From contig NZNC01000015.1 of the NCBI GenBank assembly GCA_002692965.1, positions 124,001-188,000 of the forward strand: DNA of 64,000 bases. The letters are read 5' to 3'. Shown in pieces: positions 1 to 64,000 of this stretch. The first letter of the stretch is position 1. The number at the start of each line of letters is the position of its first letter. A program made the translations under genes and the position numbers. The notes under the pieces are model-generated. The model searched no databases, had not been told where the DNA came from, and was given only the letters and a program-made list of their open reading frames with translations. This DNA is from Haliea sp. (GTDB lineage Bacteria; Pseudomonadota; Gammaproteobacteria; Pseudomonadales; Halieaceae).

Positions 1-193
1 GGTGGTCTTCCGCAGAGGCACGCCGGACCATGCCCTGATGATTGGACGCTCGGTCGACAACACGCGCTTCCTGGCCAAGACCGCAGAGGGCGACACCGAT
101 ACGCCACGGAAATTGCTGGAGGGTGAACCCCTCGGCCGACGGGTGAGCGTTACCCGGGCTCAGGAACAGTGCCTGTTCACGCTGGCGGAATGA
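1..193 (+). CDS. Thiolase-like acyltransferase, C-terminal fragment
   Basis: Only the last 63 codons are inside the window; the reading frame is open from base 2 and stops at 191-193. The fragment resembles the small OB-like domain found at the C-terminus of type-1 thiolase-like acetyl-CoA acetyltransferases: a strand with IGRSVDNTRFLAKT, a helix ending LLEGEPLGRR, and a final strand CLFTL. Such proteins act on beta-ketoacyl-CoA or related thioesters, but the catalytic half lies outside the window, so activity cannot be checked. Its 3' end overlaps the 3' end of the convergent epimerase gene by 17 bases. The domain identification is by family resemblance. Confidence 0.6.
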   Translation, partial: VVFRRGTPDHALMIGRSVDNTRFLAKTAEGDTDTPRKLLEGEPLGRRVSVTRAQEQCLFTLAE

Positions 194-1097
194 TCTCCGG
201 ATAACGCTCGCGGAGCACCGCCGATAGCCCCTCGCGCCAACCCAGCTGGCAGGGACCCACCAGCTCGATCCGGCGCCGGTTATCGGTCACCCGCGAGGGT
301 ATGGCAGATTCTTCTTCGCGAAAACGGACTTCCCGCCCCACCAGCTCGCCGAGATACTGGCACCAGCTGCGCACCTCCACAGCTTCATCACCACCCCAGT
401 TGACCACCGTCGCCGGCACGGATGCCGCACTCAGGAGCCCGGCAACCTGCCGGTTGATATCATCCTGATGAATACAGGTAAACCAGGCTTCTCCACCAGG
501 TGGCAGGGAAATGGCCTCGCCGCGCAGGATCGCATCCATGTGATAGGCGGGCATACCACCGTTGGCCGAATAGGAAACATTCATCCGCGCAATTGTCGTG
601 GGCAGAGCGTAAAGCCGGGCGCAGCTGCGGGCCACGGCTTCCTGTGCAATCTTGGATACGGCGTAGGTGGGTGAATAGGGCTGGTGTGAATCTCCGAGGG
701 GATCACTCTCGCAAAAGGCATGACGAGGATCGGATTGATTGTCGTATACCGCGCAGGTCGACATGACCAGGCAGGCCTTTGCCCGCCGACAATGCGCCAT
801 CAGCAGCGCGGTCCCCTCGGCATTGACCTGCAGCGCGTGATCATAGTCGGCGCCTCCCAACTGGAACACCGCGAAATGCAGCAAATAATCAAAATCGTCG
901 GGCAAGCCAGTGAAGTCGCCGCTGGCGAGGTCAAGCACAAAGGGGTGCATGCCTGCCTTCTCGCAGCGCTCCCGGGAACCCGGTGCCGTGAAACGTGCGA
1001 CCGCCCAGACCTCATTGTCCGCCGCCAGGTATTCACCCAGCGGAAAACCGATCTGGCCGGCGGCCCCGGTCAGCAGAATTTTCTGGTTCTTGAGCAT
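177..1097 (-). CDS. NAD-dependent epimerase/dehydratase (extended SDR)
   Basis: This 306-residue protein has the extended-SDR Rossmann motif GAAGQIG at residues 11-17 and an active-site YAVSK at 145-149 with a preceding MSTCAVY segment supplying the Ser/Thr. Such enzymes epimerise, dehydrate or reduce nucleotide sugars, or act on other hydroxylated substrates with NAD(P). It is the last gene of a minus-strand run with two classical SDRs (16 bases from the preceding one), so it probably serves the same catabolic route. A GAGG ribosome-binding site precedes the ATG. Substrate unknown. Confidence 0.85.
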   Translation of the reverse strand: MLKNQKILLTGAAGQIGFPLGEYLAADNEVWAVARFTAPGSRERCEKAGMHPFVLDLASGDFTGLPDDFDYLLHFAVFQLGGADYDHALQVNAEGTALLMAHCRRAKACLVMSTCAVYDNQSDPRHAFCESDPLGDSHQPYSPTYAVSKIAQEAVARSCARLYALPTTIARMNVSYSANGGMPAYHMDAILRGEAISLPPGGEAWFTCIHQDDINRQVAGLLSAASVPATVVNWGGDEAVEVRSWCQYLGELVGREVRFREEESAIPSRVTDNRRRIELVGPCQLGWREGLSAVLRERYPEIIPPA

Positions 1098-1113
1098 CTC
1101 GCGTCCTCGGCCT

Positions 1114-1884
1114 TCACGGCATCAGTGCGCCACCGTTGACGTTGTACACCTGGCCGTTGATCCAGCGCGCCTCCTCCGACAGCAGGAGACAAACCATGGC
1201 AGCGATATCCTCCACCCGCCCCAGGCGGGTACTCGGTGTATGCGCCTGGAAGCCATCCAGCAACTCCTGTGGCACCTGCCCGCTGGCCTGCATTTCCGGT
1301 GTATAAACAAAGCCCGGCGCCACACAGTTGGCGGTGATGCCCTCGCGCCCCCAGCGCGCTGCCACATGTCGCATGAGCGCATTCAGCCCGCTCTTTGCCG
1401 CCGCGTAGGCCGGCCGGGTGCTGTCGCCAGAATCCGCGGCTCCGGAGCTGGTATAGACGATCGCACCCTGCCCCCTGCTCAGCAGATGCGGCAGCGCTGC
1501 GCGGGTACACAGCAGGTGGCCGCGAAGGTTGACCTGAAGGGTACGATCAAACACCGCCAGATCCTCGGCCAGGGCATCGCTGTCCTCGAAAATCACCCGC
1601 AGGTCGGCGGCATTCACATGCACGCCGTCGAGGCCACCGAGTGCCGTCACGGCTTCAGAGAAAGCGCGGTTGACCACGTCCTCCTCGGCAATGTCGATGT
1701 AGACGGCATGAGCTTCGCCGCCGCTATCGCGGACTTCATCTGCCACGCTTTGCGCCGCCTCGAGATTAATGTCCGCCACGCAGACACGAGCACCCTCCGA
1801 GGCGAGCTGTTTCACAGTGGCTGCCCCGATTCCGCTACCCGAGCCGATCACCATGATGGCCTTGTCTTTCAGTCTGCCCTGCAT
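1114..1884 (-). CDS. SDR family oxidoreductase
   Basis: This is a 256-residue classical short-chain dehydrogenase. The cofactor loop GSGSGIG is at residues 14-20, the catalytic Ser is in the TSSG segment near 146, and YAAAK is at 160-164. An Asp after beta-2 (VADIN) favours NAD(H) over NADP(H). The usual NNAG motif is altered to VNAAD near residue 91, which is unusual but seen in divergent SDRs. An AGGAAAG ribosome-binding site precedes the ATG. It is the middle gene of a three-gene minus-strand run; the substrate is probably a secondary alcohol or ketone. Confidence 0.88.
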   Translation of the reverse strand: MQGRLKDKAIMVIGSGSGIGAATVKQLASEGARVCVADINLEAAQSVADEVRDSGGEAHAVYIDIAEEDVVNRAFSEAVTALGGLDGVHVNAADLRVIFEDSDALAEDLAVFDRTLQVNLRGHLLCTRAALPHLLSRGQGAIVYTSSGAADSGDSTRPAYAAAKSGLNALMRHVAARWGREGITANCVAPGFVYTPEMQASGQVPQELLDGFQAHTPSTRLGRVEDIAAMVCLLLSEEARWINGQVYNVNGGALMP

Positions 1885-1962
1885 ACGCCTTTCCTCATTA
1901 GTTTATTCTGCACAATATCAGTGGCTTCCAGCCAACTGCCTGGGTGGCGACCTGGATAGAAT

Positions 1963-2778
1963 CTAGTAACGCAGCCCAATCCCGCCATCGTGATAAATGG
2001 ACGCGCCAGTCACAAAGCGCGATTCGTCGGAAGCCAGGTAGACGAAGGCGTGGGCCGTGTCTTCCGGCTGACTGTTCATGTTCAGCGGCGTCATTCCGGC
2101 CAGCGCTGTCTCGGCTTCTTCCGTAGTGCTCCAGAGGCCGCCGCGGACATAGTCCTCGAGGCCTTGGCGTATCAGTGGCGTCATGGTTGTACCGGGGTGC
2201 ACCGAGTTGACGCGAATCTTCTTCGGACCAAACTCCACCGCAGAACAGATGGTCAGCATCCGCTCGGCGGCCTTGGAGACGTGATAGCCGATATTGTTGG
2301 CATTGGGCATATACGACGCCATCGATGCCGTGTTGATGATCGAGCCACCACCGGGGTGGCGATTGACCGCTTCCGCGAGCAAGGGTGCACAGACCTTGGT
2401 GCCAAGAAAAACGCCGTCGTGGTTGACTGCCATCACCTTGCGCAGATCCTCCAGCGAAGTGCTTTCGACACCGCCGTGAATGGAAATGCCGGCATTGTTC
2501 ACCAGCACATCCAGGTGGCCAAAGCTGGCGACCGTTTCCTCGACGACACGCTGCCAGTCAGCTTCGGAGGTCACATCAAGCTGCAGCAACTGAAAGCGTC
2601 CCTCGCCGTGCGTGTCAGCCATTTTTGCCGCAATGGCCGCTGCGTCATCGAGGAGGATGTCCGTGGCTACCACACCCGCGGCACCTTCGCGAAGAAAAGC
2701 CTCGCACACCGCCAGGCCTATATTGCCGATGCGGCCGGCGCCGGTGACGATGGCAACCTTGTTCTGCAGACGCGCCAT
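1963..2778 (-). CDS. SDR family oxidoreductase
   Basis: This is a 271-residue classical SDR. The start is placed at the ATG at 2778 because AAGGAG lies 7 bases upstream; the frame is open further upstream but without a better site. The cofactor loop GAGRIGNIG covers residues 13-21, NNAG 94-97, the catalytic Ser is in NTASM near 152, and YHVSK is at 165-169. The C-terminus has the usual YHDGG tail. It is the first gene of the minus-strand run SDR-SDR-epimerase, and a 25-bp AT-rich palindrome lies 75 bases upstream of its start. It probably oxidises or reduces an alcohol/ketone pair; substrate unknown. Confidence 0.9.
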   Translation of the reverse strand: MARLQNKVAIVTGAGRIGNIGLAVCEAFLREGAAGVVATDILLDDAAAIAAKMADTHGEGRFQLLQLDVTSEADWQRVVEETVASFGHLDVLVNNAGISIHGGVESTSLEDLRKVMAVNHDGVFLGTKVCAPLLAEAVNRHPGGGSIINTASMASYMPNANNIGYHVSKAAERMLTICSAVEFGPKKIRVNSVHPGTTMTPLIRQGLEDYVRGGLWSTTEEAETALAGMTPLNMNSQPEDTAHAFVYLASDESRFVTGASIYHDGGIGLRY

Positions 2779-2852
2779 GAATAGATCTCCTTGTCCATTA
2801 TTGAAAGTAGCCCGCAGGTCCACCCCCAGGAAAGGGGAACCCGCAGACAGAT

Positions 2853-2877
2853 TTTATTTATCTTATATATAAATAAA
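2853..2877. promoter_or_regulatory. 25-bp AT-rich palindromic operator candidate (site A)
   Basis: Arms TTTATTTAT and ATAAATAAA are perfectly complementary around a 7-base centre. The inner 19 bases (2856-2874) read ATTTATCTTATATATAAAT and match the ATTTA-N2-TTA-N4-TAA-WT element seen at five other promoters in this window. It lies 75 bases upstream of the SDR start at 2778, where a regulator could block or assist transcription. The bound protein is unknown. Confidence 0.6.
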
Positions 2878-2909
2878 GGACTGTCAATCGCGAAAGACGC
2901 GCAGCGTGT

Positions 2910-4319
2910 TTACTGAGCGTCCAGCCTGCGCAGCGGCGGGGGCACATAACTCCCCTGCAACACCTCGGGCGCCGGCGCGAAAAAACGCAGGGTCACGAAC
3001 AGCGGTCCGTCATTCACCGGCAGCCAGTTCACGTCGGCTTCCTCAGGCGACACCTGTTGCAGACGCACCACCAGTGAGCCGTCATCGCGGAAGCGCAGGT
3101 TCTGCATGCGGTCGCTGATGGCGTAGCGGTCCAGGGTGTTGGGGATCAGATCCACCGTACGGGCATCGTAGACATTGAGCGCCCAGAAAGCCTCGGCCGG
3201 CGGCAACGCGCCGGCGGGAAACACAATTTCGTAGCGCCGGCTGCCCTGCAGTGGCTCCCCAGCGGCGTCCGTGAGGGCAGATAAATAGATAGTTTCTTCG
3301 GGGTGATTGCCGAGGAATCCGTGGTACTCCACCATCGCCCGGCGGAAGTAGTCAAAACCGTAACTGCCATAGGTTTCGCTGGCGGGGGTGCTCCAGCCGG
3401 TATGGCTGGGTGCCGCCTGAGGGGACTCACGCAGGATGCGCTGGCCGTCGGCGATCGCCCGCTCCAGGCCACGACGCAGGCCTTGCGGCAGCTTCTCCGC
3501 CTGAAAATCCACCGAGGGACCGATACCCACCTGGTCCATCTTTGCCATCAGCAGCGCCTCCTCGGAAAGGCGAGGATTGCCGCGCAGGAAGCGGTTCAGG
3601 TATTCGAAAAAGTCCAGGGAGGTCAGCGCCCCGGGCTTCGGCAGGTCGTAGTCAGCGGCATTGCGGGTCGGCCCCTCCAGCTCAATGGCACGCATCACGG
3701 AGCGCGCCGCCTGCAGGTCCTCCGGGCCATTGACCAGCACCCGGCCCAGCAGGTAGCCACGGTGGGTGCGCAGGCGAACCAGTTCGGTCCCCTCGGGTAC
3801 CTCGCCTTCCCAGTCGGGGCCAGCGACCAGCAGGGTCTGGGCCTGACTGCCGGTAGTGCGCGTCCCGGTGTGCTGTACCTCGGAATACAGGTCGGCCCAG
3901 GTCAGCACATAGTAGCGATCGCCGGTATCCGGCGTCTGCACCCGCACCGGCCCCTGGCTCAGATCCAGCCAGGCGGTGAAATACAGGGTACTGCTATTGG
4001 GGCCGCGACCGGCGTAAAGCCCACCCGGTGCCGCCAGGTCTTCCTGATAGGCAAAGGCATTGACTGGTGCGTAGACACCGTTGGGGTCCAACCCCTCGTT
4101 GATCTGCTCTCGCATCACCCGCAGGTAGTCAACCACGGGGTAGCCGTAGAAGTAGGCCTGCAGGCCGACCGAGTAGGCGATAGCCTCCTGGCGGTGGGCG
4201 ATGATATCGGCGGGGGAGCGTGTCTCGGCTGCCGGCTGGACCTGCGCGACAGTCTGCGGCGCACAGAACACCGCACCAGAAATCAGCGCTAGATAAAGCA
4301 CCAGAGCATGTGATCGCAT
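2910..4319 (-). CDS. Exported DUF1254/DUF1214 protein
   Basis: This 469-residue protein begins with a hydrophobic signal peptide (MRSHALVLYLALISGAVF, probable cleavage after TVAQ or nearby), so the mature protein should be periplasmic. It has the two-part layout of the DUF1254 (N-terminal, with the YGYPVVDYLR segment) and DUF1214 (C-terminal, with the AFWALNVYD and WLPVNDGPLFVTLRFFAP segments) families. The biochemical role of the family is not established. Such genes often lie beside TonB receptors and oxidoreductases in catabolic clusters, as here. It diverges from the TonB receptor at 4641. Confidence 0.85.
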   Translation of the reverse strand: MRSHALVLYLALISGAVFCAPQTVAQVQPAAETRSPADIIAHRQEAIAYSVGLQAYFYGYPVVDYLRVMREQINEGLDPNGVYAPVNAFAYQEDLAAPGGLYAGRGPNSSTLYFTAWLDLSQGPVRVQTPDTGDRYYVLTWADLYSEVQHTGTRTTGSQAQTLLVAGPDWEGEVPEGTELVRLRTHRGYLLGRVLVNGPEDLQAARSVMRAIELEGPTRNAADYDLPKPGALTSLDFFEYLNRFLRGNPRLSEEALLMAKMDQVGIGPSVDFQAEKLPQGLRRGLERAIADGQRILRESPQAAPSHTGWSTPASETYGSYGFDYFRRAMVEYHGFLGNHPEETIYLSALTDAAGEPLQGSRRYEIVFPAGALPPAEAFWALNVYDARTVDLIPNTLDRYAISDRMQNLRFRDDGSLVVRLQQVSPEEADVNWLPVNDGPLFVTLRFFAPAPEVLQGSYVPPPLRRLDAQ

Positions 4320-4640
4320 CTCTCCTCCTCAGAAACAGGGCTGAACATCTGCGAACTTACTACAGATTAGCCTTGTGGATATTCATCAACAGACAAAAGG
4401 CCTCATCAAAAGACAACTTCTTGAGCCGCCTTGTTTCCAGGACAGACTTTCGGGCCATGCCGCAACAGGCTCGTGGCGGCCAGACGCTCATGCATTTGTA
4501 GGATGCTCGGGCAAACCTCGCTTTAGTAATGTCCCTCGATGCTTCGGCACTACCGCGGCTGCCTGACGCTCAGGAGCCACACTGCAACCCAGACCCGGCT
4601 TCAATGTACATACATCCCATACGAACCATAAGAGGCAAAC
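4320..4640. other. Divergent intergenic region, 321 bases
   Basis: This spacer between the divergent DUF1254 gene and TonB receptor gene must hold both promoters. I see no ORF with a credible start. An imperfect palindrome TGTGGAT-ATTC-ATCAACA lies at 4374-4391 (6 of 7 arm positions complementary) and could be an operator. An AGAGG ribosome-binding site precedes the receptor ATG. No RNA gene or repeat is recognised. Confidence 0.4.
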
Positions 4641-7163
4641 ATGCGCGCATATACCCCCAGTCAACGTCCTGTGTCAGCCATCGCACTGGCAGTAGCTGCT
4701 GCCATTTCCTGTCCAGCCCCAGCGCTGTCACAGAGCGCCGGCCTGGAGGAGGTCGTCGTTACGGCACAGAAACGCGAGGAGTCGAGTCAGGACACCCCGA
4801 TATCCATTACTGCCCTGAGCGAATCGGCCATCGAAAACCGAGGCATCTATAACACCCAGGATCTGATGGGCCAGGTTCCCGGGCTCTCCGGGTTTGACTC
4901 CCCCGGCAATCGCTCCGCGGTGGCATTGAACATGCGGGGCATTTCTGGCGGTGGTCCAAACAATCTCTCTGTCGATCCTGCCATTGCTCTGTACCAGGAC
5001 GGCGTTTACATCGGCAAACAAATTGGTTCCGCCATGGATGTCGCGGAGATCGAAAGAATTGAGGTGCTGCGTGGCCCGCAAGGCACACTGTATGGACGCA
5101 ACTCCACGGGTGGCGCGGTCAACATTATCTCGAAAAAACCGACCGGAGAGTTCGGCATTCGCGCCAATGCCAGCATCGGCAACTACAACTTCCGGCAACT
5201 CAAGCTGAACCTGGATACGGATTCCCTCGGCACTGTGGGCAGTGGGCCCGGGGAGCTGGCCTTCAGCTTCGGTTACCAGACCAGGCTGAGGGATGCTCTC
5301 TACAAGAACAGATCCCCCGGTGGTCAGGACTTCGACGACATGGATAGACAGGCGTGGCGAGTGGCCGCTCGCTGGACACCCGCTGAATCGCTGATTCTCG
5401 ACTACGCCTATGACCAGAGCAAGCTCGATGAAGCAATGGCCTTGCAGCAGACCGTTGGCTTCACCGCCCTAGATCCGTCTGCCAGGGTTAGCCGGATCGG
5501 CGCATTGCAGGGCCTGGTGGGAGCGGCACAGGGCTGGGCTGCCATCCCGGGGTCCGACCCCCGAATTTCCGAACGGTGGATACCGTCACTGCAAAAGACC
5601 ATCGCAGCCTACCAGCAGGCAGAAGCAAACGGACAAGGACGCCGCAGCTCCGGACGAGCCGACTTCTCGCCAGCCACCACCAATGACGTCGACGGCCATG
5701 CCCTCACCATCACCTGGGATGCAGGAGATCTGGGCGTCCTGGGGGATGTCACGTTCCGCTCAATCTCGGCGCTGCGCGACCTCGAAACCTATGTGTTTGG
5801 TGACCTGGAGGATATTGACTCCCGACTGGATGCAAATGGAGTAGGTGCCTATTCAGACCTGGTGCATTTGACCCTGGGACAGCTCTACGGCCCCTCTTCC
5901 GGATTCGCTTATCCACTACTCGACAATCTGTGGGGATCCATCACATCCGGTGGAGCATTCCATACCAAGCAGGATACTACGACGAAGTACCGGCAGTGGT
6001 CCGAAGAACTGCAGATGATCGGAAGTACCGACAGCCTGAAATATGTTCTTGGCCTGTATTATTTTGAAGATGAAGGGAAATATCGTCGCAACTCGACCTT
6101 TGCCGCTCCACTGAATGGTATCGGGTCCAGCCAGTATTACGACAACTCAACTGAGGCATGGGCAGTATTTTCCCAGGTGACATGGACACCGGACTGGATG
6201 GGGCAACGCTTTTCGTTCACAGCGGGCTTGCGCTACACCGAAGAAGACAAAACCATTGATTACGACTACGGACAGGTCGTGTCACCTTTCGGCGTGATTC
6301 CTCCGCGCTCTGTCAGTCGACAGCAGAGTTTTACCAATACCAGCGGTAATCTGACCGCCGCCTTCGCCATCACCGATGATGTGAATGCGTTCCTGACCTA
6401 CTCTACCGGCTATCGCAGTGGAGGATTTAACGGTGAAATCTTCGACAATGCCTACGAGGAGGAAACCATTGCTCAATATGAAGCAGGACTCAAAAGCGAC
6501 TGGCTGAACAATCGTCTGCGTATCAATGGATCGCTGTTCCACTATTCCTATGATGACCTGCAGGTAACGCGCTCGGAAGTAGTGAATGGAGCTGCCACCA
6601 CGCTTATCGCCAATGCGGGCGCTGCCGACCGTTGGGGGGGTGAGCTCGAGATATCCGCAGTGCCAATGGGGGACATGGTGGTGGCATTGAGCTATGCCTA
6701 TATCCATGGCGACTTTGACGACTATCCCGATGTCTGTGGCTCAAATACTCCCACCCAATGTCTGGATGGGAGCCGGGCCGCAAGGCGAACATCACCTGAC
6801 TACCAGCTCACGGCTTCACTCGACTACGTATTTGCGCGTACCGGATTCGGTGATGTACGCGGCTATCTACAGGTCAATCACCAGGGAGAATGGGATGAAA
6901 ACCCCCTTTGGTCAGGCTTGGTAAATGGCGACCCAGTTATCTACGACCAGATTGGCATGGACGCAAGAACACTGGTCGATGCGCGTGTGAGCCTTGAGAA
7001 CATCCAGCTGGGCGACAGTTATCTGCGCGTCACCCTGTGGGGAAGAAACCTGCTGGATGATGACTACCCAACCTATTCAATCAACTTTGGCGGGCTTGGC
7101 CTGGTAACCGAACAGTACGGACCACCAAGGACTTACGGCATTGAACTCAATTACGAATACTGA
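4641..7163 (+). CDS. TonB-dependent outer-membrane receptor
   Basis: This 840-residue protein has a signal peptide ending near APALSQ, a TonB-box-like LEEVVVTAQ, and a plug domain with the conserved segments LNMRGIS, IERIEVLRGPQGTLYGRNS and GGAVNIISK. A long beta-barrel follows and ends in the aromatic terminus YGIELNYEY. Receptors of this type import bulky or scarce substrates across the outer membrane using TonB-ExbBD energy. An SDR gene follows after 72 bases on the same strand, and a divergent exported DUF1254 protein lies upstream, so the cargo is probably an organic carbon source rather than an iron chelate. This is inference; the ligand is unknown. Confidence 0.93.
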   Translation: MRAYTPSQRPVSAIALAVAAAISCPAPALSQSAGLEEVVVTAQKREESSQDTPISITALSESAIENRGIYNTQDLMGQVPGLSGFDSPGNRSAVALNMRGISGGGPNNLSVDPAIALYQDGVYIGKQIGSAMDVAEIERIEVLRGPQGTLYGRNSTGGAVNIISKKPTGEFGIRANASIGNYNFRQLKLNLDTDSLGTVGSGPGELAFSFGYQTRLRDALYKNRSPGGQDFDDMDRQAWRVAARWTPAESLILDYAYDQSKLDEAMALQQTVGFTALDPSARVSRIGALQGLVGAAQGWAAIPGSDPRISERWIPSLQKTIAAYQQAEANGQGRRSSGRADFSPATTNDVDGHALTITWDAGDLGVLGDVTFRSISALRDLETYVFGDLEDIDSRLDANGVGAYSDLVHLTLGQLYGPSSGFAYPLLDNLWGSITSGGAFHTKQDTTTKYRQWSEELQMIGSTDSLKYVLGLYYFEDEGKYRRNSTFAAPLNGIGSSQYYDNSTEAWAVFSQVTWTPDWMGQRFSFTAGLRYTEEDKTIDYDYGQVVSPFGVIPPRSVSRQQSFTNTSGNLTAAFAITDDVNAFLTYSTGYRSGGFNGEIFDNAYEEETIAQYEAGLKSDWLNNRLRINGSLFHYSYDDLQVTRSEVVNGAATTLIANAGAADRWGGELEISAVPMGDMVVALSYAYIHGDFDDYPDVCGSNTPTQCLDGSRAARRTSPDYQLTASLDYVFARTGFGDVRGYLQVNHQGEWDENPLWSGLVNGDPVIYDQIGMDARTLVDARVSLENIQLGDSYLRVTLWGRNLLDDDYPTYSINFGGLGLVTEQYGPPRTYGIELNYEY

Positions 7164-7235
7164 AGCGGTCGAGAAAGCCGGAAGCCAGGCGCCGACGACA
7201 AAAAGCACACCAGTGCAGGAGACACGTAACGAGCC

Positions 7236-8087
7236 ATGAGCAACATGAAAGGATCAATCTGCGTCATCACCGGCGCAGGCAGCGGCATTGGTGCGGGGCT
7301 GGCACGCCAGGCCCTGCGGCGCGGCATGCAGGTAGTCGGCGCCGACGTGGATTCCGACGGCCTGGAAAGGCTGGTGGAAAGCGTGCCTGAGCATCGCGAC
7401 CAGTTGACAACTCAGGTGCTCGACGTGACCGATGCGGATGCCGTGGGGGAATTCGCCGCCGGGGTTTACGCCCGACACGGTGCCGTCAACCTCCTGTTCA
7501 ACAATGCCGGCGTGCTGGTGGATGGCAAGTGCTGGGAGCGTCCGTTGCGCGACTGGCGCTGGATCATTGATGTCAACGTGATGGGGGTCATTCACGGCAT
7601 CCACCATTTTGTGCCACGCATGCTGCAGCAGGGTCAGGCAGCGCGGGTGGTGAACACGGCCTCCATCGGTGGCCTGCTCGGTGGGGGGACCTACATGAGC
7701 CCCTACCAGACCACCAAGCATGCGGTAGTGGTCCTGACCGAGAGCCTCTACAAAGAGCTTGCGGGCGAGCCAGGCGAGGTGACTGCCTCCGTACTCTGCC
7801 CGGCGGAGGTTGCCACCGGCATCTGGCATTCAGAGCGACTGCGACCCGCGGACCAGCACGTCGGACTGGGAGCAGACGAGCAGCAGTTCCACGATAGCGT
7901 GGCCAGCAACGTGGCGGCAGGTCCGTCCCCGGATGCGTTTGCCACCAGCGTTTTCACGGGAATCGACGCCGGCCGCTTCTGGCTGATCCCCGATACCCGG
8001 TTCATGCCCATGCTGGAGCAGCGCACAGCGGATATCGCGCAACAGCGCGATCCAGACACCGTAACCCGGGTGGATTTCGATCGCTGA
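7236..8087 (+). CDS. SDR family oxidoreductase
   Basis: This 283-residue classical SDR has GAGSGIG at residues 13-19, NNAG at 89-92, the catalytic Ser in NTASI at 143 and YQTTK at 157-161. It lies 72 bases after the TonB receptor on the same strand, so the two are probably co-transcribed. The C-terminal part after residue 190 is longer and less conserved than in minimal SDRs and may form the substrate lid. An NAD(P)-dependent alcohol/ketone conversion of the imported compound is a reasonable guess. It converges with the PQQ dehydrogenase gene; a strong hairpin lies between the two stops. Confidence 0.88.
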   Translation: MSNMKGSICVITGAGSGIGAGLARQALRRGMQVVGADVDSDGLERLVESVPEHRDQLTTQVLDVTDADAVGEFAAGVYARHGAVNLLFNNAGVLVDGKCWERPLRDWRWIIDVNVMGVIHGIHHFVPRMLQQGQAARVVNTASIGGLLGGGTYMSPYQTTKHAVVVLTESLYKELAGEPGEVTASVLCPAEVATGIWHSERLRPADQHVGLGADEQQFHDSVASNVAAGPSPDAFATSVFTGIDAGRFWLIPDTRFMPMLEQRTADIAQQRDPDTVTRVDFDR

Positions 8088-8104
8088 GTCGGATCAGCTC
8101 TTCC

Positions 8105-8137
8105 GGTTGCCTTCAGTCCGGCAGGCTGAAGGCAACC
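8105..8137. terminator. Bidirectional terminator-like hairpin
   Basis: Arms GGTTGCCTTCAG (8105-8116) and CTGAAGGCAACC (8126-8137) are perfectly complementary over 12 bp around a 9-base loop. It lies between two convergent genes and includes the stop codon and last codons of the PQQ dehydrogenase gene. There is no clear T-run on either side, so the call rests on stem strength and position. Confidence 0.55.
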
Positions 8138-10458
8138 ACAAAGTCCCCGATGGTGGTCTGCATGTACTGGTGACCGCCCGCGGCAATCACCACATACTGC
8201 CTGCCATCCTGCGCCGACACGAAACTCATCGGCGTGGCCTGACCGCCTGCCGGCAGGCGCCCCCTCCACAGCTCCTCGCCCGTGTCGATGTCAAAGGCCC
8301 GCAGGTAGTCGTCCTGGGCCGCCGCCACGAACACCAGCCCTCCCGCGGTGGTCATGGTACCGCCCTGGGAAAAGGCGCCCGCTACCGGCAGTCCGAGAGG
8401 CGCCACGTCTTTCGTAGTGCCCAGTGGTCGCTGCCAGAGCAGTTCACGGCTGTTCAAGTCGATCAGCGACAGGCGCCCCCAGGGCGGCGCATTGCAGGGC
8501 GCTCCGAAAGGCGACATGAAAGGTCGCTCCGTGCTGACCGCGTAGGGCGTGCCCATCTGCGGCGAAATCGGCACCCCGCGCTCATCAAAGCTGATCACCT
8601 CACCCGCTGGCGCTTCATCGCGTTGCAGAAGCTGCACCAGCAGGGGCATGTAGGAGGAACTGACCGCCATCAACTGTCGCGACTCGTCCACCGATACACT
8701 GCCCCAGTTCATGACGCCGTTGTTGCCGGGCCAGAGCAGGCTGCGATCCAGGCCAGGGGGTGTAAACTTGCCCTCGTAACGCAGGCTGCGGAAGGTGATG
8801 CGGCACCACAGCTGATCCAGCGCAGTGGCCCCCCACATGTCCTGCTCGGTCAAGGGTGCCGGGGTCAGGCTCGGCATGCCCGTGGCAGCGGGCTGCGTAG
8901 GTGAGTAGCGCTCACCGGGCACTGTGCCCGCGGGCACCACCTGCTCCTCGACGGCTGCCAGGGGTTCGCCACTGCGTCGGTCGAGCAGGAAGATTTCCCC
9001 GTGCTTGGTGGGCTGGACCAGGGCCGGCACCACCTCGTTGCCAACCGGCAGGTCAACCAGCACCGGCTGCGAGGCCACATCGTAATCCCACAGGTCGTGA
9101 TGGACGGTCTGGAAGGCCCAGCGCAGCTTCCCTGTTGCGGCCTCCAGTGCAACCACCGAGCTGGCGTAGCGGTCCTGGGCCGCACTGCGCTGGCCACCAA
9201 AGTAGTCGGGCGTGGCATTGCCGGTGGGGACATAGACCAGCCCCAGGGCATCATCCGCGCTGAACAGACTCCAGGCATTCGGTGAGCCGCGGGTAAACGC
9301 CTCTCCCTGCCGCCAGGGGCCAGCCTCGACCGGACGCCCGGAATCCCAGGCCCAGAGCTGCCTGCCACTGGTAACGTCATAGGCGCGCACCACACCGGGC
9401 GGTTCGTCTACCGACATGTTATCGAGCACAAAACCACCCAGCACCGCCACATCGCCAACCACGGTCGGAGGCGACGTCACCAGATAGTAGCCGGGCTTCA
9501 CCTCACCCATGCCCTCCAGCAGGGAGATCTCGCCACCGCGACCAAAATCCTCGCAGCGCTCACCGCTCCGGGCGTCCAAGGCAATCAGCCGGGCATCCAG
9601 GGTGGCAACCAGAACACGCTGCGGGCAGGCGGCATCCGGTTCGACACTTTCGTGATAGGACACGCCACGGCAGGCCAGCATGTATGCGCCACTGGCATCA
9701 ATATGCGGATCGTGTCGCCAGCGCTCCCGACCGGTCTCGGCCTCCAGGGCAATCACGATATTTCGCGGCGAGCAAAAGTACAGGCTGTCGTCCACCTTGA
9801 GGGGGGTGGCCTGAAAGCTGTAGGCGTTGCGGGCTTGCGGGTAGGCCTCGGGCAGATCACCCGTTCGGTAGGTCCAGGCGACGTCCAGCTGATGCACGTT
9901 ATCGCGGGTAATCTGGCTGGCTGGTGCGTATCGTGTACCCGCTTGGGTCCGCCCGTATTCTCGCCACTCTTCCGCATCATCGCGGGCAGCTGGCAGCGAT
10001 GACGGCGACGCCTTTGAGTCGCTCGACAAGATCACCTCTTGCCCAAGTGATGCGATCAGCAGGGTTGCGCCGACAACAGCGACGACGCCGGTACCGATCC
10101 AGACAGGCGCCTGGCCCCGGTGTCCTCGGGTACCGGAGCCGAACACCAGCAGAATGAGCATCGCAAATCCCAGTGGCAAGCCCAGCCTGGGCAGGAGGAG
10201 CCAGAAATTCAGGCCGACCTCAGCCAGGGCCCAGGCGAGGGTTGTCAGCAACAGCCCCAAATACAGCCAGAGCCCCAGCATCCGCCCCCGCCAGACCAGG
10301 CCCGCTACCACCAACGTAACGACCCCCGCCGGCAGGTAATGGAGCGACCCACCCAGGGCGGCCAGCCAGGCACCTCCGGCTGCCATCCAGCCCCCGGTCA
10401 CCAACAACGCCAGTGACAGCGTCGCGCGTGCGCATCGTCCCAGTGCTCCGGAATTCAT
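8113..10458 (-). CDS. Membrane-bound PQQ-dependent dehydrogenase (glucose/quinate/shikimate family)
   Basis: This 781-residue protein starts with about five hydrophobic segments in the first 130 residues, then a quinoprotein beta-propeller beginning near EEWREYGRTQAGTRYAP. The size and layout match membrane glucose dehydrogenase (Gcd, about 796 residues). The family segment HHDLWDYD carries the conserved catalytic-region Asp, and GNATPDYFGG is also typical. Such enzymes oxidise polyols or sugars in the periplasm with PQQ and pass electrons to ubiquinone. The start is set at the ATG at 10458 with a GGGAGG site upstream; the open frame to 10821 would add about 120 residues of non-homologous sequence. 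A LuxR-type regulator gene diverges from it. Specificity for glucose is not shown. Confidence 0.88.
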   Translation of the reverse strand: MNSGALGRCARATLSLALLVTGGWMAAGGAWLAALGGSLHYLPAGVVTLVVAGLVWRGRMLGLWLYLGLLLTTLAWALAEVGLNFWLLLPRLGLPLGFAMLILLVFGSGTRGHRGQAPVWIGTGVVAVVGATLLIASLGQEVILSSDSKASPSSLPAARDDAEEWREYGRTQAGTRYAPASQITRDNVHQLDVAWTYRTGDLPEAYPQARNAYSFQATPLKVDDSLYFCSPRNIVIALEAETGRERWRHDPHIDASGAYMLACRGVSYHESVEPDAACPQRVLVATLDARLIALDARSGERCEDFGRGGEISLLEGMGEVKPGYYLVTSPPTVVGDVAVLGGFVLDNMSVDEPPGVVRAYDVTSGRQLWAWDSGRPVEAGPWRQGEAFTRGSPNAWSLFSADDALGLVYVPTGNATPDYFGGQRSAAQDRYASSVVALEAATGKLRWAFQTVHHDLWDYDVASQPVLVDLPVGNEVVPALVQPTKHGEIFLLDRRSGEPLAAVEEQVVPAGTVPGERYSPTQPAATGMPSLTPAPLTEQDMWGATALDQLWCRITFRSLRYEGKFTPPGLDRSLLWPGNNGVMNWGSVSVDESRQLMAVSSSYMPLLVQLLQRDEAPAGEVISFDERGVPISPQMGTPYAVSTERPFMSPFGAPCNAPPWGRLSLIDLNSRELLWQRPLGTTKDVAPLGLPVAGAFSQGGTMTTAGGLVFVAAAQDDYLRAFDIDTGEELWRGRLPAGGQATPMSFVSAQDGRQYVVIAAGGHQYMQTTIGDFVVAFSLPD

Positions 10459-10541
10459 TGAGGTCCTCCCCGCCTTGCCTGCATGATACCTTAGCGCCAG
10501 CGCGGACCAGCCAGCCTCATGCATTTGCAGGAGCCCATAAC

Positions 10542-11693
10542 ATGCGATCTCCCGTAGCCACACCCGGCATGCCCCCTGACAGCGAGCCGTGCAGCCTCGA
10601 TCACTATGCGTCACTGGTCGCGGCCCTGTACCGCGGGCCTTTCCAGGAGTCCCCCTGGGAGGACTTCCTGGCAGGGCTGCGTGCACTGGCCGCGCCGTGC
10701 CTGACCGTGATTGGCCTGCGGCTGCCCACCCCGGGTGACAGCGGAATTGCCTATGTGGGCGGCGCCCATTACTCCCCGCAGGACCTGGCCAACTTTGCCA
10801 ACAAGTATTCGGCCCTGGCACCCCTGGTAGACCTGCCGGACGGAGAAACCGTCTCGGTGGACGACCTGATAGGCAGGGAGCAGTTGCACAAGACCATCTA
10901 CTACCAGTCCTTCATGCAGCCGGCCAACCAGGAGCAGTTGGTGGGCTTCGATATCCACCACGACGGTCAGGTCGCGCTGTTCCTGCGATTGATCCGCGGC
11001 CGCGGAGAGCCCGACTTCGGCGCCAGGGAACGTCGCCTTCTTGACCTGCTCAAGCCCGCGAGCAGGGAGCTGGCCAACTGGCTTGCGCACAACCGCAATT
11101 CCCTGCGTGAACATCACCTGCACGAGCAGGCCTTCTCGAGCCTGGTGCTGGGCTCTGTCATCCTCGATGCCCAGCTGCACATTACCTACATGAACAGCGT
11201 GGCGGAGCAGTTGATCGATAACAACCCGGCGATTACCCGGGTACATGGCAAGCTGCGGCTGATGCGCCAGCAGGAGCACCAGCAGATGCAGCAGGCAGTC
11301 GCTCGCCTGCTGTCAGACAATGCCCGGAGCCTGCCTCAGGTCATTCCGATTGCCAGGCAGGCAGGCCGTTCGCCACTGTTCCTGACCCTGCGGCGCCTGC
11401 CTCAGCAGGAACAACTGGACAATCAGCACCACATTGCGCTGTACATGACCGACCCCGAATTGCGCCAGATCGATCAGACACAGCTGGTGATGGAGGCCTT
11501 CGGCCTGACACCCCAGGAGGCCCGCCTGGTGATTGCCCTGGCCAACGGCGGTACCCTGGAGGAGTTTTCCAGCGAGACCGGTGTAAGCAAGAACACCGCG
11601 CGCACGCATCTTTACGCCAGCTTCCGCAAGATGGGCGTGTCCCAGCAGTCCTCGCTGGTAAGTCACGTGATCCGGACAATCCACGGACTGTGA
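10542..11693 (+). CDS. LuxR-family transcriptional regulator
   Basis: This 383-residue protein ends in a GerE/LuxR helix-turn-helix (LTPQEARLVIALANGG through FSSETGVSKNTARTHL to YASFRKMGV, about the last 60 residues). The middle part (VILDAQLHITYMNSVAEQLI) looks like a PAS-type sensory fold; the first 150 residues are not recognised. No receiver domain is present, so it is not a classical two-component regulator. The ATG at 10542 has AGGAG about 9 bases upstream and is preferred over the longer open frame. Only 83 bases separate it from the PQQ dehydrogenase start, so it probably controls that gene and itself. Confidence 0.85.
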   Translation: MRSPVATPGMPPDSEPCSLDHYASLVAALYRGPFQESPWEDFLAGLRALAAPCLTVIGLRLPTPGDSGIAYVGGAHYSPQDLANFANKYSALAPLVDLPDGETVSVDDLIGREQLHKTIYYQSFMQPANQEQLVGFDIHHDGQVALFLRLIRGRGEPDFGARERRLLDLLKPASRELANWLAHNRNSLREHHLHEQAFSSLVLGSVILDAQLHITYMNSVAEQLIDNNPAITRVHGKLRLMRQQEHQQMQQAVARLLSDNARSLPQVIPIARQAGRSPLFLTLRRLPQQEQLDNQHHIALYMTDPELRQIDQTQLVMEAFGLTPQEARLVIALANGGTLEEFSSETGVSKNTARTHLYASFRKMGVSQQSSLVSHVIRTIHGL

Positions 11694-11699
11694 CAGGTC

Positions 11700-13583
11700 T
11701 CAGCCTGGCGTGTACCAGATCGGCGAACTGTAGGCCCGCTCCTGGTGAACGAGTTCCGCTTCCCCGGGAATCTGGCCATTCAGACGCACCCGGTCGTACA
11801 CCGGCCAGCGGGGCGTAGGGATCTCCAGCACCCGCAGGTAATAGAACGCCGGGCGCTCGGCATCGAATTCGGGATCCTGCCACTGCACCGCCAGGTAGGG
11901 GGCGCCAATGGTATTCAGGTACTCACCCGTGGCCAGGTCCACGCTGTTGCCCACCGGTGGCAGCCGACCAGTACCATCCGGCTGGCGATCGCCCGACCAG
12001 GCAACATCGTGAATGCGCTCATGGGTGTTGCCATCGGCATCCAGCCAGCCCTTGACGATCTGCAGGCGATCCAGGTTGGCGCCTTCCGGGTCGCGCTGCA
12101 CCGCCAGAAGAAATGCGGGGGCCTCGCCTCCGCGCCCCGTCAGCTCGCCACCCATGGGAACGCCCAGCTGGTAGGCGCGCCGCACGTAGTCCGGGTGGGC
12201 CAGCAGATTGGCGGGAAAGGCCCAGCCGCCAAAGAAACGTACCGTCATGCGCGGCCCGGTGGTGGCATAGACTTCACGGCGCTGCATGGCGTCAAAGATA
12301 GCCGCTCGTGTGTTATCAGTTGCCCATACGCCGGCGTAGCCCGAGGCAACCTGCTGCCAGCGATCCACCTTCGGGCTGGCTGGCTCTGCATTCACGAAAC
12401 GACCTACAGCACGATCCACAGCCGGCTCGTGATCTGCCGATTTGCCCCAGAAATTGTCCTCCTCCACCGCAGCAAGCCCATTGTGGGCATCGGAAGCACC
12501 GATCATGCCAAACTGAAAAGGGTTGACACCGGTTTCCTCACCGAGCTGCAGGCCCGTCTTCAGCGCGGAACGGGCATACTCGTACTGCAGCATCTCCGGC
12601 TCCTTGTCGAGAGTGCCGAACAGGTTGCCATAGTCCCAGGTGCCAAAATCGGCAAACTCATCGGTGGTGGACAGCAGCGGGTGTGTCTCGCCATCACCCT
12701 TGATCTGGGTTACCTCGACCACGGGTTCCCAGCGCGCCCGGCGCTCTGCGTATGCCTTGCTCATTGGCTCGCCATCGAAGGTTTGCGGCGTGAACATCAG
12801 GCCATTGCTGGCATTGCCGTTGTGTGGAATGGCCATGACCCGCCCACCGGTCGTCGCCTCATAGTTCTCCAGATAATCCCACAGACGTGCGGGGTCGATG
12901 CTCTCCAGTGCGGAGAAAGGTGCCACCCGGGTCAGACGATCCGCATCATCCCGGAACATCACCACCCGGTGGAGGTTTTTGCCAGAGGGCATGGACGTCC
13001 ACTCGAAACCCGCAAAGGCGGAAAACACACCGGGCCGATTGGCCGCCTCGGCGTAGTGATTGACGCGCAGCCAGGCAGACTGTCGCAGCGCACTGACGGC
13101 TTCGGCTTCCACTTCGTCCAGTGTGCCCATGGAAAACTTCATGCCGATCTCGCCGATCATCGCGAGACGCCCACTGGCGTCACCATGCAGCCTTTCCATC
13201 CAGCGCCGGGCCGCCGGCAGGCCAGTCACAATAGGATCCCGCTGTTCAAGCGCGGACAGCACACCCAAGTACTCTGCGTGATCGGATACCACCAGGAAGT
13301 CCAGCGGGCGCTTGAGCCGCGCCGGCATGCCGTTGCTGGCCACCACCGTTTCACCGCGGGCGAACGCATAGGCCTGCTCGGGCGTCAGGGCCACGTTGCC
13401 CATGCTGAAAGCATCCGGGGAATAGGTGGTGTGCAAGTGCGTATCACCCCACAGCAGCCGGGTCGGGACATCGGTCCGCGCGGGGCTGTAGCTGAAAGGT
13501 TCACCAGCCGGCTGTGCCGAATGCGCGGCTGCAGCCAGCGTCACCAGCAGAAGCGCGGAGGGCCACAGAGTCAGCTTCAGCAT
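11700..13583 (-). CDS. Exported DUF3604 protein (PHP-like fold)
   Basis: This 627-residue protein has a signal peptide (MLKLTLWPSALLLVTLAAAA, cleavage near AHSA). The start of the mature part, LLWGDTHLHTTYSPDAF, has the paired histidines of the PHP metal-binding motif, and later VVSDHAEYLG, AIPHNGNASNG and GASDAHNG supply further putative metal ligands. DUF3604 proteins have no firmly assigned substrate; a secreted metal-dependent hydrolase is a reasonable guess. The ATG at 13583 is preferred to an upstream in-frame TTG. It is a single minus-strand gene converging with the LuxR regulator 6 bases away. Confidence 0.85.
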   Translation of the reverse strand: MLKLTLWPSALLLVTLAAAAHSAQPAGEPFSYSPARTDVPTRLLWGDTHLHTTYSPDAFSMGNVALTPEQAYAFARGETVVASNGMPARLKRPLDFLVVSDHAEYLGVLSALEQRDPIVTGLPAARRWMERLHGDASGRLAMIGEIGMKFSMGTLDEVEAEAVSALRQSAWLRVNHYAEAANRPGVFSAFAGFEWTSMPSGKNLHRVVMFRDDADRLTRVAPFSALESIDPARLWDYLENYEATTGGRVMAIPHNGNASNGLMFTPQTFDGEPMSKAYAERRARWEPVVEVTQIKGDGETHPLLSTTDEFADFGTWDYGNLFGTLDKEPEMLQYEYARSALKTGLQLGEETGVNPFQFGMIGASDAHNGLAAVEEDNFWGKSADHEPAVDRAVGRFVNAEPASPKVDRWQQVASGYAGVWATDNTRAAIFDAMQRREVYATTGPRMTVRFFGGWAFPANLLAHPDYVRRAYQLGVPMGGELTGRGGEAPAFLLAVQRDPEGANLDRLQIVKGWLDADGNTHERIHDVAWSGDRQPDGTGRLPPVGNSVDLATGEYLNTIGAPYLAVQWQDPEFDAERPAFYYLRVLEIPTPRWPVYDRVRLNGQIPGEAELVHQERAYSSPIWYTPG

Positions 13584-13737
13584 GATCCTTTTCTCCAAGG
13601 GCGCTTTTCATGTTGCCATACGTGAAGTCTCCTATGAGGATTGACCGGACGCCTCATGAATATGCATGATGCCGGCCACCATCCGCGACACCATCATGAC
13701 GACGCAACTTTCCACACACAGGCAGGGAGTCAATCTC

Positions 13738-14523
13738 ATGTACCAGGATCTGCAGAATCGCGTTGCCGTCATCACCGGCGCGGGCAGCGGCATAGGTCGC
13801 GCTACTGCCCAGCTGCTCAGCCAGGAGGACTGCCAGCTGGTCCTGAATGATGTCAACGCCGATCAGGTTGAAGCCACCCGCTCCGAACTGCAGGCGCCCG
13901 ATCGCGCCGTCACACTGGTCGGAGACATTGGCAATCCGGCCACTGCCGACCAGCTGGCAGCACTTGCCATAGAACACTTCGGCGCACTGCACATCTGGGT
14001 GAACAATGCAGCCCGCTCGCTGTTCGGTCCTCTCGCAAGCTGTAGCAACGAAGAGTGGGATACGGTTTTCCAGGTTACCCTGAACGGCGCCTTCTACGGG
14101 GTGCGCAGTGCCCTGCAGGCCATGGTTCGCAATCCGGGCCCGGCAGCTGGCGCCATCGTCAACATCGCCTCTGGCGCAGCACTGGCCGGGGAAGAGGGCC
14201 TGGGAGCCTACGGAGCCGCCAAGGCAGGCCTGGTCAATCTCACCCGCACCACTGCCGTGGAAAATGCCAGGGCGGGCATTCGCTGTAATGTCATCCTGCC
14301 GGGTCCGATCGCCACGCCACCGATGCTTGCAGCCGCAGCGCAATCACCGGAGGGGGTGGAAGGCTGGGCTGCTCAGACCGTTCCTGGCAGGCTTGGGCAA
14401 CCGGAGGAGATCGCCAGGGCGATCGTCTTCCTGGTCTCGGAGCAGGCCTCCTACATCAACGGGGCACTGCTCTGTGTCGACGGCGGCGTATCGGCACGCA
14501 CCAATTCACCGCGCTTCAACTAA
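13738..14523 (+). CDS. SDR family oxidoreductase
   Basis: This 261-residue classical SDR has GAGSGIG at residues 14-20, NNAA at 89-92, the catalytic Ser in NIASG at 145 and YGAAK at 158-162. The C-terminus has the usual INGALLCVDGG. The ATG at 13738 is chosen because homology begins there, with a GGGAG site about 9 bases upstream. An Asp after beta-2 (LVLNDVN) suggests NAD(H). It is a lone plus-strand gene whose 3' end overlaps the convergent transketolase gene by 18 bases. Substrate unknown. Confidence 0.88.
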   Translation: MYQDLQNRVAVITGAGSGIGRATAQLLSQEDCQLVLNDVNADQVEATRSELQAPDRAVTLVGDIGNPATADQLAALAIEHFGALHIWVNNAARSLFGPLASCSNEEWDTVFQVTLNGAFYGVRSALQAMVRNPGPAAGAIVNIASGAALAGEEGLGAYGAAKAGLVNLTRTTAVENARAGIRCNVILPGPIATPPMLAAAAQSPEGVEGWAAQTVPGRLGQPEEIARAIVFLVSEQASYINGALLCVDGGVSARTNSPRFN

Positions 14524-15483
14524 CGCTCGCATCCGCACTGCGGTTTCCTCAATGGTGAGACCGTAGCGGACGTACAGCTCATCGGGCATGCCCGTCGTGA
14601 GAGTTTCGTCAGGAAGGCCATGGATGGCAAAGCGAATCGCCAACGCATTGCGGGCAAGAACTTCGCCGATGGCGCTGCCAAGTCCGCCGGTAACCAGGTG
14701 CTCTTCCACGGTAAGAATGGCACGGGTTTCACGGGCGGCGGCCACAACGGCCGCCTCGTCCAGTGGCTTCAGGCTGTAGGCATCAAGCACCCTGATGGAC
14801 AGGCCTTCCTTCGCCAGCAGGTCGGCTGCTCCGGCCGCCAGCTGAGCACCGAGGCCAGTACCGATGATGGTCCCGTCACGCCCTTCCCGGACGAGGCCAA
14901 AGCGACCAATAGTGACTTCCGGTGGCTCATCGTATACCGGATTGATGCTGGCATCGGTGAGGCGAATGAAAACAGGTCCGCCGACCTGCTCCGAGGCCGC
15001 CAGCATCGCCGAGGCAGCGTTGTCATCCGCAGGGGCAAGCACCGTCAGACCCGGGATTGCACGGGTTATCGCAATATCCTCGAGTGCATGGTGGGTGGTG
15101 CCGAAAAAGCCCATGGCCAGGCCGCTCCAGGCCGACAGGATGCGCACCGGCACCTGAGCAAAGGCAATATCGGTACGGATCTGTTCGGCGCATTTCAGCG
15201 CGCCGAATGCCCCCATTTGCAGAACAAACACCTTGTATCCATAGGTTGCCAGCCCCGCCGCCAGGGACATGGCATTGCACTCGGCGATGCCCGCGTCAAT
15301 GAAGCGCTCCGGGAATTGCTGAACGAAGGCACCCGTGACGGGGCCGGCGCCAAGGTCCGGGGAAATCAGTAGAACCTCCTCGTCCTGTTCGCCATAACGG
15401 CGGAAAGCCTCGCCCAGATTCCCGACGTAACTGCTTTCGACCGCACCCGCATTGAAGCTGAAAGGATCACTCATGCCGCTCAT
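14506..15483 (-). CDS. Transketolase, C-terminal subunit
   Basis: This 325-residue protein corresponds to the pyrimidine-binding and C-terminal domains of transketolase. It contains the segments FIDAGIAECNAMSLAAGLA, with the conserved catalytic-region Glu, and GLAMGFFGTTHHALEDIA. The ATG shares one base with the TAA of the upstream subunit gene, so the two are translationally coupled. Split transketolases transfer two-carbon units between sugar phosphates; several serve special pentose or C5 routes rather than the core pentose-phosphate pathway. The SDR and MFS genes next door suggest a sugar or sugar-acid pathway, by inference. Its 3' end overlaps the convergent SDR gene. Confidence 0.9.
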   Translation of the reverse strand: MSGMSDPFSFNAGAVESSYVGNLGEAFRRYGEQDEEVLLISPDLGAGPVTGAFVQQFPERFIDAGIAECNAMSLAAGLATYGYKVFVLQMGAFGALKCAEQIRTDIAFAQVPVRILSAWSGLAMGFFGTTHHALEDIAITRAIPGLTVLAPADDNAASAMLAASEQVGGPVFIRLTDASINPVYDEPPEVTIGRFGLVREGRDGTIIGTGLGAQLAAGAADLLAKEGLSIRVLDAYSLKPLDEAAVVAAARETRAILTVEEHLVTGGLGSAIGEVLARNALAIRFAIHGLPDETLTTGMPDELYVRYGLTIEETAVRMRALVEAR

Positions 15484-16346
15484 TATGCTGACTCCCTGAT
15501 TTCACGCCTGGCCCGCTCAAGATCCTCGCCACTCAATGCGCCCAGATGCCACTCTCGCGGTGACGCCTCCATGAAGGAAATACCCTTGCCCTTGAGTGTT
15601 CGCGCCACGATGCAAAAGGGTCTGTGGTCCGGTGTCATGGCTTCGGCAAAGGCGGCCATGAGCGCTCCGGGGTCATGGCCGTCCACCTCTACGCAGCGCC
15701 AGCCAAAACTGCCGAAGCGTTCCACCAGGGGCTCGATACTCATCACCGATTCGGTAGGGCCATCGGCGCACGACCCGTTGGCATCGACAATCGCCACCAG
15801 GTTGTCTGCCCGATAGTGGTAAGCCGCCATAACCGCTTCCCAGACCTGGCCCTCATGCAGCTCGCCGTCGCCGAGCAGCACATGAATCCGGTGATCTTTA
15901 CCGCGCCTGCGGGCGGCCATCGCCATGCCCAAGCCAACCGAAAGATTGTGGCCTAGGGAACCTGAACTGAAGTCAACGCCCGGCGCCCGGTGCATGTCCG
16001 GATGGTCAGTCAGCCGGCTGTCCAGCTTGCCGAAGGTCTCCAGCCACGTGTGCGGAAAGAAGTTGAGCTCTGCGAACAAAGGCCAGAGCGCCACAGCCAC
16101 GTGCCCCTTGCCCAGCAGGAAGCGGTCACGATCCGGCCAGTCCGGTTCGCCCCTGCGCAGACGCAAGACATGGTGGTAAAGGGTGACCAGAATCTCGGCA
16201 CAGGACAGACAGCTGGAATAGTGGCCCATGGGGGCATGGCTGATCACATCCAGAATCTCCAGTCGCAGCTGTCGGCTGCGCTCGGACAGATACGGTGCAC
16301 TCACCGGCCTGAGACGCTGCAAATACTCGCTTGCTGATTCATTCAC
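15483..16346 (-). CDS. Transketolase, N-terminal (TPP-binding) subunit
   Basis: This 287-residue protein is the TPP/PP domain of transketolase. The thiamine-diphosphate motif starts at GDGELHEGQVWEA and ends about 30 residues later at VDANG. Conserved active-site histidines are in APMGHYSSCLS, LGKGHVAVAL and SGSLGHNLSVGLG. With its coupled partner it makes the full enzyme; both halves are of normal length, so this is a genuine split form and not a frameshift. A divergent MFS transporter gene starts 205 bases upstream. Confidence 0.92.
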   Translation of the reverse strand: MNESASEYLQRLRPVSAPYLSERSRQLRLEILDVISHAPMGHYSSCLSCAEILVTLYHHVLRLRRGEPDWPDRDRFLLGKGHVAVALWPLFAELNFFPHTWLETFGKLDSRLTDHPDMHRAPGVDFSSGSLGHNLSVGLGMAMAARRRGKDHRIHVLLGDGELHEGQVWEAVMAAYHYRADNLVAIVDANGSCADGPTESVMSIEPLVERFGSFGWRCVEVDGHDPGALMAAFAEAMTPDHRPFCIVARTLKGKGISFMEASPREWHLGALSGEDLERARREIRESA

Positions 16347-16551
16347 TGCAGAAAATCTCCGGGGAAGGATTTAGCAGCAGTATCCGCAACGCAGTACAGA
16401 GGGACATCCTACAAACTCATGAGGACGTGAACCCCGCTGTTCTGGAACGCAACAACTTCAACCGTCTGAAAAGAATATGTACAGGAAGATTGTGGCCCGG
16501 GCGAGCTGCTGGTAGCGTCGGCCGGATAACGAGAATACTGCGGAGCGAATC
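16347..16551. other. Divergent intergenic region, 205 bases
   Basis: The spacer separates the transketolase pair from the MFS transporter and should hold promoters for both. I see no convincing operator palindrome or small ORF in it. A GGAG sequence close to the GTG at 16552 supports that start. Confidence 0.3.
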
Positions 16552-17790
16552 GTGAAAGGGCTATTCTACGGATGGTGGCTGGTCCTGGCATGTCTGTTGA
16601 TCCAGGGCATCGTTACGGGAGTGACCATCTACTCCTACAGCCTCTATGCAGGTGAGATCGAACAGGCGTTTCAGGCCTCCCGTGCCGTGGTGATGTTGGG
16701 CATGACTGGGCAGAGCATCATGATCGGCCTGCTGGCACCCTGGCTGGGGGCGCTGCTCGATCGTGTCTCGATCAGGGGTACCATGACGCTGACCGCAGTG
16801 ATCATGGGCACGGGCTTTTTCGCGATATCCTTTTCACCGACCGTATGGGGCTTCGTGGCCGGCTACGCTCTGCTGGTGTCCGTGGGCCTGTCCGCGCTTG
16901 GCATGATGTCTGCCTCGGTACTGCTGTCACGCTGGTTTCTGCGCCAGCGCGGCTTCGCCATCGGCCTTGCCGCGCTTGGCACACAGCTGGGGGGATTTGC
17001 CATTCCACCCGCGCTGGCCTGGCTGATCGACAGTGCTGACTGGCGCTTCGCGCTGCGCGCGGTGGGCCTGTGTGTGGCACTGCTGATCCCCCTGCTCGCC
17101 CGCCTTGTCATTGATCGCCCTTCGATGATCGGGTTGGGAGTGGATGGCGATCCACCAGCGGAAACGGACGGTCGTCAGGGCGCACCCACATCCGGTGCCA
17201 CGGCAATCACCCTGCGGCAGATAATCACCGAGCGCAAGTTCTGGCTGGGCGGTTTCGGCATCGCCATCATGGTGGCCATGTTCACCACCGTACTGGCCAA
17301 CCTCGCACTGTTCGCCACCGACATGGGCATACCAAGGGAGCAGGCCGCACGCTTGATCGCTCTTTATGCTATCGTCGGCACGATCGCCAGTCCGATCATC
17401 GGGCGGGCCTGCGACATGTTCGATATTCGCTGGGTTTTTACCGCGCTGCTGATCCTCAATATCACCTCGATGGCCCTGTTCCTGCGCGCCGATGATCTGC
17501 CTGGTCTGATGGCGGCCACAGCCGTTGTTGCCATCAGCGGCGGTGGTCTGACCTCCTTCTGGAGCGCACTGGTGGGCAAACTTTTCGCCATCCAGTTCTA
17601 CGCGCGCGTCATGGGAACCATGACGCTCTTCACCGTCACTGCGGGCGCACTGGCACCCCTGCTGTCCGGCTGGCTGCATGATCTGACAGGCAGTTATCGC
17701 ACCCTGTTTCTGGCACTCCTCATGTTGATGGTGATTCCGCTGCTCTACAGTCCCTGGCTTGGAGAACGATCTCGCCAGCCTGCAGGCTGA
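16552..17790 (+). CDS. MFS transporter
   Basis: This 412-residue protein has about 12 hydrophobic segments. The first, YGWWLVLACLLIQGIVTGVT, is typical of monocarboxylate/oxalate-type MFS carriers, and the loop between segments 2 and 3 (LGALLDRVSIRGTM) carries the usual MFS loop-2/3 signature. It starts at GTG with a GGAG site. It probably imports a carboxylate or similar small molecule across the inner membrane. It diverges from the transketolase pair and precedes the TetR gene by 102 bases. A 14-bp palindrome (CAGCCTGCAGGCTG) lies at its 3' end. Confidence 0.88.
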   Translation: MKGLFYGWWLVLACLLIQGIVTGVTIYSYSLYAGEIEQAFQASRAVVMLGMTGQSIMIGLLAPWLGALLDRVSIRGTMTLTAVIMGTGFFAISFSPTVWGFVAGYALLVSVGLSALGMMSASVLLSRWFLRQRGFAIGLAALGTQLGGFAIPPALAWLIDSADWRFALRAVGLCVALLIPLLARLVIDRPSMIGLGVDGDPPAETDGRQGAPTSGATAITLRQIITERKFWLGGFGIAIMVAMFTTVLANLALFATDMGIPREQAARLIALYAIVGTIASPIIGRACDMFDIRWVFTALLILNITSMALFLRADDLPGLMAATAVVAISGGGLTSFWSALVGKLFAIQFYARVMGTMTLFTVTAGALAPLLSGWLHDLTGSYRTLFLALLMLMVIPLLYSPWLGERSRQPAG

Positions 17791-17892
17791 CACAAACAAC
17801 CGCTTTCTTTTTTATGGGACGACTGGCTTGCAAAAAAAGTGCGAGACCGGCATGCTGGCAATCCCAGTTGATTGAATACCTGAAACCACCCC

Positions 17893-18495
17893 ATGCCCAG
17901 GCAAGTCGACCACCACGAACGCCGCGCGATGATCGCAGCGGCAGCCGCCGGCTGCATCGCCGAGCAGGGCCTGCACGGCACCACCATGCGGGTCATCGCG
18001 CAATGCGCCGGCGTTTCCAAAGGCATCGTTGAGCACTACTTTGCCAACAAGGATGAAGTGATCGAGGCGGCCCTGGAGCAGGTCAACGTTCGCTACCTGG
18101 CCCGTGAGCGGAAGCTGACCGCGGGACTGACTGGCCTCGCGGCGCTGCGCGCCCGTTTGCGCTGCGTGCTGCCGCTGGATGCCGACTCCCGCCAGGCCTG
18201 GAAGATCCGCCTGTGTTTCTGGAGTGTGGCTGCCATTGATCCCGCAACACGGCGCGAGCAGCAAGCGCGTCTGGCACTGACCCGCGAGCGCTACCTGCAG
18301 GACCTGCAGGCCGCGCAGCGAAACGGCGAGATAAGGGTAATGGCCGAGCCGGGGCAGGTCGCCACCGATCTCGGCCTGCTGATGGCCGGCGCGGCCTGTG
18401 GCGCCCTGCTTGATCCCGAGTACTACAGCCGCGACTACCTGGAATCACTCATCGACCGCACCCTCGACCACCTGACACGGGAGCCACAACCATGA
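17893..18495 (+). CDS. TetR-family transcriptional regulator
   Basis: This 200-residue protein has an N-terminal TetR helix-turn-helix (residues about 13-55: GCIAEQGLHGTTMRVIAQCA, then GVSKGIVEHYFANKDEV). The spacing and the length of the C-terminal ligand domain resemble BetI-like regulators. The stop overlaps the start of the DUF1214 gene by 4 bases (ATGA), so it heads the plus-strand catabolic run and probably represses it until an inducer binds. No clear palindrome is seen in the 102 bases upstream. Confidence 0.88.
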   Translation: MPRQVDHHERRAMIAAAAAGCIAEQGLHGTTMRVIAQCAGVSKGIVEHYFANKDEVIEAALEQVNVRYLARERKLTAGLTGLAALRARLRCVLPLDADSRQAWKIRLCFWSVAAIDPATRREQQARLALTRERYLQDLQAAQRNGEIRVMAEPGQVATDLGLLMAGAACGALLDPEYYSRDYLESLIDRTLDHLTREPQP

Positions 18496-19688
18496 CCGAA
18501 CGCGACTACAGCGCCGACGACGCCCTGCTCACCCAGGCCTGGGACCAGTTCTGCGACCAGCTCAAGGCCGCCGGCCGCATTCCCTTTCGCAACGGCGTCC
18601 CGGCGGGCGATCTCAGTCGCAGCGCCGGCTTCCGCTGCCTGGCACAGAACATCGGTCTCGGGATGCAGTTCTTCCTCGAGAACGACGACCCCCTGCACCC
18701 GGAGCTGCTCCACTACTTCGACCCCATTCGCAAGCAGGGCGGCGACAACCCGGACGCGGTCTATGTCGGCGCGCCGATCAACGGCACCGACACCTACCGT
18801 ATTCACGGCAATCGCGGCAGCGCGCGCTACTTTGCCGTCACCGTGGTGGAAACCGGCAACACGCCCTGGGGTGGCGGTGTCGCCAGTTCCCTCTTCAGCC
18901 AGGACCTCGAGGTGGAAGAGGACGGCAGCTTTGAGCTGATCTGCAGCCCCGATCCGCATCCCGGCAACTGGCTGAAAACCACGCCGAACACCTTCCGGGT
19001 GACCTTCCGTCAGTTTTTTGCCGACTGGGAGAACGAGCGCCCCATGCACGCCAGCATCGATCGCATCAGCGGTGAGCCCGCCCCCAAGGCAGTGATGGAT
19101 CCAGAGCGCCTGCATCGCGGCCTGGATACCGTGTCGCGCTGGGTGGGCGACTCCCTCAACTACTGGGCCGACATGATCGAGCGCTGGAAGGTACAGCCCA
19201 ACACCTTCCTGTCCTATCGGCAGCTGGACGACAATGCCCTCGACGTGACGCCCGGCGGCGAACCGCTGATCGCCTACTGGCAGCTGCCGGCGGACGAGGC
19301 CATCGTGGTTCGCGTGACCCCGCCGGATGCGCACTACTGGGCGGTGGAGTTCGGCAACTACTGGTGGTGCTCGATGGACTATCGCAGCATCCTCAGCAAC
19401 ACCAACTGCCACTATGCGCAGCTGGAAGACAACGGTGAACTGATCCTGGTGATTTCCCACGTCGACACGGGTCACGCCAACTGGCTGGACCCGGCGGGCT
19501 TCCAGGAAGGTTACGTGACCGTGCGCTGGATGCAGGCCGACCACTACCCGATTCCCCAGGCGACCCAGGTCAAACTCAAGGAACTCGATCAACACCTGCC
19601 CGCCGGGGCAAGGACAGTCACCGCCGAGCAGCGGGCAGAACAGATCGCCGCCCGGCGGCGCGGGGTGATTCAGCGTTTTGGGGTGTAA
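18492..19688 (+). CDS. DUF1214-domain protein
   Basis: This 398-residue protein has no signal peptide and is probably cytoplasmic, unlike the exported relative at 2910-4319. Segments such as YVGAPINGTDTYRIHGNRG, FRVTFRQFFADWENE and YWQLPADEAIVVRVTPPDA fit the DUF1214 beta-rich domain. Function is not established. It is coupled to the TetR gene by a 4-base overlap and followed after 89 bases by an SDR, so it probably belongs to the same degradation pathway. Confidence 0.75.
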   Translation: MTERDYSADDALLTQAWDQFCDQLKAAGRIPFRNGVPAGDLSRSAGFRCLAQNIGLGMQFFLENDDPLHPELLHYFDPIRKQGGDNPDAVYVGAPINGTDTYRIHGNRGSARYFAVTVVETGNTPWGGGVASSLFSQDLEVEEDGSFELICSPDPHPGNWLKTTPNTFRVTFRQFFADWENERPMHASIDRISGEPAPKAVMDPERLHRGLDTVSRWVGDSLNYWADMIERWKVQPNTFLSYRQLDDNALDVTPGGEPLIAYWQLPADEAIVVRVTPPDAHYWAVEFGNYWWCSMDYRSILSNTNCHYAQLEDNGELILVISHVDTGHANWLDPAGFQEGYVTVRWMQADHYPIPQATQVKLKELDQHLPAGARTVTAEQRAEQIAARRRGVIQRFGV

Positions 19689-19777
19689 CAACCACGACAG
19701 CGACCCGACTGCAGCGGCAGCGAATCCGGGCCGGGCTGTCACAACATGATTGCGAGACTGACGACGAGGACAGGAAC

Positions 19778-20611
19778 ATGGATCTGCAACTGCAAGGCAA
19801 GACCGCCATTATCACCGGCGGCAGCGGCGGTATCGGCCGCGGGCTGGTACTGGAATTCGCCCGCGAGGGCCTGAATGTGGTGAGCGCCTCCCGCGACCTG
19901 GCCACCGGCGAAAAGCTCGCCGCCGAGGCGGCGGAGATGGGGTTGTCCGGCAAGGTCCTGGCGGTGAAGACCGACGTCACCGACCGCGCCAGCGTGGACG
20001 CCATGGTCGCAAAAACCCGCGAAGCCTTCGGTCCGGTGGATGTGCTGGTCAACAACGCCGGCGGCGTCGCCCACCCCTCGGATTTCGAGAAGCTGGACGC
20101 GGACGCCCGGCGCTGGGAAATCGCCCTCAACGTCGATGGCGTGGTGAACTGCTGCCAGGCAGTGGCCGAGGACATGCTCTCGCGCCAGACCGGCAGCATC
20201 ATCAATGTCTCCTCCAACTCCTCGCTGCTCGGCGAGGCCGCCGCCAATATCGTGCACTACGGCGGTGTAAAGGGCTTCGTCAACAGCTTCAGCAAGGGCC
20301 TGGCCTGGGAATGGGCGCGCAAGGGCGTGCGGGTGAACAATATCTGTCCCGGCTGGATCGTGCCCCGGGACGAGAGCGAGGTGGGTGAAGGCAGCTTCTG
20401 GAACCGCTTCGGCTTCGAGACCATGGGCAAACCCGATGACATGGAAAAAGCCCTGGAGGAAGGCAGCCTCTACAACATGAGCGGCCTGCCCATTCCCCGG
20501 CTCGGTCGCCCCGAGGACATCGCCTGGCTGGCCCTGTTCCTGGCCAGCGAGCGCTCCGGCTACATCACCGGCCAGATGGTATCGGTCAGCGGTGGGGCCT
20601 GGATGCCATGA
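19778..20611 (+). CDS. SDR family oxidoreductase
   Basis: This 277-residue classical SDR has GGSGGIG at residues 14-20, NNAG at 92-95, the catalytic Ser in NVSSN near 145-146 and YGGVK at 161-165. An Arg after beta-2 (SASRD) suggests NADP(H). A longer loop between the active site and the C-terminus (near residues 190-235) may cover a bulky substrate. The stop overlaps the sulfotransferase start by 4 bases, indicating tight co-expression. Confidence 0.88.
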   Translation: MDLQLQGKTAIITGGSGGIGRGLVLEFAREGLNVVSASRDLATGEKLAAEAAEMGLSGKVLAVKTDVTDRASVDAMVAKTREAFGPVDVLVNNAGGVAHPSDFEKLDADARRWEIALNVDGVVNCCQAVAEDMLSRQTGSIINVSSNSSLLGEAAANIVHYGGVKGFVNSFSKGLAWEWARKGVRVNNICPGWIVPRDESEVGEGSFWNRFGFETMGKPDDMEKALEEGSLYNMSGLPIPRLGRPEDIAWLALFLASERSGYITGQMVSVSGGAWMP

Positions 20612-21852
20612 GCCAGTGGACACCCCCGCCACGCCCCGACTGGGTACAACAGGTCATCGACGAAGGGCGGCACATGGACATCCGCAGCCTGGTTCCCCTG
20701 GAGCCGGAGGAGCTGATGGCCACAGCGCGCCGCAATACCGGTTTCGACGACTTCGGCGAAGACAGCTGGCTGGAGGGTTTTCACGTCTTCCTCCAGGCGC
20801 TCGACGAAGAGGCGGAGCTGCACCTGCTCGGCCGGCTGATGACCCGCTCCGATATCCTGCGCTGGCTGGAGGCGCGCCTGGGCATCGAGGCAGCCTACGC
20901 CAAGCACCCGGAAATCGAGGATGAAGTGATCGACCAGCCGGTGATCGTCACCGGCCTGCCCCGCTCCGGCACCTCGATCCTGTTCGAGCTGCTCAGCCAG
21001 GACCCGCAGTTCGGTTCGCCGCGCAACTGGGAAATCATGTTCCCCTACCCGCCGCCGGAAGCCGCGAGCTACCACAGCGACCCGCGTATCGAGCGCTGCC
21101 AGCACCTGGTGACCCAGTGGAACCGGGTGGTCCCCACCTACGCCGCCATGCACGAGATGGGCGCGGAGATTCCCAACGAGTGCATCGTCGCCATGAGCTG
21201 CACCTTCCTGTCGGAGAACCTGCCCGGCCAGTACCAGATACCCAGCTATAACGCCTGGTACTACCAGCAGGACCTCAGGCCCGCCTACGCCTATTACCGG
21301 CGCATGCTCAAACTGCTGCAGTGGAAGAACCCGCGCCGCCACTGGCTGCTCAAGGCGCCCTCCCACCTGGGCAACCTGCCGGTGGTCTTCGACACCTTTC
21401 CGGACGCCAGGGTGGTAATCACCCACCGCGACCCCATCGTGGCCCAGGCCTCGGTGACCAACCTGCTGGGCACCCTCTACTGGATGCGCAGCAGCCAGGC
21501 CTTCGATGCCCGCGCCTTCGAGAACCTGATGACCCCGGAAGCCGGCGCCGCGCGGCTGGATGCGGTCGTCGAGTTGCTGGAGCAGGGCTCGGTGTCGCGA
21601 GGCCAAGTGCACAACTTCCTCTACGCCGACCTGGTGCGCCAGCCCTTGCCAGCGCTCGAGTCCCTCTACCGGGACATGGGTCAGTCACTGGACGAAACGG
21701 CACGGGAAGCCATGCAGACCTACCTCGCGCGCAAGCCGCAAGGCAAATTCGGCAAGCACCAGTACAGCCTCGGGGAGCAGCGGGAAAATGCCCGCAAGCG
21801 CCAGCTCTACCAGCGCTACCAGACCTACTTCAACGTCCCTGACGAAGCCTGA
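20608..21852 (+). CDS. Sulfotransferase family protein
   Basis: This 414-residue protein has the PAPS 5'-phosphosulfate loop VTGLPRSGTSILFELL near residue 112 and the 3'-phosphate-binding region HWLLKAPSH followed by VVITHRDP. This layout matches the Sulfotransfer_3 type rather than the small cytosolic form. It would move sulfate from PAPS to a hydroxyl group. It is coupled to the SDR upstream and followed after 18 bases by a luciferase-like oxidoreductase. A sulfotransferase inside a beta-oxidation-type operon is uncommon; it could modify a sterol-like substrate or have lost sulfotransferase activity. Confidence 0.82.
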   Translation: MSQWTPPPRPDWVQQVIDEGRHMDIRSLVPLEPEELMATARRNTGFDDFGEDSWLEGFHVFLQALDEEAELHLLGRLMTRSDILRWLEARLGIEAAYAKHPEIEDEVIDQPVIVTGLPRSGTSILFELLSQDPQFGSPRNWEIMFPYPPPEAASYHSDPRIERCQHLVTQWNRVVPTYAAMHEMGAEIPNECIVAMSCTFLSENLPGQYQIPSYNAWYYQQDLRPAYAYYRRMLKLLQWKNPRRHWLLKAPSHLGNLPVVFDTFPDARVVITHRDPIVAQASVTNLLGTLYWMRSSQAFDARAFENLMTPEAGAARLDAVVELLEQGSVSRGQVHNFLYADLVRQPLPALESLYRDMGQSLDETAREAMQTYLARKPQGKFGKHQYSLGEQRENARKRQLYQRYQTYFNVPDEA

Positions 21853-21870
21853 CCCGACCAGGAGAACCCC

Positions 21871-22860
21871 ATGCCTTCCGTCATGATCAAATACGAGTGC
21901 CGGGCACCCGCGGAAACTACCCGCCTGTCCTTTGCCGACATGTACGACCTGACCCTGGAGCAGATCGCCTGGATCGACGCCCAGGGCTTCCCGGTCACCA
22001 TCAACTTCTGCGAGCACCATGGCAGCGCCGACGGCTACCTGCCCAGCCCGGTGGCCATGGCGGCCGCCGCCGCGCGTGTCACGCGCAATGTGCGCCTGCA
22101 GGTGAATGTGCTGATGCCCTTCAATGACCCCCTGCGGGTCGCCGAGGATGTCGCCGTGCTGGACCAGCTGAGCCGGGGCCGCGCCGAGGTGCTTCTGCTG
22201 GGCGGCTATGTCAGCAGCGAAATGACCATGTTCGGGGTCGACCCCAAGCAGCGCGGCGCCCTGATGGAGGAGGGCGTACAGACCCTGAAGAAAGCCTGGA
22301 GCGGCGACGCGTTCGAATACCGCGGTCGCCCCGCGCGCATCACCCCGCCGCCACTGCAGTCACCCCACCCCACCATCTACATGGGTGGCAGCTCGGCCCC
22401 GGCGGCGCGACGCGCTGCCCGGGAAGGGGACGGCTTCATCGGCGGCATGCCCCACCTGAATGATATCTATGTCGCGGAGTGCCAGCGCCTGGGCAAGACC
22501 CCGCGCTTCCAGGCCGAGATGCCCTTCTCCTTTCTCTATGTGTCGGACCAGCCCGAAGCGGACTGGGAACGCCTGGCGCCCTTCGCGCTTTATGAAACCA
22601 ACTGCTACGCGAAATGGCAGGAAAGTACCGACCTGGACATGCTCTTCAGCAGCGCCATGGATGCCGACGCACTGAAAGCACTGGGCACCTACCAGGTCGT
22701 CAAGGCGGAGGAGGTGGTTGCCCGTGCGCCGCAGATGGCGGACAACGACGCCCTGGTATTGCACCCCTTGGTGGGCGGCCTGGAAACCGAACTGAGCTGG
22801 CGCACGCTGAAGAATTTCTTCCAGCAGGTGGCACCGAAGATTGCGGTCACCCCCCTGTAA
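21871..22860 (+). CDS. LLM-class flavin-dependent oxidoreductase
   Basis: This 329-residue protein has a luciferase-like TIM-barrel: INFCEHHGSADGYLPSP, then LMPFNDPLRVAEDVAVLDQL and the family segment GRAEVLLLGGYVSSEMTMFG. Such enzymes use reduced FMN or F420. Some are two-component monooxygenases needing a separate flavin reductase, which is not seen next door. An AGGAG site precedes the ATG. It lies 18 bases after the sulfotransferase gene, and 133 bases separate it from the CoA-transferase. Substrate unknown. Confidence 0.85.
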   Translation: MPSVMIKYECRAPAETTRLSFADMYDLTLEQIAWIDAQGFPVTINFCEHHGSADGYLPSPVAMAAAAARVTRNVRLQVNVLMPFNDPLRVAEDVAVLDQLSRGRAEVLLLGGYVSSEMTMFGVDPKQRGALMEEGVQTLKKAWSGDAFEYRGRPARITPPPLQSPHPTIYMGGSSAPAARRAAREGDGFIGGMPHLNDIYVAECQRLGKTPRFQAEMPFSFLYVSDQPEADWERLAPFALYETNCYAKWQESTDLDMLFSSAMDADALKALGTYQVVKAEEVVARAPQMADNDALVLHPLVGGLETELSWRTLKNFFQQVAPKIAVTPL

Positions 22861-22993
22861 ACAAGCGCGCCGCCCCCGACTACAAACCTTAAGTTTCCTG
22901 GATATGTCGCATAATAGGCATAACAAAAGCTGATAGTTAAACCGCTCCCCCCGGTGCTAGCATGGCGCTTTCCCCGACGACCGGGAGGCTACT

Positions 22994-24244
22994 TTGACGA
23001 CAGCACTACCCAGCGCGGGCGCCCTGGCGGGCGTGCGCGTTCTCGACCTCAGCCGGGTACTGGCCGGCCCCTGGGCGACACAGATCCTGGCCGATCTGGG
23101 CGCCGAGGTGGTCAAGATCGAGCACCCCCAGGGCGGCGATGACACCCGCGGCTGGGGGCCGCCCTTTGTCGAACGGGAGGACGGCTCCCGCGATGCCGCC
23201 TATTACTTCGTCGCCAACCGCAACAAGCGCTCGGTGGCCCTCGATATCAGCCGTCCCGAGGGGCAGGAGGCGGTGCGCCGCCTGGCCGCCCAAAGCCAGG
23301 TGCTGGTGGAAAACTTCAAGCTCGGCGGGCTGGCCAAATACGGCCTGGACTACGACAGCCTGCGCCAGGTCAACCCCGCCCTGGTCTACTGCTCGGTCAC
23401 CGGTTTTGGCCAGACCGGCCCCGATGCCAGGCGCCCGGGCTATGACTACCTGATCCAGGGCCGCAGCGGCCTGATGAGCATCACCGGCCAGCCGGATGGC
23501 CAGCCCGGTGCCGAGCCCATGAAAGTGGGGGTGGCCACCTCGGACTTGTCCGCCGGGCTCTATGCCACCATCGGCATCCTCGCGGCCCTGCGCCACGCCG
23601 AGCGCACCGGGGAGGGCCAGCACCTGGACATCTCCCTGCTCGACTGCCAGGTCAGCCTGCTCGCCAACCAGGCCCAGAACTACCTGGTCTCCGGCAAGAC
23701 ACCGGTGCGCCTGGGCAATGCCCACCCCAATGTCGCCCCCTACCAGGTCTTCGAGTCTGCCGACGGCTACCTGATCCTCGCCGTGGGCAATGATCGACAG
23801 TTCGCGGCCTTCTGCCGCGAGGCCGGCGTGCCGGCGCTGAGCGAGGACCCGCGATTTGCCCGCAACGCCGATCGCGTGGCCAACCGCGAGGCCCTGGCCG
23901 AGGTCATCCAGCCCCTGATGCACCAGCGCCGCAGTGACGACTGGTTCCGCGCGCTGGAGGCCGCTTCGGTGCCCTGCGGACCGATCAACAGCATCGACAA
24001 GATCTTCGAGGACCCCCAGGTACTGGCCCGGGACATGCGCCTGGACATGCCCCTGCCCAATGGGGCATCCATCCCCCAGGTGGCCAGTCCCCTGCGACTC
24101 TCCGCCACGCCACCCCGTTACCGCGCTGCCCCGCCGTCCCTGGGCGAACATACCGCCGAGGTGCTGGCGGAGCTGGGTATGGGAACGGGGGACTCGACGG
24201 AACCGAACCTGCCAACGACCGATACGGAGAAACCCCATGCTTGA
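22994..24244 (+). CDS. CaiB/BaiF family (class III) CoA-transferase
   Basis: This 416-residue protein has the class III N-terminus VRVLDLSRVLAGPWATQILADLGAEVVKIE compressed into the first 40 residues, and the catalytic Asp region PGYDYLIQGRSGLMS near residue 155. It would move CoA between a donor thioester and the pathway acid. The probable start is TTG at 22994 with GGGAGG five bases upstream. Its stop overlaps the acyl-CoA dehydrogenase start by 8 bases. Together these suggest activation of a carboxylic acid just before desaturation. Confidence 0.9.
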   Translation: MTTALPSAGALAGVRVLDLSRVLAGPWATQILADLGAEVVKIEHPQGGDDTRGWGPPFVEREDGSRDAAYYFVANRNKRSVALDISRPEGQEAVRRLAAQSQVLVENFKLGGLAKYGLDYDSLRQVNPALVYCSVTGFGQTGPDARRPGYDYLIQGRSGLMSITGQPDGQPGAEPMKVGVATSDLSAGLYATIGILAALRHAERTGEGQHLDISLLDCQVSLLANQAQNYLVSGKTPVRLGNAHPNVAPYQVFESADGYLILAVGNDRQFAAFCREAGVPALSEDPRFARNADRVANREALAEVIQPLMHQRRSDDWFRALEAASVPCGPINSIDKIFEDPQVLARDMRLDMPLPNGASIPQVASPLRLSATPPRYRAAPPSLGEHTAEVLAELGMGTGDSTEPNLPTTDTEKPHA

Positions 24245-25385
24245 GTGGCCGCGCCCGGCGCGCATTCCACCAGAGGACGAGGCCCTGCGCAGCGAGATCC
24301 GCGCCTTCCTCGCGGAGCACCTCCCCGACCTGCCCGCGGATATCCTGTCCCGTTCCTGGATGGGTTTCGATGCCGCGTTTTCCCGCAAACTGGGCGCCGC
24401 CGGCTGGCTCGGCCTGACTATTCCCAGCGAGTACGGCGGGGCTGGCCGCAACGCCTTTGCCCGCTTCGTGGTGGTCGAGGAGTTGCTGGCCCACGGCGCC
24501 CCCGTCGCCGCCCACTGGATCGCCGACCGCCAGAGCGCGCCGCTGATCCTCAAGTTCGGCACCGAGGCCCAGCGCCAACAGTACATCCCCGCCATCTGTC
24601 GCGGCGAACTCTACTTCTGCATCGGCATGAGCGAGCCGGCTTCCGGCTCCGACCTGGCCAGCGTGCAGACCCGGGCGACCCGAAACGAGCGGGGCTGGCA
24701 GCTCAAGGGGCGCAAGATCTGGACCACCATGGCCCACCACTCCCATTACATGATCGCACTGGTCCGCACCGCCGGGGGGCCGGAGGATCGCCGCGAGGGC
24801 CTGTCGCAGTTCATCATCGACCTCAGCCTGCCCGGTGTGACCGTGGAGCCGATCCGCGACCTGACCGGTGATGCCCACTTCAACGAAGTGATTTTCGACG
24901 ACGTCCAGCTGCCCCCGGATGCTCTGATTGGTGAAGAAGGCGCCGGCTGGAAGCAGGTCAATGCCGAGCTGGCCTTCGAACGCAGCGGCCCCGAACGCAT
25001 CCTCTCCGCGATCATGCTGCTGGAGTGCTGGATCAACTGGCTGCGGGAGCATGGCCACGACAGCGCCGACGAGGAACTGGCGGGGCGTCTCGCCGCGCGC
25101 CTGGCAGTGTTGCGCGCCTTTTCGATGGGCGTGACCGGTCGCCTGGCCGAGGGAGAGAGCCCGGTCATCGAGGCCGCGCTGTTCAAGGACGTGGGGACCG
25201 GCTTCGAGCAGTCGCTGCCGCCGCTGATCAGCGACGCCCTGGGCCGGCGACCAGAGCAGCCCTTACCGGCGGAACTGGAACGCACGCTGGTCTATACCGC
25301 AGCCATTGCACCGAGCTACTCGCTGCGTGGCGGCACACGGGAAATTCTGCGCGGCATGGTCGCGCGCGGCATGGGGTTACGCTGA
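24237..25385 (+). CDS. Acyl-CoA dehydrogenase, larger subunit or homolog
   Basis: This 382-residue protein has the usual three-part acyl-CoA dehydrogenase fold, with the FAD/substrate segment CIGMSEPASGSDLASVQTRA near residue 130 and the C-terminal GGTREILRGMVARGMGL. The MCAD-type catalytic Glu position (normally YEGT) reads RGGT here; a candidate alternative base is in FERSGPER. The ATG at 24237 is chosen because homology begins there; it overlaps the preceding stop. The next dehydrogenase gene overlaps by one base, and such adjacent pairs often form heterotetramers in steroid side-chain degradation. That comparison is inference. Confidence 0.9.
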   Translation: MLEWPRPARIPPEDEALRSEIRAFLAEHLPDLPADILSRSWMGFDAAFSRKLGAAGWLGLTIPSEYGGAGRNAFARFVVVEELLAHGAPVAAHWIADRQSAPLILKFGTEAQRQQYIPAICRGELYFCIGMSEPASGSDLASVQTRATRNERGWQLKGRKIWTTMAHHSHYMIALVRTAGGPEDRREGLSQFIIDLSLPGVTVEPIRDLTGDAHFNEVIFDDVQLPPDALIGEEGAGWKQVNAELAFERSGPERILSAIMLLECWINWLREHGHDSADEELAGRLAARLAVLRAFSMGVTGRLAEGESPVIEAALFKDVGTGFEQSLPPLISDALGRRPEQPLPAELERTLVYTAAIAPSYSLRGGTREILRGMVARGMGLR

Positions 25386-26353
25386 TGACTTCACTCTACG
25401 CAGACGCGATTCACACCCTGCTCGGGGATCTTTGCCACAGCGCGGGCCTGCGCGCCCAGCAGCGGGAAGAGAACATCGACGACACCTGGAAAGCCCTGGT
25501 GGAATCCGGCTTTCTCAATGCCCTGCTGCCGGAAGAAGCGGGCGGCGTCGGCCTGTCACTGGCCGAGGCGTTGCCAGTGCTGCAGGCTGCCGGTTATCAC
25601 GGCCTGGCACTGCCCTTTATCGACACCCTGCTGATCCGTGCGGCCCTCGGCATCGATGACAGCGAGGCGGAGCAAGCCATTGCGCTGGCCCAACTGGACG
25701 CGAGCGGCGACAGCGCCCTGCTGTTGCAACCAGCCCTGCGCGGTGTACAGGCAGTCATTATCGCCAGCGGGGAGGAAACCCTGCTCCGCCCGGTCACCGG
25801 CCGCGAGGGTGCGCAGGTGAGCCTGGGACCGATCCAGCAGCGCTTCGGGTTTGCTGTCGACAAGCTCGCGCTGGGCGCCTTTATCGAAAGTGCCTGGATG
25901 GTTGGCGCCCTGCAGCGGCTGCTGGAAATGACCGTCGACTACGCCAACGAGCGCCAGCAGTTTGGTCGCCCCATCGGCAAATTCCAGGCCCTGCAGCAGC
26001 AGATCAGCGTGATGACGGGTCACGGCCACAGTGCCGTGGTGGCCCTTTCGGTCGCCGCCGGTGGTGCCCGCCTCAACGAAGGTCGGCTGCTGCTTGACCC
26101 GGCCCATGTCGCCGCCGGGCGCGTGGTCATCTGCGAGGCGGCGCAACCGGCCGCCGACGTCGCCCATGCGGTCCACGGTGCCATCGGGGTCACCGAGGAG
26201 TACGATCTGCAGCTGTGGACCCAGCGCCTGCTGGCCGGGCGCCGCAGCTGCGGATCCGACAGCTACTGGTCCCGGCAGCTGGGTACCTTCTGCCTGGACG
26301 GCAACGACCGGATTTACGCCACCGTGCAGGAAAAACTCGCCCCGGCGCTCTAA
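25385..26353 (+). CDS. Acyl-CoA dehydrogenase, short partner
   Basis: This 322-residue protein is shorter than typical acyl-CoA dehydrogenases (about 380). It keeps the C-terminal FAD-binding segments RQQFGRPIGKFQALQQQ and VHGAIGVTEEYDLQLWTQR, but its middle beta-domain is reduced and the CxGxxEPxxGSD loop is missing. The start codon shares one base with the preceding dehydrogenase stop, so equal synthesis is likely. The pairing of a full and a reduced subunit is as in alpha2-beta2 dehydrogenases acting on sterol or bile-acid CoA esters. Confidence 0.88.
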   Translation: MTSLYADAIHTLLGDLCHSAGLRAQQREENIDDTWKALVESGFLNALLPEEAGGVGLSLAEALPVLQAAGYHGLALPFIDTLLIRAALGIDDSEAEQAIALAQLDASGDSALLLQPALRGVQAVIIASGEETLLRPVTGREGAQVSLGPIQQRFGFAVDKLALGAFIESAWMVGALQRLLEMTVDYANERQQFGRPIGKFQALQQQISVMTGHGHSAVVALSVAAGGARLNEGRLLLDPAHVAAGRVVICEAAQPAADVAHAVHGAIGVTEEYDLQLWTQRLLAGRRSCGSDSYWSRQLGTFCLDGNDRIYATVQEKLAPAL

Positions 26354-26367
26354 CAAAGGAAGCCCCA

Positions 26368-27147
26368 ATGTCCCTGGTACTGATCGACATCAATGCGCAC
26401 ATCGCCACCCTGACCCTGAACCAGCCGGAGCTGCACAATCCGATCTCCGATCGGCCCACGGTTGACGCCCTGGTGGCGGCTCTGCAACAGGTGGACGCCG
26501 ACCCCGAGGTGAGAGTGATCATCCTCACCGGCGCCGGCCGCTCCTTTTCCTCGGGCGGCAATATCAAGACCATGTTGCCCGACAACCCGGACAGCCTGGC
26601 GGCGGCGGACCCGGTCGACACCCCCGCCAACTACCAGCGCGGCATCCAGCGTATTCCGCTGGTCTTCGAGCAGCTGAAGACCCCGGTAATCGCCGCGGTC
26701 AACGGCGCCGCCATGGGCGCCGGCTGCGACCTCGCCTGCATGTGCGACATCCGCATCGCCAGCAGCCGCGCGCGCTTCTCGGAGAATTTCGTCAAGCTCG
26801 GCCTGATTGCCGGCGATGGCGGCGCCTGGCTGCTGCAGCGCATCGTCGGCTTCTCCAAGGCCGCGGAGATGGCCTTCACCGGCGACATGCTGGACGCCGA
26901 GGCGGCCCTCGCCTGCGGGCTGGTGTCCCGGGTGGTCCCCGAGGAATCGCTGATGGAGGAGACGCGCGCCCTGGCCACGCGCATCGCGGCCAACCCGCCC
27001 CACGCGGTGCAGCAAACCAAGCGCCTGCTGGTACAGGGCCGCCAGGGAAGCCTGGCCACCTTGCTGGAAACCGCCGCGGCCATTCAGGCACTGATGCATA
27101 CCACCGATGCCCACCGGGACGCGGTGGAGGCCTTCAGCAAGCGCTAG
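26368..27147 (+). CDS. Enoyl-CoA hydratase/isomerase family protein
   Basis: This 259-residue crotonase has the oxyanion-hole segments FSSGGNIKTM (near residue 60) and AAVNGAAMGAGCDLACMCDIR (positions about 109-130), and the region SENFVKLGLIAGDGGAWLLQ where catalytic Glu residues lie in hydratases; one is replaced by Gly-Asp here, so isomerase or hydrolase activity is also possible. An AAAGGA site precedes the ATG. It follows the dehydrogenase pair by 14 bases and fits the second step of beta-oxidation. Confidence 0.9.
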   Translation: MSLVLIDINAHIATLTLNQPELHNPISDRPTVDALVAALQQVDADPEVRVIILTGAGRSFSSGGNIKTMLPDNPDSLAAADPVDTPANYQRGIQRIPLVFEQLKTPVIAAVNGAAMGAGCDLACMCDIRIASSRARFSENFVKLGLIAGDGGAWLLQRIVGFSKAAEMAFTGDMLDAEAALACGLVSRVVPEESLMEETRALATRIAANPPHAVQQTKRLLVQGRQGSLATLLETAAAIQALMHTTDAHRDAVEAFSKR

Positions 27148-27158
27148 ACAACACCGCC

Positions 27159-28091
27159 ATGGACCTGCGCCAGCTGAAATCCTTTATCGCGGTGGCCGAG
27201 AGCGGCACCCTGAGCCGGGCCGCCGATCGCCTGCAGCTGTCCCAGCCGGGCCTGTCGCGCCAGATCCAGCTGCTGGAGGCAGCCGTCGGACAGCCGCTGT
27301 TCGACCGCCACGCCCGGGGCATGAGCCTGACCGCCGAAGGCGAGAAGCTCCTGGAGCGCGTACGCGGCCCGGTCCGCCAGCTGGAGGGCGCCATTGACGA
27401 GGCGCGGGACGCCGGAGCCAACCCCGCCGGCCGCGTGGTCCTTGGTATGGTGCCTTCGGTCAGCGACCTGCTCGCCGCTCGCCTCGCCCTGCAACTGCAG
27501 CAGGCCTACCCGGATATTTCGCTGCGCCTGGTAGACGGCTATGGGGGTCACCTGCTGGATTGGCTCTACCGGGGCGATATCGACCTGGCGCTGATGTACG
27601 GCCCAGGTAGCGAATTCCACTGCCCCAGCCGCGAACTGTTCTACGAGCCCCTGCACCTGGCCGGCCCACCGGGACAGCTCTGCCACGAGCGGCCCAGCAC
27701 GATTCAGGCCATCTGCGACCTGCCACTGGTGCTGCCGAGTACCGGGCACGGCCTGCGCGGACGGGTCGAGAGCGCCGCCCACCAGGCAGGAAGAACGCTG
27801 CAGGTTGCCATGGAAGTGGATTCCTTCCGGGTGATGAAGGCGCTGGTGTCGGCCGGCTTCGGTTACACCATCTTGCCGGCCTCGGCACTGCGGGAGGATG
27901 TCGCCACGGGTCGCCTGTCCGCCACCGCCGTGGAAGGACCGCGGCTGATGCGACAGATTGTGCTGGCCCAGGCCCCGGGACTGCCTCCCGGTCGCGCTAC
28001 CCTCTGCGTGGCAGCGCAGATCCGCGCGCTCATCGAGAGCCTGATAGACCAGGGCGAGCTGGCGGGTGCACTGCTGGCCGCGAAAACCTGA
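27159..28091 (+). CDS. LysR-family transcriptional regulator
   Basis: This 310-residue protein has the LysR N-terminal helix-turn-helix (LRQLKSFIAVAESGTLSRAA, then RLQLSQPGLSRQIQLLE) and a periplasmic-binding-type effector domain from about residue 90. It is co-directional with the catabolic operon, 11 bases after the hydratase gene, instead of divergent as is common for LysR. It may therefore be produced with the operon and act on another promoter or in feedback. Confidence 0.9.
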   Translation: MDLRQLKSFIAVAESGTLSRAADRLQLSQPGLSRQIQLLEAAVGQPLFDRHARGMSLTAEGEKLLERVRGPVRQLEGAIDEARDAGANPAGRVVLGMVPSVSDLLAARLALQLQQAYPDISLRLVDGYGGHLLDWLYRGDIDLALMYGPGSEFHCPSRELFYEPLHLAGPPGQLCHERPSTIQAICDLPLVLPSTGHGLRGRVESAAHQAGRTLQVAMEVDSFRVMKALVSAGFGYTILPASALREDVATGRLSATAVEGPRLMRQIVLAQAPGLPPGRATLCVAAQIRALIESLIDQGELAGALLAAKT

Positions 28092-28139
28092 GGCCCAGAA
28101 CAACCTGGGCTCGGCGGCTGTGACGCAGGCGGACAGTGC

Positions 28140-28433
28140 TTACAGCGCTGCCGCGTAGTCCTGCATGGCGCCAGCCAGGGTGAAATCCCGTTCGGTGATA
28201 CCCCCGGCGTCGTGGGTCGTCAGCGCCACCGATACCCGATTATAGACATTGAACCACTCGGGATGGTGATTCATCTGCTCCGCCTGCAGGGCGCTGCGGC
28301 TCATGAAGGCGAAAGCCGCCTTGAAATCGGCAAACTGGAAATCCCGAGCCAGCTTGCCCTCGCGCAGCTCCCAGCCCGGCAGCGCCGCCAGGCGCTGGCT
28401 GATTTCGGTTTCGTTCATCGGTTTATCTGACAT
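28140..28433 (-). CDS. phhB: 4a-hydroxytetrahydrobiopterin dehydratase (PCD/DCoH)
   Basis: This 97-residue protein has the diagnostic active-site block [20 protein letters not shown] with the paired histidines, followed by [10 protein letters not shown]. The ATG at 28433 is used; the longer open frame to 28499 adds non-homologous sequence. The enzyme dehydrates pterin-4a-carbinolamine made by aromatic amino acid hydroxylases. No hydroxylase gene is in this window. The gene lies 62 bases downstream of a flavin monooxygenase on the same strand, so it may be co-transcribed by chance or take part in handling a hydroxylated intermediate. Confidence 0.93.
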
Positions 28434-28495
28434 GATCTCACGGCCCTCCCAGGCTCTCGATGGTGGCACCGGGAGGATGAGCTGCGTGCTCGCAC

Positions 28496-30478
28496 TCACT
28501 CCTCGCCGACTGCCCTCGCGCGTGACTGTTCACCTGCCGGCGCCTGGTCCAGCAGGAAATGATCGGGCTTCGGTTCCCGGGTCATGTTCCAGTAATCCAC
28601 CAGGCGCCAGGGGCTGGACAGGTACAGGCGCCCCTTGCTGTTCTGGTAATAACTCTTGACCCGCGGGTGGCCCCAGATCATCTGCTTCAGCTTGGCATCC
28701 AGCTGGTCATTGTACGCATCGTGCGCCTCGCGGGTCACTTCCAGCGTGCTCGCCCCACGCTGATGCATGAGGTCCAGGCAGGCGAGAATGTAATGGATCT
28801 GGCTCTCCGCCAGGATATTCACCCCACCGCCGTGATTGGGCGCGCTGTTGGGACCGGAGCCGACAAACAGGTTGGGGAAGCCGGGCACCAGCAGACCGTA
28901 ATAGGCCCGGGGATCCTCCTCGCCCCAGAGGTCGCGGATGCTGACACCATCGCGGCCGGTCACTTCCACCGTGGAGAGCATCTTGGCGTGCTGGTAGCCG
29001 GTGGCGAAAATGATCACATCCAGTTCCACCAGGCGACCGTCCGCGGTGATGATGCCGTTTTCCACAATGCGCTCGATGCCATCGGTCTCCAGGCTCACAT
29101 TGTCACGCTTGAGCATGTCAAACCAGCCATTGTCCATGCAGAAGCGCTTGCCGCCGGGCGGGTAATCCGGCGTCACCTTCTCCTTCAGGTCCGGGCGACC
29201 CGCCAGTTTCTCGTCGATATAGCCCAGCAGGTACTGGCGGATCTGCTCATTGGTGGCGTTCACCGAGACCTCTGGCATCTGCCACTCGGGGTCGATCAGC
29301 ACGTTGTTGTACCAGTTGTCCGAGGCATTCCAGTAGGTCTGCAGGCGCCACCACTGGGCGTAGTGAGGAATCTCGCGCATGGCCCGGCAGACCGGCTCCG
29401 GCACCTTCTCGTTGAGGTTGGCGATGGGCATCACCCAGTGCTTCGAGCGCTGGAAAACGGTCAGGTGCGCGGCGATTTTCGCCATTTCCGGGGAGACCTG
29501 CATGGAGCTGGCGCCGGTGCCGATCACCGCCACGCGCTTGCCGGCCAGGTCAATACTGTCGTCCCAGCGTGCGGTATGCATCTTTTCGCCGCGAAAGCTC
29601 TCGTGCCCGGGGATATTGAAGGGCTTGGGGCGGGTACTGAAACCCACGGCTGTCATGACCGCGTTGTAGTGGCGCAGGGTTTCACTGCCATCCGCCAGGG
29701 AACGGGTGAGAACATCCCACAGGCCGGTTTTCTCGTTCCAGGTGCAGCTGACCACCTCGGTACTGAAAATCACCCGCTTGCGGATGCCAAACTTCTCCGC
29801 CGTATGCACCAGGTAGTCCTGATTCTCCTGGCCCCGGGAAAACCAGTGCTTCCAGTCACCGTTCAACTCGAAGGAGTAGGAGTAGTAATGGCTGGGCGTA
29901 TCCACCGCCAGGCCGGGATAGCGGGTGTGGAACCAGGTGCCGCCCACCTCGGGGTTGCGCTCGACAATGTCGTAGTCATAGCCGGCCTCGGCGAAGCGCA
30001 CGCCGGCATTGATGCCGGTCAGCCCCGCACCGATGATCAGAATACGGAAACCCTCGGGCGGCTGTCCGTAGGGTACCGGGTCCTGGCCGGGAATGTGGGT
30101 AAAACCCGACTGCTCCAGCACCAGCGGCACAAATTCGTCGGCAACCGGCTCACCCACGCAAACACTCATCATGCGCTGCAGGGTCTTCTCGTCATGTACG
30201 AGCGGACGCGGCGGCGGATCCTGGGTCAGCAGCGCCTGCAGCTTCTCCCGGAGGGCCTCGGCCAGCGCCTCGGGGACCGCGGCACCACCCGCCATCTGTG
30301 GGTGAATGTATGGTGCGTAGTGATCCAGTTCGGCGGTATCGCCGGACAGGTGCACGTAGACCATCAACAAAGTGGGTACATCCGCCCCGGCGAGCACTTC
30401 CCGCAGGCCCTCGTGGTCGCGGATGGGCAGTACCGACAAGTCGTTGGCGGTGGAACGCAATTGGGGAATCTCGGTCAT
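28496..30478 (-). CDS. Baeyer-Villiger-type flavin monooxygenase with N-terminal extension
   Basis: This 660-residue protein has an N-terminal extension of about 140 residues, a first Rossmann motif GAGLTG at 150-155, the Baeyer-Villiger fingerprint [12 protein letters not shown] at 295-306 (FxGxxxHxxxW-D) and an NADPH-binding GTGASS at 320-325. The extension and length match 4-hydroxyacetophenone monooxygenase-type enzymes. It would insert oxygen next to a ketone to give an ester or lactone, using FAD, NADPH and O2. The ATG at 30478 is used because the upstream in-frame start is TTG. Its closest relative in the window is at 58553-60484. Site B of the shared AT-rich element lies about 80 bases upstream. 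Confidence 0.9.
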
Positions 30479-30556
30479 TGGGCAATCCAGAGGCAAAGAT
30501 GAAACAGGGCTTGAGGGAAACTGGCCGCAGCCATTCAGCTGTCTTGCTTATTATTT

Positions 30557-30575
30557 AATTATTCATAATATATTA
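30557..30575 (-). promoter_or_regulatory. AT-rich 19-bp operator candidate (site B)
   Basis: Read on the minus strand this is TAATATATTATGAATAATT. It matches site D at 16 of 19 positions and the shared TTA-N4-TAA core. It lies 79 bases upstream of the monooxygenase start at 30478, in an AT-rich stretch that stands out against GC-rich flanks. The inner ATTAT-TC-ATAAT is a perfect inverted repeat. Confidence 0.5.
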
Positions 30576-30643
30576 AAGTCCGAGCGGAGTCGCAAGCGCC
30601 CAGAAGGGGAAGACCTGACGGTCCGGGAGCTCAAAGTAAAGCC

Positions 30644-30666
30644 GGCAACCGGAGAACCCGGTTGCC
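30644..30666. terminator. Terminator-like hairpin after the TonB receptor
   Basis: Arms GGCAACCGG and CCGGTTGCC are perfectly complementary over 9 bp around a 5-base loop. On the minus strand the stem is followed by GGCTTTACTTTGAG, a weak T-rich tail. It is the second of two tandem hairpins after the receptor stop. Confidence 0.6.
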
Positions 30667-30686
30667 GCAAGGAATGGGCGGGGAGA

Positions 30687-30712
30687 GGCCCGACCCGCTA
30701 CCGGGTCGGGCC
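30687..30712. terminator. Terminator-like hairpin after the TonB receptor
   Basis: Arms GGCCCGACCCG and CGGGTCGGGCC are perfectly complementary over 11 bp with a 4-base loop. It starts only 7 bases after the TonB receptor stop codon on the minus strand and probably ends that transcript with the hairpin next to it. Confidence 0.7.
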
Positions 30713-30719
30713 GGGATGG

Positions 30720-33074
30720 TTACAGCTCGAGCGTAAAGTCGATGCCGAAGGTGCGCGGCATGTTGTAAACCGCTGTCATGTTGATGACCTCGTTACCGAA
30801 CACGTTGATGTCATCCTCGTCCAGCAGGTTTTTGGCCCACACCGAGACGTTGATCATCCCCGGACCCGTGGCAATGCCCGCAAGACCGGCTCGTGCATCG
30901 AGAATCCAGTAGGCATCCCGCACCGACAACCTGTCGGCCTCCGGAAAGCCAGTGGCGAGGGCCACGTTATCGGTCTCGGAAAGGTAGCGCGCATCGAGGC
31001 GAGCGAAGGGGTTGCCACCGGCCAGCTGCTGCGGAAACTCGTAATCCAGCGATATGCGACCGTTGAGATCGGGCGCACGAATCGGGCGCACCTGGTCGGC
31101 AATATCGACACCATTGCGCAGGTACTCCTTGTACTCGAGGTCATACCAGCCCAGGGTCGTGCTCAAGGTGAGGCCATCGGTGAGGATCGCATCGACTTCC
31201 AGTTCCGCCCCGGTGATTTCCACCTGGCCGGCATTCTCGAAGCGCTGCTTGCCATCGTTGAAGGTCTGTACCTGCAGATCCTCGTAGTCCATGAAGAAGG
31301 CCGCTGCATTGAGCCGCAGGCGGTTGTCGAGGAACTGTGACTTCAGACCCACCTCGTAGTTGGTCATCTCCTCGGGGTCGTAGGCAATGCCGTTCATGAT
31401 ACCGCCAGCGGAGAAGCCGGTGCCCACCTTGGCATAACTCATGATGTCCTGTGCCCAGTTGTAACTCAGCACGACGGTGTAGTTGGTTTGGCCGTAGTCG
31501 AGGGTGTAGATGCCCTCCCCCAGGTCCCCGGCGCCGGCGGACGCCCCCGTCTCGATCAGGTTGATCTCGCGCTCGTCCTCGGTGCGACGCAGGCCGAGGG
31601 TTAGATCCAGCTTGTCAGTGACCGAGTAGGTGCCTTGGATAAAGGCAGCCATGGAATCGTTGTCAGTCGCCGAGGTGTTTACGCCATTGCCGAAAATGGG
31701 GTCCAGGAATGACGGCACGACCACGCCGTTTTCAACCGGCTGCAGCACGCCCAGCACGTTGTGCGCCTCTGACTCCTCCTGGAAGTAGAACAGGCCGGTG
31801 ACCAGCGTCAGGCGATCGGTGGTCCAGGTCAGCTGCAGCTCCTGGCTGACCTGGTCCTGCTCCAGTGAACGCGCGGTAAGCAAGGTGAAAAAGCTGTCAT
31901 TAGGGCCCGGCGGATTGGCGAGAATTCCGGCAACATCACCAGCGAAAAGCGCGCCCATTTGCGCCGTGGTGAATTTCCAGCCACCGGTGCCACCGAGGTC
32001 GTAGATGGACGGGCGCTGCTTCATTTCCCGGTAGGCCGTGATGCTCTTGAAGCTGAGCTGGTCATTGATTTCCCAGCTCAGGGTGAGATTGTGTCCGCTG
32101 ATGCGCAGAGGCTCTTCACTGGTGGCATTGGCAACACGGTTCAGTGGTTCGGTGCTGAGGTTGGTGATGCCGCCAAACAGCGGCTGAAAGGCATTGATGC
32201 CCGCCACCAGCGGCGCCGTGGCACCGACGATACCCAGCTGCTGCACGGGAGCACCCACGGTCTTGCTGTCGGTGTGGTCAAAGCGGTAATCGATCAGCAC
32301 GCTGTCGCTGGCCTCGAACTGGGCACCCAGCATGAAGGCATCAGCTTCCTTGCCACCCAGCTCGTTGGCATAGGTGAGTACACCCATGCTGGGATCACGC
32401 AAGCGAAGATCGACACTGTCCCCCGCTATCAGGTTCTTCGTGTAACCGTCCATCTCGTCATGCAGGTAGCTCATCTTCAGACTGAGGCGTCCCATGGCCG
32501 GCAAATTCAGCGTTGTGCGACTGCGGAAAGCACTGTAATTGCCGATGGAAATGTCCTGCTTGAGGCCAAACTCCCCCGTGGGCGCCGCCGTGGTGATACT
32601 GATGGCCCCCCCGGTGGAGTTGCGACCGAACAGGGTGCCCTGGGGGCCGCGCAACACCTCCACCCGCTCGATGTCGGCAAGATCGAAGATGGAGCCGATG
32701 GTGCGCCCGATGTAAACACCATCCAGATAGGTAGCAATCTTCGGATCCACTGCCGCATCGGACACCCCGGAGGAGACACCCCGAATATTGATCTGGGGGA
32801 TGGTACTGCGGCCCTGATTGACAATGTTGAGGTTGGGCGCGAGATTGCTCAGTCCCTCAAGGTTGGTCACCCGAAAATCACTCAGCGTGTCACTGCTGAG
32901 GGCCGTCACGGCAATCGGTACGTTCTGCAGATTTTCCTCGCGCTTCTGCGCGGTAACGATGATTTCCTCGAGGGCGCTGCTGCGCTGAGCAGCCTCCTGG
33001 GCCAGGGCGCTACCGCCGATGACCAAGGCTACGGCGGATACCATGGCGCGAACAGGCAGGGACGTTGCTCTCAT
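30720..33074 (-). CDS. TonB-dependent outer-membrane receptor
   Basis: This 784-residue protein has a signal peptide ending near GSALAQ, a TonB-box-like LEEIIVTAQ, and the plug segments INIRGVSSG, IERVEVLRGPQGTLFGRNS and GGAISITTA. The barrel ends with FGIDFTLEL. A TGGAGA site precedes the ATG. It is the last gene of a minus-strand group after the MFS, amidohydrolase and Coq4-like genes, but a 115-base gap with an AT-rich stretch suggests its own promoter. It would import the substrate used by the neighbouring hydrolase; ligand unknown. Confidence 0.93.
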   Translation of the reverse strand: MRATSLPVRAMVSAVALVIGGSALAQEAAQRSSALEEIIVTAQKREENLQNVPIAVTALSSDTLSDFRVTNLEGLSNLAPNLNIVNQGRSTIPQINIRGVSSGVSDAAVDPKIATYLDGVYIGRTIGSIFDLADIERVEVLRGPQGTLFGRNSTGGAISITTAAPTGEFGLKQDISIGNYSAFRSRTTLNLPAMGRLSLKMSYLHDEMDGYTKNLIAGDSVDLRLRDPSMGVLTYANELGGKEADAFMLGAQFEASDSVLIDYRFDHTDSKTVGAPVQQLGIVGATAPLVAGINAFQPLFGGITNLSTEPLNRVANATSEEPLRISGHNLTLSWEINDQLSFKSITAYREMKQRPSIYDLGGTGGWKFTTAQMGALFAGDVAGILANPPGPNDSFFTLLTARSLEQDQVSQELQLTWTTDRLTLVTGLFYFQEESEAHNVLGVLQPVENGVVVPSFLDPIFGNGVNTSATDNDSMAAFIQGTYSVTDKLDLTLGLRRTEDEREINLIETGASAGAGDLGEGIYTLDYGQTNYTVVLSYNWAQDIMSYAKVGTGFSAGGIMNGIAYDPEEMTNYEVGLKSQFLDNRLRLNAAAFFMDYEDLQVQTFNDGKQRFENAGQVEITGAELEVDAILTDGLTLSTTLGWYDLEYKEYLRNGVDIADQVRPIRAPDLNGRISLDYEFPQQLAGGNPFARLDARYLSETDNVALATGFPEADRLSVRDAYWILDARAGLAGIATGPGMINVSVWAKNLLDEDDINVFGNEVINMTAVYNMPRTFGIDFTLEL

Positions 33075-33189
33075 GCTTTTCTCCAGTCATTTATAATTTA
33101 TATCTGGTTATCAACGGGTACCCGATACACCGTCGGGCACCCTGGGCCCAGGGCCATTATCCATCAACTGCCGGAAACTGGCAGTACAA

Positions 33190-34077
33190 TCAGGCAGCCC
33201 GCTCGGCCTCCCGTTGCCGGGCGCGGACCTTCATCTCCTCCATTTCCTCATAATACACCCCCTCGCTGATCACATTGGAAAGCTCGGGGTAATCCACCGC
33301 CAGCACATTGCGCATGCCGATGGCTTCCCGAGCAGCCTCGGGGGTCAAATGCAGAATGTCTTCATACTTAAGCATGAAGTATGGCTCGGAAGTCCGCCCA
33401 ATCAGCAGCCCCCGCTCCATGCGCTCGACGATCGCCTGCATGCACTCGGGATAGTGCAGCGTGGTGCGCATCAGCTGACCCGTCAACAGGGTACTGTTGA
33501 TGATGGTCAGCTTGCCCGCCAGTTTTGGACCCAGGTGCTTGTGGGTATTGGTGATTTTCATCGCCGTGGGCACCATCTCGTTGATGATGTCGAAGGGGGC
33601 CGCGGCGAGAATGTGCTCAAAGATGTCGTGAATCTGCGAGCTGCGCATCGCCCAGTATTCCATGTCACTGCGGGGCTCGTGCAGCTCAATGATGTTGGGC
33701 TCGAACTGGCGGTCGTAGAGATAGCGGTAGTAAATCCCCCCCACGGTCTCCGGCGGGTAGTCCTTGAAGTCGTCGCGCTCCATGGTGGAGAGATAGCGCT
33801 CGGAGAGCCACTTGGCAAAGGCAGGATTGACGGCCTTTTCCTCATCAAACAGCTGCTGGATCTCCTCCGGGTCCTCCACCGCGCCAAGGGCCTCGAACAG
33901 GGCCGGCAGCGAGTAGGTGGAAGGCAGGTCGCGTCCGGTGCGCCCCAGCATGCGCAGGGCAATCGCGTCGCGCACCCGCGCGTCGTTCAGATACTTCGAG
34001 GAGCTGAGCAGGATCGAGCTCTCGGAAACGGGCTGGCTGACGCCCTTCATCAGGTAGGGGGTTTTCTTGTCCGTCAT
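33190..34077 (-). CDS. Coq4-like protein
   Basis: This 295-residue protein resembles the Coq4 family (ubiquinone biosynthesis). The hallmark region reads IHDIFEHILAAAPFDIINE at residues 149-167. Coq4 proteins have HDxxH-x11-E; here the H155-x11-E167 spacing is kept, but HDxxH is HDxxxH because of one extra residue (Glu154). The N-terminal 40 residues are not recognised. It lies in a catabolic cluster, 45 bases after an amidohydrolase, not with ubiquinone genes. Some Coq4 proteins are now viewed as oxidative decarboxylases, so a role on an aromatic or cyclic acid is conceivable, but this is speculation. Confidence 0.65.
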   Translation of the reverse strand: MTDKKTPYLMKGVSQPVSESSILLSSSKYLNDARVRDAIALRMLGRTGRDLPSTYSLPALFEALGAVEDPEEIQQLFDEEKAVNPAFAKWLSERYLSTMERDDFKDYPPETVGGIYYRYLYDRQFEPNIIELHEPRSDMEYWAMRSSQIHDIFEHILAAAPFDIINEMVPTAMKITNTHKHLGPKLAGKLTIINSTLLTGQLMRTTLHYPECMQAIVERMERGLLIGRTSEPYFMLKYEDILHLTPEAAREAIGMRNVLAVDYPELSNVISEGVYYEEMEEMKVRARQREAERAA

Positions 34078-34122
34078 GTTGTGGGTACCTCGATTCGTCT
34101 GTTGGGATCGGTCGTGGCTGCC

Positions 34123-35841
34123 TCAGGCGGCAGCCGGACTGAGCATTTCACCGGGAGCGGCACCCGTGGGGCGGCCTTCGGCAAAGGTCACCTCGCCATT
34201 GACCATGGTCAGGCGCATCGGCGCCGGGTCGCGGGTAAAGCGCCAGGTGGTGCCGCCGTTCTCGTCGGGCACGTCGAAGGCCTTCTTCATCGGCCGGCGA
34301 TCGACCTCATCCAGGTTGAACACGGTGATGTCGGCACGCTTGCCGACCTGGATCTTGCCCAGGTCCTGCAGACCAAAGAAGTCGGCAATCTTGCCGGTCT
34401 GGGCGTGCACCGCCTCCTCCACGCTGATCCAGCCCTTTTCGCGGCAGTAGTAGCTCAACAGGCGGATGTTTTCCCCACCGCCGCAGAGCATCTGACCGTG
34501 GGCGCCGGCGTCGGAGATGTTGGGCACAGTCCAGGGGTCCTTGATCAGGCCGACCACCATCTGCTCGTCCTGGGGGAAAGGCGCCATGTGAATGGTGGAG
34601 TGCACGGAGTTCTTCACCAGCCACTCGGCCATGGCGTCCGAGGGATGCACACCCAGCTGTTCGGCATACTCGGCCAGGGAGATGTCAGTGGGCCCAACGC
34701 CGTTTTCCGAGTTGATCAACAGCAGACTCTGGGGGTTGGCGAAGGGGGAATGCTTCCAGACCTTCTCGTCCCAGCTGCTCCGGGCACGGGCGCGCCAGTC
34801 GGGATCCTGCAACAGTCGGAGTTTTTCCTCCTCGCTTTCCACCAGCACGACCTCGTGCCAGACATAGTCATTGGACTGGGCAAAGATCAGCGACTTCTTG
34901 ATGCTGATCACGCTGGTCGGCGGCACATGGGCAAAGCCGGCGCGTATGTCCCGCTTTTCCTGCTTGAAGCGCTCCCGCAGGGGACCCACCTTTTCCTCGA
35001 TGTCCTTCTGGAAGGTCAGGGTCGGCGCCATGCCCGCCACCTGGGCGCGGATCGGGCGGTCGCCAATCAGCCGGTCGATACGTTCGATGGACTGCGGCGC
35101 GGTCTTGCGCATGAAGGTGTCCACGATGACCTGCAGGGTGGCACCGGGATGTTTCGCCAGGACATCCAGCAGGGCCTCCCACTCCGCATCGTCGGCCTTG
35201 AGCGTGGGGACCGGGCGATCCTGGCCGTCGTGATCCAGCAGGTTGGAGGACATGCCCAGGGCACCGGCAGCCAGGGCCTCGTCAAGCATGTCGCACATGC
35301 GCTGCACTTCCTCGGGGGTCGCCGCGCGCTCCCAGGCCTCCAGGCCCATCACCACCAGGCGAATGGCCAGGTGCCCGACAAAGGCCCCGTAGTTGGCCGG
35401 CACCTTGACCTTGCTGGTCATGGACGCCTTGTACTCGGGCCAGCTGCGCCAATCCCAGGGCAGGTGCTCCAGGAAGGGCGCCACGGGGATGTCCTCGAAG
35501 AAGGAAAAGATATTCACCATCTCCATGCGCACGGCCTCGTCGTCGGAGACCGGTGCAGCGGTGAAGCCACAGTTGCCGAGGATGGTGGTGGTCACACCGT
35601 AACCCGGCAGCGGATCCAGGTCCGGCTGCCACCACATGTTGGCATCGAAGTGGGTGTGGGTTTCGATAAAGCCCGGCGCCACATAGCAGCCGCTGGCATC
35701 CACCACCTGCTCGCCGGCCTCCGGCTGCAGCCCGGGGGCGACCTCGGCGATGCGCCCGTCGCGCACGCGCACGTCCGCGGCAAAAGCCGGTGCACCGGTA
35801 CCATCGACGACCGAGCCGCCACGAATCAGGGTAGTGTTCAT
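34123..35841 (-). CDS. Amidohydrolase family protein, D-aminoacylase type
   Basis: This 572-residue protein belongs to the amidohydrolase superfamily near N-acyl-D-amino-acid deacylases. Metal-binding HTHFDAN is near residue 65, GNCGF near 95, and the catalytic-region SDAGAHGQML near 445; the C-terminal beta part ends with the typical MVNGEVTFAEGRPTG. The start is the ATG at 35841 with GGAG upstream; the longer frame begins at GTG. Hydrolysis of an amide, imide or cyclic lactam-like bond is likely. It lies between an MFS transporter (30 bases) and the Coq4-like gene (45 bases), suggesting one operon. Confidence 0.9.
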   Translation of the reverse strand: MNTTLIRGGSVVDGTGAPAFAADVRVRDGRIAEVAPGLQPEAGEQVVDASGCYVAPGFIETHTHFDANMWWQPDLDPLPGYGVTTTILGNCGFTAAPVSDDEAVRMEMVNIFSFFEDIPVAPFLEHLPWDWRSWPEYKASMTSKVKVPANYGAFVGHLAIRLVVMGLEAWERAATPEEVQRMCDMLDEALAAGALGMSSNLLDHDGQDRPVPTLKADDAEWEALLDVLAKHPGATLQVIVDTFMRKTAPQSIERIDRLIGDRPIRAQVAGMAPTLTFQKDIEEKVGPLRERFKQEKRDIRAGFAHVPPTSVISIKKSLIFAQSNDYVWHEVVLVESEEEKLRLLQDPDWRARARSSWDEKVWKHSPFANPQSLLLINSENGVGPTDISLAEYAEQLGVHPSDAMAEWLVKNSVHSTIHMAPFPQDEQMVVGLIKDPWTVPNISDAGAHGQMLCGGGENIRLLSYYCREKGWISVEEAVHAQTGKIADFFGLQDLGKIQVGKRADITVFNLDEVDRRPMKKAFDVPDENGGTTWRFTRDPAPMRLTMVNGEVTFAEGRPTGAAPGEMLSPAAA

Positions 35842-35871
35842 GGGGTTTATCTCCACTGTTGATTCAACACG

Positions 35872-37191
35872 TCAATTGGCCGCCAGCGCGTACTGTCGCT
35901 CGCGCAGCCCCACCAGGGCCAGGCAGGCGGCGGAAATCACAAAACCACCGATCATCAGACTCACCGGAGCCACATAGCTGCCGGTCATTTCCCGCACCAG
36001 ACCGACCACCGGGGACAGACCAAACAGAAAGGGCAGCGTGGTCAGGCCGGTGAGGCCGCTGACAAAGGCGAAACGCTGCTGGCCGAAGATGCGCACCACG
36101 ACGACGGCCTTGGCGGTACCAAATCCCCCCAGGCAGATACCGATCAGTACGGCATCCAGGACCAGCAGGGGGTAGGAGACCGGCGCAATCAGGATCAGCC
36201 AGACCACCATCTGCAGCAAAGCGTTGCCGAGCAGCACCCCCGCTGCATTGAAGCGGTCCGCCAGGGTGCCCAGCAACAGCGAGCCAATCACCGCGGAGCC
36301 GCCGGAAATGGCCAGCAGCAGGGTGGCCTTTTCCATCGACCAGTCACTCTCCACCAGCAGGGGTACCATGTGGGTGTTCTTGGCGATGCCGGCGCCCATC
36401 ATCAGACCTGTCGCCAGCACCAGGGGCAGGAATGCGGGATGGCCGAGCACATCGCGCAGAAGGGGATTGTTACTCACGCCCTGCCCGCCCGCAGCTCTCC
36501 GCTTCTCCGCGTCGCTCCCGACGGCCCCCACGAGGTGTTGCGGGCGATCAACCACAAACAGCAGCAGGGGCAAAATCGCCAGGTATCCCGCCGCAATCAG
36601 CCACAGCAGCCCCTCAAAGCCCAGCACCGGAAGCAGCTTCACCACGGCCAGGGGCACCAGCGTCACTGCCACCGGCATCATCACCAGCCCCAGCACAAAG
36701 CCCTGACGGCGGGTGAACCAGTTGTTGACCAGGGTGATCGCGGGAATATTGCCCAGCAGGCTGACCCCGGGGCCGATGAGCAGGCCGAAACAGGCGAGCA
36801 TGACCGGGTAGCTGTCCGTGAGGGTCATACCGGCGAAGCCCAGGGAGGCGAGGACCGCGCCGCTCATCATCACCGGACGAATGGAGATCCGCCCCAGCAG
36901 GCTGCCGATGAAGGGCGCCACCAGACCGGTGGCCAGCACCACCAGGGAAAAGGCCAGTGCCGCCTGGGCACGACCCACGGCGAAATGCCGCTCGAACTCG
37001 AGAATCAGCACCCCAAAGGAGCCGTAGCACAGGCCAACCGCGGTGTTCTGGGCGACAAAGGCGATCACGGCCATAAACCGGGCATGGCGTTCCGGGTCCG
37101 GCAAACTGCTCGTCTGCACCGTGTCCAGGGGGCGTGCGGCAGCCGCCTGTCCACTCGCAGGGAGATCGGTGCTTGCAGTACTCTCAGGCAT
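35872..37191 (-). CDS. MFS transporter
   Basis: This 439-residue protein has about 12 hydrophobic segments after a polar N-terminus of about 35 residues. The first loop carries GSLLGRISIRPVMMSG, the MFS signature region. It is divergent from the TetR gene at 37343 and first in the minus-strand group MFS-amidohydrolase-Coq4-TonB receptor, so it probably carries the pathway substrate or product across the inner membrane under TetR control. It resembles monocarboxylate-type carriers, as does the MFS protein at 16552. Confidence 0.88.
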   Translation of the reverse strand: MPESTASTDLPASGQAAAARPLDTVQTSSLPDPERHARFMAVIAFVAQNTAVGLCYGSFGVLILEFERHFAVGRAQAALAFSLVVLATGLVAPFIGSLLGRISIRPVMMSGAVLASLGFAGMTLTDSYPVMLACFGLLIGPGVSLLGNIPAITLVNNWFTRRQGFVLGLVMMPVAVTLVPLAVVKLLPVLGFEGLLWLIAAGYLAILPLLLFVVDRPQHLVGAVGSDAEKRRAAGGQGVSNNPLLRDVLGHPAFLPLVLATGLMMGAGIAKNTHMVPLLVESDWSMEKATLLLAISGGSAVIGSLLLGTLADRFNAAGVLLGNALLQMVVWLILIAPVSYPLLVLDAVLIGICLGGFGTAKAVVVVRIFGQQRFAFVSGLTGLTTLPFLFGLSPVVGLVREMTGSYVAPVSLMIGGFVISAACLALVGLRERQYALAAN

Positions 37192-37342
37192 GTTGGATCA
37201 TTGTTAACATTATTTAGTAAACGCCGTTCAGAATAAGAGGCGGGGGCGAGTCAGGTCAAGAAAAAACGGTTCAGGCGACTGTACCGGCCGCACCACCCAA
37301 AGGGTGGATCGCAGTCGGCACATGGCCCAGGAGGGGGACAAC
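37192..37342. promoter_or_regulatory. Divergent promoter region, MFS/TetR
   Basis: This 151-base spacer separates the divergent MFS and TetR genes. A short AT-rich stretch, TTGTTAACATTATTTAGTAAACG, sits at about 37199-37221 next to the MFS start and is the likely operator or -10 area. It contains a TTTAGTAAA palindrome but does not fit the TTA-N4-TAA core of the other sites. Confidence 0.35.
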
Positions 37343-38008
37343 ATGGCGACACAGACATCGGCGCGGGGACGCAAGCCCTCGCTGTCTCGGGAGAAGATCG
37401 TCCAGCGCACCCTGGAGTTGCTCGCCGAACTGCCCCCCGATCAGTTCAGCCTGCGCCGCCTGGCGCAGAGTCTCGGCATCACCCCGGCCGCCCTCTACGC
37501 CTACTTTTCCGGCCAGGAGGAGCTACTCAAGGCCGCCGCCATGGAGGTGGCCAACGGCATTGACCTCAGCGGCATCGACGAAGCGGGGCCCTGGCGCGAC
37601 AACCTGCAGCGCTGGGCCCAGGCCGTACGTGCCCGCTACCTGCAGTACCCCCACATCGCCCTGTTGATGCAGATGAGCCCCTATGTACCGCCCGGCTGGT
37701 TCCGGGTCATCCTCCCGGTTTTGCGCCTGCTGCGCGCCAGCGGCCTGCGCGACGAAGCTCTGCTTGTTGCCTTCAAGAGCTTTATCCGCGGGGTCGCCGG
37801 CCTGGTCATGGTGGAGCTGCAACACGACGCCGTGGTCAGCCCGGTGCACCGGCAGGATGCCCGGGACGCGCTGACCGCACTGTCCGAGGGAGACCGCAGG
37901 CAGCTGGAGGAACTCCTGCCGAGACTCGGCCCCGACAACAGCGAAGAGCTGTTCAACCAGACCGTGGAAGTCCTGCTGGAAGGTATCGCCGTGCGCACGC
38001 GCGGATAA
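37343..38008 (+). CDS. TetR-family transcriptional regulator
   Basis: This 221-residue protein has an N-terminal TetR helix-turn-helix (about residues 17-60, with FSLRRLAQSLGITPAALYAYF). The ATG at 37343 has a strong AGGAGGGGG site 6 bases upstream and is preferred to upstream in-frame starts. It diverges from the MFS-amidohydrolase group, the usual layout for a local repressor. It is also one of two TetR proteins in the window that could bind the shared AT-rich element found upstream of several other clusters. Confidence 0.9.
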   Translation: MATQTSARGRKPSLSREKIVQRTLELLAELPPDQFSLRRLAQSLGITPAALYAYFSGQEELLKAAAMEVANGIDLSGIDEAGPWRDNLQRWAQAVRARYLQYPHIALLMQMSPYVPPGWFRVILPVLRLLRASGLRDEALLVAFKSFIRGVAGLVMVELQHDAVVSPVHRQDARDALTALSEGDRRQLEELLPRLGPDNSEELFNQTVEVLLEGIAVRTRG

Positions 38009-38096
38009 TTCCTCAACGCCAGCTTCCCTCACCGCACCCCACGGCCCCTTCCAGCCCGACAGCCTGAAGTCGCACGCCGGGCTTACCTGCCTAATA

Positions 38097-38115
38097 AATT
38101 ATGTGTAATATATTG
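38097..38115 (-). promoter_or_regulatory. AT-rich 19-bp operator candidate (site D)
   Basis: On the minus strand this reads CAATATATTACACATAATT. It matches site B at 16 of 19 positions and carries TTA-N4-TAA. It lies 74 bases upstream of the TonB receptor start at 38189 in an AT-rich block (38092-38125) that should also contain the promoter. Confidence 0.5.
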
Positions 38116-38188
38116 TTAATATAAGTCGCTCAGAAATTTGGGCAGTCCGCCCGTCCTCCCAAAAACCACAAGCAGAAGGACCCATTGG

Positions 38189-40603
38189 ATGAATCGTCCC
38201 GCTTTCGCTCGTTCCGGCCAAAGTACTCAAAGTACTCAAAGTATCATCAGCGCCGGGCTGAAAAGACACAAGCTGGCCATGGCCATCGCCGCCACCTGCA
38301 TCGCCCCCACCGCGGCAGCCCAGCTGGAGGAAATCGTGGTGACCGCCACCAAGCGATCGGAGCTGGTCACCGACCTGGCCCAGACGGTCAACGTGGTCAC
38401 CGGCAATCAGCTCGACGAGTTCAAGATTTTCCAGTTCGAGGACATGGAGAAAATGGCGCCGGGCCTGGACCTGGAAACCGCCACACCGCGCTCCTGGAGC
38501 GTCAGCCTGCGCGGCGCGCCCTACAACCCTGACTCCAGTGCCGAACCCACCGTGGTCACCTACTGGAACGGCCTGAAGGTCTACCCGAATGCCGCCTTCG
38601 CCCAGCTCTACGACATCAGCCGCATCGAGGTACTGCGCGGCGCCCAGGGCACCGTCCAGGGCGCCACCTCTCCCTCCGGTGCCATCCAGATTCACACCCA
38701 GCAGGCCGACGGCGCCGGCGTGCACGGCTATCTGCGCCAGAACCTGGTCAGCGGCGGTAACAGCCTGACCGAGGGCGCGGTGAATCTGCCGCTGATGGAC
38801 GGCATGGCCGGGGTGCGGATTGCCGGCGTGTATTCCGACGAAGACCGCGACGCCCGCAGTGCCGCCTCGGGACAAAAAGGCTACTCCCGCACCCAGGGCG
38901 GCCGCATCAGCTTCTTCGCCGCGCCCACCGACCGCCTGGATCTGTCACTGACTTATGACTACCTGGAAGTCGACGCCGACGCCCTGACCACTGTGGAAGG
39001 CCGCGATCTGCTGGGGAACGGCAACCCGACACTGGCAGGCAATGACCGGCGCTCCCTGGAGGACGCCAGCGCCAGCGTCTTCCGCCGCAACCAGATGACC
39101 AACCTGACCGTCAATTACGCCCTGGACAATCACACCCTGACCCTGGTCAGTGGCTACCTGGACCTGTGGCAGTCCAGCCAGCGGGATACCGACTTCGGCA
39201 ACATCTTCCCCGACTTCCCCCTGCCCACGGTCACGGAAAGCAGCTATGAAACCTGGAGCCACGAACTGCGCCTGGCCAGCGACTTCGGCGGTTTCTGGGA
39301 CTACATCATCGGCGCCTACTACTTCGACAGTGTCACCGACACCACCGACACGCGCTTCTCGCCAACGCTGTTCTCGCGCATTCCCGGTGTGCTGCCCAGC
39401 CAACCAGGGGTGCCCGGCATGCCCACCCTGGGCCTGGTCGATTCGCTGTCCCTGGCACCCGCGGACAACAAGACCGAGTCATTCTTCGTGGCCAATGAAT
39501 TCAACCTGAGTGACACCCTGCAGGCCAGCGCCGGCCTTCGCTGGCAGCGCAACGAACTGTTCCGCAATGTCACTACGCTGGCCGGCAGTGACGTGGTTTT
39601 CAGCCCCGAGTTTGTCCTGCCCGGGGGCACGGTGCTGGCGAGCATCCCGGAGCAATTCCAGACCTACACCGACGAAGCGGTAACCGGCAGCCTGGGCCTG
39701 TCCTGGGACATGACACCCGAGGTCATGGTCTACGGCAGCTATGCCCGCAGCTATCGCCCCGGCGGCTCGGTGATGGAGCCCACCGTGGGCATCGACCCCT
39801 CGCTGATCACCTACGACGAGGAGACCAGCGACAACATCGAGTTGGGTTTCAAGTACGTCTCCGCGGACAACCGCCTGCAGGTGAGCGGCGCAGCCTACTA
39901 CCAGCAGTTCGATGGCTTCATCCAACGCAACGAGGGCACGGTGCTCGACCTCGACGGCGACGGCGTGCTGGATACCGCGCTCTCGGGCGGCACCAACTTC
40001 AACGCTGATGCCGTCATCCGCGGCGTAGAGTTCGAGGGGCGCGCCATGCTCGCCGACAACTGGGACCTGTTCTTCTCCACCAGCTACAACGACAGCAAGT
40101 TCGACGATGCCGCGGTACCCTGCGGCAACTTCGGCGACGCCGCCAATCCGGGCAGCCAGCTGCGCACCTGCAGCACGGACGGCCGCATGGGTACCGCGCC
40201 CAACCTGAGCGCCACCGTCAGCAGCGAGTACCGCTTCCCGGGACTGGTTGCCGGCAACGACGCCTACATCCGCGGCCTGGTGCGCTACGTCGGCAGTCGC
40301 GAAGACGACAACGCCGCCTTCAACCCGGCACTCTATGACGGCTACCGGGTGAAGAGCTACAGCACCTGGGACCTCTACGCCGGCCTGCAGGCCCCGGACC
40401 AGCGCTGGGAATTGTCCCTGTGGGCGCGCAACCTGTTTGACCGCGAAGCCACCAATGCCCTGGGCAAGAGCCACGCGGTCTCGGGTACCAACGCAGTACT
40501 GCCGGGCGCGCCCGCGCAGACACTGTTCTCCGGCTACAGTGACGTGACCGTGATCCCCGCACGCACAGTGGGCGTGACCGCCACCTGGCGTTTCGGTGAC
40601 TGA
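38189..40603 (+). CDS. TonB-dependent outer-membrane receptor
   Basis: This 804-residue protein has an unusually long N-terminus before its signal segment: a serine/glutamine-rich stretch with two STQ repeats (9-bp DNA repeat CAAAGTACT, 2.8 copies at 38219-38243), then LAMAIAATCIAPTAAAQ. A TonB-box-like LEEIVVTAT follows, then plug segments VSLRGAPYN and ISRIEVLRGAQGTVQGATS. The start at 38189 has an AGAAGGA site. The plug lacks the usual GRNS, having QGATS instead. Cargo unknown; it stands alone between a TetR gene and an AraC gene. Confidence 0.92.
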   Translation: MNRPAFARSGQSTQSTQSIISAGLKRHKLAMAIAATCIAPTAAAQLEEIVVTATKRSELVTDLAQTVNVVTGNQLDEFKIFQFEDMEKMAPGLDLETATPRSWSVSLRGAPYNPDSSAEPTVVTYWNGLKVYPNAAFAQLYDISRIEVLRGAQGTVQGATSPSGAIQIHTQQADGAGVHGYLRQNLVSGGNSLTEGAVNLPLMDGMAGVRIAGVYSDEDRDARSAASGQKGYSRTQGGRISFFAAPTDRLDLSLTYDYLEVDADALTTVEGRDLLGNGNPTLAGNDRRSLEDASASVFRRNQMTNLTVNYALDNHTLTLVSGYLDLWQSSQRDTDFGNIFPDFPLPTVTESSYETWSHELRLASDFGGFWDYIIGAYYFDSVTDTTDTRFSPTLFSRIPGVLPSQPGVPGMPTLGLVDSLSLAPADNKTESFFVANEFNLSDTLQASAGLRWQRNELFRNVTTLAGSDVVFSPEFVLPGGTVLASIPEQFQTYTDEAVTGSLGLSWDMTPEVMVYGSYARSYRPGGSVMEPTVGIDPSLITYDEETSDNIELGFKYVSADNRLQVSGAAYYQQFDGFIQRNEGTVLDLDGDGVLDTALSGGTNFNADAVIRGVEFEGRAMLADNWDLFFSTSYNDSKFDDAAVPCGNFGDAANPGSQLRTCSTDGRMGTAPNLSATVSSEYRFPGLVAGNDAYIRGLVRYVGSREDDNAAFNPALYDGYRVKSYSTWDLYAGLQAPDQRWELSLWARNLFDREATNALGKSHAVSGTNAVLPGAPAQTLFSGYSDVTVIPARTVGVTATWRFGD

Positions 40604-40619
40604 GGGCTGAGCTGAGGCT

Positions 40620-40657
40620 TTGTCCGGCGCCGGCACGACCCGCCGGCGGCCGGACAA
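40620..40657. terminator. Bidirectional terminator-like stem-loop
   Basis: TTGTCCGGC (40620-40628) pairs with GCCGGACAA (40649-40657), and after a single-base bulge GCCGGC (40629-40634) pairs with GCCGGC (40642-40647) around a 7-base loop. It lies between the convergent TonB receptor and AraC genes. There is no T-run, so the call rests on stem strength and position. Confidence 0.65.
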
Positions 40658-40675
40658 GGCTCTACATTCAGCACT

Positions 40676-41797
40676 TTACCCGGGAGCGGCGTGCCGCGCG
40701 CGCCAGCCCTGGGGCGTCTCCCCCGTCCAGTCGACAAAGGCCCGCCGAAAGGCGCGCACATCGCTGAAGCCCAGCTGCGCAGCGATGTCTCCCACCTTGG
40801 CATCGCCGTGTCGCAGCAGGGCCCGCGCCCGCTGCTCCCGCTGTTCCCGCTTGATCCCGACATAGGTCGTGCCCTCCTGCACCAGTCGCCGGTGAAAGGT
40901 CGCCGGGCTGGTATTGAAGAAGCGTGCAATCTGATCGAGGCTGGGCAGGCGCCTGTTGCGCACCAGCTGGGTCTGGATAATGCTCGCCACCGCGTCCCGG
41001 AAGCGCCATTGCCCGCCCGGCTCGAAGAGCTGATCGAAGGGCAGTACGGCCAGAACTTCCCGCAGATCGGCTGCATCGCGCACCACGGGTCGATCCAGCA
41101 AGGGCGCCGGGAAATCAAAACTGTTGTCCGGCGCACCGAAGGTGAGTGGCTGCAGGAAAAAGCCCTCCAGGACCTCCCGCTCCATCACCTGGTTGGCATA
41201 CACCGCATAGCCCTGGATTGGCAGATTGCTGCCGATCAGCCAGGCAAACAGTCGCCGGTAGAACGCCAGGCCAAAAAGATCCGTGAGCAGGGCACTGGGG
41301 CTGTCGCGCAAACGCCGCGTGGCCATGTGGAAACGCGCCCGGCCGCCGCTGACGGCCAGCGACAACTGAGCGCCGCGACCACCGAGCATGGCGCAGAAGC
41401 GCGCCGCGCGCTCGATGGCCTCGCGCAGGGTGCGACAGGTGATCACGCAGTAACAGAGCATGTCCACCTCCTCCTTGCTCATCGGCGGCAGCTCACCCTC
41501 CCGGTTGGCCCGCTCGGAGAGCGCCGTGATGCAGTGCTCGAGGATGCCCAGGGCCGCATCCAGCGTCGTGGCCCGGCCGTCGCCAAGCTCCGCCATGTCC
41601 CCGCCGCTGGCAACATATTCGTGCACCAGAGCGTCAACGAAAGCCCCGAGTCCCTCGGGCAGGCCGGCACAGTCGGCAGCCAGGCCCTCCCGCGCTTCGG
41701 TCGATGCTGGGCGTTGTCGTTCTTGCAAAAAAATGTCCCCCTGCTGCCGGCTTTGGTCCTCTCCTCGAGCCGCCGCCGCAGTATAGTCTGTGGGCAC
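40676..41797 (-). CDS. AraC-family regulator with N-terminal ligand-binding domain
   Basis: This protein (373 residues as drawn) ends in an AraC DNA-binding domain: first helix-turn-helix at SLDQIARFFNTSPATFHRRL and the second at VGDIAAQLGFSDVRAFRRAF. The rest resembles the arabinose-binding-like domain common in regulators of catabolic genes. The drawn start is GTG at 41797, leaving only 48 bases to the divergent DegT gene. A TTG at 41728 after GGGGGACA would leave 117 bases and remove a poorly conserved N-terminus, so the true start is uncertain. It probably controls the DegT gene and perhaps the TonB receptor. Confidence 0.85.
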   Translation of the reverse strand: MPTDYTAAAARGEDQSRQQGDIFLQERQRPASTEAREGLAADCAGLPEGLGAFVDALVHEYVASGGDMAELGDGRATTLDAALGILEHCITALSERANREGELPPMSKEEVDMLCYCVITCRTLREAIERAARFCAMLGGRGAQLSLAVSGGRARFHMATRRLRDSPSALLTDLFGLAFYRRLFAWLIGSNLPIQGYAVYANQVMEREVLEGFFLQPLTFGAPDNSFDFPAPLLDRPVVRDAADLREVLAVLPFDQLFEPGGQWRFRDAVASIIQTQLVRNRRLPSLDQIARFFNTSPATFHRRLVQEGTTYVGIKREQREQRARALLRHGDAKVGDIAAQLGFSDVRAFRRAFVDWTGETPQGWRARHAAPG

Positions 41798-41845
41798 AGT
41801 GGCAGCATGCCCTGCATTTTCTCCGCATGAATACGAGGAATAATC

Positions 41846-43066
41846 ATGAAACTAGCCAAACGCGAGATCCGCTACGGCGGCGCCATGCTCGACCAGAAAG
41901 AAGTCGATGCCGTTGTCAATGTCATGCAGACCAGCATGGTGGTCGGCGAGAATGTCACCACCTTCGAGAAGCGCTGCGCCAATCTGCTGGGCAAGGACTA
42001 CGGCGTGATGGTCAACTCCGGCAGCTCCGCCCTGCTGCTGGCCATTCGCCTGCTGGACCTGCCCCCGGGTTCCGAGATCATCACCCCGACCCTGACCTTC
42101 GGCACCGACATCTCCAGCATCGTGATGAACGGTCATGTGCCGGTGCTGATCGACGTCGAACCCGACACCTACCAGATCAACATTGACCGTATCGAAGACA
42201 ACATCACCCCGAAGACCAAGGCCATGCTGGTGCCCTCCCTGGTCGGCGGCATGCCCGACTGGGACCGCCTGCGGGAAATCGCCGACAAGCACGGCCTGAA
42301 ACTGATCGAGGACAGCTGCGACACCCTCGGCGGCACCTACCGCGGCACGCCACCCGGCAAGCGCAGCGACATCACCGTCACCAGCTTCTCCATCTTCCAC
42401 ATCATCACCTGCCTGGGCAACGGCGGCCTGGTGGCGGTCAATGACCCCGCCCTGTGGGACCGCGCCCTGATGCTGCGCGCCTGGGGCCGCTCCTCGGAGA
42501 AGTACCTCTACGGCCCCCGCCAGCAGGACAGCGACGGCCGCTTCCTGGAAGACCTGGGTGACATCGAATACGACGGCATGTTCATCTTCGAGGAACTCGG
42601 CTACGGCTTCATTCCCAACGAGGCGGGCGCCGCCTTCGGCCACGAGCAGCTGAACAAGCTGGAAGAATTCACCCGCCTGCGCCAGGCCCGTTTCAGCCGT
42701 CACGATGACTACATGGACAGCCGCAGCGAGTACTTCATCAAGCCGCGGGTCTCCGACGATGTCTTCACCACCTGGATCTGCTACCCGGTGATGCTGCGCC
42801 CGGAACTGGGCTGGAGCCGCCGCAAGCTGCAGGAGCACCTGGAGGACGCCGGCATCTTCACCCGGGTAATTTTCTCCGGCCATGTGGCCCTGCAACCGAT
42901 GATGAAAGATGCCGAGTTCCGCCTCGACCCCGCCGGCTACCCGAACGCCGAGCAGGTCATGCGTCAAGGCCTGATGCTTCCCTGCCACCCGACCATGACC
43001 GAGGAGGATTGCCAGTACCTCTACCAGGTGCTGGACGAATTCATCGAGCAGCAGAAAGCGGGCTGA
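41846..43066 (+). CDS. DegT/DnrJ/EryC1-fold PLP protein with Lys-to-His change
   Basis: This 406-residue protein has the sugar aminotransferase/dehydratase fold: VNSGSSALLLAIRLLDL, LIEDSCDTLGG, and RAWGRSSEKYLYG. At the Schiff-base position the usual SFxxxK reads SFSIFH, with His185 in place of Lys, and the following GEGG is GNGG. The same Lys-to-His change defines the ColD/RfbH 3-dehydratases, which remove the C3 hydroxyl of a nucleotide ketosugar. The four cysteines for the RfbH iron-sulfur cluster are absent, so it is closer to ColD. A GAGGA site precedes the ATG. No lipopolysaccharide genes flank it, so its role here is unclear. Confidence 0.85.
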   Translation: MKLAKREIRYGGAMLDQKEVDAVVNVMQTSMVVGENVTTFEKRCANLLGKDYGVMVNSGSSALLLAIRLLDLPPGSEIITPTLTFGTDISSIVMNGHVPVLIDVEPDTYQINIDRIEDNITPKTKAMLVPSLVGGMPDWDRLREIADKHGLKLIEDSCDTLGGTYRGTPPGKRSDITVTSFSIFHIITCLGNGGLVAVNDPALWDRALMLRAWGRSSEKYLYGPRQQDSDGRFLEDLGDIEYDGMFIFEELGYGFIPNEAGAAFGHEQLNKLEEFTRLRQARFSRHDDYMDSRSEYFIKPRVSDDVFTTWICYPVMLRPELGWSRRKLQEHLEDAGIFTRVIFSGHVALQPMMKDAEFRLDPAGYPNAEQVMRQGLMLPCHPTMTEEDCQYLYQVLDEFIEQQKAG

Positions 43067-43080
43067 AGCTCCCGCCCGCT
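43057..43080. terminator. Weak terminator-like hairpin
   Basis: Arms AGCGGGC and GCCCGCT are complementary over 7 bp with a 10-base loop. The left arm overlaps the last codons and stop of the DegT-fold gene. No T-run follows. The downstream 90 bases to the convergent acyl-CoA synthetase hold nothing else I can recognise. Confidence 0.35.
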
Positions 43081-43169
43081 CTGCACAACGGCGGCTGCTC
43101 CCGGATCCGGGGTAGACACCGTTTCCCACAACGCGGGCCCCGAGTTGCACCGGTGCCCGCACACTCCCC

Positions 43170-44963
43170 TCAGGCGCTCGTCAGCCGCGCCAGCAGATCA
43201 TCATCCAGGGCTGCGTAAGTGCCCCGCTCGCGGTCCAGCCCGTAGAGCGGATCGGCCACCTCCGTCGGGTCAAAGCCCTCGTTACGCAGACGCACCTTCT
43301 GCAACTTGAAATTGGCGGTCACCTCTGGCCTCGGCAGAATGCGCACAAACAGCGGCTGGGCGTAGGCCGGCAGGTTCTCCGTTGCGCAGCGGTAAAAGGC
43401 ATCCGGGTCGAAGTCGTGGCCCGGCTTCAGCTCCAGGGCCGCCATGCAGGCCCGCCCCTCGTGGCCCGGCACCTTCACGCCGTAGATATTGGTGGTTTCC
43501 GTGTCCGGGTAGACCGAGAGCTGCTGGGCCACTTCGGTGGTGGAAACATTCTCGCCCTTCCAGCGGAAGGTATCGCCGATGCGGTCGACAAAATAGAAGT
43601 AGCCGTCCTCATCGAAGCGGAACAGGTCCCCCGAGCGCCACCAGGCATCCCCCGCCTCGAACACGTCCCGGCGAATCTTGGCCTCGGTATCCGCCTGGGT
43701 GGTGTAGCCCTCGAAGGGCGCGACCCACTCGCCGTTGCCGCGACGGATCTGACCGTGCAGCTCCCCCACTTCCCCCGGCCCGCAGAGGATGTAATGCCCC
43801 TGCTCGTCGCGCATCAGCTCGTCGGCACCCTGATCGTAGCGCAGCAGGCGAACATGGCTCTGCTCCGGGAAGGGAATGCGGCCACAGGCCCCCGGCTTCT
43901 GGTCGAAGTTGGTCATGTTGGCGTTGGACTCCGTGGCGCCCCAGCCCTCCATGACCAGCACCTGCTCGCCAAAACGCTGCTTGAAGCGCTGCCAGACGTC
44001 GATTCCGATCCCCGAGCCCATGATCATGCGCAGGCTGTGGTTTTTTTCCTCGGGCACGGGCGGTACGTTGACCAGGTAGCGCACCACTTCGCCCACGTAC
44101 TGAAACACCGTCACCCCCCACTGCTGCACATCCGGCCAGAAGCGCGAGACGCTGAAACGTCGCCGCACTACCACCGCGCCGCCACACTGCAGGGCGGTGC
44201 TGTACAGCGACATCAGCGCGGCGCCGTGGAACAGCGGCAGGGCGCAGTAGAAGACATCCTCCTGACCCAGCTCGACCACACTCATCCAGCCCGCGCCCAC
44301 CGAGAGAAAACGGCCGTGGCTGATCAGGGCTGCCTTGGGCAGGCCGGTGGTCCCCGAGGTAAAGATATAGAAACACGGCCGCATGTTGTCGATGCCGGCG
44401 CGCAGCGCCTTGAAACCGTCCGCCGGCGCCGCGGCGGCGGGCAGCTGCTGCAGATCCCGGGCCGCGGGGTGACTGACCGCGTCCGGCGTGGCCGCATCGG
44501 CAATGCGGACGATCGAAAGTGCTGCGGGAAGATCATCGGTACTGCAGAGTTGCGCCATGCACTCATCGCCGATGAACAGCAGGCCCGCGCCGGTGACCCT
44601 CAGGGCATGACTCAGGGCAGTGCCCACCGCGGAGGTGTTGATCAGGCCAACAATCACGCCAATCCGCGCCAGGCCAAGCCAGGCGTAGAAAAACTCGGGA
44701 CGGTTCTCGATCATTACCGCCGCCACATCCCCCGCCCCGAGGCCGAGCCCCAGGGCGACACGGGCGTAGTGGGCGGAGCGCTGCTCAAGTTGCGCCCAGG
44801 TGACCACCTCCCCCTCGTAGACCAGTGCCCTGCGCTCGCCCAGGCGCGCCGCCTGCTCCTCGAAGCAGTCGGGTACGAGGTAGTCGCGACGCATCATCAT
44901 GCCGCCGGCGGCGGCGCGGTGACGGTCGATAATACGCTGGGTTTCTTCGCGGCTGACGGTCAC
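43170..44963 (-). CDS. Long-chain acyl-CoA synthetase (FATP/FadD6-like)
   Basis: This 597-residue AMP-forming synthetase has the P-loop YIFTSGTTGLPKAALISH near residue 205, the adenine region EGWGATESNANMTNFDQKPG, and the C-terminal hinge RSGDLFRFDEDGYFYFVDR and GDTFRWKGENVSTTEV. The layout resembles very-long-chain/FATP-type synthetases that accept bulky acids, including sterol acids. It starts at GTG with AGGAGA 6 bases upstream. It diverges from the enoyl-CoA hydratase gene across a 200-base spacer holding site E. Confidence 0.9.
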   Translation of the reverse strand: MTVSREETQRIIDRHRAAAGGMMMRRDYLVPDCFEEQAARLGERRALVYEGEVVTWAQLEQRSAHYARVALGLGLGAGDVAAVMIENRPEFFYAWLGLARIGVIVGLINTSAVGTALSHALRVTGAGLLFIGDECMAQLCSTDDLPAALSIVRIADAATPDAVSHPAARDLQQLPAAAAPADGFKALRAGIDNMRPCFYIFTSGTTGLPKAALISHGRFLSVGAGWMSVVELGQEDVFYCALPLFHGAALMSLYSTALQCGGAVVVRRRFSVSRFWPDVQQWGVTVFQYVGEVVRYLVNVPPVPEEKNHSLRMIMGSGIGIDVWQRFKQRFGEQVLVMEGWGATESNANMTNFDQKPGACGRIPFPEQSHVRLLRYDQGADELMRDEQGHYILCGPGEVGELHGQIRRGNGEWVAPFEGYTTQADTEAKIRRDVFEAGDAWWRSGDLFRFDEDGYFYFVDRIGDTFRWKGENVSTTEVAQQLSVYPDTETTNIYGVKVPGHEGRACMAALELKPGHDFDPDAFYRCATENLPAYAQPLFVRILPRPEVTANFKLQKVRLRNEGFDPTEVADPLYGLDRERGTYAALDDDLLARLTSA

Positions 44964-45026
44964 GGTATTCTCCTGTGCTTGCGGGGGCCGATAACCAGGC
45001 GGAAATACGACCGGCCCCGCGGTTAC

Positions 45027-45045
45027 ATTTATATTAGAGGTAATT
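45027..45045 (+). promoter_or_regulatory. AT-rich 19-bp operator candidate (site E)
   Basis: The sequence is ATTTATATTAGAGGTAATT. It shares its first 11 bases with site G and has the TTA-N4-TAA core. It lies between divergent acyl-CoA synthetase and enoyl-CoA hydratase genes, 63 and 119 bases from their starts. A second ATTTATATT follows at 45043-45051 as a 16-base-spaced direct repeat. Confidence 0.55.
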
Positions 45046-45163
45046 TATATTGCCCCCTCAAGCATCATGCCCGGCGAGCCGGACCACGCCGGCGGGGGAG
45101 CCGACAGTCTGGACCGGCCAACCCGCGAAGACCAGTCCCCCGAAGCAATCCAAGGAGACCATA

Positions 45164-46048
45164 ATGAACTATCAAACCCTGCGCTATAAGGTGGACAAGG
45201 GCCTGCTGTTGCTGACCTTGAACCGTCCCGAGCAGATGAACGCCTTTACCGTCGAGATGGCCAACGAGCTGGTGGACGCCTACAACCGCGCCAGCGAGGA
45301 CGACAGCGTACAAGTGATTGTGGTCACTGGTGCCGGCAAGGCCTTCTGCGCCGGCATGGATCTGTCCACCGGCGGCAACGTCTTTGGCCTCGACGAGAGT
45401 CAGCAACCGGGGCTGGGGGATCTGCGCGAGCGCCTCGATGAGCCGGACATCGAAACCGGGGTAAGGGACACCGGGGGCCGGGTGGCTCTGGCCATGCTCG
45501 CCTGCCGCAAGCCGATTGTCGGCGCCATCAACGGCGCCGCCGTGGGCATTGGCGCCACCATGACCCTGCCGATGGACTTCCGCTTTGCCTCGGAAAAAGC
45601 GCGCATGGGTTTTGTATTCGGTCGCCTCGGCATCACCCCCGAGGCCTGCTCCACCTGGTTCTTGCCGCGCATTGTCGGCATGGAGCAGGCGCTCGAGTGG
45701 CTCTATCGCGCCGATATCTTCGACGCTGCAGAGGCCCGCGACAAGGGCCTGGTGCGCGAGGTGACCAGCCCGGAAGCGCTGCTCGAGACTGCCTGCAGCT
45801 TTGCCCGCAGCCTGATCACCGATCGCTCACCGGTCAGCGTGGCCCTGATCCGCCAGATGCTCTACCGCAACGCGGCCCTGGAATCGCCGCTGGAGGCGCA
45901 CCGCATCGAGTCCCTGGCCATGTTCTACAGCAGCGTGGGCGACGGCAAGGAGGGGGTACAGGCCTTCCTGGAGAAGCGCAAACCGGCCTTCACGGCCCGG
46001 GCTTCGTCCATGCCCCCGTTTTATGGCGATTGGATGGCCGAAGAATAA
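45164..46048 (+). CDS. Enoyl-CoA hydratase/isomerase family protein
   Basis: This 294-residue crotonase has the oxyanion-hole segments FCAGMDLSTGG (near residue 65) and AINGAAVGIGATMTLPMDFR (near 122), and PEACSTWFLPRIVG with a potential catalytic Glu. The ATG at 45164 has AAGGAG 6 bases upstream. The tail is longer than in a minimal crotonase by about 30 residues. It is followed after 9 bases by the serine hydrolase gene. It probably hydrates an unsaturated CoA ester made by a dehydrogenase elsewhere. Confidence 0.9.
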   Translation: MNYQTLRYKVDKGLLLLTLNRPEQMNAFTVEMANELVDAYNRASEDDSVQVIVVTGAGKAFCAGMDLSTGGNVFGLDESQQPGLGDLRERLDEPDIETGVRDTGGRVALAMLACRKPIVGAINGAAVGIGATMTLPMDFRFASEKARMGFVFGRLGITPEACSTWFLPRIVGMEQALEWLYRADIFDAAEARDKGLVREVTSPEALLETACSFARSLITDRSPVSVALIRQMLYRNAALESPLEAHRIESLAMFYSSVGDGKEGVQAFLEKRKPAFTARASSMPPFYGDWMAEE

Positions 46049-46057
46049 TAGGAGCGC

Positions 46058-47257
46058 ATGATGCCTGCACACCCTTCAACACTGCCCGGGACTGAACAGC
46101 TGGTCCAGCAATTTATCCACGACGAGCTGGTCCCGGGAGTCGCACTCGCCTGGCCCCTGGGCAATGGCGAGATCCACTACCACTGCAGCGGCACCCTGGC
46201 CCGGGACAGTCAGGTCCCGATACGGCCGGACAGCATCTTCCGCATCTTCTCCATGACCAAGCCGATTACCGGCACCGCGGCAATGATGCTGATCGAGGAA
46301 GGCAAGCTGGGCCTGGACCAGCCCCTCGCCGAAATCCTGCCCGCCTTTGCCGACATGCAGGTCATCGTTGACCGCGACCCGGCACAGACCCGCCCGGCAA
46401 AACGCGCGATCACCATTCGCCACCTGCTGACCCACACCGCCGGCTTTGGCTATCACAATGCCGGCGATCACATGGCCGAGCTCTACCTGCAGCACGGCCT
46501 GGTACCCGGTACCCGCAACTGGGGCCCCGCGCAAGGGCAGCTGCCGCCGGCATCGACCCTGGAGGAATTCGCCGAACGCCTGGCGCCCCTGCCCCTGGCC
46601 ACCTACCCCGGCACCCGCTTCGAGTACAGCCTGGCAATCGACCTGCTGGGCCTGGTCATCCAGCGCGTTTCCGGCGCGCCCTTCGAGACCTTCCTGCAGC
46701 AGCGCATCTTCAAGCCCCTGGGCATGTCGGATACCGGCTTCCAGGTGCCCGAGGACCAGCTGCACCGCTTCACCACCCTGGCGGAACAGGGGGAGCAGGG
46801 CTGGCAGCTCGTGGATGACCCGCAAGACAGCGTGTACGCGAAACCCGCCCTGCCCTCGGGGGGTGGCGGCCTGGTTTCCACCGCTCGTGACTACGCCCGC
46901 TTTGCCGCCGCGCTGATGAACGATGGTGAATTCGACGGCGTTCGCCTGCTGCAAGCGGAGACCGCCCGCCTGGCCCGCTCCAACCTGCTGCCTGAGGGTG
47001 TCGATCACATCGAACTGCCCCTGGGCTACACCTGGCCCAATGTGGGTTTTGGCGCGGCCATGTCGGTGCAGACCGGGGACGGCGAGGCACCGGAGGGTGT
47101 ATTCGGCTGGCCGGGGGCCGCGGGCACCGCCTGCTGGATCGACCCGACGCGAAAGTTTTTCCTGCTCTTCCTGGTGCAGTACTGGCCGCCGCACATCAAT
47201 ATCGACATGCGGCCGCGGGTGATTGCCGAGGCGTATCGGGATCTGGCGGAAGGCTGA
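46058..47257 (+). CDS. Serine hydrolase, beta-lactamase/EstB family
   Basis: This protein of about 399 residues has the class C-like SMTK active-site motif in IFRIFSMTKPITGTAAM near residue 68 and a later Tyr motif in FEYSLAIDLLG near 190. PSGGGGLVSTARDYARF is also typical. Such proteins are esterases, lactonases or peptidases rather than true beta-lactamases; there is no signal peptide, so it is probably cytoplasmic. Two ATGs lie at 46058 and 46061; the second has better spacing from AGGAG. A lactone- or ester-opening step after Baeyer-Villiger oxidation is a plausible role. Confidence 0.88.
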   Translation: MMPAHPSTLPGTEQLVQQFIHDELVPGVALAWPLGNGEIHYHCSGTLARDSQVPIRPDSIFRIFSMTKPITGTAAMMLIEEGKLGLDQPLAEILPAFADMQVIVDRDPAQTRPAKRAITIRHLLTHTAGFGYHNAGDHMAELYLQHGLVPGTRNWGPAQGQLPPASTLEEFAERLAPLPLATYPGTRFEYSLAIDLLGLVIQRVSGAPFETFLQQRIFKPLGMSDTGFQVPEDQLHRFTTLAEQGEQGWQLVDDPQDSVYAKPALPSGGGGLVSTARDYARFAAALMNDGEFDGVRLLQAETARLARSNLLPEGVDHIELPLGYTWPNVGFGAAMSVQTGDGEAPEGVFGWPGAAGTACWIDPTRKFFLLFLVQYWPPHINIDMRPRVIAEAYRDLAEG

Positions 47258-47358
47258 CAAGTAGTTGCTCTTTTACTACCAGTACCTCTGCTATTATCGG
47301 AACCTGGAGTACACCAGAATCCAGCCGAGCAACAACTTCCAACACAGGAGGCGAAGCA
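47258..47358. other. Spacer before MntA with an inverted repeat
   Basis: This 101-base region precedes the toxin-antitoxin pair. It has an inverted repeat GTAGT-N9-ACTAC at 47261-47279, and a possible -10 TATTAT at 47292-47297. It is probably the MntA/HepT promoter and may be autoregulated. No -35 at good spacing is clear. Confidence 0.35.
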
Positions 47359-47649
47359 ATGAGAAAGCAGCACGTTGTAGACCTGCTGAGCCGCAGCAAA
47401 GAGGAACTGCGTAGCCGCTTCGGGGTAACCCGCCTGGCGTTGTTCGGCTCGACCGCCAGGGACACGGCGAATCGCGAAAGCGATATCGATATCCTGGTGG
47501 CCTTCGACGGACCCGCAACCTCCAAACGTTATTTTGGTGTGCAATTTTATCTGGAGGACTTGCTTGGTCGTCCGGTCGACCTGGTCACAGAAAAAGCTCT
47601 GCGCCCGGAACTTCGTCCCTATATCGAGCAAGACCGCATCAATGTCTGA
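47359..47649 (+). CDS. mntA: MntA-type nucleotidyltransferase antitoxin
   Basis: This 96-residue protein has the minimal nucleotidyltransferase motif: LFGSTARD at residues 28-35 and the paired aspartates ESDIDILV (Asp42 and Asp44). In the MntA/HepT family this protein AMPylates a tyrosine of the HEPN toxin and neutralises it. It overlaps the HepT start by 8 bases, consistent with coupled expression. It has lower GC and different codon use from its neighbours by eye, as expected for a horizontally moved module. Confidence 0.9.
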   Translation: MRKQHVVDLLSRSKEELRSRFGVTRLALFGSTARDTANRESDIDILVAFDGPATSKRYFGVQFYLEDLLGRPVDLVTEKALRPELRPYIEQDRINV

Positions 47650-48007
47650 AACTAGCCGGCGTGAGTGGCGCTTCTATCTGGATGACATGATCTCCTTTAC
47701 CGAGAAGGCTCTCACTTACACTGAAGGCTTTGACCAGACAACTTTCATAAACAGTGGACTGACCTACGACGCCACTCTGCGTAATCTGGAATTGATTGGC
47801 GAAGCCGCCGGTCATATTCCGGTGGCGGTTCGTGAACAACTCCCGGAAATCCCCTGGCGGATGATCGTCGCTACTCGCAATAGGCTCATCCATGGTTACC
47901 TCGGCATAGATAACGATACTCTCTGGAGTATCATCCGCGATGATCTACCCGAGCTATTGCCCATGCTCAAGACAGCAAGAAACTCACCAAACTTGTTTCG
48001 GAAGTGA
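47642..48007 (+). CDS. hepT: HepT-type HEPN RNase toxin
   Basis: This 121-residue protein (formerly DUF86) has the HEPN RNase motif RNRLIHGY at residues 79-86, which is R-x4-H-x-Y; the Tyr86 position is the site AMPylated by MntA in studied pairs. It would cleave RNA, for example tRNA, when freed from the antitoxin. The ATG at 47642 overlaps the mntA stop by 8 bases. Both partners look intact. Confidence 0.9.
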   Translation: MSETSRREWRFYLDDMISFTEKALTYTEGFDQTTFINSGLTYDATLRNLELIGEAAGHIPVAVREQLPEIPWRMIVATRNRLIHGYLGIDNDTLWSIIRDDLPELLPMLKTARNSPNLFRK

Positions 48008-48068
48008 GCCGCTAACAGTAACCCCAAGCCATTCTTCTTCATGCGTCCCTGTTTACAGCTCCCCGGCT

Positions 48069-48093
48069 TTGATTTAACTTACCAGTAAATCAA
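48069..48093. promoter_or_regulatory. 25-bp palindromic operator candidate (site F)
   Basis: TTGATTTA (48069-48076) and TAAATCAA (48086-48093) are perfect 8-bp arms around a 9-base centre. The inner 19 bases (48072-48090) read ATTTAACTTACCAGTAAAT, matching the ATTTA-N2-TTA-N4-TAA-AT element. Over 25 bases it agrees with site A at 18 positions. It lies 37 bases upstream of the amidohydrolase start at 48130. Confidence 0.65.
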
Positions 48094-48129
48094 TAACATC
48101 AGGTGCCCTCGCGCACCGGGAGAGACAAG

Positions 48130-49296
48130 ATGCGCATCCTCGACGTGGACAGCCACTTCCAGGAGCCCGCCGACTGGTTCGAGCAGGCCAACCCCACCCT
48201 CGCGGCAAAACTGCCCAAGATGTCCGTCGAGGAAAAGTTTCTCGATGTGGTGGTGGGCGACCTGTTTGCCTCCATTCCCCCCGCCATGCGGCCGGAGCCG
48301 ATGAGCCTGGTCCCGGAGTTCGTGCGCGAGAGCTACGAGCGCTTCATCAACGGTGGCGAGCCGCCGCCAGTGGCGGTGGAGGCCGGCGCCTTCCTGCCCG
48401 CGGCCAGCGAGCCGGAGGCCCGCCTGGCCTGGATGGACGCGCGCGGGATCGAGAAACAGGTCATCCTGCCCACCCTGGGTTACCACCCCTACCGCAACGC
48501 CGTGCGCAATGCCCCGGAGCTGGCACTGGACACCCTGGACACTTACAACCGCTGGGCCGCCGAGCGCCTGGCCGGGCACACCGAACGGTTGATTCCCGCG
48601 GTGGTGGTGGACCTGTCGGACGTCGACTGGAGCCTGCGCCAGTTGCGCGAACTGCGCAAACAGGGCTCCCGGGTGGCCTTCGTCAAGGCCGACCCCCACG
48701 GTGGCAAGGCCCTCAACCACCCCGACTTTGAACGCTTCTGGGCCGAGGCCGAGGCACTGCAGGTCAGCATCATGTTTCACGTCGGCGGCGCCCGCGCCGC
48801 CATGCATCCCGGTTGGGCGGTAAATGGTGGCGACATGGCCGCCTTCTACCGCCAGGCCTCCCTGGCCCGGGAAATGATTCCGCAGATGGCCCTGGGCGCC
48901 ATGATCTTCGGCGGCGTGCTGGAGCGCTACCCGAAACTGGGAATCCTGGTGTCCGAGCTGGGTATCGACTGGCTGCCTCACTTCCTCGAAAGCATCGATG
49001 CCGCTGCCGACAACGAACGCCCGCAGATGCTCACGATGGCGCCCTACGATCTGCCCCTCAAGCCCAGCGAGTACATGCAGCGCCAGGTCCGGGTCTCGGT
49101 GGTCCATCAGCAGGATCGTCTGCGGCCCACCATCGAGCGGATACCCCCGGGGCTGGTGGTGTTCTCCTCCGACTTTCCGCATATCGAGGGGCACCAGGAA
49201 GCCGTGGCACTTTACGACTCGCAGCTGGAGGGTGTGGACCCGCGCACCCGGGAACTGTTCTTCGGCGCGGCCGCCGCCGAAATCATGCACATCTGA
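48130..49296 (+). CDS. Amidohydrolase (PF04909 type)
   Basis: This 388-residue protein begins with ILDVDSHFQEP (the metal-binding DxH), has HVGG near residue 218 in IMFHVGGARAAMHPG, and ends with the typical VVFSSDFPHIEG. The family includes decarboxylases and hydrolases acting on aromatic or cyclic acids (ACMSD-like). The ATG at 48130 is chosen at the homology start with GGGAGA upstream. A paralog follows 28 bases after its stop. Site F of the shared element lies just upstream. Confidence 0.88.
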   Translation: MRILDVDSHFQEPADWFEQANPTLAAKLPKMSVEEKFLDVVVGDLFASIPPAMRPEPMSLVPEFVRESYERFINGGEPPPVAVEAGAFLPAASEPEARLAWMDARGIEKQVILPTLGYHPYRNAVRNAPELALDTLDTYNRWAAERLAGHTERLIPAVVVDLSDVDWSLRQLRELRKQGSRVAFVKADPHGGKALNHPDFERFWAEAEALQVSIMFHVGGARAAMHPGWAVNGGDMAAFYRQASLAREMIPQMALGAMIFGGVLERYPKLGILVSELGIDWLPHFLESIDAAADNERPQMLTMAPYDLPLKPSEYMQRQVRVSVVHQQDRLRPTIERIPPGLVVFSSDFPHIEGHQEAVALYDSQLEGVDPRTRELFFGAAAAEIMHI

Positions 49297-49324
49297 ACCT
49301 GATAACACACTGCGAGGCAGCACC

Positions 49325-50554
49325 ATGACAAACGAAACGGGAAGACTGAAAAGCGCCCTGAATCTGAACGGCGCACCGGTCATCGATGTCGACGCCCATT
49401 TCGAACCCGGCGACGACTGGCTGGCACCCTACCCCGACCTCAAGGCGCGCCTGCCGGTGGTGAATCCCGGCAAGCTGGCCGTCGACAGCATCTGCGGCGA
49501 TCTTCTGCACGATGTACCAGAGGACAAGCGCCCGCCGATGGAAGATCTGGTTCCCCCGGGCGCCGCGATTCTCTTTGGCAAGGAAAAGGCCGAAGAGGCG
49601 GAGCGGCGCAAGGCCTTCGAGGGGCGCAACCAGATGCAGACCGCCAACGCCCAGGCCCGGCTGCAGTGGATGGATGCCCAGGGTATCGACGTGCAGAACA
49701 TCATCTGTCTGTCGGGCATTTCCTACTGCAGCGCCATCGACGATGTCGGCCTGCGCCAGGAGGTTACCGCCACCGCCAACAACTGGCTGGCGGATACCTG
49801 CGACGAAGGTGGCGAGCGCATGCTGCCGGTGGCGGCGGTCGACTACACCGACCTCCACTGGGCCGCTGCTGAGCTCAAGCGCATGCGCCAGCGCGGCTGC
49901 CGGATCTTCCTGATCCCCGCCTATCCGGTGAACGGCGTGCCACCCATGCATCCGGACTGGGACGTGATCTGGGATACCGCCGTCAACAACGGCATGGTGC
50001 CGATGATGCACACGGGCTTCGAACACATGCGCTTCGATCCCGGCTGGGCCAATACCGGGGGGGACACCACCCTGCTGCGCATGCTCGGGGGCGCCCACCG
50101 CCACGTGGCCCCCACCACCCTGCTCAACGGCATGATCTACAGCGGCCTTTTCGAGCGTTTCCCCACCCTCACAGTACTCCTTGCGGAAGTCGGCACGGGC
50201 TGGCTGCCCTTCATGTACCGGGAAATCGACGACCGCGTGTCGCCGGTGGCAGAACTCTTCCTGGGCAAATCAACACTGAAGCTCAAACCCAGCGAATACC
50301 TGGCGCGCAACGTCAAGGCCACGCCCCTGGATGGCGGCAACGACCGCCCCTTGCTGCGCATCATGGAAGATCTGCCCGAGGAGATGCTGGTCTTCTCCAG
50401 CGACTTCCCCCATTTCGAGGGCTTCACCGACCCGGCGGAACACTACGGGGCCCTGCTCGCAGGACTGTCCGACCGGCAGCGCCGGGCCTTCGCCGGTGGT
50501 ACCATGGCGAAGATCTTTGCGGACATGGGTCAGCCCCTGACCGTGCCGCAGTGA
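49325..50554 (+). CDS. Amidohydrolase (PF04909 type), paralog
   Basis: This 409-residue protein is clearly related to the preceding one: VIDVDAHFEPGDDW near the start, MMHTGFEHMRFDPGWAN in the middle, LLAEVGTGWLPF, and VFSSDFPHFEG near the end. Its N-terminus is longer by about 20 residues. The pair may form a hetero-oligomer or act on successive intermediates. Metal-dependent decarboxylation or hydrolysis is expected. It is followed after 73 bases by the EthD gene. Confidence 0.88.
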   Translation: MTNETGRLKSALNLNGAPVIDVDAHFEPGDDWLAPYPDLKARLPVVNPGKLAVDSICGDLLHDVPEDKRPPMEDLVPPGAAILFGKEKAEEAERRKAFEGRNQMQTANAQARLQWMDAQGIDVQNIICLSGISYCSAIDDVGLRQEVTATANNWLADTCDEGGERMLPVAAVDYTDLHWAAAELKRMRQRGCRIFLIPAYPVNGVPPMHPDWDVIWDTAVNNGMVPMMHTGFEHMRFDPGWANTGGDTTLLRMLGGAHRHVAPTTLLNGMIYSGLFERFPTLTVLLAEVGTGWLPFMYREIDDRVSPVAELFLGKSTLKLKPSEYLARNVKATPLDGGNDRPLLRIMEDLPEEMLVFSSDFPHFEGFTDPAEHYGALLAGLSDRQRRAFAGGTMAKIFADMGQPLTVPQ

Positions 50555-50627
50555 TCACGGAGCGCTCGCCCGGCGCAAGCGGCGGCGGGCGCATCGCCAT
50601 GACAATAAGACGAGGAGTTCATCAACC

Positions 50628-50984
50628 TTGTTCAAGACCATTGCGCTTCTTAAATGCAAGCCCGGCCTCTCGCGCGAGGCTTTTATCGACTACTACGAGA
50701 ACCACCACGTTCCGCTGATCCGCAGCCTGCTGCCCCAGATCTGTGGCTACCGGCGCAATTTCGTCGAGCCCGAAGGCGCATTTATCAATGCCGGTGCCGC
50801 GGCGCGCGATTTCGATGTGATCACCGAAATATGGTTCCCGGATCGCGCCGCCTATGATGCGGCGATGGCCCTGCACGCCCGCCCCGAGGTGGCACAGGCC
50901 ATCGCCGAGGACGAGGAGAACTTCCTGGACCGCAGCTGCACCCGCATGTTCGTGGTGGACGAGCGCCTGTCCAGCTTCGACTGA
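50628..50984 (+). CDS. EthD-domain protein
   Basis: This 118-residue protein has the dimeric alpha/beta-barrel pattern of EthD/ABM-type domains: FKTIALLKCKPGLSREAFID, then YYENHHVPLIRSLLPQI and ITEIWFPDRAAYDAAM. The family includes small proteins needed with monooxygenases or decyclases; the role is often unknown. The only good start is TTG at 50628, with GAGGAG about 11 bases upstream. It sits between the amidohydrolase pair and the quinone-reductase-like gene on the same strand. Confidence 0.82.
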   Translation: MFKTIALLKCKPGLSREAFIDYYENHHVPLIRSLLPQICGYRRNFVEPEGAFINAGAAARDFDVITEIWFPDRAAYDAAMALHARPEVAQAIAEDEENFLDRSCTRMFVVDERLSSFD

Positions 50985-51075
50985 CATCATGCGTGTTGGA
51001 CGGCTCCCTGATCGTGCAGACCTCAGGGCAGCGGCAGCGCCATGGAATTGCCATAATCAAAAGGATCCCGTTTCC

Positions 51076-52122
51076 GTGCACAGTTACCATCTTTCCGCCC
51101 AGGCGCCCACCCTGGATATTCCCGGCGCCGCCCTCGGGCTGGCGCAACGCGAATCCGACACCCCCGAACCCGGTCCCGGCCAGGTGCTGGTGCGCCTGCG
51201 CGCCAGCGCACTCAACTATGCCGATCTCAGTTTTCTCGCCGGGCACATGCCCCATGCCGAAGGCCTGATACCCCTGCTGGATGGTGCCGGCGAAGTCGCG
51301 GCGGTGGGCCCGGGCGTCCAGCGCTGGCAGGCGGGTGATCGCGTCATCGCCAATCCCCACCAGAACTGGCTGGCCGGCGAGCTGCGCCCGCCGAACTACG
51401 GTGCGGTGCTGGGTGGCATGATCGACGGCACCCTGCGGGATTATGCGCTGGTGCCCGAGACCGGGCTGGCGGCGACACCGGAGCACCTGAGCGACGAGGA
51501 GGCCGCCGCCCTGTCCTGCGCCGGCTTGACCGCCTGGAACAGCATCATGGGCGGGCCACCCCACCGGCGGGTCTGCGCCCCGGGCGAGAGCGTGCTGGTC
51601 CAGGGCACCGGCGGTGTCGCCCTGTTTCTGCTGCAGTTCGCCAAACTGGCGGGCTGCCGGGCCATTGCCCTGACCTCGACGGCGGAAAAGGCCGAGTTTC
51701 TGCGCGAGCGGGGTGCCGACGCGGTAATCAATTACCGGGAAAATTCCGCGTGGGGTGACAGCGTCGTCGAACTGACCGGCGGCCGCGGCGTCGACCTGGC
51801 GGTGGAGCTCGGTGGCCCCGGCACCCTGCCGGAATCCATCAAGGCCGTGCGCCCCGGCGGCAGGCTGGCCCTGATCGGCATTGTGGGAGGTATGGGCAGC
51901 GTGGACTATCTGCACATGATCCCGATCATCCACAAGGCCCTGACACTGTTCGCCAACTCCATGGGTAGCCTGGCGGATCTCGAAAACATGCTGCAGGCAG
52001 TGAGCCTGCACCAGCTGCGCCCGCATATCGACCGGGTCTTCCCTTTCGACGAAGCACCCGAGGCCTACCGCTATTTCGCCGGGCGCGGGCACATTGGCAA
52101 GGTGGTAATTCGACATGACTGA
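51076..52122 (+). CDS. Quinone oxidoreductase-like zinc-type alcohol dehydrogenase
   Basis: This 348-residue medium-chain dehydrogenase has the N-terminal PGPGQVLVRLRASALNYADL, the Rossmann GTGGVALFLLQFAK near residue 180 and GGRGVDLAVELGG. Metal-binding cysteines of true zinc dehydrogenases are lacking, so it is closer to NADPH:quinone or enoyl reductases. The probable start is GTG at 51076 with AAGGA upstream. It overlaps the lipocalin-like gene by 8 bases. It may reduce an enone or ketone intermediate. Confidence 0.87.
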   Translation: MHSYHLSAQAPTLDIPGAALGLAQRESDTPEPGPGQVLVRLRASALNYADLSFLAGHMPHAEGLIPLLDGAGEVAAVGPGVQRWQAGDRVIANPHQNWLAGELRPPNYGAVLGGMIDGTLRDYALVPETGLAATPEHLSDEEAAALSCAGLTAWNSIMGGPPHRRVCAPGESVLVQGTGGVALFLLQFAKLAGCRAIALTSTAEKAEFLRERGADAVINYRENSAWGDSVVELTGGRGVDLAVELGGPGTLPESIKAVRPGGRLALIGIVGGMGSVDYLHMIPIIHKALTLFANSMGSLADLENMLQAVSLHQLRPHIDRVFPFDEAPEAYRYFAGRGHIGKVVIRHD

Positions 52123-52549
52123 TACACAGCGATTAGTGGGCTGCTGGCTGTTGAAGGCCTACCAGCTGGAACAGCCCGACGGCAGCGTGATTCATCCCAT
52201 GGGCGAGCAGCCCGCCGGCCTGCTGGTCTACAGTCCCGGCGGCCACATGTCGGTGCACCTGTCGCAGCCCGGTACCCAGCCGCCAGCTGCGGAGCAACTG
52301 CCGCCGGGGGTCAGCCCGGACCTGGCGCTCTCCTACGCCTGCTACTCCAGTTATTTCGGCCGCTACAGCGTGGACAGTGCACAGCAACTGGTCACCCACC
52401 ACCTGGAAGGTGCCTCGGTGCTGGCCTGGGCGGGCAGTGAATTCCCCCGGCGCTACGCGCTGGAGGGCACGCGGCTCACGCTATCCGCCACTGCCGTCAA
52501 CGAGCACGGCACCCGGGCGGTGCTGATCTGGGAGCGCGAGACCGAATGA
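52115..52549 (+). CDS. Lipocalin-like domain protein
   Basis: This 144-residue protein resembles the bacterial lipocalin-like domain (PF13924 type): LVGCWLLKAYQLEQPDGSV, GLLVYSPGGHMSVHLSQP, and YFGRYSVDSAQQLVTHHLEG. It has no signal peptide. Such proteins may bind small hydrophobic ligands. Its start overlaps the preceding dehydrogenase stop by 8 bases, so it is co-transcribed with it. Confidence 0.82.
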   Translation: MTDTQRLVGCWLLKAYQLEQPDGSVIHPMGEQPAGLLVYSPGGHMSVHLSQPGTQPPAAEQLPPGVSPDLALSYACYSSYFGRYSVDSAQQLVTHHLEGASVLAWAGSEFPRRYALEGTRLTLSATAVNEHGTRAVLIWERETE

Positions 52550-52583
52550 TCCACAGCGAGGCTACCCTACGCGAGGCGACACC

Positions 52584-53234
52584 ATGCTGAACCTGACACC
52601 GGACCAAGTCCTGTCCACCACCCGCAGCGTGCGCAAGCGCCTGGATTTCAGCCGCCCGGTTCCCCGGGAGATCATCACCGAGTGCGTGGAGCTGGCGCTG
52701 CAGGCGCCCAATGGCTCGAACCTGAACCGCTGGTCCTTCATCGCGGTGGATGATCGCAAGACCATTGCCCGGATGGCAGGTATCTACGATGCCGCACTGG
52801 AGGACTATGTGCGCTCCCTGGGCAGTGCCGTGGGGGACAACTATGTCGGGGCCGCCGTGCCCGGTTTCGAGAGGGTTGGCGACTCCGTGCAGTACCTGCG
52901 CGACCACATGGCCGAGGTACCGGCGCTGGTGGTACCGGTCATTCGCGGGCGCCCCGAAGGCCTGGATGTGTTTGCCCAGGCCAGCTTCTGGGGCTCCATC
53001 CTCCAAGCCGCCTGGAGCTTCATGCTGGCCCTGCGCGCGCGGGGCCTGGGCAGTGCCTGGACCACCGGCCACCTGAACCGGGAAGCCGAGATGGCCGCGC
53101 TGCTGGGCATCCCCGAGGACCACACCCAGGCCGGTCTGTTTCCGGTTGCCTACACCCTGGGCGCCGATTTCAGGCCCGCCTGGCGGCGACCGGTTGAGCA
53201 AGTGCTCCACTGGAACGGCTTTCACACTGACTGA
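52584..53234 (+). CDS. Nitroreductase family protein
   Basis: This 216-residue FMN-dependent oxidoreductase has the N-terminal TRSVRKRLDF and QAPNGSNLNRWSFIAVDD segments, and WGSILQAAWSFMLALRARGLG with the C-terminal half. It could reduce nitro groups, quinones or flavins, or act as an ene/dehydrogenase enzyme. It follows the lipocalin-like gene by 34 bases and precedes an SDR by 88. A GAGG site precedes the ATG. Confidence 0.87.
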   Translation: MLNLTPDQVLSTTRSVRKRLDFSRPVPREIITECVELALQAPNGSNLNRWSFIAVDDRKTIARMAGIYDAALEDYVRSLGSAVGDNYVGAAVPGFERVGDSVQYLRDHMAEVPALVVPVIRGRPEGLDVFAQASFWGSILQAAWSFMLALRARGLGSAWTTGHLNREAEMAALLGIPEDHTQAGLFPVAYTLGADFRPAWRRPVEQVLHWNGFHTD

Positions 53235-53322
53235 CACAGTCGCGCGCGGTGAGCGAGATCAGGGCAGCGCCCGCGACACAGGTCATCCACAGACGATAAT
53301 CACACCGAACCGAGGAAGGGTC

Positions 53323-54117
53323 ATGGGAGAGAAGAAACTGACAGGGCGCAGCGCCATCGTGACGGGCGCCAGTGATGGCATCGGCCGCGCCATGGCCGAA
53401 CGCCTGGCCCGCGAAGGTGCGGCCATCCTGGTCACAGATATCGATGACGAGAAAGGCCAGGCGGTGGCGGAAGCGATCCGCGATGCCGGCGGCCAGGCCG
53501 AGTACCGCCATGTCGACGTCACCCGGCGGGAGGACGTCGAGGGCATGGTCGCCCACTGCGTGGCCACCTGGGGCAGCGTCGATATCCTGATCAACAACGC
53601 CTATCGCGGCCAGCCCCCGGAACGCCTGGAGCAGAAAGCCGACGAGGACTTCGAGCAAAATCTGCGGATGAATTTCTGGGCCGGCAAGTGGTCCATGCTC
53701 GCCGCCTACCCGCACATGCGCGAGCGCGGCTGGGGCCGTGTCATCAATATCTGCTCGCTGAACGGCGTCAACGCCCACATGGGCACCGCCAGCTACAACA
53801 TCAGCAAGGAGGCACTGCGCACCCTCACCCGCTCCGCGGCGCGGGAGTGGGCCCCCTACGGCATCTGCTGCAACGTGATCTGCCCGGCCGCCGTGTCCTC
53901 GGCCTTCCGGCGCTTCCAGGAGGCGCAGCCGGAGCTCGCCGCGGCCATGGAAGCCGCCAACCCGATGGGGCGGATGGGCGATCCGGAGCGGGATATCGCC
54001 GGTGTGGCGGCGTTCCTGGCCAGCGAGGACGCCCGCTACATGACCGGCAACACCCTGTATGTCGATGGCGGCGGCCACATCAATGGCGTCGCCTGGGTAC
54101 CCGACCTGCCGGAATAA
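53323..54117 (+). CDS. SDR family oxidoreductase
   Basis: This 264-residue classical SDR has GASDGIG at residues 15-21, NNAY at 91-94, the catalytic Ser in NICSLNG near 145 and YNISK at 158-162. An Asp after beta-2 (VTDIDDE) suggests NAD(H). The ATG at 53323 has AGGAAGG upstream. It ends the plus-strand run that begins with the amidohydrolase pair and is followed by a strong hairpin. Confidence 0.9.
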   Translation: MGEKKLTGRSAIVTGASDGIGRAMAERLAREGAAILVTDIDDEKGQAVAEAIRDAGGQAEYRHVDVTRREDVEGMVAHCVATWGSVDILINNAYRGQPPERLEQKADEDFEQNLRMNFWAGKWSMLAAYPHMRERGWGRVINICSLNGVNAHMGTASYNISKEALRTLTRSAAREWAPYGICCNVICPAAVSSAFRRFQEAQPELAAAMEAANPMGRMGDPERDIAGVAAFLASEDARYMTGNTLYVDGGGHINGVAWVPDLPE

Positions 54118-54127
54118 AGCGCGCATA

Positions 54128-54150
54128 GGGGCCGGGAGCAACCCGGCCCC
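54128..54150. terminator. Bidirectional terminator hairpin
   Basis: Arms GGGGCCGGG and CCCGGCCCC are perfectly complementary over 9 bp around a 5-base loop. It lies midway in the 42-base gap between the convergent SDR and monooxygenase genes and probably ends both transcripts. Confidence 0.7.
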
Positions 54151-54159
54151 GCTCTGCGG

Positions 54160-55683
54160 CTACACGGCCACCTTCAAGGGCTCGAAGCGGTACTCGCTGA
54201 AATCCGGATTGAGCATGTCTTCGCGGTACTGCTGCGGCAGCCAGGGATAGATATTCGGCGTCCCCGTTGCATCCAGGTACCAGCTGTCGCAGCCGCCGGT
54301 CGCCCAGGTCGACTTGCCGATATCCCGGGACATAGCTTGGTTGTAAGCCTCGTAGGCTTCCTGCTTCGGCGCGACCACAGCCACCTGGTCGCGCTTCATC
54401 TTGTCCAGGATCGCGATGACACAGTCAATCTGATGCTCGGAAATGTCGATCAGCGAGGTATTGCCAAATACGCCGGTTGGGCCCTCCAGCATGAAGAAGT
54501 TCGGAAAACCCGGGAAGGTCAGTGCGCGATGGGCACGGGGCGCCTCCCGCCAGAACGCGGATAATTCCAGGCCATTCTCACCAGTGACCCGGGTCGGCAG
54601 AATGAAATCCGACACGTGGAAGCCAGTCGCCAGCAGCAGAATATCCAGCTCATGCACTTTGCCATCGCCTGTCTTCACGCCCTCCGGGACGACTGCATCG
54701 ATGCGCTCGGTGACCAGCTCGACATTGTCCTGCTGCAGCGCGGGATAGTAGTCGGAGCACATAATCATGCGCTTGCAGGTGGCCTTGTAGTCGGGGGTTA
54801 CCCGCGCGCGCAGTTCGGGGTCGGGAATTTGCTCCTTCAGGAAGGCCAGGCAGGCATCCTGCACCCGTTTCTGCTGCTTTTCATCGCCCAGGGTGGCCCG
54901 GGCAAAGGTATGCTCCATCAGCCAGCGCATGAAGTTGCGAATCGCCAATTGCAGGCCCGGCACCCTGCGCAACAGGAATCGCCAGGTGGCGGAATATTGC
55001 TTCTGGGGCATTGACGTGATCCAGTGTGGTGTACGCTGGAAGACATCCAGGTGCCCCACGTCTCCGGCAATCGCCCCGACAATCTGGCAGGCGGTTGAGC
55101 CCGTACCGATAATGCCAACCCGCTTGCCTTTCAGGGGGACGTCGTCACGCCAGCGCGCCGAGTGCCATTGCTCCCCGGCAAAGCTGTCCAGCCCCGGGAT
55201 ATCCGGATAGGCCGGATTGACCAGGACCCCGGTCGCTGCAATTACCAGGTCAAAGCGCTCCACGTCACCCTGCTCCGTGGTCAGCTGCCACTGCGGCCCC
55301 AGGTAAGTCAGGTCGGTGACTCCGCAGTTGAAGCGAATATCCTGCTTCGCGCCGTATTTGTCGGCCACCTGGTTCATGTAGGCCAGGATCTCCGGACCGT
55401 AGGAGAAGCGGTGCTTCCAGTCCGGGTTCAGGGCAAAGGAGTAGGAGTAAAAGTGGGAGGGCACATCGCAGGACAGGCCGGGGTAGTGATTGTCCCGCCA
55501 GGTGCCGCCAATTTCCCCGGCCTTCTCGAAACAGGTCAGGTCCGTGTAGCCCTGCTGGCGCAATTTGATCAGGGCACCGATGCCGGAAAAGCCTGCGCCG
55601 ATAATGGCAATGCGGGGCTGGCGACCCTCCGTCGTCCAGGCCCCCGTGGGCTGAAGGTCCTTCCCTGAAACACTCATGTTCAT
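54160..55683 (-). CDS. Baeyer-Villiger-type flavin monooxygenase
   Basis: This 507-residue protein has GAGFSG at residues 29-34, the fingerprint FAGEQWHSARWR at 168-179 (FxGxxxHxxxW) and the NADPH-binding GTGSTA that follows. It lacks the N-terminal extension of the other two monooxygenases here and resembles cyclohexanone- or steroid-type enzymes in length. The ATG at 55683 has GGGAG upstream; the longer frame starts with non-homologous sequence. It diverges from an AraC-family gene that may regulate it. Confidence 0.9.
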   Translation of the reverse strand: MNMSVSGKDLQPTGAWTTEGRQPRIAIIGAGFSGIGALIKLRQQGYTDLTCFEKAGEIGGTWRDNHYPGLSCDVPSHFYSYSFALNPDWKHRFSYGPEILAYMNQVADKYGAKQDIRFNCGVTDLTYLGPQWQLTTEQGDVERFDLVIAATGVLVNPAYPDIPGLDSFAGEQWHSARWRDDVPLKGKRVGIIGTGSTACQIVGAIAGDVGHLDVFQRTPHWITSMPQKQYSATWRFLLRRVPGLQLAIRNFMRWLMEHTFARATLGDEKQQKRVQDACLAFLKEQIPDPELRARVTPDYKATCKRMIMCSDYYPALQQDNVELVTERIDAVVPEGVKTGDGKVHELDILLLATGFHVSDFILPTRVTGENGLELSAFWREAPRAHRALTFPGFPNFFMLEGPTGVFGNTSLIDISEHQIDCVIAILDKMKRDQVAVVAPKQEAYEAYNQAMSRDIGKSTWATGGCDSWYLDATGTPNIYPWLPQQYREDMLNPDFSEYRFEPLKVAV

Positions 55684-55877
55684 GGCATGTTCTCCCAGAC
55701 AGTTCTTTTCTTGCACGGGCAGGCGGGGCACACCGGTGCGGGATACCGGGAACTCTACTCACTGCTGCGCATTTTGCCATGTGGCGAGAGGACAACAACT
55801 TTTGAATATCGGCCATCATCCGCATACTATCCCGAATCTGATCGGTATTTTCATGCATCTACTGGGTATAAGGGGCC
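55684..55877. promoter_or_regulatory. Divergent promoter region, monooxygenase/AraC
   Basis: This 194-base spacer separates the divergent monooxygenase and AraC genes. The shared AT-rich element is not present. I see no strong palindrome. An AAGGGG site precedes the AraC start. Confidence 0.3.
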
Positions 55878-56903
55878 ATGTACGCGACCGACCACCACAT
55901 CAATGGCATCCGGATCGCCCGCGAACTGATGCCCGCCCTGGGCATGCCCATTCCCGACAGCCTGTGGCGGGAGTTTCCCCTCGACTTTGGCCGCGAAAAT
56001 GCGGCCTTCAGCATGCACCGGCAATTGCAATTCTACCGACGCCTGATAGAAATCATGGACGACCCACTGCTCGGCCTGAAGATGTCAGCCCTGTTTCCGC
56101 TCCAGGCCTACGGCATGTTTGGCTACGCCATGATGGCCGCCCCGGATATTCGAACCAGCCTGCGGCTCGCCGACCGCTTTGACCGGCTGACCTACACCCT
56201 CCAGGCCCTGCACTTCATGGAAAGGGATGGCATGGGAATACTCCAGTTCACCGCGACCGGCCTCAATCTCGACCCCACGCTCAAGGCCTACTTCGCCGAT
56301 CGTGACCTGGCCTCTTCCGCCATCGGCGCACGCGGCACTGCCATGGGTGATTTGCACACGGCGCTGAAAGTGACCTTCGAACACGGCGATGGCGGCCACG
56401 CGCGGGCCTACGAGGACTTCTTTCGCTGCCCGGTCGAGTTCAATGCTCCCAGCAACAGTGTCACCTTTTCCGCGCAACAGCTCGACCGCCCCAACCCCTA
56501 CCGCAATGCCGCCGCCTTCGAGCTCTGTGTCCGGGAATGCGAAAGGCAGCTTTCGGAGCTGGCCGACAACCGGGATATTGCCGGGAGGGTACGCGACGAA
56601 CTGTTCCAGCGGCCTGGCTATCTGCAGGATATCGGATCGATCGCCCGACAACTGGGCACCTCGCCGCGTACCCTGCGCCGGCGCCTTGAAGAGACCGGGA
56701 CCAGCTTCACCGCGCTGCAGCAGGATGTCCGCTTCCAGCAGGCCCGGGAGCAGTTGCGCAACCGCAAGCTCTCCATCGCGGAGGTGGCCGCAATGCTCGG
56801 GTATTCGGAAGCCGGCAACTTTACCACCGCCTTCAAGCGCTGGAGCGGTGGCGTGTCACCCCGAGCCTATCGCCAGGCGCTGTCGGCTGGCGCTAGTGCC
56901 TGA
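55878..56903 (+). CDS. AraC-family regulator with N-terminal ligand-binding domain
   Basis: This 341-residue protein has a C-terminal AraC domain with two helix-turn-helix elements (SIARQLGTSPRTLRRRLEE and SIAEVAAMLGYSEAGNFTTA) and a large N-terminal arabinose-binding-like domain with PLLGLKMSALFPLQAYGMFG. It lies divergent from the monooxygenase at 54160 and probably activates it in response to substrate. It is related in layout to the regulator at 40676. Confidence 0.9.
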   Translation: MYATDHHINGIRIARELMPALGMPIPDSLWREFPLDFGRENAAFSMHRQLQFYRRLIEIMDDPLLGLKMSALFPLQAYGMFGYAMMAAPDIRTSLRLADRFDRLTYTLQALHFMERDGMGILQFTATGLNLDPTLKAYFADRDLASSAIGARGTAMGDLHTALKVTFEHGDGGHARAYEDFFRCPVEFNAPSNSVTFSAQQLDRPNPYRNAAAFELCVRECERQLSELADNRDIAGRVRDELFQRPGYLQDIGSIARQLGTSPRTLRRRLEETGTSFTALQQDVRFQQAREQLRNRKLSIAEVAAMLGYSEAGNFTTAFKRWSGGVSPRAYRQALSAGASA

Positions 56904-56960
56904 TCAGCCTGGAATATGCCAGCAAAGGGTTCTGGGCTATGACTGCGCCACCGCGCCGGA

Positions 56961-57815
56961 TCATTCGCCGGCCCGACAAAGACGCTCCACCTTGTCGTGG
57001 AAAAATCGGGCGCTCCACAGGGACAGGCTGCGCTGCTCCGGCTGTGAAAGAAACGGCTCGACATCGGCAGCCGCCTGAGGCCAGTCTATCCGGTCGATCA
57101 CTTCCTTCAGCGCGATCTCCAGCCAAGCTGCGTCAACCTCTACACCCTGGCCCTGCCAGGGTCCGTATTGCTGCAGGGCAGCTGACAGCAACGGCAGGTT
57201 CGGGCGCACCGATTGACGCACATACCAGGCCAGGTCAAACCAGTCGCGCCCTTTCACATAGGGCCGGCACAGCAGAGCATGAATCTTCAGGGAGAAGTTG
57301 CTGGGCAGATCCTGGCAGCAGATTTCAAAGTCCAGGGGGAAATCCAGATAGCGGTAATCAAAGTCTGAACCCGGAGGCGGATTGCTGTCGATTTCCAGCT
57401 TGACCTTGAGCTTTCGCCCATCGCGGGCATCAACAAAGCCAAGATTCAGCTGATGACCAATGGAGTTGTTCTTGAGCATGGCCTGACGCACTGCGCGGTC
57501 TGCCCTTCCGCGGTCAAGCAGCTCTGCCTCTACGCCGAACTCCGCCAGCACCTCCTCGAGTGCGCCGAAATACGTCGGCCATGCAAAGTCGGGGTCCGGA
57601 ACCTTCAGTATGAAATCCAGGTCTTCCGAAAAACGCGGCAGATCGTGGAGAATGCGAAGACTTGTGCCGCCCTGGAAGGCAGCGATGCTGAAAAAGTCCG
57701 CTCGCCAAAGCCCATAAAGGACCAGTTCCTGAAGAATCTCCTTGAGCGCCTGCTCTTCACCGCGGGCGTCCGTACAGCGGTAGGAAGCCAGACGTTGCTG
57801 TAACAGTGCAATCAT
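56961..57815 (-). CDS. abiEii: AbiEii-type nucleotidyltransferase toxin
   Basis: This 284-residue protein has the AbiEii/AbiGii nucleotidyltransferase block: GGTSLR at residues 49-54 and RFSEDLDF at 61-68, with the paired acidic residues Asp65 and Asp67. Members act as toxins in type IV toxin-antitoxin systems, and some give abortive phage infection. Its ATG overlaps the antitoxin stop by 4 bases. Length and motifs look intact. Confidence 0.88.
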   Translation of the reverse strand: MIALLQQRLASYRCTDARGEEQALKEILQELVLYGLWRADFFSIAAFQGGTSLRILHDLPRFSEDLDFILKVPDPDFAWPTYFGALEEVLAEFGVEAELLDRGRADRAVRQAMLKNNSIGHQLNLGFVDARDGRKLKVKLEIDSNPPPGSDFDYRYLDFPLDFEICCQDLPSNFSLKIHALLCRPYVKGRDWFDLAWYVRQSVRPNLPLLSAALQQYGPWQGQGVEVDAAWLEIALKEVIDRIDWPQAAADVEPFLSQPEQRSLSLWSARFFHDKVERLCRAGE

Positions 57816-58462
57816 TCGCCAATCTCCCCGCTTAGACCATCAATGGCCCGCTGCATGCGGCGATGTTTGTAGACCGGCCGCAGGCGTTCCAGCGCAAGCC
57901 TGTCGATCGACCGCAGCATTGCCTCCTCGATACGCAGGTCTTCAGTCAGCTGGCCGATATTCGTCCACTCTCGCTTGCGCAGACAGAAGTCATCCAGCAA
58001 GGCCCTCAGCGGGCTAGCCACCAGCGCTGGAGAGCCCGCAAGCACCACGCGCTCTACCCCCTCGAGAAAATAACCGTGCCTGATCGCCAGAGGATAGAAG
58101 CGGAACTCCCCCATTTCCGCGCTGGAGACCTCGCTGCGGCGCACATGTGGAGTAATGCACTGGGTAACCGGCACGGACTCGGGAACCCAGCCATGGTATG
58201 AGAGCGCGCTGAACAGCGAGACATAGGCACCGGGCGAGAGGCTCTCGGCGACCACGAAGGGGTGTGGCCAGGAACCCGAGACATCAGCTGCGACGAGGTA
58301 CAGCCCCCGTCTCAGGCGCACCAGTTCCCCGCTACGCAGGGCTCGGTTGACCAGGTTATAGCGTCGCTGCGGCGTACCCTCCACCAAACGGGCCAGCTGG
58401 TGCTCGTTGAGCACCCTGCCACGCAAGCCAGCGCTGCTGATGATGCGGGTTAACGTTTCCAT
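57812..58462 (-). CDS. abiEi: AbiEi-type antitoxin and autoregulator
   Basis: This 216-residue protein has a winged-helix N-terminus (LNEHQLARLVEG, then NLVNRALRSGELVRLRRGLY) and the AbiEi C-terminal half with AYVSLFSALSYHGWVPES. AbiEi antitoxins counter AbiEii and repress the operon by binding inverted repeats in the promoter. An inverted repeat lies 12 bases upstream of the start. No Shine-Dalgarno sequence is visible before the ATG. Confidence 0.87.
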   Translation of the reverse strand: METLTRIISSAGLRGRVLNEHQLARLVEGTPQRRYNLVNRALRSGELVRLRRGLYLVAADVSGSWPHPFVVAESLSPGAYVSLFSALSYHGWVPESVPVTQCITPHVRRSEVSSAEMGEFRFYPLAIRHGYFLEGVERVVLAGSPALVASPLRALLDDFCLRKREWTNIGQLTEDLRIEEAMLRSIDRLALERLRPVYKHRRMQRAIDGLSGEIGE

Positions 58463-58473
58463 AAATGCAAGAT

Positions 58474-58492
58474 ACTTTCATATTTTGAAAGT
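58474..58492. promoter_or_regulatory. AbiE operator: 7-bp inverted repeat
   Basis: ACTTTCA (58474-58480) and TGAAAGT (58486-58492) are perfectly complementary with a 5-base spacer. One mismatch later, GA and TC extend the pairing. It lies 12 bases before the abiEi start codon. AbiEi proteins are known to bind promoter inverted repeats, which makes autoregulation likely. Confidence 0.7.
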
Positions 58493-58552
58493 TTCCAGCA
58501 AAAACTGTGCTTCGGATCCCGAAGACCGATTGCCGTGCGGATAGGCGGGCAC

Positions 58553-60484
58553 TTACTTCAGCACAAGCGCCTCCGGGTCCGGCTCCCGCACCATCGACCA
58601 GTAATCCGCCAGCCGGAAGGGGCAGGAGACCCAGTTGCGGCCCTTGCTGTTGAGGTAATAGCTGCTGGCCTTCGGGTGCAGCCACACCATGTTCTGCATC
58701 TGGCTATCCACCCGTTCGTTCCACTCCCGGTAGGCGGCCTCCGTCGGCTCCAGTGCTTTTGCACCCCGCGCCACCAGCAGATCAAGGGCCTCGATGATGT
58801 AGTTGACCTGGGACTCGATCACCATATTGACCCCGGCGGCGTGGTTGGGCGCACTGTTGGGGCCCTGGGTCATGAAGAAGTTCGGGTAGCCGGGCACCAT
58901 GATACCCAGGTAGGAGCGCGCCTCGTCCCGCCCCCACACCGCGCCGGCTTCCACCCCGCCGCGGCCAAAGACCTGCATGCTGCCCAGGGCCGGCGCCAGC
59001 TCGAAGCCCGTGGCCAGGGCAATCACATCCACTTCGATGAGCCGGCCATCCCGGGTCAGGATGCCGTTTTCGACAATGCGCTCAATACCGGCCGTTTCCA
59101 GGCTGACATTGGGCTGCTTGAGGGTATCCAGCCAGCCACCGTCCGCATCCAGCACGATACGCTTGCCAAAGATCGGGTAGTCGGGCTGCATCTTTTCCAG
59201 CAGATCCGGACGATCGGCGAATTTCCGCTGCATGTAGGCCAGGGCGTACTGGCGGGCACCGTCATTCTGGGCGGAAATCGACAGGCTCTGGTCCTCCCAC
59301 GTCGGGTCTCGCAGCACATTGCCGTACAAACCGTCGCCGGTAAACCAGTACACACGGAAGCGGAACCACTCCATGTAGTGAGGGATGTGGCGCAGTGCGA
59401 ATTTCACACCCTCGGTCACCCCGAGGTGAATCTCCGGGTTGTTCATCACCCAGTGGCGGGAGCGCTGGAATACCGTCAGCTGAGAGGCCTCGGGCGCTAT
59501 CGCCACCGCCAGCTGCGCGCCACTGGCACCGGTGCCGATAATGGCCACACGCTTGCCCTTGAGGTCCACTTCCGGGTCCCAGCCAGCCGTGTGCATGGCG
59601 ACGCCCTGGAAATCCTTCAGCCCGGGGATATCCGGCATGCGCCAGCGGTTGAGAATGCCGTGACCGTTGATCACCGCCTGGAAACTTTCCTCGCTCACCT
59701 CGCCCTGGCTCTCCAGGCTGACGCGCCACAGGCTGGCGTGCTCGTCCCAGCGCAGCGCCGTCACCCGGGTATTGAATTGCACTCGCTCGCGCACGCCGTA
59801 CTGGTCTGCCACGTTCAGCAGATAGCGCTCGATCTCGGGACCCTTGGGGTGATAGTGACTCCAGTCCGGGCTCTGTGCGAAGGAATAGGCATAGAAGTGG
59901 CTCGGGGTATCGAGGCCGACACCGGGGTAACGGTTCTCCCACCAGGTTCCGCCGAGCTCGCTGTTCTTTTCCGCGATCACATAATTGTAGCCAGCCTCAC
60001 CCAGCTTCACCCCCGCAGCGATCCCGCTCATGCCACCGCCGATCACCAGCACCCGGAAGTCCGCCGGCGGCTGCGGGCGCCCGGGCTGCTCCTTGCGAGG
60101 CACCGGTCGCTCGAAGCCCATCTGGTCATAGAGCACGGGCACCAGCTCCGGGTCCACGGCCTCCCCCACACTGACACTCATCATGTGCCGCACAAAGTCG
60201 GTACTCAGGGGCGGCTCGTTGATCGGCTCCTCCGCCGTGAGCAGGGCGAACAGGCGCTGGCGCAGGTCCGTGGCCAGGTCCTCGGGCACTTCGCTCACCT
60301 CCGTGGTGTAGATGGACTGCAGATGGGACGCAAACGCATCCAGCATGGCCTCGTCACCGCTAAGCTGCACGTAGACCATCAGGAGCGAAGGCAGATTGGC
60401 CTCCTGCAGGGCCTGCTGAAGGCCCTGGTGGTCGGTAATTGGCAGGCCTTGCACCCGCCCGGGGTCCTGCATGCGCTGAGTCAT
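58553..60484 (-). CDS. Baeyer-Villiger-type flavin monooxygenase with N-terminal extension
   Basis: This 643-residue protein is paralogous to the one at 28496-30478: it has the same N-terminal extension (PITDHQGLQQ, then LPSLLMVYVQLSGDEAMLD), GGGMSG at about 149-154, and the fingerprint FQGVAMHTAGWD with the following GTGASG. It is of the 4-hydroxyacetophenone monooxygenase type by length. The ATG at 60484 has GAGAGG upstream. It diverges from an uncharacterised gene across a 201-base spacer with site G and a perfect FNR box. Confidence 0.9.
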   Translation of the reverse strand: MTQRMQDPGRVQGLPITDHQGLQQALQEANLPSLLMVYVQLSGDEAMLDAFASHLQSIYTTEVSEVPEDLATDLRQRLFALLTAEEPINEPPLSTDFVRHMMSVSVGEAVDPELVPVLYDQMGFERPVPRKEQPGRPQPPADFRVLVIGGGMSGIAAGVKLGEAGYNYVIAEKNSELGGTWWENRYPGVGLDTPSHFYAYSFAQSPDWSHYHPKGPEIERYLLNVADQYGVRERVQFNTRVTALRWDEHASLWRVSLESQGEVSEESFQAVINGHGILNRWRMPDIPGLKDFQGVAMHTAGWDPEVDLKGKRVAIIGTGASGAQLAVAIAPEASQLTVFQRSRHWVMNNPEIHLGVTEGVKFALRHIPHYMEWFRFRVYWFTGDGLYGNVLRDPTWEDQSLSISAQNDGARQYALAYMQRKFADRPDLLEKMQPDYPIFGKRIVLDADGGWLDTLKQPNVSLETAGIERIVENGILTRDGRLIEVDVIALATGFELAPALGSMQVFGRGGVEAGAVWGRDEARSYLGIMVPGYPNFFMTQGPNSAPNHAAGVNMVIESQVNYIIEALDLLVARGAKALEPTEAAYREWNERVDSQMQNMVWLHPKASSYYLNSKGRNWVSCPFRLADYWSMVREPDPEALVLK

Positions 60485-60514
60485 CACGGCGCCTCTCACG
60501 AAGAATGAATTTGC

Positions 60515-60533
60515 ATTTATATTAGTAATAAGC
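60515..60533 (+). promoter_or_regulatory. AT-rich 19-bp operator candidate (site G)
   Basis: The sequence is ATTTATATTAGTAATAAGC; its first 11 bases are the same as in site E and it has TTA-N4-TAA. It overlaps an inverted repeat TATTAG-N7-CTAATA (60520-60538). It lies 31 bases upstream of the monooxygenase start at 60484. Confidence 0.5.
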
Positions 60534-60546
60534 TAATACTGTGCCA

Positions 60547-60560
60547 TTGATCTGGATCAA
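60547..60560. promoter_or_regulatory. Perfect FNR/Anr box
   Basis: TTGAT-CTGG-ATCAA is an exact match to the FNR/Anr consensus TTGAT-N4-ATCAA. It is centred at 60553.5. A TATAAT -10 box lies at 60581-60586, so a start of transcription near 60595 would put the box at -41.5, the classic class II activation position for the plus-strand gene at 60686. On the minus strand it lies 63 bases before the monooxygenase start and could also affect that gene. Confidence 0.65.
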
Positions 60561-60580
60561 CTCGATTCTATTTACTTAGC

Positions 60581-60586
60581 TATAAT
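60581..60586 (+). promoter_or_regulatory. -10 box TATAAT for the 60686 gene
   Basis: A consensus TATAAT lies 100 bases before the ATG at 60686 and downstream of the FNR box. No good -35 is present at 17 bases, which fits an activator-dependent promoter. Confidence 0.5.
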
Positions 60587-60685
60587 ATAATTGCAGATCC
60601 ACAGCCTACGGGCGCGCCGCGGAAACGCGACACGCCGGCGCCCGGGCACATACACATACAAGAGTCGCGCGAGAGGCTATTTGCC

Positions 60686-61768
60686 ATGATGACGCAGGAA
60701 CGTAAGGAAGCTCTGGCCCGGGTGTTGCGCCCGGCCTCCCCGCCGCGGGAAATCGACAACGTCTACAGTCAGGACCAGCTCGAGCGGCTACTGGGGGTGG
60801 TGCGTGACCACGGCCCCTGGAAGCTGATTCTGGCACAGCACTTCGCCTCGCCCCAGGAGTTGCTGGCCACCATGTCCGGCGGCTCCCCGGAAGGCCAGGA
60901 GATCAGTCTGGACTGGTTCATGACCCCCACTTTCCGCGGCTTCTACGCCAACTATTCGGCGGCGCTCTACCCGGAGATCCACGACTGCTTCTACAACGAA
61001 CGTTTCCTGGACATGGCCAAGGACTACTGGGGGGCAAAATACGCCAAGCCCCAGATGATGCTGTTCAATGTCAACGGTCCCTGCGGCAACACCGACCCCG
61101 GGCACCTGGACAGCCCCAGCTTCCGCGGGGTTCGCTACGAGAACTCCCCCACCTGGCTGTGCAGCGTGATGGGCAAGTCCGGCCTGTTCCAGGACTACCT
61201 GATCAAGATGGCCCAGGTCATCACCTGGTTTTCCCACTGCCCGGACAGCGGCTTCACCTTCTGGCCCGAGGGCCCCATGCAGCCCCCCCAGCGCCTGCAG
61301 CCGCCGATCTACAACCGTGGCGTGGTGGTGCAGAACGAAATGATGTTCCACCGCGGCGAAGCCAACGGCCCGCTGGCGCAGCAACGCCCCGACGGCCTGG
61401 CCTTTGACAGCGTGTTCTGCGGCGACCCCGCGGATCGCGACCACTGGCTGCTGAAGACCGGTGATCGCGTCATCGCCCGCCACCATACCCGCGAACTGCG
61501 CTTCCTGGTGCACTGGTCCGCGGAGGTGTTCGAGGACTTCGAGGAGCTGAAGAAGAACATGGACGGCAGCGACGACCTGACCCAGGAGCGCGCCATCGAA
61601 ATGATGATCGACGATGTCCGCGCCCAGGGCATCGACATCAAGACGCCCTCGGACCCGCTACACGACGGCGAGTTCATCCAGGCGCTGAATGCCGCCTATG
61701 ATACCGGTGGCCCGATGCAGTACCCGGAAGAGGCGCCGGTAACCCCGCTGTACATCGATGCCGCCTGA
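60686..61768 (+). CDS. Uncharacterised protein, possible Fe(II)-dependent oxygenase fold
   Basis: This 360-residue protein is not recognised with certainty. It has no signal peptide or membrane segment. GHLDSP places a His140-x-Asp142 pair, and FHRGEANG has His222 about 80 residues later, a spacing that could form the metal triad of a phytanoyl-CoA/2-oxoglutarate dioxygenase-like fold; RELRFLVHW follows. This is a guess from motifs only. Two ATGs (60686, 60689) follow a GAGAGG site. It is probably co-transcribed with the acyl-CoA synthetase 47 bases downstream and controlled by the FNR box. Confidence 0.7.
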   Translation: MMTQERKEALARVLRPASPPREIDNVYSQDQLERLLGVVRDHGPWKLILAQHFASPQELLATMSGGSPEGQEISLDWFMTPTFRGFYANYSAALYPEIHDCFYNERFLDMAKDYWGAKYAKPQMMLFNVNGPCGNTDPGHLDSPSFRGVRYENSPTWLCSVMGKSGLFQDYLIKMAQVITWFSHCPDSGFTFWPEGPMQPPQRLQPPIYNRGVVVQNEMMFHRGEANGPLAQQRPDGLAFDSVFCGDPADRDHWLLKTGDRVIARHHTRELRFLVHWSAEVFEDFEELKKNMDGSDDLTQERAIEMMIDDVRAQGIDIKTPSDPLHDGEFIQALNAAYDTGGPMQYPEEAPVTPLYIDAA

Positions 61769-61815
61769 GTCGCGGCCGGCCACCGACAGAACAACCGTGA
61801 AAGGTCTGGTAACCC

Positions 61816-63375
61816 ATGCACGCTGACAGTCTGCGCCAGCAGTCCCTGTACGACACCTTGCGCCGTACCGCGGCGCGACATCCCGACAAGCTGGCCATCC
61901 GGCAGCACGGTGAGAACTGGACCTACCGGGAGTTCAACGACCTCTGTCTGAACCTCGCCGGCGGGCTCGCCGCCCAGGGCGTCGAGCCCGGTGACAGGGT
62001 GGCCATTCTCTCGCGCAACTCAAATGCCTTCGCGGCCCTGCGCTACGCCATCGCTGCCCGCGGTGCGGTGCTGGTACCGGTGAATTTCATGCTCAACGCC
62101 GAGGAGGCCGCGTACATCATCAACCACAGCGGCGCAAAGCTGCTGTTCGTGGGTGACACCGAGGCGGACAAGGCGCTGGCCGCGGCGCGCGAGTGCCCGT
62201 CGGTGGAGAAGTGCTACAGTTTGGCCCTCGGCAGCGCCCCACCCGCCGGCTTCGAGGCGCTGGATGCCCTGGCCGCCGGGCCGGCCCTGACCCAGCGACC
62301 CAGTATCGACAACACTACCCCGGCGCAGATCATCTACACCAGCGGCACCGAGTCCGCGCCGAAGGGCGCTGTGCTCAGCCACGCCGCCGTGCTGTGGCAG
62401 TATGGCAGTATCCTGGCTGACGCCGAAGTGGCCGGCGACGATGTGCTGCTGCACGCCCTGCCCCTTTTCCACTGTGCCCAGCTGGACTGTTTCCTGGGTC
62501 CATCGATTCACGTCGGCGCCAGCAATATCATCACCGCCGACAATCACCCGGACAATCTGCTGAAGCTGCTGGAGGGCGAAGGGGTCACCTCCTTCTTTGC
62601 GCCCCCGACGGTGTGGATCTCGCTCTTGCGGCATCCGGGCTTCGACACTGCCGACCTGTCCGCCCTGCGCAAGGGTTATTACGGCGCTTCCATCATGCCG
62701 GTGGAGATCCTGCGGGAAATCCAGCGGCGCCTGCCTGAACTGCGCCTGTGGAACCTCTACGGTCAGACGGAGATCGCCCCCACGGCAACCATCCTGAAAC
62801 CCGAGGACCAGTTGCGCAAGGCCGGCTCCGCGGGCAGGCCCGTGCTGCATGTGGAAACCCGTGTGGTCAATGACGCCGGCGAAGACGTGGCACCCGGCGA
62901 GATCGGTGAAGTGGTTCACCGCTCACCGCAGCTGCTGACCGAGTACTTCAGGAATCCGGAGAAAACGGCCGAGGCCTTTGCCGGCGGCTGGTTCCACAGT
63001 GGCGACCTGGCGACTGTCGACGAAGAGGGCTACCTGACCATCGTCGACCGCAAGAAAGACATCATCAAGACCGGCGGTGAGAACGTCTCCGGGCGCGAAG
63101 TCGAGGAAGCCATCTACCAGCTGGACTGGGTGGCAGAGGTTGCGGTCATCGGCCTGCCCCACGATCGCTGGGTGGAGGCCGTCACTGCCGTGGTGGTGCC
63201 GAAACCCGACAGCAGCCCTGATGAGGCCGCGGTCATTGCCTTCTGTCACGAACGGCTGGCAGCCTTCAAAGTGCCGAAACGGGTTGTGTTTGCGAGCGAT
63301 CTGCCGCGCAACCCTTCTGGCAAGATTCTGAAACGGGAGTTGCGCCTGGCACACAGCGCGCTTTACCAAAGCTAG
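61816..63375 (+). CDS. Acyl-CoA synthetase (AMP-forming)
   Basis: This 519-residue enzyme has the ATP P-loop IIYTSGTESAPKGAVLSH near residue 172, the region LYGQTEIAPTATIL, the hinge GDLATVDEEGYLTIVDRKKD and the C-terminal Lys in LPRNPSGKILKRELR. The Glu-Ser in the P-loop (TESAPKG) replaces the usual Thr-Gly. It resembles medium- or long-chain FadD-type ligases that activate a carboxylic acid with ATP and CoA. It follows the uncharacterised gene by 47 bases on the same strand. Confidence 0.92.
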   Translation: MHADSLRQQSLYDTLRRTAARHPDKLAIRQHGENWTYREFNDLCLNLAGGLAAQGVEPGDRVAILSRNSNAFAALRYAIAARGAVLVPVNFMLNAEEAAYIINHSGAKLLFVGDTEADKALAAARECPSVEKCYSLALGSAPPAGFEALDALAAGPALTQRPSIDNTTPAQIIYTSGTESAPKGAVLSHAAVLWQYGSILADAEVAGDDVLLHALPLFHCAQLDCFLGPSIHVGASNIITADNHPDNLLKLLEGEGVTSFFAPPTVWISLLRHPGFDTADLSALRKGYYGASIMPVEILREIQRRLPELRLWNLYGQTEIAPTATILKPEDQLRKAGSAGRPVLHVETRVVNDAGEDVAPGEIGEVVHRSPQLLTEYFRNPEKTAEAFAGGWFHSGDLATVDEEGYLTIVDRKKDIIKTGGENVSGREVEEAIYQLDWVAEVAVIGLPHDRWVEAVTAVVVPKPDSSPDEAAVIAFCHERLAAFKVPKRVVFASDLPRNPSGKILKRELRLAHSALYQS

Positions 63376-63377
63376 CC

Positions 63378-63409
63378 CCCCACAAACCGCCAGCACGCGG
63401 CTTGTGGGG
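63378..63409. terminator. Bidirectional terminator hairpin
   Basis: CCCCACAA (63378-63385) pairs with TTGTGGGG (63402-63409), then one mismatch, then CCGC (63387-63390) with GCGG (63397-63400) around a 6-base loop. It lies between the convergent acyl-CoA synthetase and nitronate monooxygenase genes. Confidence 0.65.
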
Positions 63410-63422
63410 CCCCCTTATCCCC

Positions 63423-64000
63423 TCAGGCCACCCAGCCGAGCGCCCGGGTCAAATGCTCCCGGCATTCGGCGACCATTCTTTCAAGCAGCTCGTCACAGCT
63501 GGGGATATCCTGCATCAGGCCGATGCCCAGACCTGCCCAGACCACGCCGTCATCCACCGCACCGGACTCGAGTGCGGCCCGCCCGCGAGCGCCTGCTACC
63601 AGGTGCTGGATGTCCTTGAACTCGCAGCCACCCGGGCGCCGCTCGAGACTGACGACTTCCTCGGATATGGCGTTGCGGAACACGCGCCCGGTATTGCGCA
63701 GCGTGCGAAAGATCAGCAGCGTATCCTTCTCCGTGCCCTGCACCACCGCCCGCTTGATGTTGTCGTGCACCGGCGCCTCCCGCGTCAGCATGAAGCGGGT
63801 ACCCATGTTGACACCCTGAGCGCCCAGGGATAGCGCCGCCGCCATGCCGCGACCATCGGCGATACCACCAGAGGCGATCACGGGAATCTTCAACGCACTG
63901 ACCGCGGCGGGAATCAACACCAGGCCGGGGATATCATCCTCTCCCGGATGCCCCGCGCACTCAAAGCCGTCGATACTCACCACATCCACGCCCTTCTTCT
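63423..64000 (-). CDS. Nitronate monooxygenase family protein, partial
   Basis: The C-terminal 192 or so residues are present and the N-terminus runs past the window end. The fragment has KKGVDVVSIDGFECAGHPG, IPVIASGGIADGRGMAAAL and GAQGVNMGTRFMLTREAP, typical of the FMN-binding TIM barrel of 2-nitropropane dioxygenase/nitronate monooxygenase proteins. Relatives near fatty-acid genes are often annotated as such without known nitronate activity. It converges with the acyl-CoA synthetase gene. Confidence 0.88.
   Translation of the reverse strand, partial: KKGVDVVSIDGFECAGHPGEDDIPGLVLIPAAVSALKIPVIASGGIADGRGMAAALSLGAQGVNMGTRFMLTREAPVHDNIKRAVVQGTEKDTLLIFRTLRNTGRVFRNAISEEVVSLERRPGGCEFKDIQHLVAGARGRAALESGAVDDGVVWAGLGIGLMQDIPSCDELLERMVAECREHLTRALGWVA

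Follow-up and report, generated by a model that had tools for sequence, protein, structure and literature searches.

A histidine-type, iron-sulfur-free branch of the DegT fold with a possible role in the deoxygenation of hydroxy-ketones during catabolism

A 406-residue protein encoded in the window (the whole stretch of 64,000 nucleotides of Haliea sp. DNA that was analysed) carries a histidine in place of the catalytic lysine of the DegT fold and very probably belongs to the His-type dehydratase branch of that fold. Judged from its sequence, it is neither RfbH nor ColD, and it falls in a separate His-type branch that is free of Fe-S cysteines. The reading that we favour, at roughly even confidence, is that of a PMP-dependent, ColD-like dehydratase whose activity has been redirected to the deoxygenation of a hydroxy-ketone in the catabolism of lipids or alicyclic compounds.

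41846..43066, plus strand: gene for the His-type DegT-fold protein, 406 aa, with His185 in the lysine position, a GNGG motif, S182, K219 and G254, and none of the Fe-S cysteines

The open reading frame is intact and its translation contains SFSIFHIITCLGNGG. The protein matches PF01041 (DegT/DnrJ/EryC1/StrS) in Pfam over residues 16-394 (2.1e-77, 261 bits versus a cut-off of 19.8), and a PF01041 search of its own genome returned it as the one full-length match and sole strong member, next to five partial matches of 27-32 bits that formally exceed the cut-off. RfbH is the top NCBIfam model, at 262.5 bits against a cut-off of 423, with PseC second at 198 bits. The AF2 model (pLDDT 87) has E1 as its best PDB match in Foldseek (TM 0.88), and its structural Z scores were 49.7 with E1, 48.2 with 7b0d, 48.1 with ColD and 48.0 with perosamine synthase. 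Raw identity to the same four enzymes is 33% (E1), 32% (7b0d), 28% (ColD) and 31% (perosamine synthase); raw identity and structural Z alone cannot separate a dehydratase from an aminotransferase. Comparison with four orthologs gave dS values of 0.50-0.88 and dN values of 0.04-0.14. Since dN lies well below dS and the residues described below are fixed in 28/28 clade members, a sequencing error and a decaying gene were both ruled out.

When the protein is aligned with E1, ColD and two aminotransferases of the lysine type, His185 shares the column of the Schiff-base lysine with E1 His220 and ColD His188, and the register is fixed by mutant PDB entries, E1 H220K (3bb8) having K at this column and ColD H188N (3b8x) having N. 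An earlier, sequence-only reading had proposed the Lys-to-His exchange at residue 185, a GNGG in place of GEGG and the loss of the RfbH cysteine cluster, and all three hold throughout the clade. H185 and N192 (the N of GNGG) are invariant in 28/28 rows, as are D156, D159, S180, S60 and F85, no row has a lysine at the usual Schiff-base column, and the loop, which has four Cys in every one of three E1/RfbH rows, is free of Cys in all 28. These rows include the window protein, to which the other members are 56-92% identical; they derive from a residue table of 31 rows that held three duplicate copies, and L014, which is cut by a contig end, was omitted from the residue counts and the tree. Several entries are one and the same contig (L001/L022/L032, L002/L067/L077, L003/L068/L078, L004/L023/L033, L009/L024/L034 and L012/L042/L050). 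Others are near-identical (L084-L086, L039/L083 and L009/L011), and the clade counts are therefore not independent events.

Passages of PMC8987622 single out the Lys-to-His exchange as what chiefly distinguishes NDP-sugar 3-dehydratases from aminotransferases. They describe a dehydratase cycle in which a PMP ketimine forms and the histidine abstracts a proton with expulsion of the C3 hydroxyl, followed by Fe-S reduction in E1 and SpnQ, or by hydrolysis with glutamate recharging in ColD. The only enzymes named in these passages are the Fe-S enzymes E1 and SpnQ and the GDP-type ColD, all of which act on nucleotide-linked sugars (PMC8987622).

The tree of 49 rows, rooted at its midpoint, unites the 28 catabolic-type rows in one branch (support 100/99). 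The plasmid-borne Rhodococcus member and the Embleya member attach to it first (100/98), followed by L057 (93/81) and then by a clade of 12 (94/95). The Fe-S RfbH/E1 rows (100/99) and the lysine rows (100/98) stand outside this His-type, Fe-S-free branch, and the gene sits apart from the two lysine aminotransferases compared. Long branches were flagged for ColD, L057, L066 and the outgroups, and ColD appears as a long branch outside the clade whose placement is unsure. An ordinary lysine aminotransferase was rejected by the motif and the tree, and an RfbH ortholog by the missing cysteines, the score under the family cut-off and the absent RfbF/RfbG partners. Relatives of the protein receive the name 'aminotransferase' by default, which is a trap for annotation. 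One genome (G015) has two copies of the catabolic-type enzyme, L037 on C15 and L038 on C18, in different neighbourhoods.

The sister clade of 12 (L041, L051-L056 and L060-L064) is likewise of the His type, is linked to RfbF/RfbG and lacks the Fe-S cysteines in 12/12. Homologs of RfbF and RfbG are present in all 12 of its loci; they are annotated beside the sister-clade gene in Roseibium, Palleronia and Leisingera and exceed the NCBIfam cut-off in L041 and L051, and the CDP-glucose pair is carried by 7/7 sister-clade genomes. Its members are possibly Fe-S-free, ColD-like CDP-sugar 3-dehydratases. L057 (34% identity) is without RfbF/RfbG and belongs to no group; it is the sole miss if the count is taken as 12/13.

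Beyond the histidine, further active-site positions set the catabolic clade apart. Ser182 is fixed in 28/28 rows at a position that is Tyr in E1/RfbH, ColD, L057 and 12/12 CDP-branch rows, the two actinobacterial members having S and A. Gly254, also fixed in 28/28, replaces an Asn that is found in E1/RfbH, ColD, L057, the actinobacterial members and 11/12 CDP-branch rows (one has Gln, and 7b0d has a gap). Gly135 shows the same constancy (28/28), its column being Asn in E1/RfbH, ColD, L057, the CDP-branch rows and the actinobacterial members. The Asn at the position of Gly254 is presumably the ArnB-type phosphate-side Asn, and Asp194/Tyr217 of E1 have reportedly been the subject of mutagenesis. 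The fixed Ser182 and Gly254 suggest, at the level of the alignment, a remodelled active site, and the change from Asn to Gly254 could alter cofactor binding. The sequence-only reading had gone on to call the protein a ColD/RfbH-type 3-dehydratase. The dehydratase part of that assignment agrees with the marker value of the His exchange in passages of PMC8987622; the assignment to these known types in the strict sense is not borne out, given a score of 262 bits against 423, a branch of its own and the additional fixed changes in the active site.

The absence of polysaccharide genes nearby, which had also been claimed from the sequence, is borne out within the range covered: seven sugar-cluster queries gave no match in the 64-kb window at 1e-5, and no NDP-sugar or glycosyltransferase gene was recognised among the 43 scanned of 53 called window genes. 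The neighbours that matter here are the following.

40676..41797, minus strand: divergent AraC-type regulator (PF12625 and HTH_18); homologs of at least 45% stand beside the enzyme in 6/30 other loci
1114..1884, minus strand: short-chain dehydrogenase, here 40 kb away; homologs of at least 55% lie near the enzyme in 5/30 other loci and immediately precede it in L002 and L003
61816..63375, plus strand: fatty acyl-CoA synthetase (NF006182 over cut-off), here 19 kb away; homologs of at least 60% lie near the enzyme in 7/30 other loci
43170..44963, minus strand: long-chain acyl-CoA synthetase (NF006134 over cut-off), the next gene; linkage not conserved (1/30 loci, at 27%)
28496-30478, 54160-55731 and 58553-60499, minus strand: three FMO/BVMO-like genes in the same window
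177-1097, minus strand: Epimerase-fold extended SDR (PF01370, weak GDP_Man_Dehyd match), 41 kb from the enzyme gene
56961-58462, minus strand: AbiEii-type nucleotidyltransferase (PF08843), with an overlapping neighbour that has no Pfam match

Only the AraC gene, the SDR at 1114-1884 and the acyl-CoA synthetase at 61816-63375 recur near the enzyme elsewhere, and each was found in 0/20 control windows, which were round-number positions picked in eight genomes and not a true random draw. The closer neighbours in the window also include an enoyl-CoA hydratase, a beta-lactamase-fold protein and amidohydrolases, and farther out there are several SDRs, acyl-CoA dehydrogenase domains, a CoA-transferase and TonB receptors. 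By Pfam the window also encodes a DUF1214 protein and a sulfotransferase, neither of which entered the comparison of loci. The three FMO/BVMO-like genes are suggestive of the breakdown of cyclic ketones. None of the other window genes scanned (43 in all) encodes an Epimerase-fold protein. The AbiEii-type gene and its overlapping neighbour form a candidate type IV toxin-antitoxin pair; separately, two short overlapping ORFs at 47359-48007 (plus strand) resemble a MntA/HepT-type pair.

Upstream of the enzyme gene lies a conserved element.

41734..41750, plus strand: candidate AraC operator, a conserved element (TGTCCCCCTGCTGCCGG) that precedes the start codon of the enzyme gene by 112 bases

Among 14 orthologs examined, seven (the window, L001, L004, L005, L006, L008 and L009) have the element, TGTCCCCCTGCTGCC, at a distance of 107-121 bases 5' of the start codon. 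Upstream stretches with three or fewer mismatches at -107 to -121 in fact number 9/14, and L002 and L003 were omitted, the match there being inside the upstream SDR gene. L010 has four mismatches, at -113, and no match at that position was found in L007, L011 (only 90 bases upstream), L012 or L013. As a control, 6/500 random 400-base stretches of the window reached three or fewer mismatches, two of them with none, as the site itself would give. In the organism's own genome there are seven matches at this threshold compared with four for a reversed-pattern control, and we claim no regulon. Because the element at 41734-41750 lies inside the long AraC ORF, the GTG at 41797 is probably not the real start of the regulator, which would lie farther downstream. 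Here the enzyme gene stands alone, probably under the control of an AraC regulator of its own.

Loci from other genomes carry more direct associations. RfbF, RfbG and the five other sugar-cluster queries were found in 0/30 catabolic-type loci, several of which are only 4-9 kb long; this set excludes the window and consists of 28 loci of the branch, the partial L014 included, plus those of Embleya and Rhodococcus. Nearby genes are mostly dehydrogenases, acyl-CoA synthetases, P450s or monooxygenases. L006 has the DegT gene, an aldo-keto reductase and a GMC oxidoreductase joined by 4-base overlaps and followed by a gluconate 2-dehydrogenase subunit 3-like gene, an arrangement that L005 resembles, and in L036 the DegT gene and two SDR genes overlap. 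An SDR lies 30-37 bases upstream of the enzyme gene in L002, L003 and the Embleya locus L058, an acyl-CoA synthetase lies 4 bases downstream in L037, and a Gfo/Idh/MocA oxidoreductase follows at 49 bases in L013. P450 and GMC genes stand downstream in L009-L011, with a glyoxalase-fold gene in between in L010 and L011. The Embleya locus also encodes a BVMO-type enzyme (48% to the window gene at 28496) and an acyl-CoA synthetase (51% to that at 61816). Less fitting contexts occur in L012 (queF and guaB/guaA homologs downstream), L038 (adjoining DUF1552/DUF1592-type genes), L040 (an adjoining CitMHS transporter) and the Rhodococcus locus (inositol-type genes 8-10 kb off). Gene calls came from a home-made caller in GC-rich loci and from other gene calls in AT-rich loci.

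SDR homologs were present in 7/9 enzyme loci versus 1/20 control windows of the same genomes (p 1.7e-4, uncorrected, for one of nine classes examined); the SDR queries were taken from the window and L036, and the counts are unchanged without L036. Acyl-CoA ligases showed no significant enrichment (4/9 versus 3/20, p 0.11). A shift from sugar to catabolite is favoured because RfbF/RfbG occur in 0/30 of these loci versus 12/12 in the sister CDP branch, and we consider it fairly probable that the substrate is not a nucleotide sugar.

That the enzyme is still a nucleotide-sugar 3-dehydratase, which converts RmlB-made dTDP-4-keto-6-deoxyglucose into a 3,6-dideoxysugar for surface glycans and whose neighbourhood is coincidental, strikes us as rather unlikely. 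Its nearest sister branch is indeed the CDP-sugar branch, and the own genome encodes an RmlB that passes the cut-off, about 216 kb from the gene on the same contig, which also carries an RmlD-like stretch. CDP-glucose 4,6-dehydratase and the cytidylyltransferase are absent from this genome at 1e-30, and GDP-mannose 4,6-dehydratase (gmd) is absent at 1e-60. Among 20 catabolic-clade genomes, RmlB is present in 19, a gmd match in 10 (nine over cut-off) and the CDP pair in three (G526, G433 and G434), where it lies on another contig than the enzyme; in G015 a weak dehydratase match falls short of the cut-off. A gmd-like gene beside the CDP-glucose pair (G433:C11:61714-62513) is split over two frames with in-frame TGA and TAG and looks broken. 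Because RmlB is present, a dTDP-sugar could serve in most genomes. Against this, RmlB, gmd and the CDP pair are all absent from G218, a genome of 1.7 Mb (95% complete) with a 67% ortholog, the seven sugar-cluster queries have no match in any of the 30 loci, some of them short, and the gene here is stand-alone and AraC-linked; a dTDP-sugar is unlikely as the general substrate of the clade. The choice offered by the sequence-only reading, a deoxysugar made for export or dehydration of a catabolite, is thereby narrowed: the context of the 30 further loci favours the catabolite, and RmlB keeps a dTDP-sugar in play.

An aminotransferase or other PLP enzyme, in which the missing lysine is made up for by K219 or by an exchange of free PLP/PMP that needs no internal aldimine, and an amino group is passed to a ketone, appears improbable. 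K219 is the one clade-specific lysine. It is present in 27/28 clade rows, at a position where E1 has Cys and the CDP branch has Leu or Ile, and the loss of the Tyr at position 182 might point the same way. However, residue 219 is Pro in L013 and A and P in the two actinobacterial members, and the model of the loop is poor, with a mean pLDDT of 44-54 for blocks of residues 211-250. In the passages of PMC8987622 used here, SpnQ shows aminotransferase activity in the absence of its reductase, whereas aminotransfer was not observed for ColD and E1. A non-catalytic ligand-binding or regulatory protein that partners the AraC neighbour would suit a gene that stands alone, diverges from AraC and has a conserved element upstream, as well as the 28/28 replacement of the phosphate-side Asn by Gly254, but is very hard to reconcile with the invariant catalytic His and other cofactor residues, an AraC gene adjoining in only 6/30 other loci at 45% or more, and the tight gene pairs with oxidoreductases elsewhere.

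For a ColD-like dehydratase turned to catabolism, we propose the following route. A partner dehydrogenase (an SDR, an aldo-keto reductase or a GMC oxidoreductase, depending on the organism) would oxidise an alcohol to a ketone adjoining a hydroxyl, a pairing that by analogy would mirror RfbG making the ketone for E1. A ketimine would then form between this ketone and enzyme-bound PMP, His185, as the counterpart of E1 His220 and ColD His188, would deprotonate PMP at C4', and the adjacent hydroxyl would be expelled. As the clade has no Fe-S cluster, the ColD-type hydrolytic, glutamate-recharged route is expected: the intermediate would hydrolyse to a deoxy-ketone and ammonia, and PMP would be restored by transamination (with glutamate in ColD). 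The deoxy-ketone may finally enter ring opening and beta-oxidation. It is tempting to extend this to the whole clade, which, in a proposal that we hold with somewhat less than even confidence, has left nucleotide-sugar biosynthesis and reductively deoxygenates hydroxy-ketones in lipid, terpenoid or steroid breakdown, under AraC control of its own and with a cofactor site remodelled at S182, G254 and perhaps K219.

The distribution of the enzyme is patchy, as for an accessory pathway. With the own genome included in every count, it was found in 18/140 genomes of the family (at 1e-90), 10/58 relatives (at 1e-50, one of them CDP-branch), 9/369 genomes of the class (at 1e-75, six of them CDP-branch) and 1/398 of the phylum (at 1e-90). 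If the proposal is right, PMP-based deoxygenation is transferable from nucleotide-linked sugars to other hydroxy-ketones, and a chemistry that we found described only for sugar biosynthesis in the open-access literature has a catabolic use. It would be a new route of hydroxyl removal in terpenoid, steroid or lipid breakdown, and the enzyme a possible biocatalyst that needs neither an iron-sulfur cluster nor a nucleotide handle. The open-access literature, which misses most subscription papers, yielded no published description of the catabolic-type clade.

Compared with known systems, the protein shares with RfbH/E1 (CDP-6-deoxy-L-threo-D-glycero-4-hexulose-3-dehydrase) the fold, the His at the lysine column, D159 as the counterpart of the E1 Asp and the best NCBIfam model; it differs in its 33% identity, the lack of Fe-S cysteines, S182 for Tyr, G254 for Asn, the absence of RfbF/RfbG partners and a score under the family cut-off. 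ColD (GDP-4-keto-6-deoxymannose 3-dehydratase) likewise combines His at the lysine column with the absence of an Fe-S cluster, whereas the window protein is only 28% identical to it, lies on another branch, has D159 for Glu and F85 for Trp, and comes from a genome without gmd. The lysine DegT aminotransferases (perosamine synthase and 7b0d) have the same fold at about 31-32% identity, but the window protein has His for their catalytic lysine and lies on a separate side of the tree. The Cys-free, RfbF/RfbG-linked clade of 12 (Roseibium, Palleronia, Leisingera, Sinorhizobium and others) shares the His, the GNGG and the absence of cysteines; at 38-44% identity it stands on the sister side of the tree and, unlike the window protein, has CDP-sugar clusters in 12/12, Tyr at 182 and, in 11/12, Asn at 254.
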